NCBI GenBank assembly: GCA_029261395.1
Contig: JAJDBJ010000009.1
Coordinates: forward strand, 1-50,772
Source: Nitrospinaceae bacterium
Lineage (GTDB): Bacteria; Nitrospinota; Nitrospinia; Nitrospinales; Nitrospinaceae
DNA length: 50,772 nt
Direction of reading: 5' to 3'
Shown here: one piece after another, positions 1 to 50,772 of the stretch
Position numbering within the stretch: position 1 is the first letter of the stretch
Layout of the letters: the number at the start of each line of letters is the position of its first letter
Program-made: the position numbers and the translations under genes
Notes under the pieces: model-generated
Database searches by the model: none
Seen by the model: the letters and a program-made list of their open reading frames with translations, nothing else
Told to the model about the DNA's origin: nothing

Positions 1-513
1 TAAACGTACGAACTCGTCCGTTCCCCGGCTGGTAAACTTATACTTTTCTCGGTTCTCTTTATCCAAATACGGAAATCCGTCATCCGCCCACTGTTTCCAG
101 CCAACGCGAATCATCGGATATTTGTTCCGGTAAGGACCGTAAGCCCGACGCGGGAATGTCATTCCACGCAGACACATACGGGGGTTCCAGGCGGCGTCCG
201 CTTGATTACCGTACAGATCCTTGACCTTATGATGGTCATAGTTCTGCTCGATACGCATCAGGATGCCATTACGTATAAATCCTCGAACACGACACTGATG
301 AGTGTCATTCGGGGAACAACAATACGTAAAGGAACGTTCGTACTTGTACTGATCGCGGTAAACTTCTTCCCAACGACGATCAGGATAGGAATCCAGCGGA
401 TTGCCTACCTTGACGACGGGCTTTAACTGAGCACCGACGCGCTTACTTGAAAGCGCCATAGCCGAAGCTACACCGGCACTTACCTGCAAGAATTTCCTTC
501 GATTCAAACGCAT
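1..513 (-). CDS. nxrA: Nitrite oxidoreductase alpha subunit, 5' part (runs off the left edge)
   Basis: Molybdenum enzyme of the DMSO-reductase type II family that oxidises nitrite to nitrate. Only the first 171 codons are inside the window. The reading starts at ATG 513-511 behind a good ribosome site (AAGGAG) and is open to position 1. Residues 4-9 read NRRKFL, a twin-arginine export signal, followed by a small-residue stretch, so the protein should be exported and act in the periplasm. Cys65, Cys66, Cys74 and Cys114 lie in the N-terminal Fe-S region; the stretches CCSPNDTHQC and NPRMCLRG match what I know of the Nitrospina/Nitrospira NXR clade and differ from NarG. The gene points away from the neighbouring kinase/regulator genes' promoters but lies on the same strand as the 923-3129 pair. 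The Mo-binding part and the beta and gamma subunits are outside the window. Confidence 0.9.
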   Translation of the reverse strand, partial: MRLNRRKFLQVSAGVASAMALSSKRVGAQLKPVVKVGNPLDSYPDRRWEEVYRDQYKYERSFTYCCSPNDTHQCRVRGFIRNGILMRIEQNYDHHKVKDLYGNQADAAWNPRMCLRGMTFPRRAYGPYRNKYPMIRVGWKQWADDGFPYLDKENREKYKFTSRGTDEFVRL

Positions 514-583
514 AGAAATGTCTCCTTGTGTCTGGGTTTTAACCAGAGAGTCATTAAGGATCAATCAAATATCAATCGACCCC

Positions 584-715
584 TAAACTCCCCCAAAAAA
601 ATTAAGCCCTTGGATTCCCTAATCGCTATTTCTATGCAACCAGCTTTCACTTTTTCAAGCACTTCGAATAGCATCAGGGCGAAATTCAGAGCTTTTACAG
701 CTTGGGGGGAGTTTA
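584..715. promoter_or_regulatory. Distant inverted repeat in the nxrA upstream region
   Basis: TAAACTCCCCC at 584-594 and its exact reverse complement GGGGGAGTTTA at 705-715 are separated by 110 bp. The arms lie about 70 and 190 bp upstream of the nxrA start. Paired sites at this spacing could bind a dimeric regulator that loops DNA, and the NarL-type regulators next door are candidates. The repeat is seen directly; its role is a guess. Confidence 0.4.
629..658 (-). promoter_or_regulatory. Possible sigma-70 promoter of nxrA
   Basis: On the minus strand TTGAAA (658-653) is followed after 18 bp by TAGAAA (634-629), a moderate -35/-10 match between the two arms of the inverted repeat. Transcription would give an mRNA leader of about 110 nt for nxrA. 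The -10 match is weak. Confidence 0.25.
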
Positions 716-922
716 AATAACCCAACGGGAAAACAAAATCGGCGAAGCTTTATTGTTAAATGGGAAATGCTTGCTTTTATGATTAGAGTATTTCTAATAA
801 GGGGGTAGGTGTTTTTCTGACACGCTCCGCTATCTGCTTTGAATATATAAACTTTCAGTCATGGAAAGAGACTTTAGGCAGCAGAACGGACAAAAGGAAG
901 GAGTGTTATCGGGAGCGCATAA

Positions 923-1567
923 TCAGATCAGTTTATTAAAAATTGCATACTGAATCAGTTCGGAATTGGACTCCACATTCATCTTCTGAATTATATGGCT
1001 ACGGTGAGCGCTCACCGTCTTTACACTAATAAACAGTTTTTTAGCAATTGTGGTCAGAGAATTCCCGGAAACCAAAAGCTGAAACACCTGGAGTTCTCGA
1101 TCTGTCAAACATTCATGAAGCGGCTTTTCCCCCGCGGATGACTGGAAGGCCATTTTTTCCATAAACTCCAAACTCAAAAACTTACCTCCAGCCGCCACTT
1201 TTCGGACCGCCTGTTTTAAAGTAGCAAGCGGGCTCTCTTTGTTAAGATAGCCGGATGCCCCCGCGTTGATATAACGCATAGCGAAATGTCCCTCTGGGTA
1301 AACACTCAATATGATTATCGGTAAATTCGGAATCCGGGTTTTTAGTTCCTTCATATAATCCAGACTCAATTCACCGTCCATAGAAATATCAAGCAATACA
1401 ACATCTAACTCAAACTCTTGGACTTTTTCCAACAATTCTGGCCCATTTGCGGCTTCTGCGACGACTTGTAGATCTTTATCTTGTGAAAAGGCACGGTATA
1501 AGCCCTGACGAAATATCGGGTGATCATCAGCTATTAAAATACGAATGGCTTCATTATTTGTAGTCAT
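923..1567 (-). CDS. NarL/FixJ-type response regulator
   Basis: A 214-residue DNA-binding response regulator. The receiver domain (about 8-125) has the acidic pair Asp14-Asp15, phosphoacceptor Asp60 in LLDIS, and a Lys in YLNKES. A LuxR-type helix-turn-helix follows (about 145-205, with LTDRELQVFQLL and KTVSAHRS). Its ATG overlaps the stop of the upstream kinase gene by 4 bp (ATGA), so the two are translationally coupled and form a cognate pair. It is about 50% similar by eye to the second regulator at 5386-6039, including the shared ending SNSELI-YA. Lying just upstream of nxrA on the same strand, it is a plausible nxr regulator, but that is inference. Confidence 0.93.
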   Translation of the reverse strand: MTTNNEAIRILIADDHPIFRQGLYRAFSQDKDLQVVAEAANGPELLEKVQEFELDVVLLDISMDGELSLDYMKELKTRIPNLPIIILSVYPEGHFAMRYINAGASGYLNKESPLATLKQAVRKVAAGGKFLSLEFMEKMAFQSSAGEKPLHECLTDRELQVFQLLVSGNSLTTIAKKLFISVKTVSAHRSHIIQKMNVESNSELIQYAIFNKLI

Positions 1568-3129
1568 AAACTTGAATCACATTTAATCTGAACGGTAACG
1601 GTTGTCCCTTCCCCTTTTCCTCCAGCAAAATCAACTTCCCCCCCCCACACCTGAGCTCTCTCCTTCATACCCAATATGCCCAGTGATTGCATACTGTCCG
1701 CCTCTTCATCCGTGATTCCTTTTCCATTATCGGTTACCTGCATCATCAAATTGCCATCCCGCAAAAAAATTTGGGTATAGACTTCGCTGGCTTTTGAATG
1801 TCTGGAAATATTGGTCAGACATTCCTGAAATATCCGAAAGAGGGTGGTCGATCTATGCTCATCAAGTTCAATTATTGAAGGAAATATGTGTAGGCTGAAC
1901 TTCACACCTGTCTTTTCCTGAAATAAATCTCCTTGCCATTCAATGGCTTTAGTCAGATTCATGTGATCCAGAACGGGGGGACGCAATTCACGCGATATGT
2001 CTCTGACCGCTTCCATATTTTTTTCAAGCAGGCTGAACATCATATGCACACTATCAGCAACATCCTCACTTTTTTTTATCAATTTATCATCAAGCAAAGA
2101 CAACTCGATCTTCAAGGTAGTTAAAATCTGGCCCAGGTTATCATGAATTTCCCGTGAAATTCGTTTACTTTCCTCTTCCCGAACAGAGTCGAGCTTGTGA
2201 TAGAGCCGGCGCAAATGGTCGCTGTAATTCTTTTTTTCAAGATCCGAGCGGGTCCTTTCAACAACCCTGCCGAGAAGAACTCCAATACTTTCCATCACTT
2301 CCTTGAGTTCTTCTTCCGGCTCCATTGGCAGAGCAGAGTAAAACTCCATTACTCCAACAGCAGTCTCCTCGACCAAAATTGGAAAGCCAAATCCGGATAC
2401 TATTCCAAGATCGTCTGACAATGTTGCGCGCGGAAAATTGCTGTCCGCTTTCAAATCGAGAATAAAGTGGGCTTTCCCCTGGGCAATAACCCGACCGGGC
2501 AACCCCTCGCCTCTTGCCAATTGACTTTGTTCGGTGATTTCCTTGAAATTATCAAACTGCCCCCCATCCTCCTGATACCAAATCCCTGAAGTAGTAAGAG
2601 TTTGCCCATTATCTCCCAATAAATAAAGGTGCCCGACAGGCCAACCCGTGAATTCACATATCTTTTTTAAGCTGTAAGATACAGTATCCTCCAAAGAACG
2701 CGATAAATTCGTGAACAGTGCAATGTCACGATTTAATTGCACATAGCCTGTTTTCTTTTTAAGATCTGAGTTGGCTTTTTTCAAAAGATCGCTTCGAGAT
2801 TTCTCTTTCGACAAATTCAGACTTATTAAACAACTATACGCCGTAATCCAAAGAGTGCAAACCGCCAGCACTCGATTCAAAAGAGCGGTTGTCAGCTCCG
2901 AAACAAGTGGAGAGAACCAAGCCCCAAGAATAGTCAGCACCGTCCCAAGAAAGACATTACCAATTATAAGACCGCGGGATTTCCTCCAGAAACCAAATAA
3001 AATTAAAGAAACATAGAGGATCCCCCCTGAAAAACCCAGAGGCAGAAGGAGGTCCAAGTAAAAAAAGGCACCTGCCAAGGCCAAGTTTAAAGAAAGGTAT
3101 TTATAATTTGAAATAGATGATTGGGGCAT
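1564..3129 (-). CDS. Sensor histidine kinase with membrane domain and GAF domain (HisKA_3 class)
   Basis: Kinase partner of the regulator at 923-1567. The first 110 residues hold about four membrane segments with very short loops, so sensing is probably within the membrane or cytoplasm. A GAF domain spans about 135-285. A HisKA_3 dimerisation/phosphoacceptor region follows, with His329 in REIHDNLGQ, then an HATPase_c domain (about 420-518, VTDNGKG and LGILGMKER). I start at ATG 3129 (MPQSS); an upstream in-frame TTG at 3150 is possible, but neither has a strong ribosome site. The layout resembles NarX/DegS-class kinases, but there is no periplasmic nitrate-binding domain or P-box. The signal is unknown. 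Confidence 0.9.
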   Translation of the reverse strand: MPQSSISNYKYLSLNLALAGAFFYLDLLLPLGFSGGILYVSLILFGFWRKSRGLIIGNVFLGTVLTILGAWFSPLVSELTTALLNRVLAVCTLWITAYSCLISLNLSKEKSRSDLLKKANSDLKKKTGYVQLNRDIALFTNLSRSLEDTVSYSLKKICEFTGWPVGHLYLLGDNGQTLTTSGIWYQEDGGQFDNFKEITEQSQLARGEGLPGRVIAQGKAHFILDLKADSNFPRATLSDDLGIVSGFGFPILVEETAVGVMEFYSALPMEPEEELKEVMESIGVLLGRVVERTRSDLEKKNYSDHLRRLYHKLDSVREEESKRISREIHDNLGQILTTLKIELSLLDDKLIKKSEDVADSVHMMFSLLEKNMEAVRDISRELRPPVLDHMNLTKAIEWQGDLFQEKTGVKFSLHIFPSIIELDEHRSTTLFRIFQECLTNISRHSKASEVYTQIFLRDGNLMMQVTDNGKGITDEEADSMQSLGILGMKERAQVWGGEVDFAGGKGEGTTVTVQIKCDSSL

Positions 3130-3150
3130 AACTCTAATATCTTTGATCAA

Positions 3151-4016
3151 GTTAATTTGAATGACCTGCCTCTGATACTTGTACCCTTTTTTTAGTCAGA
3201 GCTTCAATCTTTTCCATGCATACGGAGTAAAACTTAACAATATCACTACGATACAATTTCAAAACTAACGGTTCGGGTAGAATCAGCCAAATTTTTTCAT
3301 ATCTAAGCCAGCGGCGGATGACCGATATATATTCAAAAACATTTCGTCCTGGATTTTAAAAATACCTTAACAAACAATGACTTTTAACGATAACCGACAA
3401 TAACAAAACGAAGGGGACCTTGCGGAAGGCTCATTTTTCAGGCAAAGACTTTCTGTACGTTTCGAAGACAAAGAAGATGAACCGCAATATCGACGTCACC
3501 GCCCGATTCCGAGTGAAGCAGGCTCAAAAAAGTAGGCCTCGGACACTCGCTTAATTGAAACCAAGTTTTGAACAAGTCGGCGATGGCTGTCTTCTTCCTA
3601 TCGCTCAAAAAAAACCGCTCCCAGAATGGGCCGTTTCCTCGCCTTATCAATAGTATCCTGACCGGACTCGAAGTAATCTTTTTGGCCAATTCGATCAAGA
3701 TTTTTCACGCTCTTCAGTGCTTTTTAAACTTCTGAAAATTAGTTGCCGGATCGATTTAATCGAGAAATTTCTACTCTAAACAACTATAGTTCCAATTAAT
3801 AAAATTGAACACTGTTTTGGAACCTGGCAATCAACTGTATCTACCTAGCAGTTTCTGCTATTTTGGCAAAGAGCTAATTCTGGTATATCCTGATGAAGCA
3901 GAGTGAAGCAAGAGTCTTTATTTCCAAAGAGTATTTTTTTTGATTCATTTCGCTCGGACTCATCAGTGTGTTGGCCGAATATATAATTAACTTCACCTTT
4001 ACCTTGAGCCTGCTCA
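3151..4016. other. Divergent intergenic region between two sensor kinase genes
   Basis: About 870 bp separating the two divergent kinase genes. It should contain both promoters, but I could not pick out convincing ones. The only coding-like content is a minus-strand reading frame at 3438-3698, listed separately. The rest is AT-rich with no recognisable gene. Confidence 0.5.
3438..3698 (-). pseudogene. Unrecognised reading frame carrying a copy of the repeated AIADLFK gene end
   Basis: An 86-codon frame without a recognised family. Its middle (RKKTAIADLFKTWFQ) matches the C-terminus of the SLOG-like protein at 10415-10960 (GKQAIADLFKSSFK), and 22 bases are identical at 3567-3588 and 10430-10451. 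In this copy the frame continues past the point where the other copies stop. A second minus-strand frame (about 3598-3718) also looks protein-like upstream, as if one gene had been frameshifted. I read it as a decayed gene or gene fragment; a real small protein cannot be excluded. Confidence 0.3.
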
Positions 4017-5399
4017 ATGGTGCGAACCAAATTTAAAACCATATCCATTCCAGGATGGACGTATCTTCTGATGGTCCTGCTGGGTCTGTTCATTGCGGGC
4101 ACGCTGGTTTACAGCTTCAACAAAGCCGTGCGCATGAACACTCTGTACGCCCCGCTGATCAATGCCAGTGTCGAAATTGAATTGAATGCCACCATGGCCC
4201 ACTTGATTGTGGAAGAAATTTTAAATGGCGATCATTTCGAGGAAAAACAGGTGTGGGAAAATTATGCCCGCGCAAACTGGTATACCCAGGGAATGCTCGA
4301 GGGCAATCAAAAGGGGGAGGATGTGATCTTGCCCCTGAAGGATAGTAGAATGCGCCTGATTGTTCAGGACCTGAGCAAACGATTGCACGAATTTGAGGCC
4401 ATTTCAAAAATCCGGCTGGAAAATAGAAAGACCTCTGGGCCGGGATCAGAAATTGACCAAAAATATAATGAGATATTTGCGGTTTTTCTCCAGGAAGCCA
4501 AAACCGTGAAGCAGACTCTGCAACATATCATGACTCTGGACCTTCAGCGTTTTCGTTTGACACAACTCGCGTTAGTCTCGACCAGTATTTTTCTGGCGCT
4601 GGCGGTGGGATTTACTCTGTACCGACTTGAGAAATTGAGGGCCAAGGATTTTCAACGTCTGAAAGAAACCTATGATAATCTTGAAAAAGAAATGGAGGAA
4701 CGCCTGCGTGTCGTTCGGGAGTTGGAGGACTCCCAATTACAACTCCGGAAACTGAGCCATAGCCTGCAATCCATAAGAGAGGATGAAAAAACCCGGATTG
4801 CACGGGAAGTACACGATGAGTTGGGGCAAATGCTAACCGCATTAAAAATGGAACTTTTCTGCTTTGAAAAGGATATGCAATCCAACCCCGACTGTTTGCA
4901 CGAAAAAGTGGTGTCCATGGGGGGGCTGGTTGATACCACCATCAATTCCGTACGCCGGATTGCGACGGAGCTCCGCCCGCAAATATTGGATGTCTGCGGC
5001 TTGATGGATGCCATCAAATGGCAGGCCCAGGATTACCAGAATCGGACGGGAATCAAATGCAAACTGAATCTTGCGGAGTCTAACATCAAGCTGGACAAAG
5101 GCCTTTCCACTTCTCTATTCAGGGTTTTTCAAGAAGCGCTGACCAACGTGGCGCGTCACGCCAAAGCCACGGAAATTGAAATCGCTCTCCAGTTTGAACC
5201 GGATGATTTGATCATGACGATTCAGGATAATGGAATTGGAATCGATCCCGAACAGCTTCACAATTCAGATTCACTGGGGTTACTGGGAATCCGGGAGCGA
5301 ATTAATTTCTGGAAGGGACGATTGATTATTAACAGTGAGCCTTGCTCGGGAACCACTTTAAAAGCCCACATCCCCTTACATCACTATGAACCCATTTAA
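4017..5399 (+). CDS. Sensor histidine kinase with periplasmic helical domain (HisKA_3 class)
   Basis: A 460-residue kinase. A membrane segment at about 13-33, a roughly 145-residue mostly helical extracytoplasmic domain, and a second membrane segment at about 183-203 form a classic two-helix sensor. A coiled coil (about 207-250) leads to the HisKA_3 region with His266 in REVHDELGQ, and an HATPase_c domain (about 355-455, IQDNGIGI and LGLLGIRERI). It is divergent from the 1564-3129 kinase and resembles it closely in the catalytic half but not in the sensor half. The next gene overlaps its end by 14 bp. The ligand is unknown. Confidence 0.92.
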   Translation: MVRTKFKTISIPGWTYLLMVLLGLFIAGTLVYSFNKAVRMNTLYAPLINASVEIELNATMAHLIVEEILNGDHFEEKQVWENYARANWYTQGMLEGNQKGEDVILPLKDSRMRLIVQDLSKRLHEFEAISKIRLENRKTSGPGSEIDQKYNEIFAVFLQEAKTVKQTLQHIMTLDLQRFRLTQLALVSTSIFLALAVGFTLYRLEKLRAKDFQRLKETYDNLEKEMEERLRVVRELEDSQLQLRKLSHSLQSIREDEKTRIAREVHDELGQMLTALKMELFCFEKDMQSNPDCLHEKVVSMGGLVDTTINSVRRIATELRPQILDVCGLMDAIKWQAQDYQNRTGIKCKLNLAESNIKLDKGLSTSLFRVFQEALTNVARHAKATEIEIALQFEPDDLIMTIQDNGIGIDPEQLHNSDSLGLLGIRERINFWKGRLIINSEPCSGTTLKAHIPLHHYEPI

Positions 5400-6039
5400 A
5401 GATCAAGCCATCAAGGTTTTCATTGTCGATGACCATGAGGTCGTTCGACAAGGATTAAAACACATCCTCTCCCAAACGCCGGATATCGAGGTCATCGGAG
5501 AAGCCGAAAATGGCGCCCGACTTTTGGAAACAATACCGGGACTGGAGATCGATGTCATTCTCATGGACATTGAGATGCCGGAGAAAAACGGCCTCGAAAC
5601 GCTGATCCAGCTAAAGACCCTGTACCCGGATTTGCCGGTCATCATTCTCAGTATTTTTCAGGAAGAACAATACGGTTTACGGCTGATCAATTATGGCGCG
5701 GCGGGTTATTTATCGAAAACCTGTCCGCCGGAACAGATGATCGATGCCATCAAAAAGGTTTCCAAAGGAGGCAAATATATCACCCCTACCCTTTCCGAAA
5801 AACTGGTGATGCATTTCGGAACCAATCCGGAAAAACCTCTCCACGAAACTCTGTCGAACCGGGAATACCAGATTTTCTTTATGATGGCCTCAGGCCAAAA
5901 ACTGCGAGACATCGCCAGCGAACTCTCGATCAGCCTCAACACGGTGAACGCTCACCGAACCAATATTCTAAAAAAAATGGACATCGACAGCAACTCCGAG
6001 CTCATCCGCTACGCGCTGAAAAACGATCTGGTTAAATAA
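5386..6039 (+). CDS. NarL/FixJ-type response regulator
   Basis: A 217-residue partner of the upstream kinase. The receiver domain has Asp15-Asp16, phosphoacceptor Asp61 (LMDIEMP) and a Lys in YLSKTC; the C-terminal LuxR helix-turn-helix has LSNREYQIFFMM and NTVNAHRT. It starts inside the kinase gene, 14 bp before its stop. It is a paralogue of the 923-1567 regulator, so the two systems probably arose by duplication and may share DNA targets or cross-talk. Confidence 0.93.
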   Translation: MNPFKDQAIKVFIVDDHEVVRQGLKHILSQTPDIEVIGEAENGARLLETIPGLEIDVILMDIEMPEKNGLETLIQLKTLYPDLPVIILSIFQEEQYGLRLINYGAAGYLSKTCPPEQMIDAIKKVSKGGKYITPTLSEKLVMHFGTNPEKPLHETLSNREYQIFFMMASGQKLRDIASELSISLNTVNAHRTNILKKMDIDSNSELIRYALKNDLVK

Positions 6040-6058
6040 CTCCATCCCCCAAAATATC

Positions 6059-6115
6059 TTTATTTGAATGAGTTCTTGAATAGGTCGGCGATGGCTTGCT
6101 TGCCGGCACCCTGTT
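6059..6115 (-). pseudogene. Orphan copy of a gene 3' end (GKQAIADLFKNSFK-stop)
   Basis: The minus strand here reads GAGKQAIADLFKNSFK followed by TAA, almost the same as the last residues of the SLOG-like protein at 10415-10960. Of 29 bases compared (6076-6104 with 10431-10459), 27 are identical. Nothing upstream continues the match, so this is a leftover 3' end and not a gene. Confidence 0.55.
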
Positions 6116-6336
6116 TCTCGTATCACTAGGGGTGCTTTACCGTGAAGTATTCAAAACAAGACAAAATAGCAATGATCGCGTTAAGCCTAGTGGCGGTGGC
6201 TCCGTTGGTCACTGCCGGGCATACCGGCAACGAGTTGGTGTACGAACATGGCGCTTCGATCGCGCACTTGCCGCCCGATCACAAAGCCGCCATTCAATCC
6301 GGCACCATTCTCCAGCTCCATGAAAAAGGCGATTGA
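6099..6336 (+). pseudogene. Decayed fragment resembling a DUF2231-type membrane protein
   Basis: One plus frame gives a hydrophobic stretch (AGTLFLVSLGVLY, about 6099-6140). After a frame change, a frame opening at GTG 6142 gives VAVAPLVTAGHTGNELVYEHGASI. The latter resembles the end of DUF2231 membrane proteins, where a helix is followed by GG-LVY-HG. There is no proper start, no ribosome site and the frame shifts, so I call it a remnant. The family assignment is by eye and tentative. Confidence 0.35.
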
Positions 6337-6379
6337 GGTCAAACTTCCGTGTGAGCGGGTTAGTTGCGGTCAACATCCG

Positions 6380-6652
6380 CAATTCCCCCGCCAGAATCTC
6401 CCGCTTCAATTCAAGACCGAGAAGAAAAAAGAACAACGCCATGGGGCCGCTACTGACCCACTCTTTAATGGGCATTCGCACAGTATCGGAACCACAGCTG
6501 ACCCCCCGCCTCCGTATGAATAAATGCCTGGTAAGCGTTGTGCCAGTCGGTAATGGCAATCAGCATGACAAAAACCGTTGCGCCAGCCAGAACCAGACTG
6601 GTTGAAGTCTGGTTTTGCACAAAGTCATCGAAGGGGGAAATAGCCTTGGCAA
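6380..6652 (-). pseudogene. nhaA: Frameshifted N-terminal fragment of a NhaA Na+/H+ antiporter gene
   Basis: Reading the minus strand from about 6652, one frame gives ISPFDDFVQNQTST and a membrane helix ending in TDWHNAYQAF, as in the NhaA N-terminus. It stops at about 6463. The neighbouring frame then gives IKEWVSSGPMALFFFLLGLE followed by LKREILAGEL, the well-conserved NhaA stretch around the first periplasmic loop and second helix. After that the similarity ends abruptly, so roughly the first 90 residues of a 390-residue family remain, split by a frameshift and lacking a start codon. A non-functional relic. Confidence 0.7.
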
Positions 6653-6816
6653 CTTTTTTTCAATTCAATGGACTGGAGATTTATCCATAAAATTTGATTC
6701 ATATATTGTCTAAACTAAAGCAAAATTGTTCGTCTGAATAGTCCAGAACACGTGATAAGCCTCTACATGCCCCCTGATATTATTGGAATAGCAAAAAAGT
6801 AGCTGAGCCAAACTTG

Positions 6817-7287
6817 CTATTGTTTGGACCCGAATTCACTTTCCGCTTTTTCCCAAGCCTTATGGAGAGACTCATAGGCACCTGAAAAACCTTTCTTCAT
6901 ATGGTTCCAGGCATCGGCAGAACTGCTTTTCAAGCTGCCGTACCGTTCGGCCACTTGATTCCTCTGCTTGCGCAATGCTTTGAGGCTGGCACGGGTTTTT
7001 TTACGCGCCGCCTTATCCATTTTATCCCATTTGTTGTCAATTCTCGCTTCCAGTGCATCAATGCGGTTATCCACCTTATCTAATGCCGCCTTGGTTTTCT
7101 GGATCGCTACATCCTTCTGATCGGAGGTATAGCTTTTAAGTGCCTGCATCAGATCCCGCGTTTCTTGTTTGACTTCTTTAAACGTCGTTTTGTCATTGGA
7201 CGTTTTAGCAAAGGATAAAGGTGTAATCCCGACCAGGGCGATTAAAATTAAAAGGAAAACAGGCCCGCTGATTTTCTGAATTTTCAT
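6817..7287 (-). CDS. Exported coiled-coil protein (stress-type, function unknown)
   Basis: 156 residues. Residues 1-27 form a clear Sec signal peptide (charged start, hydrophobic core, cleavage near SFA-K), so it should be periplasmic. The rest is Lys/Glu/Ala-rich and almost entirely predicted helix with heptad character. Its ending (SSSADAWNHMKKGF-GAYESLHKAW) resembles the tail of the cytoplasmic protein at 7374-7661 (GEDAWEDLKAGIESSWDSL), so the two are related in type. A good ribosome site (CAGGAGATGAGAA) precedes the ATG. It is the last gene of the four-gene run 8544 to 6817 that begins at a sigma-54-like promoter. Molecular role unknown. Confidence 0.75.
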   Translation of the reverse strand: MKIQKISGPVFLLILIALVGITPLSFAKTSNDKTTFKEVKQETRDLMQALKSYTSDQKDVAIQKTKAALDKVDNRIDALEARIDNKWDKMDKAARKKTRASLKALRKQRNQVAERYGSLKSSSADAWNHMKKGFSGAYESLHKAWEKAESEFGSKQ

Positions 7288-7373
7288 TTCTCATCTCCTG
7301 AGTGTCAACGAAATTATTAAATATTCAAAATCATAGAAAACGAATCTCTCTATAACTATGCCAAACAGATTTA

Positions 7374-7661
7374 TTATTTAAACCTGGAAGCGGCCGATTT
7401 CAACGCATCGCCTAATGAGTCCCAGGAACTTTCGATACCCGCCTTGAGGTCTTCCCATGCGTCTTCACCGGATTCTTTGAGCTCGTCCAGCTTTTGCTGT
7501 GCGGCTTGCTGCTTTTCCCGAAACCTTTCGATTTCTTTGTGATACTCCAATTGCGCATCTGCTTCAGCTTTATCAGCTTTTGCTTTTAGCTTATCGATTT
7601 CCGTGCCCCACTCATCTAATTTTGCCTGCATTTTTTTCTGGTACGCTTCTTTCATACTCAT
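7374..7661 (-). CDS. Small cytoplasmic coiled-coil protein, sll1863-like
   Basis: 95 residues, highly charged and helical throughout, with no signal peptide. The ending AWEDLKAGIESSWDSLGDAL is the hallmark of the small sll1863-type stress proteins described in cyanobacteria and other bacteria. An AAGGAG ribosome site lies before ATG 7661. It sits 86 bp after the ferritin-like gene and 86 bp before the exported coiled-coil gene, in the same direction, so they are probably co-transcribed. Biochemical function unknown. Confidence 0.8.
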   Translation of the reverse strand: MSMKEAYQKKMQAKLDEWGTEIDKLKAKADKAEADAQLEYHKEIERFREKQQAAQQKLDELKESGEDAWEDLKAGIESSWDSLGDALKSAASRFK

Positions 7662-7747
7662 TTGTTTTTCTCCTTATTTCCCATCCAAGCGTTCTTGAAA
7701 GGGTTTTGGGTTGCTGTTAATGCTACTTAAATTTAATTCAAAAATTA

Positions 7748-8167
7748 TTATTCTATTGCGTCTACCAAGTCACGTTTGTGTTCTTCTTCTTGAATGAGGA
7801 TATCTTCCAGAATCCGGCGCAAGCCATATTCGCCCAACTCCTCGGCTTGTCCAATTCGTTCCCTGTAGCGTTTGATGGCGATATCTTCGCCTTCCAAATC
7901 CTGCTGGAGCATGGTACTGCTGTCTTTAGATATTTTTCGTTCCTCTATTTTTATGGTGGGGACACCGCCTAAAAATTCTATCTGGTCGGCAATCATAGTG
8001 GCATGCTGCATTTCCTCCTGAGAATGTATAAGGAGCTCCTCTTGGATGGATTTGTATTGGGCGCCCTTAATCACGGAAGCGTGTTGCACGTACTGAACAG
8101 CAGCGGCGTATTCCCATTCCAAATCTTTGTTCAATTCCTCGATCAATTTGTCTTTTGTGATAGCCAT
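7748..8167 (-). CDS. Ferritin-like diiron protein
   Basis: 139 residues folding as a ferritin-like four-helix bundle. Putative diiron ligands are Glu19, Glu52 and His55 (EEMQH), Glu92 or Glu94, and Glu127 and His130 (EEEH), so the site looks complete. It is shorter than bacterioferritin (about 158) and resembles the short bacterioferritin/Dps-like proteins linked to iron storage or peroxide defence. Ribosome site GAGGATATAA before ATG 8167. It lies between small coiled-coil genes in a run controlled by the sigma-54-like promoter at 8585-8602. This intact ferritin contrasts with the ligand-less homologue at 11438. Confidence 0.85.
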   Translation of the reverse strand: MAITKDKLIEELNKDLEWEYAAAVQYVQHASVIKGAQYKSIQEELLIHSQEEMQHATMIADQIEFLGGVPTIKIEERKISKDSSTMLQQDLEGEDIAIKRYRERIGQAEELGEYGLRRILEDILIQEEEHKRDLVDAIE

Positions 8168-8250
8168 TTATATCCTCATGAAATTTAAGATGAAGTACCT
8201 TCTGCCTTTGTTGTTCTGTTTGAAGAACAATACAAAATCGAATATAAAAG

Positions 8251-8544
8251 TTAATTCAATTCATCGGTCATTTTTTTGATCGATTGAGTAAGCCCTTTCA
8301 CCATGTGATCCGCTCCTTTCTCCAGCTCTTCCCAGGAATGATCCAGTGCCCATTTCATTTCCTGCACCTTGTCGGCAAAATCCTTTCTCAAATCCATTAG
8401 GGCTTCCATTTTTTTTCTGACTGGCAAGGGAATTTCCGAATCTAAATAAGCTTGCTCAACCTTATTAAACGTCTTTATGATTGCATCATCGATTTCCCCA
8501 AGCTGAGCTTCCATTCTGGTTATCATTTCATATCTATCCTGCAC
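8251..8544 (-). CDS. Small coiled-coil protein, first gene of the sigma-54 run
   Basis: 97 residues, helical and charged, with SWEELEKGADHMVKGL near the end echoing the tails of the proteins at 7374 and 6817. The start is GTG 8544 with AAGGAGG 11 nt upstream; the next in-frame Met is residue 7. It is about 40 bp downstream of a -24/-12 sigma-54 promoter match, so it should be the lead gene. Function unknown; probably a cytoplasmic stress-response protein. Confidence 0.72.
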   Translation of the reverse strand: MQDRYEMITRMEAQLGEIDDAIIKTFNKVEQAYLDSEIPLPVRKKMEALMDLRKDFADKVQEMKWALDHSWEELEKGADHMVKGLTQSIKKMTDELN

Positions 8545-8584
8545 AACCGGGTCACCCTCCTTCTTGAGGCTCTCCCATTAGTTA

Positions 8585-8602
8585 GTGCAGTATCCATGCC
8601 AA
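8585..8602 (-). promoter_or_regulatory. Sigma-54 (-24/-12) promoter
   Basis: The minus strand reads TTGGCATGGATACTGCAC. It matches the consensus TGGCAC-N5-TTGC at the invariant GG and GC, with the exact 12-bp GG-to-GC offset. It points to the gene at 8251-8544. An NtrC-family activator gene lies immediately upstream (8774-10201) and a tandem repeat lies 60-115 bp upstream, where enhancer sites are expected. Confidence 0.75.
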
Positions 8603-8663
8603 CCTGGAGTCGCTCTCAAAGCCACTAAAATAGCAGGCTAATTTTATGCAATATCCGTAAGAT

Positions 8664-8699
8664 GGGGGATATAAACCATGGAGGGGGGGATATAAACCA
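8664..8699 (-). promoter_or_regulatory. Tandem 15-bp direct repeat, probable enhancer for the sigma-54 promoter
   Basis: GGGGGATATAAACCA occurs perfectly at 8664-8678 and 8685-8699, so the copies are 21 bp (two helical turns) apart and face the same side of the DNA. They lie about 60-115 bp upstream of the -24/-12 element, the usual position of bacterial enhancer-binding-protein sites. The activator encoded next door is the obvious ligand. The repeat is directly visible; the role is inferred. Confidence 0.6.
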
Positions 8700-8773
8700 A
8701 AGAGTGAAAACGCAGAATAAAAGCTTCCGGCGGGGAAAAGGGGGATGGCTGGAGAATTTCGGTGCGGAAAATT

Positions 8774-10201
8774 CTAATTGGCGGCTTTAAGATCGTATTT
8801 TTGTATTCGGTATCTGAGGGTTTCTCGTGTTGTTCCAATACTGCGGGCGGTTTCGGTTACATTAAAGTTATTCTGTTCGAGAGCAGACCGAATAATATGC
8901 TTGTCCATCTCCTCTAAAGACATACTTCCGTCCAAAGGAATCGTGACACGGTTGTTGCCGTTTACTTGGCGATAAGCTTCTTCAGAGGAGCGCTCTTCTG
9001 CGAGAGTTTCCTGAGTGGGCGAACAATAGTCTCTGAGCTGCAACCAACGCCGGGGAAGAGTCTCATCTGTTGAAAGCAACACACACCGTTCGATAACATT
9101 ACGCAACTCCCGGATGTTGCCCAGCCAATCGTAATTCATCAATTCCTTCCAGATGTCATCAGGAATCACAGTCACGCGTTTCCTGGATTTTTTATTGTAT
9201 TCAGCGATGATGTTGGGAACCAGTTCGACGAGATCATTCTTCCTGGCGCGCAGTGGGGGCAGGCTGAGACAGAAAACCGACAGGCGGTGGTAAAGGTCCT
9301 TGCGGAATTCATCTTTTTCGCAGGCTTTCTTCAAGTCGATACCCGATGCCGCTATAATTTGTGCGTCGAAAGGGATTTCCCGTTCTCCTCCGACCCTTCG
9401 AATTTTTTTATCCTCAATGGCCTTGAGCAATTTTGCCTGCAAATCCATCGGCATATCACCGATTTCATCCATGAACAGCGTGCCGCCATCTGCTTGTTCC
9501 ATATAGCCGTGGTGTCGACTCTTTGCACCCGTAAAGGCCCCTGCTTCGTGGCCAAACATCTCGGACTCCATCAGTTCCCTGGGAAGTCCGGCGCAATTCA
9601 TTTCCACAAGAGGCCCGCCCTTGCGCAAGTCGCTGGCATAGTGGAGGATTCGCGCCACAAGGCCTTTCCCAGTGCCGGTCTCACCGTTGATGACTATGGC
9701 GCTGATTTCTACATTTGTCAGTTCTCGTAGCATGGTTTTTAATTCCTGAACCGGTTCGCTACTTCCCAGATAAGCATTGATTTGATATTGCTTTTTGCTG
9801 GAGGAAGAATAATTTTCAAGCTGCTGGCTACATCGGGCGGCTCGATAAGCTCGTGCGACTAAAACATCCAGGCGTTTTTGTTCGAAAGGTTTTTGAAGAA
9901 AATCATAGGCCAGCTCGCCAACCCTGTCGAGGTCCGTCGGATCCGCATTTTCAACGATGAATATCCATTCAGAAAAATTAACATGGCTTTGCAGTTCTTC
10001 AAGATGATCCAGAATTTTTCCGTCGGACAATCCGAGATTGGCGAGGATGACATGCGGTGACCAGTCCCCATCGACAATCAATGCATTCACTTCAGCAATA
10101 CTGGATACCAGTTCCACCAACCAACCCCGTTCGCGGTAGTATTTACCCAATCCAGCTCCGTTTTCGGTATTGTGCTTTATAAGCAACATTTTTTTTGACA
10201 T
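8774..10201 (-). CDS. Sigma-54-dependent activator (NtrC family) with degenerate receiver domain
   Basis: 475 residues from ATG 10201 (AAGGA 9 nt upstream; the TTG at 10207 is less likely). Residues 1-125 form a receiver-like domain, but the phosphoacceptor position is Asn (ILANLGLSDG, Asn55) and the N-terminal acidic pair is missing; only the Lys in LQKPF remains. The AAA+ domain has Walker A GETGTGKG (about 173-180), GAFTGA (about 221-226) for sigma-54 contact, and a GTLFMDEIGD Walker B. A Fis-type helix-turn-helix ends the protein (about 430-475). It should act without ordinary phosphorylation or through another signal. Its likely target is the adjacent promoter at 8585. Confidence 0.93.
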   Translation of the reverse strand: MSKKMLLIKHNTENGAGLGKYYRERGWLVELVSSIAEVNALIVDGDWSPHVILANLGLSDGKILDHLEELQSHVNFSEWIFIVENADPTDLDRVGELAYDFLQKPFEQKRLDVLVARAYRAARCSQQLENYSSSSKKQYQINAYLGSSEPVQELKTMLRELTNVEISAIVINGETGTGKGLVARILHYASDLRKGGPLVEMNCAGLPRELMESEMFGHEAGAFTGAKSRHHGYMEQADGGTLFMDEIGDMPMDLQAKLLKAIEDKKIRRVGGEREIPFDAQIIAASGIDLKKACEKDEFRKDLYHRLSVFCLSLPPLRARKNDLVELVPNIIAEYNKKSRKRVTVIPDDIWKELMNYDWLGNIRELRNVIERCVLLSTDETLPRRWLQLRDYCSPTQETLAEERSSEEAYRQVNGNNRVTIPLDGSMSLEEMDKHIIRSALEQNNFNVTETARSIGTTRETLRYRIQKYDLKAAN

Positions 10202-10207
10202 GAGCAA

Positions 10208-10414
10208 TATTCCTTCAGTATTCCCGACACGCAGAATACATAAAATTGGGTTCCCTCGGGCTCAGGTCTATTCTCAACCTGACGAGGGGGGGGTGATAGG
10301 AACTCGATATTAAAACCTATTTTTTTGGGGAATCGCACTATTTAACTTGAGAATAACAATTTAATATTAGCTTATTCTCCTGAGGTTTTGTAATTCCCCC
10401 GCCGCAGGTGATTT
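10208..10414. other. Upstream region of the sigma-54 activator gene
   Basis: About 200 bp with G-runs and an AT-rich stretch; no gene seen. The stretch ATATTAAAACC near 10307 loosely resembles the enhancer repeat at 8664, which would fit autoregulation, but the match is poor. Confidence 0.3.
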
Positions 10415-10960
10415 CTATTTAAATGATGATTTGAACAAGTCGGCGATGGCTTGCTTGCCAGCGTCGTTGAGGAAACGGGTACCGGTGCCCGCGATGTGGC
10501 GTTTCTGGATTTTAGGATTGCCTTGTTGCCACTTGTCGCCGTTCCACCAGTGCCATTGCTTTTCCTCCTGATCGAACACATGCAAAGGTTTGTTGCACAG
10601 CTTGGCGAATTCCGCGCCCCAGCCGGTGCCGCCTTTCACGGTGCCGTCATCAAGAATCTTGCCGATGACAAACACTTCTTCGGCGCTGTTGATCTGGTGC
10701 CAGATGCATTGCAGAACTTTTTTCAACAGCGGCCCCTGCGTGTAGGACCGGTGCATCAGTTTGGAAACGTAGGACAGGCTGACGTCGCCATGCAACAATT
10801 CCTCATGAGTGAGGAAACGCAGACCACGCTTTCGGGCATCCTGGTGTCCCTCGAAGGTGAAGTTGACTTCATCCATCCCGGCCTTTTCCGCCGCCGCGCC
10901 GAATTCCGCCTCGGCTCCCTTGGCCCCACCGCTGAATAACGTACACTCTTCCGCTTTCAT
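10415..10960 (-). CDS. SLOG-superfamily-like nucleotide-binding protein
   Basis: 181 residues. The N-terminus (TLFSGGAKGAEAEF) and the later GGTGWGAEFAKLCNKPLHVFD look like the glycine-rich ligand loops of the SLOG Rossmann-like superfamily (DprA/LOG/YpsA), which bind nucleotides or nucleotide-derived signals. A C-terminal tail (about 140-181) contains WHWWNGDKWQQ and ends in the repeated GKQAIADLFKSSFK. A strong ribosome site (GAGGAGG) precedes ATG 10960. No partner gene is adjacent; upstream and divergent lies the Fur box region. The superfamily is assigned by motif only and no function can be given. The last 14 residues recur as orphan fragments at 3567 and 6059. Confidence 0.7.
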   Translation of the reverse strand: MKAEECTLFSGGAKGAEAEFGAAAEKAGMDEVNFTFEGHQDARKRGLRFLTHEELLHGDVSLSYVSKLMHRSYTQGPLLKKVLQCIWHQINSAEEVFVIGKILDDGTVKGGTGWGAEFAKLCNKPLHVFDQEEKQWHWWNGDKWQQGNPKIQKRHIAGTGTRFLNDAGKQAIADLFKSSFK

Positions 10961-11016
10961 GTCCGCCTCCTCATTGTTCCTGCCAAGTCTGCTGGTTGTA
11001 ACCCCTGAAGACCCTT

Positions 11017-11042
11017 ACCTTAAGTAAAAAAGCCCTTAAGGT
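11017..11042. promoter_or_regulatory. Inverted repeat upstream of the SLOG-like gene
   Basis: ACCTTAAG (11017-11024) and CTTAAGGT (11035-11042) are exact 8-bp inverted arms with a 10-bp spacer, 57 bp upstream of the start at 10960. Shape and place suit an operator for a dimeric regulator. Confidence 0.4.
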
Positions 11043-11149
11043 CAATAAAATTTGGATCCCTTAGCGCGCCAACATCCTTATAAGATATTGATTTCATTTG
11101 TTTTTTTCATTTAGTTTTTTAGGGGATTTATTTTTTTCTGAAAATTCGA

Positions 11150-11183
11150 TTGACGTTTAATTTTAATAATGATAATCATTATC
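11150..11183 (+). promoter_or_regulatory. Fur box overlapping a promoter
   Basis: AATAATGATAATCATTATC at 11165-11183 matches the classical 19-bp Fur box GATAATGATAATCATTATC at 18 of 19 positions. A -35-like TTGACG sits at 11150-11155, and the -10 would fall inside the box, so iron-bound Fur should block transcription to the right. The downstream products are the structured leader and the bacterioferritin-like gene. The palindrome could also affect the divergent SLOG-like gene. Confidence 0.85.
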
Positions 11184-11394
11184 ATAAATGAGCTTACAGC
11201 AGTTGATGTTGCAAGCTATTTGTCAGTCAGATTTCTCCCTTAGGATTCCCACCTGAGTTTTTTCAATTTCCTGAAAGAACTCAAAAAAGCTGTGCTTCTT
11301 TTCTACGACCCCCTTCTGTGGGGTCGTTGTACTCAAAGCCAGGGCAGGTTCAAGCGGGCTCCCACAGAGCCCGCATCCCTGCTCCCTGTTTTTT
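11184..11394 (+). ncRNA. Candidate Fur-controlled structured RNA or leader
   Basis: Between the Fur box and a terminator there is about 200 nt without a convincing gene but with three strong stem-loops: 11254-11265/11272-11283 (12 bp with one G-T pair), 11305-11312/11320-11327 (8 bp), and the terminator stem at 11341-11387. Two readings fit: an iron-repressed small RNA comparable in logic to RyhB, or a long attenuated leader of the gene at 11438. A 22-codon frame (11188-11256) could be a leader peptide but lacks a ribosome site. Confidence 0.45.
11341..11394 (+). terminator. Intrinsic terminator upstream of the bacterioferritin-like gene
   Basis: A perfect 8-bp stem GCGGGCTC/GAGCCCGC (11354-11361/11367-11374, 5-nt loop) is extended by CAGG/CCTG and AGGG/CCCT outer pairs and followed after one base by TTTTTT (11389-11394). 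It lies 44 bp before the next ATG, so it either ends a small RNA or attenuates the gene. Confidence 0.65.
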
Positions 11395-11437
11395 ACGAGC
11401 TGATCCCGAAATAGATTAACCTCATAGGAGAATATTT

Positions 11438-11980
11438 ATGAAGAGTACTCATCAGGTTTTTAAAGGATTATCCAACGTTTTAACTGCGCTACTATCTGGA
11501 AACAACATGTATTTTCTTCACTACCGGATGCAGGAATATTGGGGTTACCAGAGATTGGCCTCCAAAGCGCGAGAGTCTTCCATGGCCGCTTTGAAAAACT
11601 CCTTCCAAGTGATGGAGCGAATCTTATTTCTGGAAAATCACCCTAATATTGTCCATTACGATGAAATTAAGTCCGGACACACTTGCGAAGAACAGTTGAG
11701 CAATCAATACAAAATTGAAATTGATTTTTCCGGACTTTTGCGGGAAACCATTGCTTTGTGCATTGCTCAAAAGGATTTCACTTCTAAAGAACTTCTAGAT
11801 AAAATTTTTCAATCCAACAAGAAACAAATCGAATGGCTGGAAACTCAATTCCGCAAAATGAGTGAGTCAGGCACGCAAGAATATTTGTCCGACCAATTGG
11901 AATTTCCGTTTCGCCGGACGGACAACTTTCGTCATCGGAGTCCTGCGAGAGCTGCGTGCACGGCCAGGCTTGCCGGATAA
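11438..11980 (+). CDS. Bacterioferritin homologue lacking the ferroxidase and haem ligands
   Basis: 180 residues; residues 1-155 align without gaps to bacterioferritin (shared NMYFLHYRM, MERILFLENHPN, LLRETIA and IEWLETQ), and numbering agrees with E. coli Bfr. At the ligand positions I read Leu18, Ala51, Asn54, Glu94, Asn127 and Gln130 in place of Glu18, Glu51, His54, Glu94, Glu127 and His130; haem ligand Met52 is Leu. Five of six iron ligands are gone while the fold residues remain, so it is probably a non-catalytic subunit or structural paralogue and not a random pseudogene. The last 25 residues (Arg/Ala-rich) are extra and may reflect a late frameshift. Ribosome site TAGGAG before ATG 11438. 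It lies downstream of the Fur box and a terminator. Confidence 0.82.
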   Translation: MKSTHQVFKGLSNVLTALLSGNNMYFLHYRMQEYWGYQRLASKARESSMAALKNSFQVMERILFLENHPNIVHYDEIKSGHTCEEQLSNQYKIEIDFSGLLRETIALCIAQKDFTSKELLDKIFQSNKKQIEWLETQFRKMSESGTQEYLSDQLEFPFRRTDNFRHRSPARAACTARLAG

Positions 11981-12003
11981 CCAACGTTTTAATTCTAAAT
12001 ATC

Positions 12004-12339
12004 CTATTTTTCCGTACAGGGGACACAGCGGGTGGCCTCGGGCATGAGGAGTATGCGGCCGGGCGGGATGGGATGGTCGCAACCCAGACAAATACCGAAA
12101 TCGGGTTGATCCACTTTGCCGAGCGCGTTTTCCAAGCGCGACAGTTTGTGCCGCGCGGCGTTGAGCGAGGCTTCGCTGACGGCGCGATCATTCAGCGCTT
12201 CCATACGCGAAAGGCGACCGATGGCGTTGTCGGGCGCGACCGGTTTCGAGGTTTCCGCCAGGCTGGCGATCAGTGTCTTTTGTGCCTCGATGGCTTCTTC
12301 CATGATTCGCTTCAGCGCTTGTCGTTCTGCTGGGTTCAT
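12004..12339 (-). CDS. DksA/TraR-type C4 zinc finger protein
   Basis: 111 residues: an N-terminal helical hairpin (about 5-75) followed by a four-cysteine zinc finger (CLGC and CVPC, about 84-108). Members bind RNA polymerase through the secondary channel and modulate transcription with or without ppGpp; this short version is closer to the TraR/YbiI-like group than to full DksA (about 150). It starts 15 bp after the HupE-like gene on the same strand, so they are likely co-transcribed. It converges with the gene at 11438-11980. Confidence 0.85.
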   Translation of the reverse strand: MNPAERQALKRIMEEAIEAQKTLIASLAETSKPVAPDNAIGRLSRMEALNDRAVSEASLNAARHKLSRLENALGKVDQPDFGICLGCDHPIPPGRILLMPEATRCVPCTEK

Positions 12340-12354
12340 GATTGTATTTTATCT

Positions 12355-13188
12355 TTAAGGGGTGGTTTTATCGGGAAACAAATCGGACGCCCCTTGTTCA
12401 GAGGAAATCCCATATTCACTGCCGGGTGGAGGTGTAGCGGGCGCGGCCATATCTTCATGGGCATGAGCGTGGTTGTCCTGCGGGAAACCGAACTCGTCGG
12501 GGTTCACCGTGTGTTGATAGCCGTGCATCTGCATCAGGAACAACAGAGCCCCTGCCACGATCAATCCATTATTGGAGACCTGGCTGAATTGAAGAAACTT
12601 TTGTGTCCGGCGAAACTTGAACAGCAGGACCACCATGATGCACAAAGCCGCCACCTGTCCCAGCTCGATCCCCACATTGAAAGAAAGAATCCGCCAGATC
12701 AACCCGTCTTCGCCCAACGGGAGTTGTTGCAGGTGCGTGGATAACCCGAATCCGTGAATGAACCCGAACAGGAAAACCGCGAGCAGAAGGTTCGGAGATT
12801 TTTCGAAATACTTGCGGAAGCCTCCGGTGTTTTCAAATCCGATATAACACACGCTGAGCGCGATCACCGCGTCGATCAAATAATAATTGGCAGTGATGCC
12901 CATGAGGGTGGCGGAGATCAGGGTGATACTATGGCCTACGGTAAACGCGGTGATGTATTTGACCACGTCCTTGAATGTGGTCAGGAAAAATACGATGCCG
13001 AGGACGAACAGCAGGTGATCGTACCCCGTCAACATATGAGTCGCGCCCAGCCACAGGTATTGCAGATAGCCACCATCCAGCATGGCCTGCTGATCGGCCT
13101 TCGACATACCATGGGCCAGTACTTCCTGCGCGACCAGTAACAGGCCGCCCGCCCCTCCGAGTTTGATTAACGTTTTCGGATTCATCAT
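12355..13188 (-). CDS. HupE/UreJ-2 family membrane permease
   Basis: 277 residues. A signal-like first segment (about 9-25) is followed by about six membrane helices. The motifs HMLTGYDHLLF and FGFIHGFGLS are characteristic of HupE/UreJ_2 proteins, which move nickel or cobalt for hydrogenase and urease. The C-terminal tail is hydrophilic and includes DNHAHAHED, a metal-binding-like His run. Met1 or Met2 could be the start. No hydrogenase or urease gene is nearby. It leads the DksA-type gene. Confidence 0.88.
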   Translation of the reverse strand: MMNPKTLIKLGGAGGLLLVAQEVLAHGMSKADQQAMLDGGYLQYLWLGATHMLTGYDHLLFVLGIVFFLTTFKDVVKYITAFTVGHSITLISATLMGITANYYLIDAVIALSVCYIGFENTGGFRKYFEKSPNLLLAVFLFGFIHGFGLSTHLQQLPLGEDGLIWRILSFNVGIELGQVAALCIMVVLLFKFRRTQKFLQFSQVSNNGLIVAGALLFLMQMHGYQHTVNPDEFGFPQDNHAHAHEDMAAPATPPPGSEYGISSEQGASDLFPDKTTP

Positions 13189-13337
13189 GTTCCAGTCGTT
13201 GGTTTCATTAATATCAGTGTAAAGCTATCAGGCAGGAATGCCAGTTATTTGAAGTACGATGAATTGAAAGGAGTTGAATTGGGGGTGATTAAGAAAGTTA
13301 TGACGATGCACTAGAGTTGCCGCGTATTTATTTTTGG

Positions 13338-13898
13338 CTAGCGCACATCATGGCTTTTGAGGAGTTTCACGATATCACCCAGATCCTCATTCTCCGCGAT
13401 AAACAGCGGCGTGTACCCGTTTTTTTCTTCGGGGCTGGGTTGGGCGCCTTTTGCCAGAAGCACCTGAACCGTCTCGCTGTGTTTTTGGGATACGGCCAGA
13501 TGCAAGGCCGTCATTCCGCCCGCATTTTCTTTGATCTCCGCGTCCGCCTTGTGATCCATCAATGCCGCCACGGCAGATGCCTGCCCCGCATACGCCGCCA
13601 TATGCAAAGCGGTTCGCCCTTCTTTATCGCGCAAATTGATCGGCGCTCCTTTTTCCACCAACAGGGGAATCACCTGATCCGCTCCCAGATAACCGGCAAA
13701 GTGTAAAGCCGACATGCCGTCCTGGCCGGCTTCTTCCGGGTTGGCTCCCAGTATCACGAATACTCGCGTCAGCAATGAGCTGTTCTGCTGGGCCGCGATC
13801 TGCAGAGTGAGGACTCCCGCTTCGCTTTTCGAAAGAGAGAGCCAGACCACAATGTACAGGCCGATCACAAGGCCAAAAATTTTGTAAAATTTTTTCAT
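13338..13898 (-). CDS. Exported or anchored ankyrin repeat protein
   Basis: 186 residues from ATG 13898; the longer frame would need a TTG at 13931. A single hydrophobic segment (about 6-22) acts as signal peptide or anchor, then about four ankyrin repeats follow (DGMSALHFAGYLGA, EGRTALHMAAYAGQ, GGMTALHLAVSQKH, NGYTPLFIAENE). The domain should lie in the periplasm and bind proteins. It is monocistronic by context. Partner unknown. Confidence 0.85.
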   Translation of the reverse strand: MKKFYKIFGLVIGLYIVVWLSLSKSEAGVLTLQIAAQQNSSLLTRVFVILGANPEEAGQDGMSALHFAGYLGADQVIPLLVEKGAPINLRDKEGRTALHMAAYAGQASAVAALMDHKADAEIKENAGGMTALHLAVSQKHSETVQVLLAKGAQPSPEEKNGYTPLFIAENEDLGDIVKLLKSHDVR

Positions 13899-14102
13899 GT
13901 TAAGCGCAGACAAAAATGAGAGGTTGTGCAAGTGGTCGGATTATTTCAAAATAAACCCAGTCTCTGGGACTGATTGATTGTGCCATCAATCCTACCCCTT
14001 TTCAAATTGGAAACAGATTTGCGGAATATTTTCAGGAAACCGACGGTCTTTATGGTGTAGGCTATAATCAATTCAATTAATCCGGTTATAAAGGAGAGCC
14101 CC

Positions 14103-14573
14103 ATGTTTTTTCGTCGATGGATGGTCCCAGGTGTTGTGCTGATTATGATGGTGGTATTAAACGGTTGCGCGATGTTCTCGAAAGAAGTGAAATTGGAGGA
14201 CGTCCCACCGGCGGCGCAGGCCGTGATGCAGTCCCACACTTCCGGCGGCACGATTGAAGAAATCACCTGCGAAAAGGAAGAAGGCAAGCATTTCTATAAA
14301 GTGGAGTATAAAAAAGACGGCCGGGAATTTGAACTCCAGGTCGACGATGATGGCAATGTCCTGGAAATTGAGGAATCCATGAAAATGGAAGATTTGCCTC
14401 CGGCGGTTCAGGAAACGGTAAAGACCGAAAGCGCAGGCGGTAAAATCAAGGAGCTGGTGCTGGAAACCGAGAAAGGTAAAACCTTTTACGAAGTGGAATT
14501 TGAAAAAGACGGGAAGGAACACGAAGTCAAAATCAAGGAAGACGGCTCGGTTCTGGAACGCGAGATAGAATAA
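14103..14573 (+). CDS. Lipoprotein with two PepSY-like repeats
   Basis: 156 residues. The signal ends in a lipobox (VLNGC, Cys near 22), so it should be a lipid-anchored periplasmic protein. Two tandem repeats of about 65 residues follow, each of the form DVPPAAQ/DLPPAVQ ... GGxI-E ... F/Y-Y-VE-KDG-E-E, typical of PepSY-like (PF11396) domains. Ribosome site AAAGGAGAGCC before ATG. A strong terminator follows at 14585. Role unknown; PepSY-like proteins often bind or inhibit other envelope proteins. Confidence 0.85.
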   Translation: MFFRRWMVPGVVLIMMVVLNGCAMFSKEVKLEDVPPAAQAVMQSHTSGGTIEEITCEKEEGKHFYKVEYKKDGREFELQVDDDGNVLEIEESMKMEDLPPAVQETVKTESAGGKIKELVLETEKGKTFYEVEFEKDGKEHEVKIKEDGSVLEREIE

Positions 14574-14584
14574 ACTTTTAACCG

Positions 14585-14623
14585 GCAGGGGAGTGCGTGC
14601 TCCCTCCCCTGCTTTATTTCTTT
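14585..14623 (+). terminator. Intrinsic terminator after the PepSY-like lipoprotein gene
   Basis: GCAGGGGAG (14585-14593) pairs with CTCCCCTGC (14604-14612), a perfect 9-bp stem with a 10-nt loop, followed by a T-rich tract. The hairpin lies just before the end of the convergent TPR lipoprotein gene. Confidence 0.8.
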
Positions 14624-14982
14624 TGCGTGCCCACGGTTGCGTTTAACAGCGGGGATTCCAGAATTTTGGGATCGCCATAAGAATGTTTAATGGCGAGCTT
14701 GAAGTCTTCACGCGCCTTGTCCTTATCACCCAGCTTCAGCCGGGTGAGCGCCAGGTTGAAATGGATCTCCCCCGCCGTGTGATCCGCCGTACGCGCCTGC
14801 ACGAAGGCGATGACCGCCTCTTTGTAGTCCCCCTCGCGGTAATGGTCGATACCTCGGTCATTATACATCTTCGCCGAAGGCTCGGCGCCAACCGGCAAAA
14901 TCAGCGGAAACTCCGTATCTTTATTCTTTTCACAACTGACAACGCCGCAGATCAGTATTAATATAATGAGTAGTTTTTTCAT
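14614..14982 (-). CDS. TPR lipoprotein
   Basis: 122 residues from ATG 14982 (MKKLL), which begins a signal peptide ending in a lipobox (GVVSC, Cys near 17). Two or more tetratricopeptide repeats follow (about 45-110, with NDRGIDHYREGDYKEAVIAF and IHFNLALTRLKLGDKDKA). Upstream in-frame starts would bury the signal peptide. It is divergent from the VOC gene with a 37-bp gap. A protein-protein interaction role in the periplasm is likely; the partner is unknown. Confidence 0.82.
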   Translation of the reverse strand: MKKLLIILILICGVVSCEKNKDTEFPLILPVGAEPSAKMYNDRGIDHYREGDYKEAVIAFVQARTADHTAGEIHFNLALTRLKLGDKDKAREDFKLAIKHSYGDPKILESPLLNATVGTQKK

Positions 14983-15019
14983 GGGTGCCGCGTGGATTCG
15001 ATAAAGGAGGTATCTTAAC

Positions 15020-15433
15020 ATGGAGCTTGATGGAGTGCACCACATCGGCCTCAACGTGCGCGACCTCGACCGCGCCGAGGCGTTCTATACCGAAGTGCTG
15101 GGCTTCGAGGTCACCGAACGCTACGCGGAGAACATTCGCCATCTCATGCTGGCCTCGCCGGGAGAACCTGCAGATACGGCAAAGGTCCACCTGTTTGAAG
15201 CCAAGAACCTGAACATGCAGGACGCCCTCGCTACTCTGAGCGGACAAGGTTATGCTCATATTGCCTTCGGCACCACACGCGCACGATTTCCCGCTGTTGT
15301 CGAAGAACTCAAAAAAAGGAAGATCGACTTCAAAGGACCCTTAATAATGGGAAAAGGCGAATCCGTCCACTTCACCGACCCCGACGGCAATTCCCTCGAA
15401 ATCCGCTGTCCAGCCGGGAAGCCCGGCGGCTGA
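15020..15433 (+). CDS. VOC (glyoxalase/dioxygenase) superfamily protein
   Basis: 137 residues with a single VOC module: GVHHIGLNVRDLDRAEAFYTE at the start and HFTDPDGNSLEIRCP at the end. Potential metal ligands are the first-strand His, the His of GYAHIAFG and the Glu of LEIR. Substrate cannot be told. Excellent ribosome site (AAAGGAGG). It is alone in its transcription unit. Confidence 0.85.
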   Translation: MELDGVHHIGLNVRDLDRAEAFYTEVLGFEVTERYAENIRHLMLASPGEPADTAKVHLFEAKNLNMQDALATLSGQGYAHIAFGTTRARFPAVVEELKKRKIDFKGPLIMGKGESVHFTDPDGNSLEIRCPAGKPGG

Positions 15434-15603
15434 TTTAGTCGAAACGTAAGGACGCGATTGAAAAGTTACCTTAACCCGCCGGGGTTTAAAAATTACTGAC
15501 GGAGGTTCTCCGCCCGGCGTAGCGCCTCATCATAATCTTATAATGTATCCGAATTATCCCTTATAATAAAAGTCAGGGTTTGTTTCTCTCATAAGGAGGC
15601 TTT

Positions 15604-16071
15604 ATGGATTTTCTCAGAAAATTTTTTCATACGGACAATTCGACCACCCACCTCATCCTCCGTGTCATCCTGGGCGGCGTCATTTTCTTTCACGGCGGAC
15701 AAAAGCTCATGGGTTGGTTTGGCGGCCACGGATTCGACGGCACCATGGGGTTTTTTACGACAAAAATAGGCGTCCCGGCTGTTATCGCTTTTCTGGTGAT
15801 TATCGGCGAGTCCTTTGGGGCGTTGGGATTGATCACCGGTTTTCTGACCCGGTTGAGCGCCGCTGGCGTGGCTATGATTATGCTGGGGGCCATTACGATG
15901 GTCCATTGGAACAACGGAATTTTCATGAACTGGTCGGGGCAGCAGGCCGGCGAAGGATATGAATACCACCTGCTGGCGCTCGGGTTAGCTATCCCATTGA
16001 TTTTATACGGCGGCGGCAAGTTCTCCGTGGACCAGATCATCGAGAAAAAGCTCCTCGATACCGCCTCCTGA
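15604..16071 (+). CDS. DoxX-family membrane protein
   Basis: 155 residues with four membrane helices; RVILGGVIFFHGGQKLMGWFGG and FMNWSGQQAGEGYEYHLLALG are typical DoxX signatures. DoxX family members take part in thiosulfate-quinone oxidoreductase or in oxidative-stress membrane complexes; no partner is next to it. Ribosome site AAGGAGG, with a TATAAT at 15562-15567 as a possible -10. Confidence 0.88.
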   Translation: MDFLRKFFHTDNSTTHLILRVILGGVIFFHGGQKLMGWFGGHGFDGTMGFFTTKIGVPAVIAFLVIIGESFGALGLITGFLTRLSAAGVAMIMLGAITMVHWNNGIFMNWSGQQAGEGYEYHLLALGLAIPLILYGGGKFSVDQIIEKKLLDTAS

Positions 16072-16435
16072 TACGGTTATTTAAAGCAACTGGATTGTAG
16101 TCCGTTAGAAGGGATTATTGTGCTCTTTTACAGCCTTGCCCGGCATAACTACTGCGGTTTTATTTGTATGACTTTGTCCATTTATGTGATATTGTAAGGA
16201 TGAAATTAGGGTTGTTAGAAGTCATTGAGTAGTGGATCATTGTGACCCCTGTCTAGGGATAAGATTACAAGCGATTTTTTTTGACGGACCAAGCCAGCCT
16301 TATTGGTTGGTTTTTTTTTATCTTCATGTGGCCTGCAGAAACCCTCCCAAGGACACAACCCCTGTTAAAACCGGCAAGGTGCCCCGTAAAAATTCGGAAC
16401 ACACCTCGCCAATTGTTGCAAATGGAGTATTTTTT
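16072..16435 (+). other. Region between doxX-like gene and cold shock gene
   Basis: About 360 bp with no gene seen. It contains a terminator at 16289-16319. If the cold shock promoter lies upstream of that hairpin, the hairpin would be part of its leader; if not, it ends the DoxX-family transcript about 220 bp after its stop. Confidence 0.45.
16289..16319 (+). terminator. Intrinsic terminator or attenuator upstream of the cold shock gene
   Basis: CCAA-G-CC pairs with GG-TTGG (16289-16295 with 16305-16310) around a 9-nt loop, followed directly by nine T residues. It is 116 bp before the cold shock gene's ATG. Confidence 0.65.
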
Positions 16436-16636
16436 ATGTCAGTAGGTAAAGTAAAGTGGTTTAACGAAAGCAAAGGTTATGGTTTTATTGAATCCGAAAA
16501 CGGGCAGGATCTGTTCGTTCATTTTTCGGAAATTCAAGGTGAGGGTTTTAAAACTCTTCACGAAGGCCAGACCGTTGAATTCCAAGAATCCATGGGCCAA
16601 AAGGGTCCGCAGGCCTCTCAGGTCATACCTCAGTAA
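16436..16636 (+). CDS. cspA: Cold shock domain protein
   Basis: 66 residues forming one cold shock domain. RNP1-like KGYGFIE and RNP2-like DLFVHFS are intact, so it should bind single-stranded RNA/DNA as an RNA chaperone. The start is ATG 16436 ([14 protein letters not shown]) with GGAG upstream; the frame extends further upstream but without family similarity. The ending ASQVIPQ is slightly different from the usual AANV. A hairpin terminator follows. Confidence 0.93.
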
Positions 16637-16655
16637 GCGACTGTTAAATCGTTAT

Positions 16656-16685
16656 CCGGCAGGGCTCAGGCCCTGTCGGAGTCTT
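16656..16685 (+). terminator. Probable terminator after the cold shock gene
   Basis: CCGGCAGGGC (16656-16665) pairs with GCCCTGTCGG (16670-16679; one G-T pair) across a 4-nt loop. The following tract (AGTCTTT) has only three T residues, so termination may be partial. Confidence 0.55.
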
Positions 16686-16731
16686 TAATCAACGACCGGT
16701 GGCGCAAGACACCAGAAGGGGAAGAGATACT

Positions 16732-16911
16732 ATGCATGAAGTTCGGGTTTATGACAGTTCGGGTGCCTTGAAAAAAGTCATTTCCGAGAAAACCTTGAAA
16801 GCAAGAGCCGACCGGCAGATCCTTTTCCCAGGAGGTTATTCAAAAGGCGGAAAAAAAGCCAAACCTCAACCCATCCCCGATAAAAAAAGCACACAGGCTA
16901 AAACAGCCTGA
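16732..16911 (+). CDS. Small basic protein of unknown function
   Basis: 59 residues from ATG 16732 (AGGGGAAGAG just upstream). The N-terminal half (HEVRVYDSSGALKKVISEKTL) looks structured; the rest is rich in Lys and Gly and probably flexible and nucleic-acid binding. It follows the cold shock gene by about 95 bp, so it may be co-expressed by readthrough. No family recognised. Confidence 0.6.
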   Translation: MHEVRVYDSSGALKKVISEKTLKARADRQILFPGGYSKGGKKAKPQPIPDKKSTQAKTA

Positions 16912-17190
16912 CTCAATATGTCCAATGACCGCGGCGGAGTACCTCCGCAGGTAATCTGAAAACGTTAAAATGTGTTCAAAGTGTATCTTTAGCCATCAAC
17001 GTTTCAGCAAGTCGGGTCCAGCGTCACGCTGGGGAATCCCCGCGGTCACCGGTCACAATCAACAACATTTGGAATCTTCAGTCCCGCAGAACTCCGTGCA
17101 GGCTTTTCAACAAGTCCCGAAAAGTTTGCCTCTTTCAAAATGCCCCCCACATACTACTCTGTACTGAACCATTCCGTATATCTCTCTCGC

Positions 17191-17889
17191 TCACTGTTTA
17201 TTCAGCGAAAAAACCAGAAAATTCTGACGCGGCAGGAAGCCGTGGGTTTTGTCCAGCGCATAACCGGCGGCTTTAAATTCTTCGAGCAGGACTTTGAGTT
17301 CTGTGTAGTGGCGGAACGCGCCTTTCCTGAAATCAATGATCGCCACCCGTCCGCCGGGCTTGAGGTATCGCGCGGCATTTCTGAAATAATTCGCGCGGTC
17401 TTTTATATGGTGGTACGCGTTGACTGAAAAAATAAGATCCACCGGCTCCGGAATCAGCGGGTCATGCCCCACCGCCAGGACGGTCTTCACGTTCTCTTGC
17501 TGTTTGGCCACTGCCTGCTTATTAATACTGGCGTTCATCTCCGCGTCGATATCGACCGCGTAAACCTTGCCGGAAGTATCCACCGCTTCCGCCAGTCGGA
17601 AAGTGAAATAACCGGTGCCGGCACCGAGGTCCGCCACCTTCATGCCTGCTTCCAGCTTAAGAGCTTTGATCACCCGCTCGGGATACTGCCAGGTGTAGCG
17701 GTCCGGCTCCTGGTAACGAAGATGCGCAACCTCTTCTGCATTGATATGTTTGTGCTTGTGCCCGACCGAATGGGTGGGCGGGCCTGAGAACATACCACAT
17801 CCCGCAAGCGCCAGTGCCCACAGCAACAAAACCGCCCCAACGCGGCAAAATCGATTCATGCTTAACGAGTGTTTGCGTAGTGTCGTCAT
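17191..17889 (-). CDS. Class I SAM-dependent methyltransferase with a lipoprotein signal
   Basis: 232 residues. The methyltransferase core is complete: VADLGAGTGYFT (motif I, about 85-96), the acidic end of strand 2 in VYAVDID, and the later LKPGGRVAIIDF. Unusually, residues 1-31 form a signal peptide with a lipobox (LALAGCG), then a His-rich linker (HSVGHKHKH), which predicts a lipid-anchored periplasmic protein. SAM is not expected there, so either the signal is not used or the domain has another role. AAGGAAATACA precedes ATG 17889; Met11 is an alternative start but keeps the signal. Confidence 0.85.
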   Translation of the reverse strand: MTTLRKHSLSMNRFCRVGAVLLLWALALAGCGMFSGPPTHSVGHKHKHINAEEVAHLRYQEPDRYTWQYPERVIKALKLEAGMKVADLGAGTGYFTFRLAEAVDTSGKVYAVDIDAEMNASINKQAVAKQQENVKTVLAVGHDPLIPEPVDLIFSVNAYHHIKDRANYFRNAARYLKPGGRVAIIDFRKGAFRHYTELKVLLEEFKAAGYALDKTHGFLPRQNFLVFSLNKQ

Positions 17890-18052
17890 TGTATTTCCTT
17901 AAATGATGATTGATCGGGTTCTCTTAGAAAGGTCAGCGGTCTACCCCGCGAGGAAAGGGAAGAGATCGGTACCCGTTGCACTGTGGAAATTTGCTTCACG
18001 TCGGAAAAATTTTCTCATAGAAACGGGAGGATTCAAAATCAGACAACAGCGG

Positions 18053-18232
18053 TCAATTGACGCCGTAGTTTTTAGGATAGTAGGCGGGCTGTGTCAGATA
18101 ATATTGTTGATGAAGATATTCGAAATAAAATTGGGTAACGCCATTCTGAAATGTGGGGAACGAGGTGCATCCTCCGTGGCCGAGGGCGTATCCCAAAAAC
18201 ATGAAATAACGGACAATACGGTTGGGAATCAT
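18053..18232 (-). CDS. Small Tyr/Gln-rich protein with lipoprotein-like N-terminus
   Basis: 59 residues starting at ATG 18232 behind a near-perfect ribosome site (GGAGGGAG), the main reason to accept it. A short hydrophobic segment ends at Cys20 (ALGHGGC), reminiscent of a lipobox but without the usual Leu at -3. The rest is aromatic-rich (YFEYLHQQYYLTQPAYYP). No family recognised and no operon partner. Confidence 0.5.
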   Translation of the reverse strand: MIPNRIVRYFMFLGYALGHGGCTSFPTFQNGVTQFYFEYLHQQYYLTQPAYYPKNYGVN

Positions 18233-18535
18233 GACTCCCTCCAGTGAAAAAGTTCCAAGGGTATTCAATGTATACTGCCTTCCCCGCCCGGTCAAAATTA
18301 TATTTCCGGGATGTGAAAAACTATGAATGACCCGCATTCGGGGTAGTCAAAATTTCCGCTCATTTGAACTCTTCAGTTGAAAAATTTTGCCTCGGACTTT
18401 TACCCCTCGCTCAGGAAGACTCTGTAAATCCCCGTATCTAATGGATTTAAGCGATCCAGCACCCGGCCCTCCCGGCGCGGCACGAGTATTGCTATATTTT
18501 TCAATACTTTATAATAAAACCGAGGGGGGCAAGAA
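18233..18535. other. Intergenic region between divergent small genes
   Basis: About 300 bp; no gene. Near its right end it holds an inverted repeat overlapping a TATAAT for the gene at 18536 (listed). No clear promoter for the gene at 18232 was found. Confidence 0.4.
18485..18515 (+). promoter_or_regulatory. Promoter with embedded inverted repeat
   Basis: AGTATTG (18485-18491) and CAATACT (18502-18508) form a perfect 7-bp inverted repeat with a 10-bp spacer. A TATAAT follows at 18510-18515, and TTGCTA (18489) is a poor -35 at 15 bp. A regulator bound to the repeat would occlude polymerase. Confidence 0.4.
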
Positions 18536-18766
18536 ATGGGCGAGCTTAGGTTAAAACGTGAGCAAGTGGATTATAGCGACATGAATGAGCACTTGGATCA
18601 ACAGTCCAAGCTCTATGAGCGGAATCTTCACATCAAAAATTCACTGCGGATGCAGGAGTTGTTGAACGCAGAGTCGTTCCGCAAATGGAAAAAATTGCGC
18701 CACGGAGGACAGAACCCGCCGGCGGATCTGGAACCTTCAAACCAGTTTAAAAATGAACGCATTTGA
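18536..18766 (+). CDS. Small hydrophilic protein of unknown function
   Basis: 76 residues, charged and helical (MNEHLDQQSKLYERNLHIKN...), no signal peptide or membrane segment. GAGGGGGG lies just before ATG 18536, and a TATAAT with an operator-like repeat lies upstream. Its C-terminal third is Pro/Asn-rich and probably disordered. No family recognised. Confidence 0.6.
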   Translation: MGELRLKREQVDYSDMNEHLDQQSKLYERNLHIKNSLRMQELLNAESFRKWKKLRHGGQNPPADLEPSNQFKNERI

Positions 18767-18796
18767 TGTTTGCGGTGTGACAAAATCTGGCAAGCT

Positions 18797-18991
18797 CTAT
18801 TGATTCAAAAAATGGATGAGGCTACTGACCGCCCACAGGGCGACCAGCGCCCAGAAGCCGGACACGGCAGTCTTGAAAAAAACATTTTCCCAATAGTTAC
18901 TGAACCGGGAAGTAACGAAGGCCCCAGCAAACAAGAGAAATAGCCCGGCTGTAATCAGGTAATAAGGAATGGTCCATCCGAACAGCGACAT
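18797..18991 (-). CDS. Small two-helix membrane protein
   Basis: 64 residues with two membrane segments (about 9-27 and 42-60). A GAGGGGAGCG ribosome site precedes ATG 18991, which begins 9 bp after the YchJ-type gene's stop, so they are co-transcribed. No function recognised. Confidence 0.7.
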   Translation of the reverse strand: MSLFGWTIPYYLITAGLFLLFAGAFVTSRFSNYWENVFFKTAVSGFWALVALWAVSSLIHFLNQ

Positions 18992-19000
18992 CGCTCCCCT

Positions 19001-19513
19001 CTATTTTCCACAGCACTTCTTAAACTTCTTACCACTACCACACGGGCAGGGATCGTTGCGTCCCACTTTGGGGCTGTCGCGGACCACGGGTTGTTGGGGT
19101 TCGTCATGAACTTTCTTATGGATGGTGGACTGCTTTTCACTGTAAGTCCACCGACCGTTTTCTTTCAGAAATTTTGACGATTCGCGGATGGAGTGTTCTT
19201 CGCCCTCTTCTTCATAAAATGCGACGAAGGTCACCTCCCCATCGTCATCCTGCAAACCGCCTTTTTGGGAACCCATCACTTCCAGTTTGAGCCACTCCAC
19301 ACTCTTGCCCCACTTTTCAAACGCCTGCCGGTTTTTCTCGGAGCGTTCGCTGGAGTGGGTGGTTTGGATCAGGTAATCCCAGTTTCTCAGCGTGTAGGCC
19401 GTATAACGCGAACGCATCAAATCTTCCGCAGTGTCTGCATAGCCGGTGCCACGGATCAAGGGACCGCAACAATCGGCATAAGGGGACTGCAACCCGCAGG
19501 GGCAATCTTTCAT
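19001..19513 (-). CDS. ychJ: YchJ-family (UPF0225) SEC-C motif protein
   Basis: 170 residues. An N-terminal SEC-C-like cysteine cluster ([14 protein letters not shown], 4-17), a YchJ-type NTF2-like domain (about 25-135, [15 protein letters not shown]), and a canonical C-terminal SEC-C zinc motif ([17 protein letters not shown]). The family binds zinc; its physiological role is not settled. Ribosome site AGGTGG. It leads the small membrane protein gene. Confidence 0.9.
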
Positions 19514-19675
19514 TTCTCATCCACCTTTCAAAATTTTTAACGCAGAATTGCAACGGAAACTGTACTGAAACGAAAGTTCAAAGAGACCCGATAAAGGTTA
19601 TCGCTCTTTCTGTTCGTGCGGGAAGTATACAATCAAGAAGAAGCCTTGGGGAGAGAAAACAGACACGAGGAGCCA

Positions 19676-20524
19676 TCAGTCGAAGAAAAGACCGACGGCA
19701 TCATCCACCTGGTCGCGGACATTTTCCTGGATATCCGTTAAAAATGAACGGGTGAGCGTGGTCCGCTGGATGGCGGCAGGGTCCAGCACCGGAATGGTGG
19801 GCTCGCCTCCCGTCCCCAATTTCATCTCATAAGCAATGATATCGGCCAGATGAACGATCGTTGGAAATAAAGGGTCGCCCTTGGCCTCGGAGGGACGATG
19901 GTGATACTGCACAGCTTCGACAAGACTGTCAGGAAGTCCCCATTGCGTGAACACAACGGCACCCACGTCGGCATGCGTAAACCCCAGAATCTCATCCTCA
20001 ACGGTGGATAGCGGCAGGCCCTCGGATTTGCACCGGGTCAGAATCTCTCGAGATTTGTCAGGCATTTCCTTGTAGATGATCAGACTGCCGACATCGTGAA
20101 GCATGCTGGCCGTGTAATAGGATTCCAAATGACGCTCCCCCATTTTTTTGGCAATGGCTCGTGCCGCCAAACCACAACCGATACTGTGCATCCAAAAGGA
20201 CTGCATGTTGACCAGGTCTTTATCGATTCCTTCAAACCGGTTGACCAGGATGGTTGCCAGGGCCAATTCTTTTAACTGATCGATGCCGACAATTCCCAAG
20301 GCATGGGAAATGGTTTCCACTTTAGAACTCAATCCGTAAAACGGACTGTTGGCGATTCGCAATAGGCGGACGGCCAGACTGGGGTCGGCGCTGATGATAT
20401 TGCTGAAATCACCAAAGGATGATTCCGGGTTCTGCATGGCTTCATGAAGTTTACGATAAACCGGAGGAGGTGACCCGATCCAATCCGCTACCACTTCATT
20501 AAATATCTCATTCGCCTTATCCAT
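19676..20524 (-). CDS. HDOD domain protein
   Basis: 282 residues. An HDOD (PF08668) domain covers about 15-215: PPVYRKLHEAM, DPSLAVRLLRIANSPFYG, IVGIDQLKELAL and MLHDVGSLI. HDOD proteins are non-enzymatic HD relatives used in signalling networks; no output domain is attached here. It starts 55 bp downstream of the DUF389 gene on the same strand. The specific pathway is unknown. Confidence 0.9.
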   Translation of the reverse strand: MDKANEIFNEVVADWIGSPPPVYRKLHEAMQNPESSFGDFSNIISADPSLAVRLLRIANSPFYGLSSKVETISHALGIVGIDQLKELALATILVNRFEGIDKDLVNMQSFWMHSIGCGLAARAIAKKMGERHLESYYTASMLHDVGSLIIYKEMPDKSREILTRCKSEGLPLSTVEDEILGFTHADVGAVVFTQWGLPDSLVEAVQYHHRPSEAKGDPLFPTIVHLADIIAYEMKLGTGGEPTIPVLDPAAIQRTTLTRSFLTDIQENVRDQVDDAVGLFFD

Positions 20525-20579
20525 ATCTCAAATGACTCCCAGTTTCAGCATGCGATCAATCGCTCTCGCAGTCTCATCC

Positions 20580-21572
20580 TCAAGGAAGGGCTCGATGACG
20601 CAAATAAATCGCCACGATCAATATCAATAAAGTCACTACCCAGAACACAATGTAGGTGGTCATCGATTGCCGGGCCTTCAGTTTCTCCAATCCAGTACGT
20701 GGCTTGATACCCCGGGCGAGAAACGTCACTTTCGCGGACAGGTTGACGCAGACCACGTTCACCGCCAGCAACAACGCCGCCCCCATCGCCAAATCATATT
20801 TTCCCGCTCCCAGCAGAAGTCCCATGGTAGCCGTAGGGGGAAGCAGAGCCACCGCCACCATCACCCCCACCAGCACGCTGGGCAATCCGGTGGACAGGGA
20901 CAACACAGCCGCGGCACCGGAAGCCAGCGCCAGCGCAATCGAGTCCAGTCCGACATCCGTTCGTGCCAGCAGTTCCCGGCTGTCAAAATTGAGGTGCCAT
21001 AATTCGCCAATCATAATGGAAAGTCCCACCGCCACGACAAAACCGACCGCTCCGGTTTTCAAGGATTTCAAAATGAGCTCCGTGTCTCCCAGAGCGGCGG
21101 CCAGAGCGAGGGCGATATTGGGTCCCAACAGGGGAGCGATCACCATCGCGCCGATCACCACCGACACGTTGTCTTCCAGCAAACCGATCGCCACGACGAC
21201 GGTCGACAGCATCACCAGAATCACATAGGTGCTGTTCAATCGCGCGCCTTTTTCAATATTGTTATAAAGTTCTTCGCGCGTGGTGGACCCGGCAGGGGTC
21301 TTCCCGGAGGGCTTGTCGCCATTGACCTCAGTGCGGGGCAAGACCGCTTCGATACCCATGACCACTATCTTGGCTTTGGCGCTGTTGCCCAGCGCCCCCT
21401 GGAGTGCATCCAACACTTCCTGCCTTTTTTCATCCCCGAGAATCAAACGGATCATCCGGCGTCCATCTTCCCCTTTCGGCCCCATCCAGCAGTCTCGGAC
21501 TTCATGCTGGTCGGCGATGGTGGTGATGATGTCCTGATAGCTGACATCTGCAATGACCTCAATAATTTTCAT
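20580..21572 (-). CDS. DUF389 membrane protein
   Basis: 330 residues. A soluble N-terminal ferredoxin-like domain (about 1-80) is followed by about eight membrane helices from residue 115 with VIGAMVIAPLLGPNIALALAAALGD, the signature of DUF389 (TIGR00341-type) proteins. The transport substrate of the family is not known to me. It lies upstream of the HDOD gene and is possibly co-transcribed with it. Confidence 0.88.
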   Translation of the reverse strand: MKIIEVIADVSYQDIITTIADQHEVRDCWMGPKGEDGRRMIRLILGDEKRQEVLDALQGALGNSAKAKIVVMGIEAVLPRTEVNGDKPSGKTPAGSTTREELYNNIEKGARLNSTYVILVMLSTVVVAIGLLEDNVSVVIGAMVIAPLLGPNIALALAAALGDTELILKSLKTGAVGFVVAVGLSIMIGELWHLNFDSRELLARTDVGLDSIALALASGAAAVLSLSTGLPSVLVGVMVAVALLPPTATMGLLLGAGKYDLAMGAALLLAVNVVCVNLSAKVTFLARGIKPRTGLEKLKARQSMTTYIVFWVVTLLILIVAIYLRHRALP

Positions 21573-21862
21573 AAGAGACTTGGTAGTTCGAGCAGGTTTT
21601 AAAAATAAATCCCAGGAAGAGCAAAGAATGACTGCCTTTTTTTTGCAATCATGGACATAAGTAGTGTAAGGACGGTCGCATTAAATTGAAAGAGTGAATT
21701 TTGAAAGCCGCCTGATAACGGTTTCTCGGCATATCGGGCTTCCAAATTTCCTCTGTAAGAAACCCTGGAGTGTTGTACACTTTAGCATGGGATTGAGCAT
21801 TTGTACCTGTTGCTTTGGTAATCAGCCCCAGTTTTAACAGCCTGTGATCCAGTCGGGTAAAT

Positions 21863-24466
21863 ATGAGCACCTCCAAATCTTCCATCATAAATTTTCCCCT
21901 CAACCATCCCTGGGCTATCGTTGCCGCCGTACTCATTCTCACCCTTGGCCTCGGTCTCCAGATTCCCAGTATTCAAATAGACACCGATCCGGAAAACATG
22001 CTTTCCGAGGAGGAGTTCGTTCGCGTTTTCCACAATCAGGTAAAAAAGGAATTTGTTCTTTACGACATGCTGGTACTGGGGGTGGTCAATGAGGAACATG
22101 CGGAAGGCGTTTTCAATCCCGCTACTCTTGAGAAAGTATTCCACCTGACACGGAAGATCGAAACCCTGGAAGGCGTGATCGAGTTCGATTTGCTGGCGCC
22201 CTCCAAAGTCGACGATATCCAACAGGCGGGTCTGGGCTCGGTCCGTTTCGAATGGCTCATGCCCTCTCCTCCAAAAAACTCCGAGGAGGCGACACGCATC
22301 CGGGACCGGGCACGGGAAAACCCCATGCTCTACGGCACGCTGTTGTCCGAAGACGGCAAAGCACTGTGCCTTTACATTCCCATCCAATCGAAAACGTTGA
22401 GCTACCGCATTGCCTCCCAGATTCAGAACTACCTGAACGGTTTAGAAGGACCGGAGCAGTACTACATCACCGGTCTGCCGGTGGCGGAGGATACTTTCGG
22501 CATCGAGATGTTCAAACAGATGGCGATCTCAGCTCCTCTGGCAGGATTGATTATTTTCGCCCTGATGTGGATCTTCTTTCGCAGTTTCCTTCTGGTGGGG
22601 GCGGCCATGGTCGTGGCGGGCGTCACGGTGATCTGCACAATGGGTCTTTTGATCAGCATGGGATACACAGTTCATATCATGAGTTCCATGATTCCCATAT
22701 TTCTGATGCCCATCGCAGTGGTCGATTCCATTCATATCCTGAGCGAGTTTTTCGACCGGTATCAGATTTACAAAGACCGCCGGGAAACCATCGTCCACGT
22801 CATGCGGGAATTGTTCAAGCCCATGCTATACACCAGCCTGACCTCAGCGGCGGGATTTGCTTCTCTCGCGTTCACGCCCAACCCGCCTGTTAAAGTTTTC
22901 GGAATTTTTGTCACCATCGGGATTCTCCTGGCGTGGTTGCTGACCATCCTGTTCATCCCGGCATTTATCATGTTGCTCAAGGAATCCTCTCTAAAATCGT
23001 TCGGCCTCAACCAGACCTCCTCCGGCAAATCCTCCATGCTGGAACGTCTACTGAAACCGCTGGCGGGATGGACCTACAAACGCTATCGCGGTATTGTCGG
23101 ATGGTCCGCTGTAGTTATGGTGATTTCTGCAATAGGCATCAGCCTGATTGTGATCAACGATAATCCCGTCAAGTGGTTCGAGAAAAAACACCCCATCCGG
23201 GTCGCCGACAAGGTGCTGAACGCACATTTCGGCGGCACCTATATGGCTTATCTCGTGTTGGAAGAAATGCAGGATGCCACAGGCTTTCAACAGTCCGTTG
23301 CCGTCATCCAAAAAGAATTGACCCTTCGTATCGAAGAATTGCAGGGAGATATCCCTCAGCTGGCAAACATTAAAAGCGAGGCGTTGCAACAGGTTCGGAG
23401 TTTTGCCGATCAACAAACGTCCTCCAATAAGTTTTCAGTTGCGGCCTTGCTACAAAAACTGGAAGACAAGGCGACCCAACAAACCCAAGCCGCCAAGGCC
23501 GATGCGGAAGCCTGGGATGAGGTCAGTTTGTTTTTTAACGAGCAGAAAGTCCAGCATCAACCCTTTAAAGATCCTGAAACGCTCAGAACTCTGGAGCGCC
23601 TGGAAGAAGCCTTGATGCAATCCGGTGCCGTCGGCAAGGTCAACTCCATAGTCGATGTGGTCAAGAAAGTGCATTACGAGCTGATGGAGGGCAACCGGGA
23701 ATACAACGTCATCCCCAAAACCTCAGCGGCGGTGGCGCAAACCCTGCTCTCGTTCCAGAACAGTCACGACCCGGACGACCTCTGGCATCTGGTGACACCT
23801 GATTACCAGAAAGCCAATTTATGGATTCAACTGAAGAGCGGCGACAACAAGGATATGGAACCGGTCCTGAAAACGGTAACCGCGTTTTTCGAAAATGATA
23901 GCGGCGGCAAGCCTCTGTTAGCGCAATGGGCCGGCCTGACTTATTTGAATGTGGTGTGGCAGGACAAGATGGTTCAGGGCATGTTAAAATCCCTGTTGGG
24001 CAGTTTCGTCATCGTGTTCCTGATGGCTACATTTTTGTTCCGGTCTCCGCTGTGGGGCATACTCTGCATGGTGCCGCTTACCGTCACCATCACTTTGATT
24101 TACGGGTTGATCGGATTCATTGGCAAAGATTACGATATGCCGGTGGCAGTGCTGTCCGCCATGACGCTGGGGCTTTCGGTGGATTTTGCCATTCATTTTC
24201 TGCAGAGGTCGCGCACCGTTTATCCACGGACCGACCGGAACTGGCTGAAGACATCGGAGGAGATGTATGGCGAACCGGCTCGGGCGATTTCCCGCAATAT
24301 TCTGGTCATCGCCGTGGGGTTCACTCCCCTGCTGATATCCCCGCTGATTCCCTACCAGACGGTGGGGTTTTTACTGGCCAGCATCATGGTCGTGTCCGGC
24401 ATCGCTACGCTTTTGATTCTTCCAGCACTGATACGCATGGCAGAACCAAGGTTATTCAAAAATTAA
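21863..24466 (+). CDS. RND-superfamily (MMPL-type) exporter
   Basis: 867 residues with the two-fold RND layout: membrane helix at about 17-37, a large periplasmic domain, helices from about 215 with DSIHILSEFFDR, a second periplasmic domain (about 430-700), and a final helix bundle from about 715 with LGLSVDFAIHFLQR. This is the COG1033 group that exports lipidic or hydrophobic compounds. It is followed after 50 bp by a LolA-like protein and then a barrel protein, an arrangement repeated in many Gram-negative genomes. No strong ribosome site is visible. Substrate unknown. Confidence 0.9.
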   Translation: MSTSKSSIINFPLNHPWAIVAAVLILTLGLGLQIPSIQIDTDPENMLSEEEFVRVFHNQVKKEFVLYDMLVLGVVNEEHAEGVFNPATLEKVFHLTRKIETLEGVIEFDLLAPSKVDDIQQAGLGSVRFEWLMPSPPKNSEEATRIRDRARENPMLYGTLLSEDGKALCLYIPIQSKTLSYRIASQIQNYLNGLEGPEQYYITGLPVAEDTFGIEMFKQMAISAPLAGLIIFALMWIFFRSFLLVGAAMVVAGVTVICTMGLLISMGYTVHIMSSMIPIFLMPIAVVDSIHILSEFFDRYQIYKDRRETIVHVMRELFKPMLYTSLTSAAGFASLAFTPNPPVKVFGIFVTIGILLAWLLTILFIPAFIMLLKESSLKSFGLNQTSSGKSSMLERLLKPLAGWTYKRYRGIVGWSAVVMVISAIGISLIVINDNPVKWFEKKHPIRVADKVLNAHFGGTYMAYLVLEEMQDATGFQQSVAVIQKELTLRIEELQGDIPQLANIKSEALQQVRSFADQQTSSNKFSVAALLQKLEDKATQQTQAAKADAEAWDEVSLFFNEQKVQHQPFKDPETLRTLERLEEALMQSGAVGKVNSIVDVVKKVHYELMEGNREYNVIPKTSAAVAQTLLSFQNSHDPDDLWHLVTPDYQKANLWIQLKSGDNKDMEPVLKTVTAFFENDSGGKPLLAQWAGLTYLNVVWQDKMVQGMLKSLLGSFVIVFLMATFLFRSPLWGILCMVPLTVTITLIYGLIGFIGKDYDMPVAVLSAMTLGLSVDFAIHFLQRSRTVYPRTDRNWLKTSEEMYGEPARAISRNILVIAVGFTPLLISPLIPYQTVGFLLASIMVVSGIATLLILPALIRMAEPRLFKN

Positions 24467-24516
24467 AATAAGGGAGTGCGCACGCTCACCCCATCATTTT
24501 TATAAGGAACTTCACT

Positions 24517-25323
24517 ATGCGTAAAATATTTTTAGTCATGGGATGCATGGCGCTTGGATGGATCAGTGGACCGACAGTAGAAAGCCCGGCTCAGGGAAAG
24601 TCACTTTCCGTACAGGACATCGTCGACCGGTCCAACCTGGCGGCGTACTATGAAGGCAAGGACGGACGGGCACACGTCAACATGACCATTACCGACTCGC
24701 AGGAACGTACACGCGAGCGCCGGTTTACAATATTGCGGCGCGATAATAAAGACGGCGGCGATCAGAAATTTTACGTTCACTTCTCGCGTCCGTCGGATGT
24801 CCGCAATATGGTGTTCATGGTATGGAAACACATCGGCCAAAACGATGACCGCTGGTTGTACCTGCCTGCCCTCGATCTGGTCAAACGCATCGCCGCCAGT
24901 GACAAGCGCACCAGCTTTGTCGGTTCCCATTTTTTCTACGAGGATGTCTCCGGCAGAAACCCTGCGGACGACACACATGAGTTGATCGAAACTACCGGAC
25001 AATATTACGTTCTCAAAAATACCCCAAAAAATTCAGACGAAGTCGAGTTCTCCCATTATTTGCTCTGGATCGACAAGACCCACTTTCTGCCCATGAAGGC
25101 GGAGTACTACGACAAAAATGCAAAACAATATCGTCTGGTGGAGGCTTTGAAAGTGGAAACCATACAAAGCCACCCGACAGTGACAAAAGCCAAGGTCACC
25201 GACCTTAACTCGGGCGGCCATACGGTGAGCGTTTTTTCCAAAATCGAGTATGACCTGGGAATCCAGGAATCCATTTTCACGGAGCGCTATCTGAGGCGCG
25301 CACCGAGGAAATGGCTGAAATGA
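24517..25323 (+). CDS. Periplasmic LolA-like (outer membrane lipoprotein-sorting-type) protein
   Basis: 268 residues with a Sec signal peptide (about 1-25) and a LolA-like fold; TSFVGSHFFYEDVSGR and DDRWLYLPALDLVKRI are characteristic of the COG2834 relatives found beside RND exporters. It would carry hydrophobic cargo between the exporter and the outer membrane. Its stop overlaps the next gene's start (ATGA), showing coupling. Confidence 0.87.
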   Translation: MRKIFLVMGCMALGWISGPTVESPAQGKSLSVQDIVDRSNLAAYYEGKDGRAHVNMTITDSQERTRERRFTILRRDNKDGGDQKFYVHFSRPSDVRNMVFMVWKHIGQNDDRWLYLPALDLVKRIAASDKRTSFVGSHFFYEDVSGRNPADDTHELIETTGQYYVLKNTPKNSDEVEFSHYLLWIDKTHFLPMKAEYYDKNAKQYRLVEALKVETIQSHPTVTKAKVTDLNSGGHTVSVFSKIEYDLGIQESIFTERYLRRAPRKWLK

Positions 25324-26582
25324 AGCGTATCGTACTGATTGGGTGTCTGGCGGCTCTTCTCTGGAGTCCCTCTGAGTCCCGTGCGGAAGACTGGCGGGAC
25401 GGCCTGCCCTTCAATCTGCACGGGTTTGTGGAGGGAGGATTCGGCGTCCGCACACAAAATGATCCCAACCAACACCACGATATCAATTACGCCGAGCTGA
25501 GACTGCAACTGGAAGCATCCAAGACGCTGGAGTCTGCTGAGTTCAAATTGCGCCTCGATCTGTTTCGGGACGAAGCCCTGCACGAATTCAATGCCGATCT
25601 GCGGGAAGCCCATGTGTTATTCACGCCCGGCGATTTTGTCGATTTAAAAATCGGACGCCAGGTTCTGACCTGGGGTACCGGCGATCTGGTTTTTTTAAAC
25701 GATCTGTTCCCGAAAGATTTCCAATCTTTCTTTATCGGGCGTGAAGAAAGTTACCTGAAGGCCCCTTCCAACTCGGTCAAGTCCAGTTTTTATTTTGATT
25801 TCTTCAATCTTGATTTGGTATGGAATCCGTTGTTCAACTCCGACCGGTTCGTCAACGGCGAACGCCTCTCCTTTTTCAACCCCTTTCTGAACCGCAAAGT
25901 GGGAGAGCGGGAGGAGCTGAGCTCGCGGGAACCGGAAACGTGGCTCAAGGATTCTGAAATTCATTTGCGTGCGTTTAAGAATGTGAACGGTTACGAGTTG
26001 GCCGTGTACGGCTATTATGGTTTTTTCAAAAACCCGGGCGGCTTCAACCTTGCCGGCGAAGCAACCTTCCCCCGGCTTGCAGTATATGGCGCCAGCGTCC
26101 GGGGCAACGTGCTGAAAGGGATCGGGAATATCGAAGTCGCCTATTACGATTCCCTGAAAAACCAGAGCGGCACCAACCCCCTCATCAGCAACAGTCAATT
26201 TCGTTTTCTCGCGGGGTACACCCAGGAACTGCTTACCGATTTAAACATCGGCTTCCAGTATTATCTGGAACATAGGGTCCACCATGATCGCTTTATTGCG
26301 AACTTGCCGCCCGGCGCATTGGCGCAGGATGAAAACCGCCATACGCTGACCGTACGCCTCACCCAACTGCTCTTGCAACAGAACCTGAGCCTTTCCTTGT
26401 TCACCTTTTATGCGCCCTCCGACGGTGATGCCTACCTGCGACCGATTGTGAGTTACAAGGTGAGCGATTCCTGGTCGGCCACATTGGGAGCCAATATTTT
26501 TACGGGCGACAGTCAAAACACTTTTTTCGGTCAGTTGGAGGACAATTCCAACGTGTATACCCGCGTTCGTTACAGCTACTGA
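25320..26582 (+). CDS. Outer-membrane beta-barrel protein (DUF1302-like)
   Basis: 420 residues from ATG 25320 (overlaps the previous stop as ATGA). Signal peptide about 1-22, then amphipathic strands typical of a barrel, with FNLHGFVEGGFGVRT, KIGRQVLTWGTGDLVFLNDLFPKD and a terminal aromatic (YTRVRYSY). The RQVLTWG-GD-VF motif is typical of the DUF1302/porin-like proteins associated with COG1033 exporters. It completes a three-gene export module. Confidence 0.87.
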   Translation: MKRIVLIGCLAALLWSPSESRAEDWRDGLPFNLHGFVEGGFGVRTQNDPNQHHDINYAELRLQLEASKTLESAEFKLRLDLFRDEALHEFNADLREAHVLFTPGDFVDLKIGRQVLTWGTGDLVFLNDLFPKDFQSFFIGREESYLKAPSNSVKSSFYFDFFNLDLVWNPLFNSDRFVNGERLSFFNPFLNRKVGEREELSSREPETWLKDSEIHLRAFKNVNGYELAVYGYYGFFKNPGGFNLAGEATFPRLAVYGASVRGNVLKGIGNIEVAYYDSLKNQSGTNPLISNSQFRFLAGYTQELLTDLNIGFQYYLEHRVHHDRFIANLPPGALAQDENRHTLTVRLTQLLLQQNLSLSLFTFYAPSDGDAYLRPIVSYKVSDSWSATLGANIFTGDSQNTFFGQLEDNSNVYTRVRYSY

Positions 26583-26680
26583 TTTTCTTCCTGTTTCCCT
26601 CAATTTGCCTTATCCTGATAGAGATACCCTTCCTGCCGTGCAGGGTTTTGCGGCTCATCCAATTTTAACTTTTGTCATCC

Positions 26681-28186
26681 ATGCCCCTGAAATCACAATA
26701 CAGCCTCCTCGCCCGGATTCTGGTTTACTGCTACGCGATCAACGCATTTTCCTATGCCGGTGCCGATTTTGATCTGTGGGGTCATCTCAAGTTCGGCGAA
26801 GATATCTGGCAAACGGGAGTGGTGCCCAAAACCGATCCCTACAATTACACGTTCCCAAACCACGTGTGGTTCAACCATGAGTGGTTGACGGAAGTCCTGT
26901 TTTACCTGCTGTATAAAGTTTTCGGGTCCACCGGCATCCTGATATTCAAACTGGGGCTCGGACTGACCATCGTCCATTTACTGTCTCAGTTATATTTTGA
27001 ACGCTCCAAAAATATTCCGGTGTACTGTCTCTTTTTCATCTTGTGGACACATGTTGTTGGCATGGGCTTTGCCAGCCGACCGCATTTGATGACCTTCCTG
27101 TTTCTCACGGTTCTGCTGGTGATTCTGTACCGCTACTCAGAGGGCAAACGACAGGCCATCTGGTGCGCGCCTCCCCTATTCGCACTCTGGGTGAATTGTC
27201 ACGGCGGCTTTGTCGCGGGATTCGGAATTTTCGGGATGTTTATCATGGTCGAGTCGATCACTCGTATTCGGGAACAGGGAAAACCGGACGCGCTTTTGTT
27301 TTATGCCCTGGGAGTTTCCTTTCTCGCGCTTTTGGTCAATCCCTACGGTTACCACTTGTTAACCTTTCTGCTGGAAACCATTCCCCGCGAACGGCAGGTG
27401 GAAGAGTGGTGGCCCATCCCCCTGTGGAGCACTGATTTTATCCATTATAAAATTTTAGCGCTTCTGTTTTTGGTGTCGCTGTTTTCTCCCATGCGCAAGC
27501 GACCGTGGGAATTGGCGATTATCGCTTTCAGCCTATTTTATGGATTCAAACATCAGCGACATTCGGTCCTCGCCGCGATCGTCATGGTCCCCATGGCAGC
27601 CGCCTGCTTCGCTCAATTGATAGAGTCGTGGACCCTTTCCAAAAAGAGTCGACCCTGGCCGCGCTGGGTTCATGTGGGAGTTCTGGTATCTATGGGGTTG
27701 TTCGCAGGCTTCCAACTGAATCATAATTTTGTCAAATGGCAGAAGCACGGGTTCCAGATTTATGTCGATCCGGCTATCAACCCGGTATACGCGGTACGGT
27801 TCCTTGAAGAGAATAAAATCAACGGCAACATCCTGACCACTTCGGACTGGGGACAATATGTGATCTGGAAATTGCGGGAGTCAAAGGTATCCGTGGATGG
27901 CCGGTACTGGACCGTGTACCCACCGGACTCCATTATTCAGAACATGGTGTTTCAAAAAGGCTGGGAGGGATGGAAGTATTATCTGGACCTCTATCCGCAC
28001 GAGATCATTTTTACCGTCTTGGAAAACCAGGATCTAGAATCCCACAAGGGGTGGGTAAAAATTTATCAGGACCATAATTCGCGGATTTTTGTACGCAAGA
28101 CCGATCCCCCACTCCCGGCTCACAAAAAGTTTCTCGACCGCACGTTGGTTTACAACAACAGCCCTCCCTCCCTTGCGTTTCCTTAA
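26681..28186 (+). CDS. Polytopic GT-C-like membrane protein
   Basis: 501 residues from ATG 26681 (an in-frame TTG at 26672 is the alternative). About ten membrane helices; the first extracytoplasmic loop has GADFDLWGHLKFGEDI and PKTDPYNYTFPNHVWFNHEWL, with acidic residues placed as in GT-C glycosyltransferases. A soluble C-terminal region of about 140 residues follows. Sugar donor and acceptor are unknown. No paralogue here matches it closely; it is distinct from the triplet at 29722-35764. Confidence 0.75.
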   Translation: MPLKSQYSLLARILVYCYAINAFSYAGADFDLWGHLKFGEDIWQTGVVPKTDPYNYTFPNHVWFNHEWLTEVLFYLLYKVFGSTGILIFKLGLGLTIVHLLSQLYFERSKNIPVYCLFFILWTHVVGMGFASRPHLMTFLFLTVLLVILYRYSEGKRQAIWCAPPLFALWVNCHGGFVAGFGIFGMFIMVESITRIREQGKPDALLFYALGVSFLALLVNPYGYHLLTFLLETIPRERQVEEWWPIPLWSTDFIHYKILALLFLVSLFSPMRKRPWELAIIAFSLFYGFKHQRHSVLAAIVMVPMAAACFAQLIESWTLSKKSRPWPRWVHVGVLVSMGLFAGFQLNHNFVKWQKHGFQIYVDPAINPVYAVRFLEENKINGNILTTSDWGQYVIWKLRESKVSVDGRYWTVYPPDSIIQNMVFQKGWEGWKYYLDLYPHEIIFTVLENQDLESHKGWVKIYQDHNSRIFVRKTDPPLPAHKKFLDRTLVYNNSPPSLAFP

Positions 28187-28195
28187 TGCAAACGT

Positions 28196-29071
28196 TTACA
28201 GAGAGCCGATCCAGGTGTGCCAGTCGTCGCCAATCATCCCCTTGTTCCGGTAGCGTTGCAGAGCTTCTTTGCAATGGCAGGCGCGCTCCAGATCGTTCAA
28301 CAGGGTCAGACCGGCGGCAAGGATGGCGGGGAAGTATTGAACGGATTTTTCTACAGCAGATTTTTCCTGATCCGTTTGCATGCCTTCAAACAATTGCCCG
28401 GTTTTGAATTCCCGGTCGATGACGCCTTCGGCATAGTTGGTCAAGTAGCACACCGGGGCGTAGCACATCTCCAATTCCCGCGCGAGAAAGGTTTCCGGCG
28501 CGAGCGTCATACCCACCAGATCGGCTCCAATAATTCGATACTTTTTGATTTCCGCCGGTGACTCCAGGCGCGGTCCTTCGGTGCACACATACACGCCCTC
28601 TTCATGATGGGGAATACCGGAATGGTGAGCCGCATCGTGCAGGACCTCCCGCACTTCCGGACAGAATGGATGGCTTTGCCGGATAAATCCGACACCACTG
28701 TTCTTGAAGAAGGTGGATTCGCGGTTGCGGGTTTCGTCGATGATGTCATGAGGCACAACGAAGTCGCCCGGCTTGAACGCGGTGTTGATGATGCCGGGGC
28801 CGGACCAGGAAATAATGCGTTCCACACCACATTCCTTGAGTGCGTAAATATTGGCACGGTAATTGACAAAGGGTGCGGTGACGGAATAATCCGTTTCGCC
28901 GTGGCGGGATAAAAATAGAAACGCCAGGTCGCCGACCTGGAACCGGTGAATGGGGGCACTGGGTCCAAAGGGTGTGTCGAGGGTCTGGCATTCGGTCTCT
29001 TCACCCAGGCGGTTCTGGGTCAGTAAATGGTAGGCTCCACTTCCTCCGATGACCGCCAGACGTTCTTTCAT
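28196..29071 (-). CDS. Methylthioadenosine/methylthioinosine-type purine nucleoside phosphorylase
   Basis: 291 residues of the PNP/MTAP family (phosphate loop GGSGAY, NYRANIYALKECGV, GVYVCTEGPRLES and GMTLAPETFLARE). It cleaves a purine nucleoside such as 5'-methylthioadenosine for purine and methionine salvage. At the base-recognition site MTAPs carry Asp pairs, while this protein has TNYAEG, with an Asn as in 6-oxopurine enzymes. It may therefore prefer methylthioinosine or inosine/guanosine; that preference is inference. It follows the gamma-carbonic-anhydrase gene by 12 bp. Confidence 0.88.
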   Translation of the reverse strand: MKERLAVIGGSGAYHLLTQNRLGEETECQTLDTPFGPSAPIHRFQVGDLAFLFLSRHGETDYSVTAPFVNYRANIYALKECGVERIISWSGPGIINTAFKPGDFVVPHDIIDETRNRESTFFKNSGVGFIRQSHPFCPEVREVLHDAAHHSGIPHHEEGVYVCTEGPRLESPAEIKKYRIIGADLVGMTLAPETFLARELEMCYAPVCYLTNYAEGVIDREFKTGQLFEGMQTDQEKSAVEKSVQYFPAILAAGLTLLNDLERACHCKEALQRYRNKGMIGDDWHTWIGSL

Positions 29072-29083
29072 GACACGAGGGAG

Positions 29084-29590
29084 TTAATCCAGATAGGTTT
29101 CGATATCGCCGACATAATGCGCGGCGGATTCGCGGATGCTACGAGATTCCGCATCAGTGAGCGGTCGTTTGACTCTGGCCGGTGATCCCACTGCCAAACT
29201 GCCCGGCGGAATTTTCGTCCCCGGTGTGACCAGAGATCCCGCGCCCACAATAGAATTCTCTCCGACTTCGGCGCCATCCATCACCACAGCGCCCATGCCG
29301 ATCAGGCACTGGTTGCCGATGGTGCAGGCGTGGAGGGTGACATTATGCCCGACGGTCACCTCGTCACCGATCATCAACGGCAACGTCCGGCGCGCCACGT
29401 GTAATACGCATCCGTCCTGAATGTTGGTCCGCTTCCCGATGCGAATGTAATTGACGTCACCGCGGATCACCGCGTTGAACCAGACACTGCTCTCCTCGCC
29501 GATGACCACGTCGCCGATGACCTGCGCGCTTTCCGTCACCCAGGCGGAAGAATGAATTTGCGGTGTTGTGTCTTTAAAAGAATGGATCAT
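29084..29590 (-). CDS. Gamma-type carbonic anhydrase-like hexapeptide protein
   Basis: 168 residues from ATG 29590 (MIHSF; ATG 29605 is the alternative). A left-handed beta-helix of hexapeptide repeats (IGDVVIGEESSVWFNAVIRGD and following) ends in a helix. The Zn/Fe ligand histidines are present (VLHV and GHNVTLHACTIG), with the Arg and Asp of RGD and a Gln in NIQDG. The YrdA/PaaY-like group includes active and inactive members; the ligands favour metal binding. It is upstream of the phosphorylase gene in the same unit. Confidence 0.88.
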   Translation of the reverse strand: MIHSFKDTTPQIHSSAWVTESAQVIGDVVIGEESSVWFNAVIRGDVNYIRIGKRTNIQDGCVLHVARRTLPLMIGDEVTVGHNVTLHACTIGNQCLIGMGAVVMDGAEVGENSIVGAGSLVTPGTKIPPGSLAVGSPARVKRPLTDAESRSIRESAAHYVGDIETYLD

Positions 29591-29623
29591 TTTAAATTCC
29601 TTCAACAGGGCTTAGGCCCCCAG

Positions 29624-29659
29624 CTTTCAATTGCTATTGGGTCCGCAACCCCTTACTAT
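29624..29659 (+). promoter_or_regulatory. Promoter copy 1 of the GT-C triplet
   Basis: TTGCTA (29631-29636), 17 bp, TACTAT (29654-29659), inside a 36-bp block shared with 31800-31835 and 33764-33799. About 60 bp before the first paralogue's ATG. The upstream palindrome is degenerate here (CAATTGCTATTG). Confidence 0.5.
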
Positions 29660-29721
29660 TTTAAAGGTGGCTACTATAACATTAAATTAATGTTTTTTTA
29701 CAGCGTTTCCTACAAATTCCT

Positions 29722-31596
29722 ATGTCCTCCGAATCTGACCCCGTAATCGACCACCCGTCTGATACTCCCGTTTCGGATACTACCCCCGGTGCCTTACCGG
29801 ATTTTAAAGTGGACCGCTGGGGTCCTATCGCAATTATGGTGACGGGGCTGGTGATGGCCGTGGTCAGCTGGCAGAAATGGCAGGATCTACTTGTGGATTA
29901 CGGCCAGCAAGTGTACACCGCCTGGCAAATTTCCGAGGGGCAGGTGCTTTACCGGGACATGACTTACCTGTACGGACCCTTATCCGCTTACGTTCATGGA
30001 CTGCTGTTTAAGATTTTCGGACCGGGAATCATGGTGATGGCCTGGTTCAACCTCGGGGTTCTGGCTTGTCTGGCGGGAATCTTATATGCCCTTCTCCATA
30101 AACTCGCCGACTCGCTGACCGCCACTCTGGCAGTGCTGGCCTTCTTCATGATATTTGCCTTCGGTCAGTATGATTTCGGCGGTAATTATAATTTTGTGTG
30201 TGCTTATGTTTCCGAGTTACCTCACGGGATATTTATCAGTTTTATCGCTCTCTACCAATTCACCCGATACGCCCACGATCCGGGAGAAAAACGGCTGGCA
30301 CTGCTCGGAGGTTTGTTGGGGTTGATCTACATGACCAAACCGGAAGTGTTTCTGGCCGCCTCCACGGCTCTGGTCGCCGGGGTAGCCTTGAAGTTGAGCA
30401 CGGTCCCCGCGCGAGCGCGAATTCGCGGAGGGTTGATATTCAGCGGCTCCTTTGCCGTCCCGTTGCTCCTTTTAACGATGTACTTCTGGATTCATCTGCC
30501 GTTGAATGAAGCCATCAAGACGGTGTTCAGCCCCTGGGTCAATGTTTTCTTCCCACCCTTTCGCTCGCTCCCGCTCTATAAGTGGATCACCGGCACCGAT
30601 GCGGTGGTAACCAACCTGGGAAAAATGTTGTCATACGCCGCGTTCCTGATCGGTGTCATGGGTGGGGTATTGGGAATCAATTATTTGATTCTTAAAATGC
30701 GCGGACGCCCCGCCTTGCTGGCCTGGCCGGTAGCGGGATTGGCCGTGGCGGCCGCTGTGGGTTTCTCGCACCATATCGCATTGATGGAACTGGGCCGCGC
30801 TTGGCCATTGTTCATGGCGCTCTTCACGGGTTACGGGTTTTTCCGCTTTTGGAAATGCCGGGGACAGGCAGAGGGCGACCGCCACCTGACGCTCCTGGTG
30901 TTTGCGATTTTTTCTCTGGTCCTGTTATTCAAAATTATTTTGAATGCCCACGTTTACCATTATGGTTTTGCGCTGGCTTTGCCCGCCACTCTGCTGTTGA
31001 TTAAATGGACAACTTATGATTTTCCGCGGTGGACGCAATGGTTTCTGGGTTCACCGGTTTTCACCCGGGTAATGGCGATGACGCTTGTCCTGACTTTTAT
31101 CGGCGGCCACGCCGGGTTCGCATTCAAAACATACGATCTCAAGGGATACCCGGTCGGTACCGGAGCAGACACGGTGATGGACTATCGTACCCCCTTTACC
31201 AACCGGGGACAAATATTCAACGCAACATTGGAATATATAAATCGGCATCTGGAGCCCGAGGCGGAGTTCGTCACCCTTCCGGACGCCATCATGCTGAACT
31301 ATATGGCCCGGCGTAAAAGCCCGATTAAATATGTGAACCTCAGCCCCGGGCAATGGATGATCGTGGGCAACGACCCCGTGTTGCGGGACCTGAAGGCCAG
31401 CGCCCCTCCTTATATCATGCTGGTCGACCAAAAATCTTCGTCCTTTGGCTATCCCTTTTTTGGCAAAGATTTTGGCAAACCTATCTATGCCTGGGTGATG
31501 AAACATTACTCGCTCGAAAAACAAATTGGGGCTGAACCGTTTGCCGACAAAGGTTTCGGTATTCAAATTTTAAAAAAGAATCCCGCCAAACCCTGA
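29722..31596 (+). CDS. GT-C-like membrane glycosyltransferase, paralogue 1 of 3
   Basis: 624 residues with about twelve membrane helices. The first extracytoplasmic loop (DLLVDYGQQVYTAWQISEGQ, LYRDMTYLYGP) carries the Asp/Tyr pattern of GT-C transferases that use polyprenyl-phosphate sugars. A soluble C-terminal domain (about 500-624) contains NYMARR and ends in GFGIQILKK. The same landmarks occur at the same places in the next two proteins. The ribosome site is weak. Acceptor unknown; an envelope glycan or glycoprotein is likely. Confidence 0.8.
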   Translation: MSSESDPVIDHPSDTPVSDTTPGALPDFKVDRWGPIAIMVTGLVMAVVSWQKWQDLLVDYGQQVYTAWQISEGQVLYRDMTYLYGPLSAYVHGLLFKIFGPGIMVMAWFNLGVLACLAGILYALLHKLADSLTATLAVLAFFMIFAFGQYDFGGNYNFVCAYVSELPHGIFISFIALYQFTRYAHDPGEKRLALLGGLLGLIYMTKPEVFLAASTALVAGVALKLSTVPARARIRGGLIFSGSFAVPLLLLTMYFWIHLPLNEAIKTVFSPWVNVFFPPFRSLPLYKWITGTDAVVTNLGKMLSYAAFLIGVMGGVLGINYLILKMRGRPALLAWPVAGLAVAAAVGFSHHIALMELGRAWPLFMALFTGYGFFRFWKCRGQAEGDRHLTLLVFAIFSLVLLFKIILNAHVYHYGFALALPATLLLIKWTTYDFPRWTQWFLGSPVFTRVMAMTLVLTFIGGHAGFAFKTYDLKGYPVGTGADTVMDYRTPFTNRGQIFNATLEYINRHLEPEAEFVTLPDAIMLNYMARRKSPIKYVNLSPGQWMIVGNDPVLRDLKASAPPYIMLVDQKSSSFGYPFFGKDFGKPIYAWVMKHYSLEKQIGAEPFADKGFGIQILKKNPAKP

Positions 31597-31714
31597 ACGC
31601 AAAGTGCACCCGTTCATAACCAAACCCTGCCCGCATTAAGAGCGTCCTGCAAAAAATAACTGTATTCAATGATCCATTGCTTTTCTATTTAAATTGTTTG
31701 GACCATAATTGATC

Positions 31715-31837
31715 GTGCGGGTCATTTTTAATCTTATTCTGGTGATGGTGCTGACTGTTTTGATTTACAAACTGTTCCTGCTTACGGGGTTTCGCCCCTC
31801 TTTCGATTGCAATCGCGGTTGTATGCCCTTAATCTAA
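31715..31837 (+). CDS. Possible 40-residue membrane peptide before paralogue 2
   Basis: From GTG 31715 the frame encodes one hydrophobic helix (VIFNLILVMVLTVLIYKLFLL) followed by a short Cys-containing tail. There is no clear ribosome site, and the end overlaps the promoter block at 31800, so it may be a remnant or coincidence. Confidence 0.2.
   Translation: MRVIFNLILVMVLTVLIYKLFLLTGFRPSFDCNRGCMPLI
31800..31835 (+). promoter_or_regulatory. Promoter copy 2 of the GT-C triplet
   Basis: TTGCAA (31807-31812), 17 bp, TAATCT (31830-31835). The perfect 12-bp palindrome CGATTGCAATCG (31804-31815) covers the -35. 28 of 36 bases agree with copy 3. Confidence 0.5.
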
Positions 31838-31894
31838 ACGAAGAAATACCCAATTTATTATCCACGGCGGATCTCACTTTTGTTGTCAGATATC

Positions 31895-33739
31895 ATGACC
31901 CTCCGAACCGTACCCAAATTGCCAGAAACCCCCGGCACCCTGCCGCGATACAAATCAGAGTCGTGGGGCTGGCCCGCAATCTTGATATTGGGTTTGGTCA
32001 TGGCCACTATCAGTTGGCAGAAATGGGCGGACCTGATCGTCGATTACGGCCAACAACTTTACCTTCCCTGGCAGTTGTCCGAAGGAAAAGTACTTTACCG
32101 GGATTTGGATTATCTATTCGGACCTTTCTCCGCATATTTACATGCCTTGCTGTTCAAAATATTCGATCCTGGAATCATGGTCCTGGTCTGGTTCAATCTT
32201 GGCGTGGTGACTGCGCTGAGCTCTTTGATTTACGCGATATTCAAATATGTTTCCGAGGCGTTGACCGCAACCTTAGCCACCCTTGCATTCTTAGGCATTT
32301 TCGCTTTTGGACAATATGCGGGAGGAGGGAACTTCAACTTCGTTTGCGCATACGTTTACGAACTGGCTCATGGGGTTTTTTTAAGCTTCCTCATCCTGTG
32401 GATATTTATCCAAACTCTGGAACGTCCCAGTTACTTTAAATTAATTCTCATAGGGTTGCTGACCGGCCTGGTCTACCTGACCAAGCCAGAAGCATTTCTT
32501 GCCATTACAGCCGCACTGGTAATGGGATTTTATTTTTTATTCAAAAATAAAACTCTCCCCAGCAATTCATTATGGTTCCTATTGGGTTCCTTTCTAATAA
32601 TCCCAATTCTAACTACCTTATATTTCAGCATCCACATGCCTTTATCCCAGGCGCTTTTCTATATTTTCCTTCCCTGGCTTCATGTTTTCGGATCGTCCAT
32701 GAGCGATCTCCCCATGTACCAGTGGGTCATGGGCACCGATTATCTTGGCAGGAATATCTGGGAAATGTTCTATTATTTTTTTATGATCATCGGATTTTGC
32801 CTGGGGTTGGTCTTCATGGACCGATGGTTGAACAAGCTCTCAAAAAAATCGTACCTCGCGGGTTGGGGTGTTTCGCTCCTTATGGTCTCTTCTCTGGGGC
32901 TCTGGCATAACCTGCTCCCCATATTTGAATTACCCCGTTCTCTACCGCTTATCATCCTGACCTATTGCATTTTCTTGCTCTTGAAGCTTATAAAATCCAC
33001 AGAAGAAAATTCCAATCGAAATCTGGGCCTGCTGGTCTTTTCCGTCTTCTCTTTGGTATTAATGTTTAAAATGATTTTCCACGTCCAAGTTTCTCATTAT
33101 GGGTTTGCATTGGCTCTTCCCGCAACTCTGATCTTAATTCATATCCTCACACATGAAATTCCCCGGCAGGTTTCCATAAACCTGAAACCCTTGAATATGT
33201 ACCGACCGATAGCCATAACGGTTGTGGCTATTTTCATTGGCTTGCATATTCAATTTGAATACAAAATGTATTCCTTTAAAGGCCAGCCTGTAGGAAAAGG
33301 CTCGGATACCCTGCTGGACTACCATTCCTTTTTAAATCCACGCGGCGTCATTTTCAACGCCGCCATCGATTTTATTCAAGAGGAAATCCCGAAGGAGGCT
33401 CAGTTTGCCGCGGTTCCCGGCTCAATCATGCTCAATTATATGACCCGAAGGGAAAGCCCCCTGAAATATATTTACCTGGATCCAGGCGCGTTCCAACTTA
33501 TCGGGGACTATAAGATTTACGCGGATTTGCAAAGAATTCGCCCACCCTACATTGTCTTGGGCGAACAAAAATTCTCACAGCAGGGCCGGACTCATTTTGG
33601 GAAGGATTTCGGGAAACACATTTTGCAGTGGATACATGAGAACTATTTTGTAATTCAGCAATATGGCGCCGAACCTTTTGTCACAGAGGAGTTTGGAATT
33701 CAGATTCTCAAAAGGAAACCCTCGCCAACTGCTGAGTAA
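31895..33739 (+). CDS. GT-C-like membrane glycosyltransferase, paralogue 2 of 3
   Basis: 614 residues from ATG 31895 (TTG 31880 is possible but non-standard). Same architecture as its neighbours: DLIVDYGQQLYLPWQLSEGK loop, NFNFVCAYVYELAHG, YLTKPEAFLA, HYGFALALPATLILI, NYMTRRESPLKY, and a C-terminus ending in EFGIQILKRK. Roughly half the residues match paralogue 1 by eye, so the duplication is old and all copies seem maintained. Likely polyprenyl-phosphate-sugar dependent. Confidence 0.8.
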   Translation: MTLRTVPKLPETPGTLPRYKSESWGWPAILILGLVMATISWQKWADLIVDYGQQLYLPWQLSEGKVLYRDLDYLFGPFSAYLHALLFKIFDPGIMVLVWFNLGVVTALSSLIYAIFKYVSEALTATLATLAFLGIFAFGQYAGGGNFNFVCAYVYELAHGVFLSFLILWIFIQTLERPSYFKLILIGLLTGLVYLTKPEAFLAITAALVMGFYFLFKNKTLPSNSLWFLLGSFLIIPILTTLYFSIHMPLSQALFYIFLPWLHVFGSSMSDLPMYQWVMGTDYLGRNIWEMFYYFFMIIGFCLGLVFMDRWLNKLSKKSYLAGWGVSLLMVSSLGLWHNLLPIFELPRSLPLIILTYCIFLLLKLIKSTEENSNRNLGLLVFSVFSLVLMFKMIFHVQVSHYGFALALPATLILIHILTHEIPRQVSINLKPLNMYRPIAITVVAIFIGLHIQFEYKMYSFKGQPVGKGSDTLLDYHSFLNPRGVIFNAAIDFIQEEIPKEAQFAAVPGSIMLNYMTRRESPLKYIYLDPGAFQLIGDYKIYADLQRIRPPYIVLGEQKFSQQGRTHFGKDFGKHILQWIHENYFVIQQYGAEPFVTEEFGIQILKRKPSPTAE

Positions 33740-33763
33740 AGATTGAACAACACTGCAATTTCG

Positions 33764-33799
33764 CTTTCGATTGCAATCGGGTGGATATATCCTTAACCT
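33764..33799 (+). promoter_or_regulatory. Promoter copy 3 of the GT-C triplet
   Basis: TTGCAA (33771-33776), 17 bp, TAACCT (33794-33799). The same perfect palindrome CGATTGCAATCG lies at 33768-33779. It is 75 bp before the third paralogue's ATG. Confidence 0.5.
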
Positions 33800-33874
33800 T
33801 AAAGAGTAATACTGTAATGTTTACCGTAGTTTTGGCGTTAAGCTTTTAGTCAAACTTTTTCCCTTTAAGGCCTC

Positions 33875-35764
33875 ATGCCTGTAGACTCTACCTCCATTAC
33901 CGAACCCCCCTTAACTGCTGACCCTTTCAAAAATTTTAACTTTGATCGCTGGAGCCCTATTCTTCTTGTACTGGCGTTGCTGGTCATGATTGCGATCAGT
34001 TGGGGAAAGTGGATCGACATACTCGTCGATTTTGGTCTGCAGGTTTATACTCCCTGGCAATTATCCCTGGGGCAAGTCCTGTACAAAGATATTATCCATA
34101 TTCACGGCCCTCTGTCGTTTTACATTCACAGTTTGCTGTTTATGGTGTTTGGGCCCGGTATTTCTGTACTCGCCTGGTTTAATATTGGCCTGATCATTAT
34201 CCTGGCGTTTATCATCCACCATCTATTTCGCAAACTATATGACCCGCTAACCGGATTGCTCGCCACATTATCTTTTATTGTGATTTTTGCTTTTGGAAAT
34301 TACCTGCAGGTAGGAAATTATAATTTCGTCTGCGCTTATGAATACACCCTGCCTCACGGAGTATTTCTGAGCTTTGTCGCCATCCATCAATTTATCAACT
34401 ACCTCAGGAGCCCCCGCTCTCTCACTTTATTTGGAATCGGCTTCCTTTCCGGATTAATTCTTCTGACCAAACCCGAAGCGTTTCTAGCAGAGATTACCGC
34501 TGTCGGAATAGGCCTTCTGCTGGCTCTTCAACTTCACGAAACGTCCTTGAAAAGCAGTTTACAAAGAGTTTTGATTTTCTTTTCGGCCTTTATCATTCCC
34601 TCTCTGATATTTATATTTTATTTTTCACTCCACATGCCGATTGAACAAGCTCTGGAGAGTCCTTTCAATCATTTAATTTACACCTTCAATTCTGAAGTCA
34701 AAACCTTACCCTTCTACAAAGCGATTACGGGCACCGGTTTTTTTTGGAGAAACTTGAGCTACATGTTTATCGCTTTAGGTGGATACCTGTTTATTTACAT
34801 GGTCCTTAAGTTTCTCAACAAAGGGATTGTGAGCCGTTATGGAAATACTCAAACACCTTATTGGGTTTGTTTTTCGGGCTTCTCAGCTCTTTTCATTATT
34901 TTCAGGGATACGATTCCCTGGATGGATTTGATGCGCCCTCTCCCTCTGATTCTAACCACGTATATGGGAGTTTTCATTTACCGCTGGGTTAATCATTCTC
35001 AAACTCCTCAAGTTAAAATCAGGCAAATATCCATTTTTGTCTTAACTCTGTTTTCACTGGTTCTATTACTTAAAATATTTCTATCGGTATCCGTCCAGCA
35101 TTACGGATTTGCATTGACCTTGCCTAGTTTTCTCATTTTTGTAGCGCTTATAATGCACGAGTTGCCCCTGCTCTTCACAAAGTCTCAAGGGTCACCAATG
35201 GTCCCATCAATATTTGGGTTAGTCTTTCTGTTGATATACACAGGTATGATGGGGTGGCTTTCTTTTAAACTGTACCGTATCAAGGATTTCCCCATTGGCA
35301 AGGGAAGAGACCGGGTTTATGATTTTTCGCCCTACCGTATGGGAACACCTTCCAATCCGCACATACGCGGTATCCTGTTTAACCATGCCCTTGAGTGGAT
35401 TGATCGTGAGTTGGGCCCAGAGGAAAAGTTTGCCACCTTTCCTGCAGCTCCCATGCTGAACTACATGGCGCGGAGAGGAAATCCTGCATTAACCGGACTT
35501 CTCAATCCTCATGTCTTGATGCTGACCGGAGAAAGTTCCATACTCAAGTCCCTCAAAGAACATAATCCCGATTACATTATGTTGGTCGACCAGGATTTCG
35601 CACATCTGGGTGCCCGTTATTTTGGAATAGATTATGCCCGGACTACTTTTGAGTGGATTCTTCAAAACTACAAAGTGGAACATCAGATTGGAGCAAGGCC
35701 TTTTTCGAATCAAGGCTTCGGTATTCAAATACGAAAAAGAAAATCACTCCCCTCGGATCAATGA
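33875..35764 (+). CDS. GT-C-like membrane glycosyltransferase, paralogue 3 of 3
   Basis: 629 residues, about twelve membrane helices. It shares DILVDFGLQVYTPWQLSLGQ, NYNFVCAYEYTLPHG, LLTKPEAFLAE, HYGFALTLPSFL, NYMARRGNP and GFGIQIRKRK with the two preceding proteins; here the loop motif has DFG in place of DYG. An AAGG ribosome site precedes ATG 33875. Each copy has its own promoter block, so expression may be coordinated but separately tunable. Confidence 0.8.
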   Translation: MPVDSTSITEPPLTADPFKNFNFDRWSPILLVLALLVMIAISWGKWIDILVDFGLQVYTPWQLSLGQVLYKDIIHIHGPLSFYIHSLLFMVFGPGISVLAWFNIGLIIILAFIIHHLFRKLYDPLTGLLATLSFIVIFAFGNYLQVGNYNFVCAYEYTLPHGVFLSFVAIHQFINYLRSPRSLTLFGIGFLSGLILLTKPEAFLAEITAVGIGLLLALQLHETSLKSSLQRVLIFFSAFIIPSLIFIFYFSLHMPIEQALESPFNHLIYTFNSEVKTLPFYKAITGTGFFWRNLSYMFIALGGYLFIYMVLKFLNKGIVSRYGNTQTPYWVCFSGFSALFIIFRDTIPWMDLMRPLPLILTTYMGVFIYRWVNHSQTPQVKIRQISIFVLTLFSLVLLLKIFLSVSVQHYGFALTLPSFLIFVALIMHELPLLFTKSQGSPMVPSIFGLVFLLIYTGMMGWLSFKLYRIKDFPIGKGRDRVYDFSPYRMGTPSNPHIRGILFNHALEWIDRELGPEEKFATFPAAPMLNYMARRGNPALTGLLNPHVLMLTGESSILKSLKEHNPDYIMLVDQDFAHLGARYFGIDYARTTFEWILQNYKVEHQIGARPFSNQGFGIQIRKRKSLPSDQ

Positions 35765-35793
35765 ATAAGATGGCTCCATTTTCATTCTAGACC

Positions 35794-35818
35794 GCTTGAA
35801 ACAAGCATTATTATAATT
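35794..35818 (+). terminator. Weak possible terminator between convergent genes
   Basis: GCTTG-AAA-CAAGC (35794-35806) followed by an AT-rich tract. The stem is only 5 bp. It lies between the convergent third GT-C gene and the acyltransferase gene. Confidence 0.25.
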
Positions 35819-36600
35819 CACACCCTTTGCCCAATCGCTCCCTCTGCTTCCTCATATTTTTTACTGATGAGAGCTCTGCTGCTTTCTGCCAGGACCTGTC
35901 GGTCCGTCTCTCCCGTCACTTGAGGCAAGACCCATACTTTGACATTCAAACGAGGGTGCATCAGCAACCGTTTTATATTTCCTAAAAATGATACCCCCTC
36001 CGGCCAGCAGGCCACCGAAGGTTCCCCGTCATCGTAATAACGGATCACGACAGGGATAACGGAGCTTTCGGCCTTAACCACCGCCTCGAACGCTGAAGAG
36101 TTAAAACGCTCCACTCGTTGCCCTGACGTAGCGCCGCCTTCCGGAAACACGACCACGTAATGCCCAGACCGTAATCGCTCGGCAATAGCCTGGACCATGA
36201 CCGTCAATCCCCTTCGGCGAGTTCGATCGATATAAATTGTATTCGCAATTCGGGTCATGTATCCGGCCAAAGGCCATGCTCGAACATCGCTTTTCGAAAC
36301 AAACGATACCCGGAAGCACGCCGCCATCACAAAAATATCCACCGAGCCGATATGATTGGCAACTATCATCCCTCCGCTGGTAATTTTTTCGGTTGCGCCC
36401 TCCTTCTGAATACGAATATTCAACACCCAACAACACAATTTACCCCACACCTGCATGACGCGGGCTATCATCGTATAGTGAGTCTTCTGAAAAGGGCTCA
36501 ACACTATTATTGTCACCAAACCCACCACACCCATTACCACTTGGATGATCACCAACCCAATCACTCTGTAAACCATGCGAACATAGCCCATCGTCAGCAA
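35818..36600 (-). CDS. PlsC-type 1-acyl-glycerol-3-phosphate acyltransferase-like protein
   Basis: 260 residues. One or two N-terminal membrane segments (about 5-35) precede the acyltransferase blocks: NHIGSVD (HX4D catalytic motif), an Arg in IDRTRRRG, FPEGGATSG (block III) and IPVVIRY (block IV). It would acylate lysophosphatidate or a related lipid at the inner membrane. Start may be ATG 36600 or 36591. It follows the SGNH gene by 8 bp, so the pair is one unit. Confidence 0.87.
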   Translation of the reverse strand: MLTMGYVRMVYRVIGLVIIQVVMGVVGLVTIIVLSPFQKTHYTMIARVMQVWGKLCCWVLNIRIQKEGATEKITSGGMIVANHIGSVDIFVMAACFRVSFVSKSDVRAWPLAGYMTRIANTIYIDRTRRRGLTVMVQAIAERLRSGHYVVVFPEGGATSGQRVERFNSSAFEAVVKAESSVIPVVIRYYDDGEPSVACWPEGVSFLGNIKRLLMHPRLNVKVWVLPQVTGETDRQVLAESSRALISKKYEEAEGAIGQRV

Positions 36601-36607
36601 TATCCCG

Positions 36608-37408
36608 TTAAAATTGTTCTGGATTTTTTTTCTTGAATCCCATCATGTCCGACCCAACCACCTGCCGCACTTCATCCCAATAAGATTTTATCATTTCCGG
36701 AAGGCTGATTTCATGTGCCATATCAACACCCAAAGTTCCCAGCATTACTTTTGCCACATGAGACCAGGCGGAATGCGCACGCAACCACCCGTAGTGAATT
36801 TCATCAAAGCCCAGATAACGATCCATCTCAGAAATCAAATGGCCGTAGCGGCCTGCGGACTCTTTTAAAAAACGGTTAACCTCTATAATTCCCCCGGTCG
36901 CCTCACTATAGGAAACCCGCGAAAAGGGAAGCAGTACCGAACGAAGAATATAAAACCAGATCGGGTGCACTCCTTTTTCGAAAGCAACGGGTAGAGTGGT
37001 ATAAAAAATTTCAGCATTTAACGATTGCAGTTTGTCGAATACCTGCTGAACCGTCTCAATGACCTGCTCTGCCGACACGCCATACATGATATCGTTGCCG
37101 ATATCCGTGACCAGAGCAACAACCTGGCAACCGGATTCTGATTTATTGCGCGCCACCTCAAAAATATCACTGGTGCAAATCGGAGGATAGGACACATTCA
37201 GCAATCCCCCGGAAGCATAATAAGCACGCCCGGGACCGGAGGCAATCAACACTTCGACCTTTCGGGGATGCAGACAGGTTTTCATATGCCGGGCAAAAGC
37301 AAAACACCCGCGAGACAGATTACTGGCCCCCAGCAAAATTAAAAGTATCGGCGTGTCCGGAGACAGTGGAGATCCTATCGGGGATTTTTCATTTAACTCA
37401 GAGGGCAT
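36608..37408 (-). CDS. Divergent SGNH/GDSL hydrolase-like protein
   Basis: 266 residues without signal peptide. Block I appears as LLGASNLSRG (Ser29 nucleophile in GAS), block III as TDIGNDI (Gly and Asn of the oxyanion hole), and block V as DEIHYGW (Asp and His). These are the SGNH esterase landmarks, although the spacing is unusual, so I am moderately sure. It starts the unit with the acyltransferase, which points to lipid or acyl-group metabolism. Confidence 0.6.
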   Translation of the reverse strand: MPSELNEKSPIGSPLSPDTPILLILLGASNLSRGCFAFARHMKTCLHPRKVEVLIASGPGRAYYASGGLLNVSYPPICTSDIFEVARNKSESGCQVVALVTDIGNDIMYGVSAEQVIETVQQVFDKLQSLNAEIFYTTLPVAFEKGVHPIWFYILRSVLLPFSRVSYSEATGGIIEVNRFLKESAGRYGHLISEMDRYLGFDEIHYGWLRAHSAWSHVAKVMLGTLGVDMAHEISLPEMIKSYWDEVRQVVGSDMMGFKKKNPEQF

Positions 37409-37488
37409 AGGCGTTCACTCAAACAACCTTGGGAATATTTCCAATGGCTCTAAAAGAACAGGGGAATTCGGTTGAGTTTCATGAAACG

Positions 37489-38364
37489 CTAGGGATAGGA
37501 ACGGTATTTTTTCGGTAAATTGACCAGGTCGGCTCTTTTATCCAAGGCTTCGTGTAGTTTTGAATAATGGGCGATCATCTTTCTGGAATTATGATACTCC
37601 TTCGCACTCATCATGTATTTGTTAACGTAATTCCGAAGAGCGCGCATATTCTTAACATAGGTTTGATATTTATTCCTCCACCAGGCCTCATTATGCCCGC
37701 CCCACAATTTTTCTCCATTTTTTGCAGTAGGCGTGAGAAGCATTGTTGAGTTTTCACGGTCGATCTCCACCTTGAATTCACCCAGGAAACTCATCCCCAA
37801 CAACCCGTCGACGGCTCCCTTGAAATTTGGATTGGTGCTGGCTTCCAGTCCAAATACTTCAGCCTCTCCAACCTTAAGGGACTCCAGAACAAACAGCGGA
37901 CTTTCAACTTTTCCACCCGCAGTATTAAAACTCATGGACGGAAAGTCTTTCTTATTTTTAATTCCGAGTTGTTCGCCTAATCGCTCGGAAAGTATCACCA
38001 TCGTTGCGCCAGTATCCACCATCAGGTTGGCCTTGACGCTCCCATTGATCTGTACTTCGACAATGAAATGTCCTTCGCCGTGAGGCTTGACTGGAATGGC
38101 ATAGCTATTGGATTGCATTTCCCCAAAGAGCAGTTTCACCGGACCCGAAGACTCGGCCGGGGCGCCCTTCATGGTTTTCAGTTCGCCTTTTTTCCGATAC
38201 TGGGGAGGGATTTTAGAAAGGTTGTCGGTAAAATGCGTTTTACCGTGTTCATCTTTCCATTTATAAATCGCGGAGTGGGAGGGAGTGGCCAGCATCAAAA
38301 CAACCAACACACCTAAAGTACAGGAGAGCTTAGTCCATCGACTCAAAGGATATTGGTTTGACAT
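37489..38364 (-). CDS. DUF4124 plus retropepsin-like aspartic protease
   Basis: 291 residues from ATG 38364 (GAGAG 6 nt upstream; the longer frame reaches 38406). Signal peptide about 1-31, DUF4124 at about 32-55 (IYKWKDEHGKTHFTDN), then a single retropepsin-type domain (about 90-205) with catalytic VDTGAT and a conserved DGLLGMSFL. Retropepsins act as dimers; it should be periplasmic. Its start lies inside the end of ftsK (35 bp overlap), so it is probably co-transcribed with it. Substrate unknown. Confidence 0.85.
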   Translation of the reverse strand: MSNQYPLSRWTKLSCTLGVLVVLMLATPSHSAIYKWKDEHGKTHFTDNLSKIPPQYRKKGELKTMKGAPAESSGPVKLLFGEMQSNSYAIPVKPHGEGHFIVEVQINGSVKANLMVDTGATMVILSERLGEQLGIKNKKDFPSMSFNTAGGKVESPLFVLESLKVGEAEVFGLEASTNPNFKGAVDGLLGMSFLGEFKVEIDRENSTMLLTPTAKNGEKLWGGHNEAWWRNKYQTYVKNMRALRNYVNKYMMSAKEYHNSRKMIAHYSKLHEALDKRADLVNLPKKYRSYP

Positions 38365-40750
38365 AAACATCTCTCGGTTTGATTCCATCCGAAGGCCCAA
38401 CCACACCTTCTCGTTCCATCACTTCAACCATGCGCGCCGCCCGGTTGTAGCCGACACGCAGTTTTCTCTGAATCATCGAAATCGAAGCTTGTCGTTCCCG
38501 TGCAACGAGGGCGACGGCTTCATCGTATTTCTCGTCAAATTCTTCTTCTTCCTCTTCCGCGCTGTTAGCTTCGACCACCTGCTCGAATACATCTTTTTCG
38601 TATTCCGGCTTTTTCTCCTGGTCTTTGATGAATTTGAGAATCCGGTTGATCTCCTCATCACTCACCATCGCCCCGTGGATTCTATGAATCTTGGACGTTC
38701 CCGGCGGGAGGAACAACATGTCCCCTTTGCCCAACAATTTCTCGGCACCGGAGCAGTCCAGAATCGTCCGGGAATCCACGCGCGAAGTAACCTGATAAGA
38801 AATCCGCGCCGGAAAATTGGCCTTGATGATTCCCGTCAACACGTCCACCGACGGCCTTTGAGTCGCTACGATCAAATGTATCCCCGCCGCGCGAGCCATT
38901 TGCGCCAAACGCGTCAACGAGTCTTCTACGCCTTTACAGGCGACCATCATCAAATCCGCCAACTCATCGATTACTATTACAATGTAAGGGAGTTTGATGG
39001 GAATTTCCATCTCCGTTTTTTCGGCGGTGAACTCCTCACTCAATACATCCAGTTCCTCGGGTTCCGCAACAGGTTCTTTTCTTTTGATTTTCCGGCTTTT
39101 AGGTTTTCGTTTCCGGTCTTCCTCCACCTGCAGTTTTTCCACCATGTGGTTGTACCCGGAAATATTACGCACAGAACATTCGGCCATCATCTTGTAGCGT
39201 CGTTCCATTTCCGATACCGCCCATTGCAGGGCCGCGGCGGCTTTCTTGGGATTGGTCACTACGGGTGCGATCAAGTGAGGAATGCCGTCGTACATATTCA
39301 GCTCGAGCATTTTGGGATCGATCATGATCATCTTCACCTCTTCCGGAGTGGCGTTGAGGAGGATACTGCAGATCATGGTATTGATGCCGACCGATTTACC
39401 GGAGCCGGTGGAACCCGCCATCAACAGATGCGGGACCTGTGCCAGGTTTTCTGCAACGGGGCGACCGATATGATCCTTGCCCACTGCCAACGCCACTTTG
39501 GAATCCATTTCCTGAAATGATTCCGAGCAGATAATTTCCTTGAAGGAAACGGTTTCTCGCTTCGGGTTGGGCAACTCTATGCCGACCACCGACTTGCCAG
39601 GCACGGGCGTGAGGATTCGCACACTGGGCGCGCGCATGGCCAACGCCAGATCGTCCGTCAATGAAAGGATACGGCTGACCTTGATTCCCGGTCCCGGTTC
39701 AAATTCGTACAAGGTGATGACCGGACCCGGCAATACCTGAACAACCCGCCCCTCCACTCCAAAATCCGCCAGCTTTCGTTCCAGAATGGTGGAGTTGAGC
39801 ATCAGCTCTTCCCGCATCTTCGCCACATCCCGAACTTCGGAAGGATCATTCAAAAGAGTGACGGGAGGCACCTGATAACCGTCCAGCTCACTCTCAAACG
39901 GAAAGTTTTTCTGAATGGCAAACTCTTCTTTCTTTTCCGGTTCCTTTTCTTTTTCTTTTTTCTTTGTCTTGGGAATAGCGTCCATAGTTTTCGGTGAAGG
40001 ACTCAACAGTTCGCGCGACACGATGACGGGCTCGCTCAATTTTCGATACTTGCCTTTTTCCTTGCTCGCCGACCGCCAGATGCGTACCGTCTCCCATAAC
40101 CAGTCCTTGAGTTCCACAACCATTCTCACCAACAAAATTCCCACGGCGCGGATACTTTTCAATCCCCATCCAAATAGAACTACGAAAGCCAGACCTGTTG
40201 TTTGGAGCAATCGGTTGGCCGGTACGCCGGACATCGCCAGCGTAGAAACGAACAGAGTTAAGATCAACACCAGATGAGCGCCGACGACACTCAACCAGAG
40301 GACCAGCCACTTGGAAAGTGTCGCGCCCACCACGCCGCCCGTTTCAATCTCTTTTCCAAAAAAGGGATCATGGCCGAACTGCAAAGCCATCATGGAACAG
40401 AGAGCGGTCAAAAAAATCGAACCGAAAAACAACACCAGCGGCCAGCGACGGATCTCCTGTCCGCGAATCACGGCCCAACCGACAAGAATCGCAACCAACG
40501 GAAACACAAATCCTCCGGTCCCGAAAATGCGAACGAGGCCGTCCGCCAGATAGGACCCCACCAATCCCCCATAATTCTGAATGTTCTCACCCTGCGAGGA
40601 AAACTGATTGAATGAGGGATCGTGAGACGAATACGAAATCATTGAAATAAACGCAAACAGCGCAAATCCGGCGATTCCGATACCCAGGAAATCACGGATT
40701 AAACTATGGTCGCGGGTCGGTGTGGGATCAGGGGATTTTTTTCCACTCAT
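38330..40750 (-). CDS. ftsK: DNA translocase FtsK
   Basis: 806 residues. Four N-terminal membrane helices (about 20-195), a charged linker, and the alpha/beta translocase motor with Walker A GSTGSGKS (Lys near 448) and Walker B VIVIDELADL. A charged insert rich in Lys/Glu lies between about residues 540 and 595. The C-terminal gamma winged helix (about 735-800, SISMIQRKLRVGYNRAARMVEVME) reads chromosome polarity (KOPS). It moves DNA during division and chromosome dimer resolution. Its ATG overlaps the nadB stop by one base (TAATG). Confidence 0.96.
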   Translation of the reverse strand: MSGKKSPDPTPTRDHSLIRDFLGIGIAGFALFAFISMISYSSHDPSFNQFSSQGENIQNYGGLVGSYLADGLVRIFGTGGFVFPLVAILVGWAVIRGQEIRRWPLVLFFGSIFLTALCSMMALQFGHDPFFGKEIETGGVVGATLSKWLVLWLSVVGAHLVLILTLFVSTLAMSGVPANRLLQTTGLAFVVLFGWGLKSIRAVGILLVRMVVELKDWLWETVRIWRSASKEKGKYRKLSEPVIVSRELLSPSPKTMDAIPKTKKKEKEKEPEKKEEFAIQKNFPFESELDGYQVPPVTLLNDPSEVRDVAKMREELMLNSTILERKLADFGVEGRVVQVLPGPVITLYEFEPGPGIKVSRILSLTDDLALAMRAPSVRILTPVPGKSVVGIELPNPKRETVSFKEIICSESFQEMDSKVALAVGKDHIGRPVAENLAQVPHLLMAGSTGSGKSVGINTMICSILLNATPEEVKMIMIDPKMLELNMYDGIPHLIAPVVTNPKKAAAALQWAVSEMERRYKMMAECSVRNISGYNHMVEKLQVEEDRKRKPKSRKIKRKEPVAEPEELDVLSEEFTAEKTEMEIPIKLPYIVIVIDELADLMMVACKGVEDSLTRLAQMARAAGIHLIVATQRPSVDVLTGIIKANFPARISYQVTSRVDSRTILDCSGAEKLLGKGDMLFLPPGTSKIHRIHGAMVSDEEINRILKFIKDQEKKPEYEKDVFEQVVEANSAEEEEEEFDEKYDEAVALVARERQASISMIQRKLRVGYNRAARMVEVMEREGVVGPSDGIKPRDVYVKPISFESMD

Positions 40751-42408
40751 TATTTTGAACTCGCATTTTTTTGAGAGGTTATCAATCGTTGAACCGTGTC
40801 CTGCAAAATCGTATTTTGCACTTCATCGGTATCGTCCGGTCGGGGATAATCCAGATTGTAATGCAGGCCACGGCTTTCTTTTCGCTCCAGAGCCCCGTTG
40901 ATAATCAACTGAGCAGTGAGTGCGATGTTGCGCAACTCCAGCGTATCGCGCGTAATCTTGAAACTCCAGTAATACTCTTTAATTTCTTCCAGCAACATTT
41001 CAACCCGACGGCGCGCCCGGTACAAACGTTTGTCGGTACGCACAATGCCGACGTAATTCCACATCAACCGCCGAATTTCATCCCAGTTGTGGGAGACGAC
41101 AACGGACTCATCACTTTCAGCAGCGTCGCCACTGTCCCATTCTGGAATCTGATTCTGAATTTCTTCCAGCTTTTTAGAAGGCCGGTTCATTTCAGCGGCT
41201 TTGGCGGCGGCCCGATGCGACAGCACCAGGCCTTCCAACAGGGAATTACTGGCTAACCGGTTGGCACCGTGCAATCCGGAATAACACACTTCGCCTGAAG
41301 CGAACAGGCGCGGGATGTTGGTTTGACCGTTCAAATCCACCATCACCCCGCCGCACATGTAATGCGCCGCCGGAACAACAGGAATCTGCTGTTCGGTCAT
41401 ATCGAAACCGAACTCTTTGCAGGTTTTGTAAATGTTCGGGAAACGTTCCCGCGTCCGGAATCCTTCCAGATGAGTGACATCGAGATACACACAGTCGTCA
41501 CCGCTTTTTTTCATTTCGTAATCGATGGCGCGGGCCACCACGTCGCGCGGTGCCAGACATCCCAGCGAATGATAATTCTCCATGAAGGTGTCACCGTTTT
41601 TCAAGCGAAGGACGCCCCCTTCCCCACGCACTGCTTCTGAAATCAAAAACGATTTCGCCTGCGGATGGTACAGGCAGGTGGGGTGGAACTGAAAAAATTC
41701 CATATTGGCGATTTGGGCACCGGCACGATAAGCCAGTGCGATGCCGTCGCCGGTCGCGGTATCGGGATTGGACGTATACAGATAGACTTTTCCCGCACCC
41801 CCCGTGGCCAGCAACACGGCTTTGCCGGTAAATGTGATCACCTCGCCGGTTTGCTCGTTCAACGCGTACAGACCGAGAGCCTCGTCCTGCTTGTCTCCCG
41901 GTTGAACCGTAGGATCGACGTTGGAACGGGTGATGATATCTATCCCCATATGATAGGGATAAATTTCGATATTGGGTTTGGCGTTGACGGCTTCGATCAG
42001 GGCGCGCTCGATTTCCCAGCCGGTGAGGTCGTCGGCATGTAGGATGCGACGCTTGGAATGCCCTCCCTCTTGCGTCAAATGAAAGCTGTCCTCCCCTTGA
42101 GTGCGGGTGAACCGGGTTCCCAGCTCGATCAATTCCCGAATGCGGGCGGGGCCTTCGCGGACTATACAGCGCACCACGTCTTCCTGACACAGTCCACGTC
42201 CGGCTTCGATGGTATCGGTCACATGGAGGTCCACCGAATCGTCCTCGGCCATGACTGAGGCGATCCCTCCCTGGGCGTAGCGGGTGGCAGACTCTTCCAC
42301 CGCGTCTTTGGTAATCAGGGCCACGGAACCATACTCGGCTATTTTCAAAGCAAAGGTGAGGCCGGCAAGGCCGCTCCCAATGACTATGTAATCCCGATCG
42401 ATTTTCAT
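40750..42408 (-). CDS. nadB: L-aspartate oxidase
   Basis: 552 residues; first step of de novo NAD synthesis, oxidising L-aspartate to iminoaspartate with FAD. GSGLAGLTFALK (FAD loop) near the start, TRYAQGGIA, FHPTCLYHP and ASGEVCYSGLHGANRLASNS are all present. I start at ATG 42408 (MKIDRDY) because a well-placed TATAAT at 42421-42416 overlaps the upstream ATG 42417; this would make a nearly leaderless mRNA. It leads the ftsK and retropepsin genes. A palindrome over the -35 suggests repression. Confidence 0.95.
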   Translation of the reverse strand: MKIDRDYIVIGSGLAGLTFALKIAEYGSVALITKDAVEESATRYAQGGIASVMAEDDSVDLHVTDTIEAGRGLCQEDVVRCIVREGPARIRELIELGTRFTRTQGEDSFHLTQEGGHSKRRILHADDLTGWEIERALIEAVNAKPNIEIYPYHMGIDIITRSNVDPTVQPGDKQDEALGLYALNEQTGEVITFTGKAVLLATGGAGKVYLYTSNPDTATGDGIALAYRAGAQIANMEFFQFHPTCLYHPQAKSFLISEAVRGEGGVLRLKNGDTFMENYHSLGCLAPRDVVARAIDYEMKKSGDDCVYLDVTHLEGFRTRERFPNIYKTCKEFGFDMTEQQIPVVPAAHYMCGGVMVDLNGQTNIPRLFASGEVCYSGLHGANRLASNSLLEGLVLSHRAAAKAAEMNRPSKKLEEIQNQIPEWDSGDAAESDESVVVSHNWDEIRRLMWNYVGIVRTDKRLYRARRRVEMLLEEIKEYYWSFKITRDTLELRNIALTAQLIINGALERKESRGLHYNLDYPRPDDTDEVQNTILQDTVQRLITSQKNASSK

Positions 42409-42415
42409 ACCCGCC

Positions 42416-42457
42416 ATTATATGGATTTAGGCCTTTAAAATCAATAAGATATTGATT
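42416..42457 (-). promoter_or_regulatory. nadB promoter with palindromic operator
   Basis: On the minus strand TTGATT (42444-42439) and TATAAT (42421-42416) are 17 bp apart. An 8-bp perfect inverted repeat AATCAATA/TATTGATT (42439-42446/42450-42457, 3-bp spacer) covers the -35. The shape suits an NAD-pathway repressor, but I cannot match it to a known site. Confidence 0.55.
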
Positions 42458-42526
42458 AATCGCGGGTTATCGGTGAGGTCGGCGCCACGGGGGAGTCCGG
42501 AGTATCGCTGAAGATACAAAAAGCCT

Positions 42527-44902
42527 TTATTTATCTGGAGTTATATCATGTGATGAAGACTCTTCAGAGTCCCCTTGAGAAGGGAGGGAAGGCTTGAACT
42601 GAAGTCTTCTGATAGGCCGGCAGAAAGGCAAAGCGATCAGGATGAGCAGGAAAACGGAGCTGACGATCAACCCTTCCTTGAATCCTTCCGGGAAGTACTC
42701 AAATTCCAGAGTATGTTCGCCCGGCTCCAGCTGAACGGCCCGATAAAAAGCATAGGCTTGCAAAACGGGTTGTTCGCGGCCATCGACTTTTACCGTCCAA
42801 CCGTTGAGAAAGGTGTCCAGTAATACGAGAAACCCGTTTCCCTCCTGCGAGGTTTTCACCGTCACACGATTGGGGCTGTAAGTGACTTCTTTGACGGTCC
42901 CTTTGAAATGAGGGGATTCCTTAAATTCCACCGATTGGTTGAGTAACACTTCGTCAAGAGGATCGAACGATGGATCGTAAAAATCGTTGAAAATCTGACC
43001 TTTTTCCGGGATTCGCATTTTAGGCACTAAAAATGCCCTGGGTAGAGCGTCCTCAAAAACTTTGATCCGGTCTGGCAAAATCACAGGAAACCCTCCCTTC
43101 ATATGCAACACCGGGCTGTCCCCATCAATCCAATACTTAACATTGCTTCTTTTTAATATCACCCTGCGACGGTCGGGCTCGGATTGAATGAGAAATTTGT
43201 ACCATATGATATGGTTTTGGATGTCCATCGCGAGACCGGGAACTCCGCCCGCATGATCCACGCCGTAAACCATCCCCAAGTTAGCGTACAGTTGCTCCTT
43301 GGCGGCTCGCACACCCGCGAGGCGAGTCGGACCGGGCGGGTACACCCTGGGATCCGGCTTCAAATCGATTCGTCCGGTATAGGTCCTGTATTTTCCTGCA
43401 GAGCCACCCAGGATATCCATCAAAAGCGGCGGCTCCTCATAGAAGTTTCGGTCGATCATTGGAAGCAGATGAGCGCCCTTGATGAACAAATCCGACACAA
43501 TCATGACAAACAGAAGCGCGGCGAAACTTGTCTTTTTCAATTTGCCGAAATACAGCAGGACATAAGCCACGCTAAAAATGGCAAGAAAGGTTAATGCAAA
43601 CTCCGGCTCCAGTTTGGGATTCAACAAAGCCACTATTGAGGTGGCCCCAAATATCAAAATTAAAAAGAATAAAACCCTGGGAATTTTAATTTGCCGCGTT
43701 TGCGTGGTGCGCACCAAAGCGTCCAAGCCAAAGCCAATGAGAAAAATTGCGGCAATGGAGGAAACGAATAAATATTTTTCCGGGTAGCGGAATAAATCCA
43801 GAAACGGGACCGAGCGGTAAATGTACAGGTAAAAGGGATTGTGTTCTCCTAAAGCGAAAAATATTCCAAAAAGAAAAATCACCAGCCAGAATCCCACGGC
43901 TTTGTCTTTTCTAAGCAGGAACCCAAGACAAATAAAGAGAAAGCTAAAAATTCCCATATAAAGAGTGTGTAGCAATCCTGAAAAATCGTATGCAGTTTCG
44001 TTGAGGGAACGGGTGGTGAGGTAATCATCATATCCGGGAGTCAGCATCAGGGTCGTTAACTTGGAGGGCGGCAGGGAAAAATAGGTATGAAAAGCATAAT
44101 CCAGCCCTCCCTCCCTGAACGTGTGCTTCAAGAGTGCCGCGGTAGGCATCAACTGAAAAGCCGACAGTCCCAAAGCAAAAATCACGGCCAGACCGAGCGT
44201 CGCCGTAATACGAACTATCTCCCTCCCGGTCCGCGTCTTCGGTGTAAACACGATGGCGTGAACATACAGCAGAAGCATGGTCATGACGCTGATTTCCGGA
44301 CACGCGGCAAGGGTTTGGGTGAAAATCGCCAACACCAGTGCGATAAACCATCCCAGGCGATTATTCCCTTCATACTGGTAGTACAACCAGAAGATCAAGG
44401 GCAACCAAACTGACGACAGGAAATAATTACTGGTAAGGGTGGAAGCGACGATCAAACCTCCCAACATACCGGTGATCCCGCAACAGGAGGCGGCCCACCA
44501 GGATAGATTCCATTTTCGACTTAATAGAAATGCAAAAACCCCAATGATCAAAAAATGAAATACATAGAAGAGGTTCAACGCCAGAGTAACATCGGGAATG
44601 AAAAACAGCACGCTGGGTGGATAAAATACGCCGGGATGCAGGGTAGCCATAAAAGGCGCCCCTCCAAAAGTACTGTTCGTCCAGTAAGGGATTGCACCTT
44701 GCTGATAAGATTGCCAGAGAAAATGACGGATGGGATAAGTGATAAATTGAAAGTCACGGTAGAAGATCACCTTCCCCTCAAAGATCATGGGATAAAAAAA
44801 GGCGATCGCGAGTCCGAACAAAATAAAAATACCAAGGGTATTTTTTACAGGCTCAGAAATTTCCTGATGGGTTTGAGTATCAAGAGAGGGCATCTTTTTC
44901 AT
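42527..44902 (-). CDS. YfhO-family membrane protein, paralogue 1
   Basis: 791 residues with about twelve membrane helices and a C-terminal beta-rich extracytoplasmic domain. VIFYRDFQFITYPIRHF and IPYWTNSTFGGAPFMA in the first loop, plus GFLVLLDTFLNGWTVKVDG and YRAVQLEPGEHTLEFEY near the end, are YfhO signatures. YfhO proteins are GT-C-like; Gram-positive members glycosylate teichoic acids. Its start overlaps the end of the second copy by 23 bp. Acceptor here unknown. Confidence 0.85.
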   Translation of the reverse strand: MKKMPSLDTQTHQEISEPVKNTLGIFILFGLAIAFFYPMIFEGKVIFYRDFQFITYPIRHFLWQSYQQGAIPYWTNSTFGGAPFMATLHPGVFYPPSVLFFIPDVTLALNLFYVFHFLIIGVFAFLLSRKWNLSWWAASCCGITGMLGGLIVASTLTSNYFLSSVWLPLIFWLYYQYEGNNRLGWFIALVLAIFTQTLAACPEISVMTMLLLYVHAIVFTPKTRTGREIVRITATLGLAVIFALGLSAFQLMPTAALLKHTFREGGLDYAFHTYFSLPPSKLTTLMLTPGYDDYLTTRSLNETAYDFSGLLHTLYMGIFSFLFICLGFLLRKDKAVGFWLVIFLFGIFFALGEHNPFYLYIYRSVPFLDLFRYPEKYLFVSSIAAIFLIGFGLDALVRTTQTRQIKIPRVLFFLILIFGATSIVALLNPKLEPEFALTFLAIFSVAYVLLYFGKLKKTSFAALLFVMIVSDLFIKGAHLLPMIDRNFYEEPPLLMDILGGSAGKYRTYTGRIDLKPDPRVYPPGPTRLAGVRAAKEQLYANLGMVYGVDHAGGVPGLAMDIQNHIIWYKFLIQSEPDRRRVILKRSNVKYWIDGDSPVLHMKGGFPVILPDRIKVFEDALPRAFLVPKMRIPEKGQIFNDFYDPSFDPLDEVLLNQSVEFKESPHFKGTVKEVTYSPNRVTVKTSQEGNGFLVLLDTFLNGWTVKVDGREQPVLQAYAFYRAVQLEPGEHTLEFEYFPEGFKEGLIVSSVFLLILIALPFCRPIRRLQFKPSLPSQGDSEESSSHDITPDK

Positions 44903-47288
44903 CCCAAATAAATTTTTTCATAGGTTTCCTTAAAAACAAACTTCCAAAGACAATCAGCAAAAAACTGACACCGCTGATCTTCAAACCCATCTCCATTCCC
45001 TCCGGTATGAAATCGAATTCCAGCGTATGCTTGCCGGGGCCCAGTTTCACCGCCCGATAAAAATGATTGGCTTGCAATACAGGCTGATCCTGACCATCCA
45101 CCTTAACAGTCCAGCCGGGGAAATACGAATCCATCAAGACAAGAAATCCGTTCCCCTCCTGGTTCGTTTGAACGGTAACGTGGTTGGGCTTGTAAGCCAC
45201 CCGCTCGACCTTTCCGGAAAAATGACTCGACTCCTCGAAATCCACCTCCTCATTCAACAAAACCTCCTTGAGAGGATCAAAGGATTCTGCGTAGTAAGTA
45301 TTCAGCAGATGATCGCCTTCTTTCGGCACACTCATTTTTGGAACGAGAAAGGCACGGGGAAGAGCCTCGTTGAATACTTTAACGCGGTCGGGCACTATGA
45401 CGGGATAGTCTTTCGAGTAAGGCGTCAGCACATCGCCATTGATCCAATACTTCGCATTGCTCCGGGTTAAAATACGCTGTCTCCTCTCTGGGGGGCTTTT
45501 GGAAAAAACCGCCCACCAAATCATACTGCTCTCCAGCTCCAGAGCCAGACCGTTAAATCCATTCACATGCTCTACCCCGTAAACCATTCCCAGGTAAGGG
45601 TACAAAAGCTCTTTACTGGCAAGTATGGATGCCAGCCGGGTGGGACCGCTGGGATACGATTTATCATTCGGTTCTTGTTGCAGCCGCCCGGAATAGACTC
45701 GGTGCTTTCCGAGAGAATCTGCCAGGGTATCCATCACCATAGGTTTCTCCTGGTAATATTTTTTATCAATCAATGGCAGGAGCTGAGCATCCTTGATCGA
45801 CAGGTCCACCAATATCATCAGAAGAACCGACACCGCAAACCAGGTTGCCTTCATTTTTCTAAAATAAAACATGGCATATGAAAAGCCGAACAACAAAAGA
45901 ATGGTTAAAGAATGTCCCGGGCTGAAATAGGGTTTCCATTTTGCAAGCAGACCGATTATCCCAGACAAGATTATTAAAATTGCAAAAACCCAAATAATTT
46001 TGATTTGTCGATCACGGGTATAACGAATTAAAGCTTCAAGACTATAGGCAGTAAGAAATACGGCCGCGAATGAAGATATATAAATATATTTTTCCGGGTA
46101 TCGGAATAAATCCAAAAAAGGAGTTCCGTAATAGACAATCGGGTAGAACGGGTTATGTTTCCCAAAGGCCAGAAAAATTCCAAACAAAAACACTACGAGC
46201 CAAAATCCCACCACTTTTTCCCGGCGGAACAAGAATCCCAAAAGAACAAAAATCAGCCCCAGCAATCCCATATAAACAGTATGCAAAAACCCGGAGACCA
46301 ATGGCGGTCTGTTTTTGTTTGCGGCAGGCGAGTCTCCAGCGAGATCCTTATTCGGTTTGGGTTCAGTTTTTAAATTGGATCCATCAACGGGATCTGGCAG
46401 TAACCGGAAATTAAAAAACCCACGATAATCAGGAGATAGCACAAACGTTGAGAGCTTGTCCGCGTTTAGGGACCACTGGGTATGAGCGGCATAATCCAGT
46501 CCACTGTGCCGAAAAGAATGCTTGATGAGTTTTGCGGTGGGAAGCAATTGAAAAGCACACACCCCGAGAGCTAAAACCACGGCCAACCCCAGTGGGGCTG
46601 TGAGGCGCACAACTCCTGAAACCCCCGGCGGTCTCGGCAGAAAATAAAGGGAATGGGCATACAACAAAAGCATGGTCATGATGTTGATTTCCGGACAGGC
46701 CGCCAATGTCTGGGTGGCTATTGCCGCTATCAACCCGATAAAATAACCGATGTGTTTTCGCACCCAATATTGGTGAAACAACCAGAAAATCACCGGCAAC
46801 CAAACTGCCGACATAAAGAAATTGCTGAGTAGGGTGGACGCGACCATGAATCCGCTCAACATACCCGTTATCGCGCAACACAACGCCGCTACAAACGAAA
46901 GACTCCAGCATCGCGCCAACAAATACAGGGAGACTCCCAGGATCATGAAATGCAGGACATAAAATAAATTCAGAGCATAGGTGATATCATCCATCAAAAA
47001 TAAAATGCTGGGGGGATAAAACACACCCGGGTGAAAAGCCGCCATGAAAGGCAGTCCTCCATTGGCATGAGGAACCCAGTAGGGAATCGCACCTTGACTA
47101 AAAACCTGACTGAGAAAATGCCGGAAGGGATAAGTGATCAGGTTGAAGTCACGGTAAAAAATGACTTTCCCATCAAATAACATGGGATAAAAAAAACCCG
47201 CTGCTATCAGCAACAGAATGGCAACTCCAAAAATATCCACTCGCGCTTTGGAGTTATTATGAAAGATTGAGTTATCGGAAGGCGGCAT
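44880..47288 (-). CDS. YfhO-family membrane protein, paralogue 2
   Basis: 802 residues, the upstream tandem copy of the gene at 42527-44902 with the same landmarks (VIFYRDFNLITYPFRHF, IPYWVPHANGGLPFMA, GFLVLMDSYFPGWTVKVDG and YRAVKLGPGKHTLEFDF). It carries an extra hydrophilic loop (about 285-325, TEPKPNKDLAGDSPAANKNR) absent from the other copy. The two are translationally linked by overlap. Probably a duplicated polyprenyl-sugar-dependent transferase. Confidence 0.85.
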   Translation of the reverse strand: MPPSDNSIFHNNSKARVDIFGVAILLLIAAGFFYPMLFDGKVIFYRDFNLITYPFRHFLSQVFSQGAIPYWVPHANGGLPFMAAFHPGVFYPPSILFLMDDITYALNLFYVLHFMILGVSLYLLARCWSLSFVAALCCAITGMLSGFMVASTLLSNFFMSAVWLPVIFWLFHQYWVRKHIGYFIGLIAAIATQTLAACPEINIMTMLLLYAHSLYFLPRPPGVSGVVRLTAPLGLAVVLALGVCAFQLLPTAKLIKHSFRHSGLDYAAHTQWSLNADKLSTFVLSPDYRGFFNFRLLPDPVDGSNLKTEPKPNKDLAGDSPAANKNRPPLVSGFLHTVYMGLLGLIFVLLGFLFRREKVVGFWLVVFLFGIFLAFGKHNPFYPIVYYGTPFLDLFRYPEKYIYISSFAAVFLTAYSLEALIRYTRDRQIKIIWVFAILIILSGIIGLLAKWKPYFSPGHSLTILLLFGFSYAMFYFRKMKATWFAVSVLLMILVDLSIKDAQLLPLIDKKYYQEKPMVMDTLADSLGKHRVYSGRLQQEPNDKSYPSGPTRLASILASKELLYPYLGMVYGVEHVNGFNGLALELESSMIWWAVFSKSPPERRQRILTRSNAKYWINGDVLTPYSKDYPVIVPDRVKVFNEALPRAFLVPKMSVPKEGDHLLNTYYAESFDPLKEVLLNEEVDFEESSHFSGKVERVAYKPNHVTVQTNQEGNGFLVLMDSYFPGWTVKVDGQDQPVLQANHFYRAVKLGPGKHTLEFDFIPEGMEMGLKISGVSFLLIVFGSLFLRKPMKKFIWDEKDALS

Positions 47289-47379
47289 ATGGCATAAGTT
47301 CTGGTAGGTGTGGGCTCATCCGCAGACTTTTAATTTACCCTCATGAAGAGAGGGTCGAGCTATCAGAAATCCCGGTAAT

Positions 47380-48330
47380 CTATTTTTTGAGATCACGGTT
47401 GTATTCCATATCAAACAGCATTGCAAACAACAGGAACAACAAACCCATCAGGGTAAGAAAGGCCGCAAACAATGCTGTTATGGGAGTCACATGCCCGACA
47501 AAAATCCGGTACCAAAAATAATACAGCCCCATTCCGGAACCCAATGGGAAGGCAACAAATCCCATGACATAAAAAAATACCAGGGGATGAAAATCCCGGA
47601 TGACGTACTTCCCAAACATCCGTCTGAAAAAACCCTTGAAGAGCAATAATGAAATATCGGGAATGACTTTGTACAGACGTATTCCGGATTGCTCTCCCAC
47701 TCCATAGACCGGACGAATGGGCACATCCACGACTCGCATATTTTCAATGTTGAGTTTGACCAGAATATCGTTGGGCACACCGTAGCGATGAAAGATCTTA
47801 TCGATGTTGATGCATTTGAGTCCACGCAGAGACATGGCGGTAAATCCGCATTGGGAATCCGCCACATGCCAGTATCCGCTGGCGATTTTCGTCATAAGAG
47901 ACAGAACGGCATTACCGATATACCGGTAACGCGGAATCAACTCCCACGCTTCGCCATGAAACAGGCGGTTGCCCTTCGAGTAGTCGGCAGTGCCTGTCGC
48001 AACCGGATCGACAATGTGAGGCAGATCATCGGGATGCATCTGAGCGTCACCATTCATGACCACGGCGATATCCATATTATTTTCCAAGCACGCCCGATAC
48101 CCCGACTTAATGGCTCCACCCACCCCTCGGTTCTCCGCATGACGAATCAGATCGACTCTGGAGTCTACCGTCATATGTCGCTCAACGAGCTCGACGGTTT
48201 TATCATCGCTGCAATCGTCGACCACAAACACCTTGTCGACCCAGTGCGGCAGGGTTTCAAGAACCTTGAGGATCAACTTCTCTTCGTTGTGTGCCGTTAC
48301 CACGACGGCAACCGATTTGTTTTTATACAT
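47380..48330 (-). CDS. Family 2 glycosyltransferase, dolichyl-phosphate mannose synthase-like
   Basis: 316 residues from ATG 48330 (MYKNKSVAVVV); the longer frame has no GT2 similarity before it. The GT2 catalytic domain (about 5-225) has VVVTAHNEE, VVDDCSDDKT and the catalytic-site NGDAQMHPDDL in place of the more usual DADGQH. Two C-terminal membrane helices (about 245-310) anchor it. This class makes polyprenyl-phosphate sugars on the cytoplasmic face, the donors for the GT-C-like proteins encoded around it. Confidence 0.9.
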   Translation of the reverse strand: MYKNKSVAVVVTAHNEEKLILKVLETLPHWVDKVFVVDDCSDDKTVELVERHMTVDSRVDLIRHAENRGVGGAIKSGYRACLENNMDIAVVMNGDAQMHPDDLPHIVDPVATGTADYSKGNRLFHGEAWELIPRYRYIGNAVLSLMTKIASGYWHVADSQCGFTAMSLRGLKCINIDKIFHRYGVPNDILVKLNIENMRVVDVPIRPVYGVGEQSGIRLYKVIPDISLLLFKGFFRRMFGKYVIRDFHPLVFFYVMGFVAFPLGSGMGLYYFWYRIFVGHVTPITALFAAFLTLMGLLFLLFAMLFDMEYNRDLKK

Positions 48331-48562
48331 GGTTTTTGGGTTTGTAAGAAAATTGAGATCGGATAAAGATGCGGAACCCTTCTCTATTATGGTAACGAAT
48401 CTATAGAACAAGGAAAGCGTTTTTTAACAATAATCAGGGATCTAACGCTGGAATTATGCTTTAGACTAAGTTATGTCCATTCCTACCCCGCAGAACCCGC
48501 CTAATGCTTCGGCCACCTCAGGCAAACATAAAAAGGAAGCCCTTTATTTCATCTCAATATTA

Positions 48563-50772
48563 TTAAAAGGTGGATCCGAACCGTTTCAATTCATCCTTAA
48601 GTTGCAATAATTGCCTGACATTGGCTACCCGCTGTTGAGCGGATACCAGAGCTTTTTTGGCTGGACCTTCTTCTTTCAACTCCAGGTAGGCTCCGGCCAT
48701 TTCGAAATAAACCCGGAAGGATTCTGGCTGGAGGGAAGCCGCCTTGTTGAAAGCCTCTATCGCCTTCACTTGATTTCCCTGCGCTCTAAAAAACAAACCC
48801 TGCCCCAACCAGGTTTCAAATCTTTCTGGAAACTCTACCCTGAACTGGTCTAGCAGAGCTGTTGCCTTTTCCAATTGACGATCGGCAATTAAATTATCCA
48901 AATACTGAAACAGCCATTGAGGATGGCCGCTTTGCCCCAGAAAGTTTCCTATCATCGTGAGCACTTCACGCTCCAATTCATATCTCCCCGTATCATGAAA
49001 ATAATCCCTCATCGAATAAATCCATTCTCTCGGGTTATTGAGCCAGTCTATATCACGGCCGCTGTTCGGCCTTGAAAGCTCCGCTTCCAATAAGCTTTTA
49101 AATTCATCCCAGGACCGCTGATGTGAAACTTCATTATTCAAAAGTGAAGAATCTGAGGAGCTATAGCGTAGCAAAGCATTGCGATACGGTTGCCAACGGG
49201 AGGTAAACTTTGTCTGCTCGTACATAGTAAAATTCTGTTCCATGACTACCGGTGTTAACACATCATTTTTTTTAAGAAATTCCTGAGCATAGTCGGAGAT
49301 ACCCTCGAGTGATTTAAAATCATTCTTTTCTTCATCTGGTAAAAAAAGATTCGGATATCTTCTTGCCGTCAGCAAACCTGTGCGGTGCGGTGAAATGAGA
49401 TCCCACACCGTCACTGCCGTCACATCATCTCGGAGTCGACGCACATCCTGATTGTAGTTATAAAAAAACCAGGACATGCCGCTAACGAACACCGCGCGGT
49501 CGGGAAGGGTCAAGTACACCTGGCGCGTCATTGTTTCTGAAAGGTAGTTCCAGGAGTGATCCACCCTCGAATAATTTTTAAATGCCATCCAGGGAATGGT
49601 CAAACCGGTAGCCAGCAATAAAACTGTCCCCACCAATCCTGATCGATCCATTAAGCTGCCTGCGCCAGTATCATTTACAGAGCCATTGGCCGACCTTTTC
49701 CACCATGGTGTGTATAGGATCCAGTAAAGACCCAAAGCTGTGAACAGAGTGACGATGACATAGGAGGGCAAATACGCCTCACCCCTCCAGGATATAAAAA
49801 AGGCGGTGTTCGTCCCTACAATGACGGCACAAAAAACAAGAAAAGGCAGGTTCTTTCTAAAACATATCGCCGCACCCAGCAGAAATCCAATAACGGACAG
49901 CAGTGAAAGATTCTTGTCAATATCCCTTATGAAAGTAATTCCGATATGCTGGATTTTTGAAAACAGCCCCACAATCCAATTCCACGTCGACTGGGTGGCT
50001 TCTGCAACGGTAGATGAGGGAGCCGTGGCTTGATTTAAAACAGCAAAATGCGAATGGGCATCTTTCTGATCGGTGACATGAAACAAAAATCCCTGCAAAG
50101 TCTCCGGGTTGCCCCAATCAAAGGTGGGTTCCGTTAAGGAACGGATCGGCAGGTACATATAAACCGAAAACCCCAACAGAAAAAACAGGGCGCACAACGC
50201 AAGGTGTTTCCATCGGTCGCGCTGACACCAGAAAAAAAACAGTACCAGAATGGCGGGAAGGTAAAACGCCACCGTGCCGTGATTCCCGGCGCTCAATCCA
50301 TAAACCAGGGCCGCAGAATACAGATAACGGATGTCCTCCTTTTCTTTCCATTTCAATAGACTTAATATTACTAAAACTGTAAACAGCGTATGCAGAGTGT
50401 ACACTTCCGCCAGCATGGTATTGCCCCAAAAGGGAATACAAAAAGCCAGAAAACCGACGGGGATAAGCGCAGGCCATAAATACGAATCCGAATCCTCCGG
50501 CCCAGCCACCACTCTCAGTAGTGAGGCTGATGCCATGTAAAGGACCAATAAAGCCAGACAGCCCATCAAGCTGGAAAAGAGATTGACCTTGAAGGGAATC
50601 GACCCCATCGGGAAAAAAGTCACGGCCTTCACCATTAAATTGTAAATGGGAAATCCTGCCGGATGACTGATCCCCAGGGTAAACGCGGTATCGACCAACT
50701 CCGGCGTATCTCTATAGAAAATAGTTGGGGAAAGAGTGGATAAATATAAGAACCAGGCAAGGAACAAAAAAC
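48563..50772 (-). CDS. DUF2723 membrane protein with C-terminal TPRs (runs off the right edge)
   Basis: At least 735 residues; the frame is open to the window edge and the first visible candidate start is a TTG, so the true start is outside. The N-terminal half (YLSTLSPTIFYRDTPELVDTA, LGISHPAGFPIYNLMV) is the DUF2723 signature, a GT-C-related domain with about ten membrane helices and an Asp/Glu pair in the first loop. A soluble part (about 400-600) precedes two or more TPR units (about 625-700, WLGQGLFFRAQGNQVKAIEAF). Protein O-glycosylation has been proposed for relatives; here it is inferred only. Confidence 0.85.
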   Translation of the reverse strand, partial: FLFLAWFLYLSTLSPTIFYRDTPELVDTAFTLGISHPAGFPIYNLMVKAVTFFPMGSIPFKVNLFSSLMGCLALLVLYMASASLLRVVAGPEDSDSYLWPALIPVGFLAFCIPFWGNTMLAEVYTLHTLFTVLVILSLLKWKEKEDIRYLYSAALVYGLSAGNHGTVAFYLPAILVLFFFWCQRDRWKHLALCALFFLLGFSVYMYLPIRSLTEPTFDWGNPETLQGFLFHVTDQKDAHSHFAVLNQATAPSSTVAEATQSTWNWIVGLFSKIQHIGITFIRDIDKNLSLLSVIGFLLGAAICFRKNLPFLVFCAVIVGTNTAFFISWRGEAYLPSYVIVTLFTALGLYWILYTPWWKRSANGSVNDTGAGSLMDRSGLVGTVLLLATGLTIPWMAFKNYSRVDHSWNYLSETMTRQVYLTLPDRAVFVSGMSWFFYNYNQDVRRLRDDVTAVTVWDLISPHRTGLLTARRYPNLFLPDEEKNDFKSLEGISDYAQEFLKKNDVLTPVVMEQNFTMYEQTKFTSRWQPYRNALLRYSSSDSSLLNNEVSHQRSWDEFKSLLEAELSRPNSGRDIDWLNNPREWIYSMRDYFHDTGRYELEREVLTMIGNFLGQSGHPQWLFQYLDNLIADRQLEKATALLDQFRVEFPERFETWLGQGLFFRAQGNQVKAIEAFNKAASLQPESFRVYFEMAGAYLELKEEGPAKKALVSAQQRVANVRQLLQLKDELKRFGSTF

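Follow-up and report, generated by a model that had tools for sequence, protein, structure and literature searches.

The described system closest to the present locus is the acid-response system lpiA/acvB of Sinorhizobium (Ensifer) medicae, for which control of a stress response by sigma-54 and a related activator appears to have been reported before (Tian et al. 2017, as cited in PMC9048898). It shares with the module described here the clade of its activator, a palindromic site, a sigma-54-like promoter and a stress target, and its distribution, patchy and plasmid-borne, is also alike. It differs in that its activator has an intact receiver and lies beside a phosphorelay (tcsA, tcrA, fsrR), in that its target is a lipid-modifying operon, and in that a single site near -86 stands in place of a pair. 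Neither lpiA/acvB nor tcsA-tcrA-fsrR was recognised among the ORF translations near the four module activators discussed below.

The family of proteins encoded by the target genes includes Sll1863 and Sll1862 of Synechocystis, which rank with the proteins most strongly induced by salt there and also respond to a wide range of stresses (PMC8670252, PMC6789579); an sll1863 knockout is reportedly without a salt phenotype (PMC8670252). Members of the family are abundant, and in cyanobacteria few known proteins are induced more strongly by stress (PMC8670252). Their family (NF052504) includes the three coiled-coil proteins of the module; unlike the Synechocystis genes, those of the module are under a predicted dedicated activator, and one copy has a signal-like segment. 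Cyanobacteria are not known to have sigma-54, and control of sll1863 genes there must therefore differ from that in the module.

Among activators, NtrC1 and NtrC resemble that of the module in domain order, GAFTGA loop, Walker motifs and receiver fold, but they differ in the phosphorylation residues, which the module activator has lost. PspF, which PspA holds in check, lacks an N-terminal domain. The phage shock operon is like the module in placing a dedicated sigma-54 activator without a functional receiver beside small coiled-coil stress genes, but the targets of the module are unrelated to pspA and its activator does have an N-terminal domain; this activator scored 255.4 bits against the PspF profile TIGR02974, far below the cut-off of 443.55, and no pspA lies in the cluster.

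A sequence-only reading of this DNA had not recognised sigma-54 control of sll1863-like proteins and a ferritin as described. Our literature search found no description joining sigma-54 to sll1863 proteins or ferritin, and to this extent the claim stands, but it is narrowed by the sigma-54 switch with a related activator that seems to have been described for lpiA (as cited in PMC9048898). With a dedicated activator, sites and promoter alongside, the sll1863 genes here form a portable unit in which signal, regulon and function can be tested together.

The activator locus and its putative target cluster

The window, the whole stretch of 50,772 nucleotides that was analysed, comes from a 2.94-Mb genome of the Nitrospinota (G000). 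On its minus strand, a sigma-54 activator gene is followed by two identical 15-bp sites, a predicted -24/-12 promoter, and four closely spaced genes, three of the sll1863 family of coiled-coil proteins and one bacterioferritin-like, in the order sll1863-ferritin-sll1863-sll1863:

8774..10198, minus strand: sigma-54 enhancer-binding activator, 474 aa, with a degenerate receiver (residues 1-130), an AAA+ domain with GAFTGA loop and a Fis-type HTH (Pfam, alignments, fold model, trees)
8685..8699, minus strand: distal candidate activator site TGGTTTATATCCCCC (minus strand), centre at about -116
8664..8678, minus strand: proximal candidate activator site, identical copy, centre at about -96
8586..8601, minus strand: predicted -24/-12 promoter TGGCATGGATACTGCA, predicted start at about 8575, kept in orthologous loci
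8251..8544, minus strand: sll1863-family gene 1, 97 aa, GTG start, Shine-Dalgarno AAGGAGG (NF052504, 44.9 bits)
7748..8167, minus strand: bacterioferritin-like protein, 139 aa, variable cluster member (Pfam Ferritin, E=4e-26)
7374..7661, minus strand: sll1863-family gene 2, 95 aa (NF052504, 124.5 bits)
6817..7287, minus strand: sll1863-family gene 3, 156 aa, signal-like N-terminal segment (NF052504, 58.2 bits)

As the sequence-only reading had it, activator, site pair, promoter and target are all adjacent, each element was found in its place, and the two 15-bp sites are identical (GGGGGATATAAACCA, exact at 8664-8678 and 8685-8699, 21 bp apart). The target cluster contains the coiled-coil and ferritin-like genes that had been reported, but it extends further than had been drawn, to 6817. 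All three coiled-coil proteins exceed the curated cut-off of 35 bits for NF052504 (NCBIfam 'sll1863 family stress response protein'). The ferritin-like protein, whose sequence retains the E-x-E, EEMQH and EEEH motifs and whose best PDB match is 9qq4 bacterioferritin, certainly has a ferritin-like domain; its status as a bacterioferritin equivalog is not certain (62.2 bits against TIGR00754, below the cut-off of 125.55).

The activator matches Pfam Sigma54_activat (E=7e-59) and the Fis HTH (HTH_8, E=1e-10), and it has the attributes of a bacterial enhancer-binding protein (bEBP): an AAA+ domain, a Fis-type HTH, predicted upstream sites with a -24/-12 promoter, and rpoN in the genome. Allowing up to one mismatch, GGGGGATATAAACCA occurs across the whole 2.94-Mb genome only in the two copies already known, and the exact 15-mer was discarded as a genome-wide motif; it is a variant particular to this locus, and what is conserved is a palindrome. 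The consensus, roughly GGTKGATATCMACC, is near-palindromic and self-complementary, as a site recognised by a dimeric Fis-type HTH protein should be. The promoter (8601-8586, minus strand) has a correct invariant GG-N10-GC but two mismatches to TGGCACN5TTGCW, so that it is good only, rather than the textbook example that had been proposed. Such a match by itself is no rarer than chance (24 observed in the window versus 24.5 expected), and one of equal quality falls within 250 bp upstream with a chance of about 0.024 per gene. The promoter is lifted above chance by comparison, as it is retained at four orthologous loci along with the site pair and the distance of that pair.

Conservation and specificity of the control region

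Orthologues of the activator with 71-80% identity were found at L148 (genome G023, from another family of the same order), L004 (G015, a Nitrospina sp. MSP contig) and L003 (G077, a MAG labelled Emcibacteraceae). Because the activator is thus present in 3 of 77 Nitrospinota genomes plus this one MAG, the wide spread claimed for it rests on a small number of genomes. All four genomes with the module contain rpoN, and sll1863 genes adjoin the activator at all three other loci. The G023 cluster is as in the window, ferritin included (91% protein identity), but for an additional sll1863 gene; in L004, which lacks the ferritin, there are three sll1863 genes; and L003 has one sll1863 gene with a DUF1328 gene downstream, three further sll1863 genes in a divergent cluster, and no ferritin. 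The ferritin, first taken for a regular target, is present in the window and G023 but absent from L003 and L004, and because only two of four loci have it, the sll1863 family is the constant target. This fits a core of activator and sll1863 genes to which ferritin would be accessory.

Between activator and first target, all four loci contain two 14-bp near-palindromes, spaced start to start by 21, 19, 19 and 18 bp (in the order window, L148, L003, L004, here and for the centres) and centred at -116/-96, -118/-98, -118/-98 and -116/-98 from the predicted start. The promoters (TGGCATGGATACTGCA, TGGCATAATTACTGCA, TGGCATAGTTTCTGCA and TGGCACAAGCCCTGCA) have conserved elements and differing spacers. 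Leave-one-out position matrices recovered the site pair in each locus, while none of 500 dinucleotide shuffles scored as well; the sites were first spotted by eye in these same intergenic regions, a bias that the leave-one-out procedure lessens but does not remove. The divergent L003 cluster has its own -24/-12 promoter, TGGCATTAAAAATGCT, with GTCTTGGTTGAATTCAACCAAGAC, a perfect palindrome of 24 bp and of the same type as the sites above, whose centre lies at about -130. That repeat and promoter be conserved at orthologous loci, on which the original proposal had been made to depend, was borne out in three other genomes and also in a distant gammaproteobacterial relative (G229).

Within the phylum, a -24/-12 match lies directly upstream of all five sll1863 clusters beside the activator versus none of 17 clusters without it (Fisher p ~4e-5), and use of sigma-54 by these other clusters was accordingly rejected. 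Among 61 further sll1863 loci, mostly from Gammaproteobacteria and Desulfobacterota, the sole one with a promoter at its start, L231 in G229, is also the sole one preceded by a member of the activator clade. Its promoter, TGGCACGCGTTCTGCA, precedes the annotated start of the ORF by 29 bp, and GGTGAAATCCCCC and GGGGGATTTCACC, 21 bp apart, lie at -108/-87; this inverted pair could double as the terminator of the activator gene. In a sample of Desulfobacterota, one candidate, L244, was dismissed as a module: a gene 41.7% identical to the activator lies just downstream, but its N-terminus is that of a different, longer receiver protein, and no -24/-12 promoter match was found at the locus. Plasmid-borne sll1863 genes at two loci have no -24/-12 match just upstream. 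On a Ruegeria plasmid (L282, 3435-4270), a Dps-family gene is followed by an sll1863-family gene without signs of sigma-54, and here too sll1863 is paired with a protein of ferritin fold.

Sites within one mismatch of the consensus number 19-31 per genome over both strands, exceeding the reversed-pattern control in G000 and G023, and S. medicae has the site at two separate promoters, as might be expected if the activator regulates many genes and the adjacent cluster is one target among them. However, among the 25 genome-wide matches checked, about a quarter of all, a -24/-12 promoter was found at a suitable distance only for the module's own sites, and such a broad regulon appears unlikely.

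The receiver domain and related activators

The Walker A/B motifs, arginine fingers, GAFTGA loop and AAA+ core are invariant across the four orthologues. The first assignment, to the NtrC family, holds for the AAA+ and HTH parts but not for the receiver, which is degenerate: the N-terminus scored 15.8 bits against Response_reg, below the cut-off of 30.2. Comparison of the activators against 107 homologues revealed that Asp54 is replaced by Asn in all four orthologues, while Asp is kept in 103 of 103 other homologues in which this column is filled. Likewise, the acidic residues are replaced by K8 and H/C/Y9 and the switch Thr by V82 in the four orthologues, leaving Lys103 (in 4/4) as the sole key receiver residue; the set that marks a group I, NtrC-type phospho-regulated bEBP (acidic pair, Asp, Thr/Ser, Lys) is thus incomplete. 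The N-terminal 130 residues were nevertheless modelled as a receiver (pLDDT 87.7, 52 sequences), and the PDB matches of this model are receivers, including NtrC1 (TM 0.83-0.85). A full-length AlphaFold model from four sequences was discarded (pLDDT 39.8). Because Asp54, the acidic residues and the switch Thr are changed, conventional phospho-activation is unlikely, and an activator whose receiver has lost these residues should respond to a non-phosphoryl signal.

In a tree of 43 activators, the four module proteins, that of G229 and that encoded on S. medicae pSymA form one clade (100/100), and the link of G229 to the module activators was also recovered in another tree (100/99). The S. medicae activator is 46-47% identical to those of the module over its full length. 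Its gene lies beside tcsA-tcrA-fsrR-lpiA, and after it comes the consensus palindrome in exact form, GGTGGATATCCACC, while a second copy, GTGGTTGATATCCAC, precedes TGGCACACTGTGTGCT in front of lpiA; both sites are centred near -86. The module loci carry GGTGGATATCCACC or a close form of this DNA site, which the clade shares. We take the S. medicae activator to be, almost certainly, EbpA of Tian et al. 2017. At L280, 9421-9502, a perfect palindrome and a weaker -24/-12 match precede a gene for a DUF1614 membrane protein just downstream of this activator, which suggests that the DUF1614 gene may be a second target besides lpiA.

An alphaproteobacterium (G1126) encodes a strong match to the clade profile, by which it was placed; a histidine kinase gene lies immediately upstream and the receiver is recognisable. 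Besides the kinase and the activator, the region (L287, G1126:C5, 6432-11530) holds two YfdX-family genes, both preceded by a -24/-12 promoter of their own and a palindrome centred at about -97, and it has the appearance of the same type of switch in intact form, driven by a kinase. Over seven promoters, the site centres cluster in helical phase (R ~0.9 at 10.5 bp, p ~0.003, a post hoc value).

These relatives bear on whether the module activator might still be controlled by phosphorylation, through an unlinked kinase or a small phosphodonor acting on another residue. Retention of K103 in all four activators, the adjoining kinase and intact receiver of G1126, and the key residues kept in S. 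medicae would all accord with such control, and because these two receivers are intact, the ancestor of the module activator was probably phospho-regulated. In the module itself, however, Asp54 is Asn in 4/4 proteins, the acidic residues and switch Thr are also gone, and no histidine kinase gene adjoins the activator at any of the four loci, so that persistent phospho-control is quite improbable. Because the same clade holds close relatives with intact receivers and linked kinases, the module allows a response regulator to be compared before and after its loss of phospho-control.

Proposed mechanism and possible mobility of the module

The reading that we favour, at a probability of roughly 85%, is that of a sigma-54 switch which acts locally on sll1863-family stress proteins, with an activator lacking conventional kinase control. 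We infer from the DNA and protein sequences that the activator binds, where transcription starts, that the cluster is co-transcribed, that phospho-control has been lost, and what kind of signal is read. The activator would be made from its own upstream promoter, its dimers would bind the two near-palindromic sites two helical turns apart, and the bound protein would assemble an AAA+ hexamer that, via DNA looping, could reach sigma-54 polymerase ~95-115 bp downstream and open the -24/-12 promoter of the sll1863-ferritin-sll1863-sll1863 cluster. Activation would come from a non-kinase cue, sensed through the pseudo-receiver or relieving it. The switch had been called self-contained, which is apt for its DNA parts but not for its signal, as the receiver has lost its phosphorylation residues and no kinase adjoins. 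Because Sll1863 and Sll1862 are salt-induced in Synechocystis and the relative in S. medicae acts in acid stress, the likeliest class of input is, by analogy, osmotic, acid or envelope stress. More tentatively, the clade sharing one palindromic site may represent a family of transferable switches for stress, with members in Alpha- and Gammaproteobacteria and in Nitrospinota; in one of its branches, a non-phosphorylated receiver would directly sense stress and control sll1863 via a phase-fixed pair of sites.

That repeats and -24/-12 match are incidental, with a sigma-70-type promoter driving the cluster and the repeats binding another regulator or forming RNA structure, is very improbable: promoter matches of this quality are common across the window and the G229 pair could be a terminator, but position and promoter elements are kept at four loci despite a changing spacer, no sigma-70-type match was found in 8545-8773, and sll1863 clusters without the activator have no such promoter.

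Between G000 and G023, the activators are 80% and the RpoN proteins 61% identical; between G000 and G077, the values are 75% and 39%. Because this latter rpoN identity is far below that of the activator, either L003 was transferred between phyla or its contig was misbinned; the GC content of L003 equals that of the G077 rpoN locus. In the window, 47-bp direct repeats (6061-6107 and 10416-10462, 83% identical) bracket the whole module. They are copies of the 3' end of the gene at 10415-10960, and 3554-3588 holds a third, partial one (35 bp, 86%). Within the bracketed segment no integrase was seen; the arrangement resembles serial insertion at the 3' end of a gene and could have been left by an insertion. 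Directly downstream of the sll1863 cluster, within this segment, frame-broken remnants on the minus strand (6140-6640) resemble, by eye, an NhaA Na+/H+ antiporter (e.g., MALFFFLLGLELKREILAGELRM).
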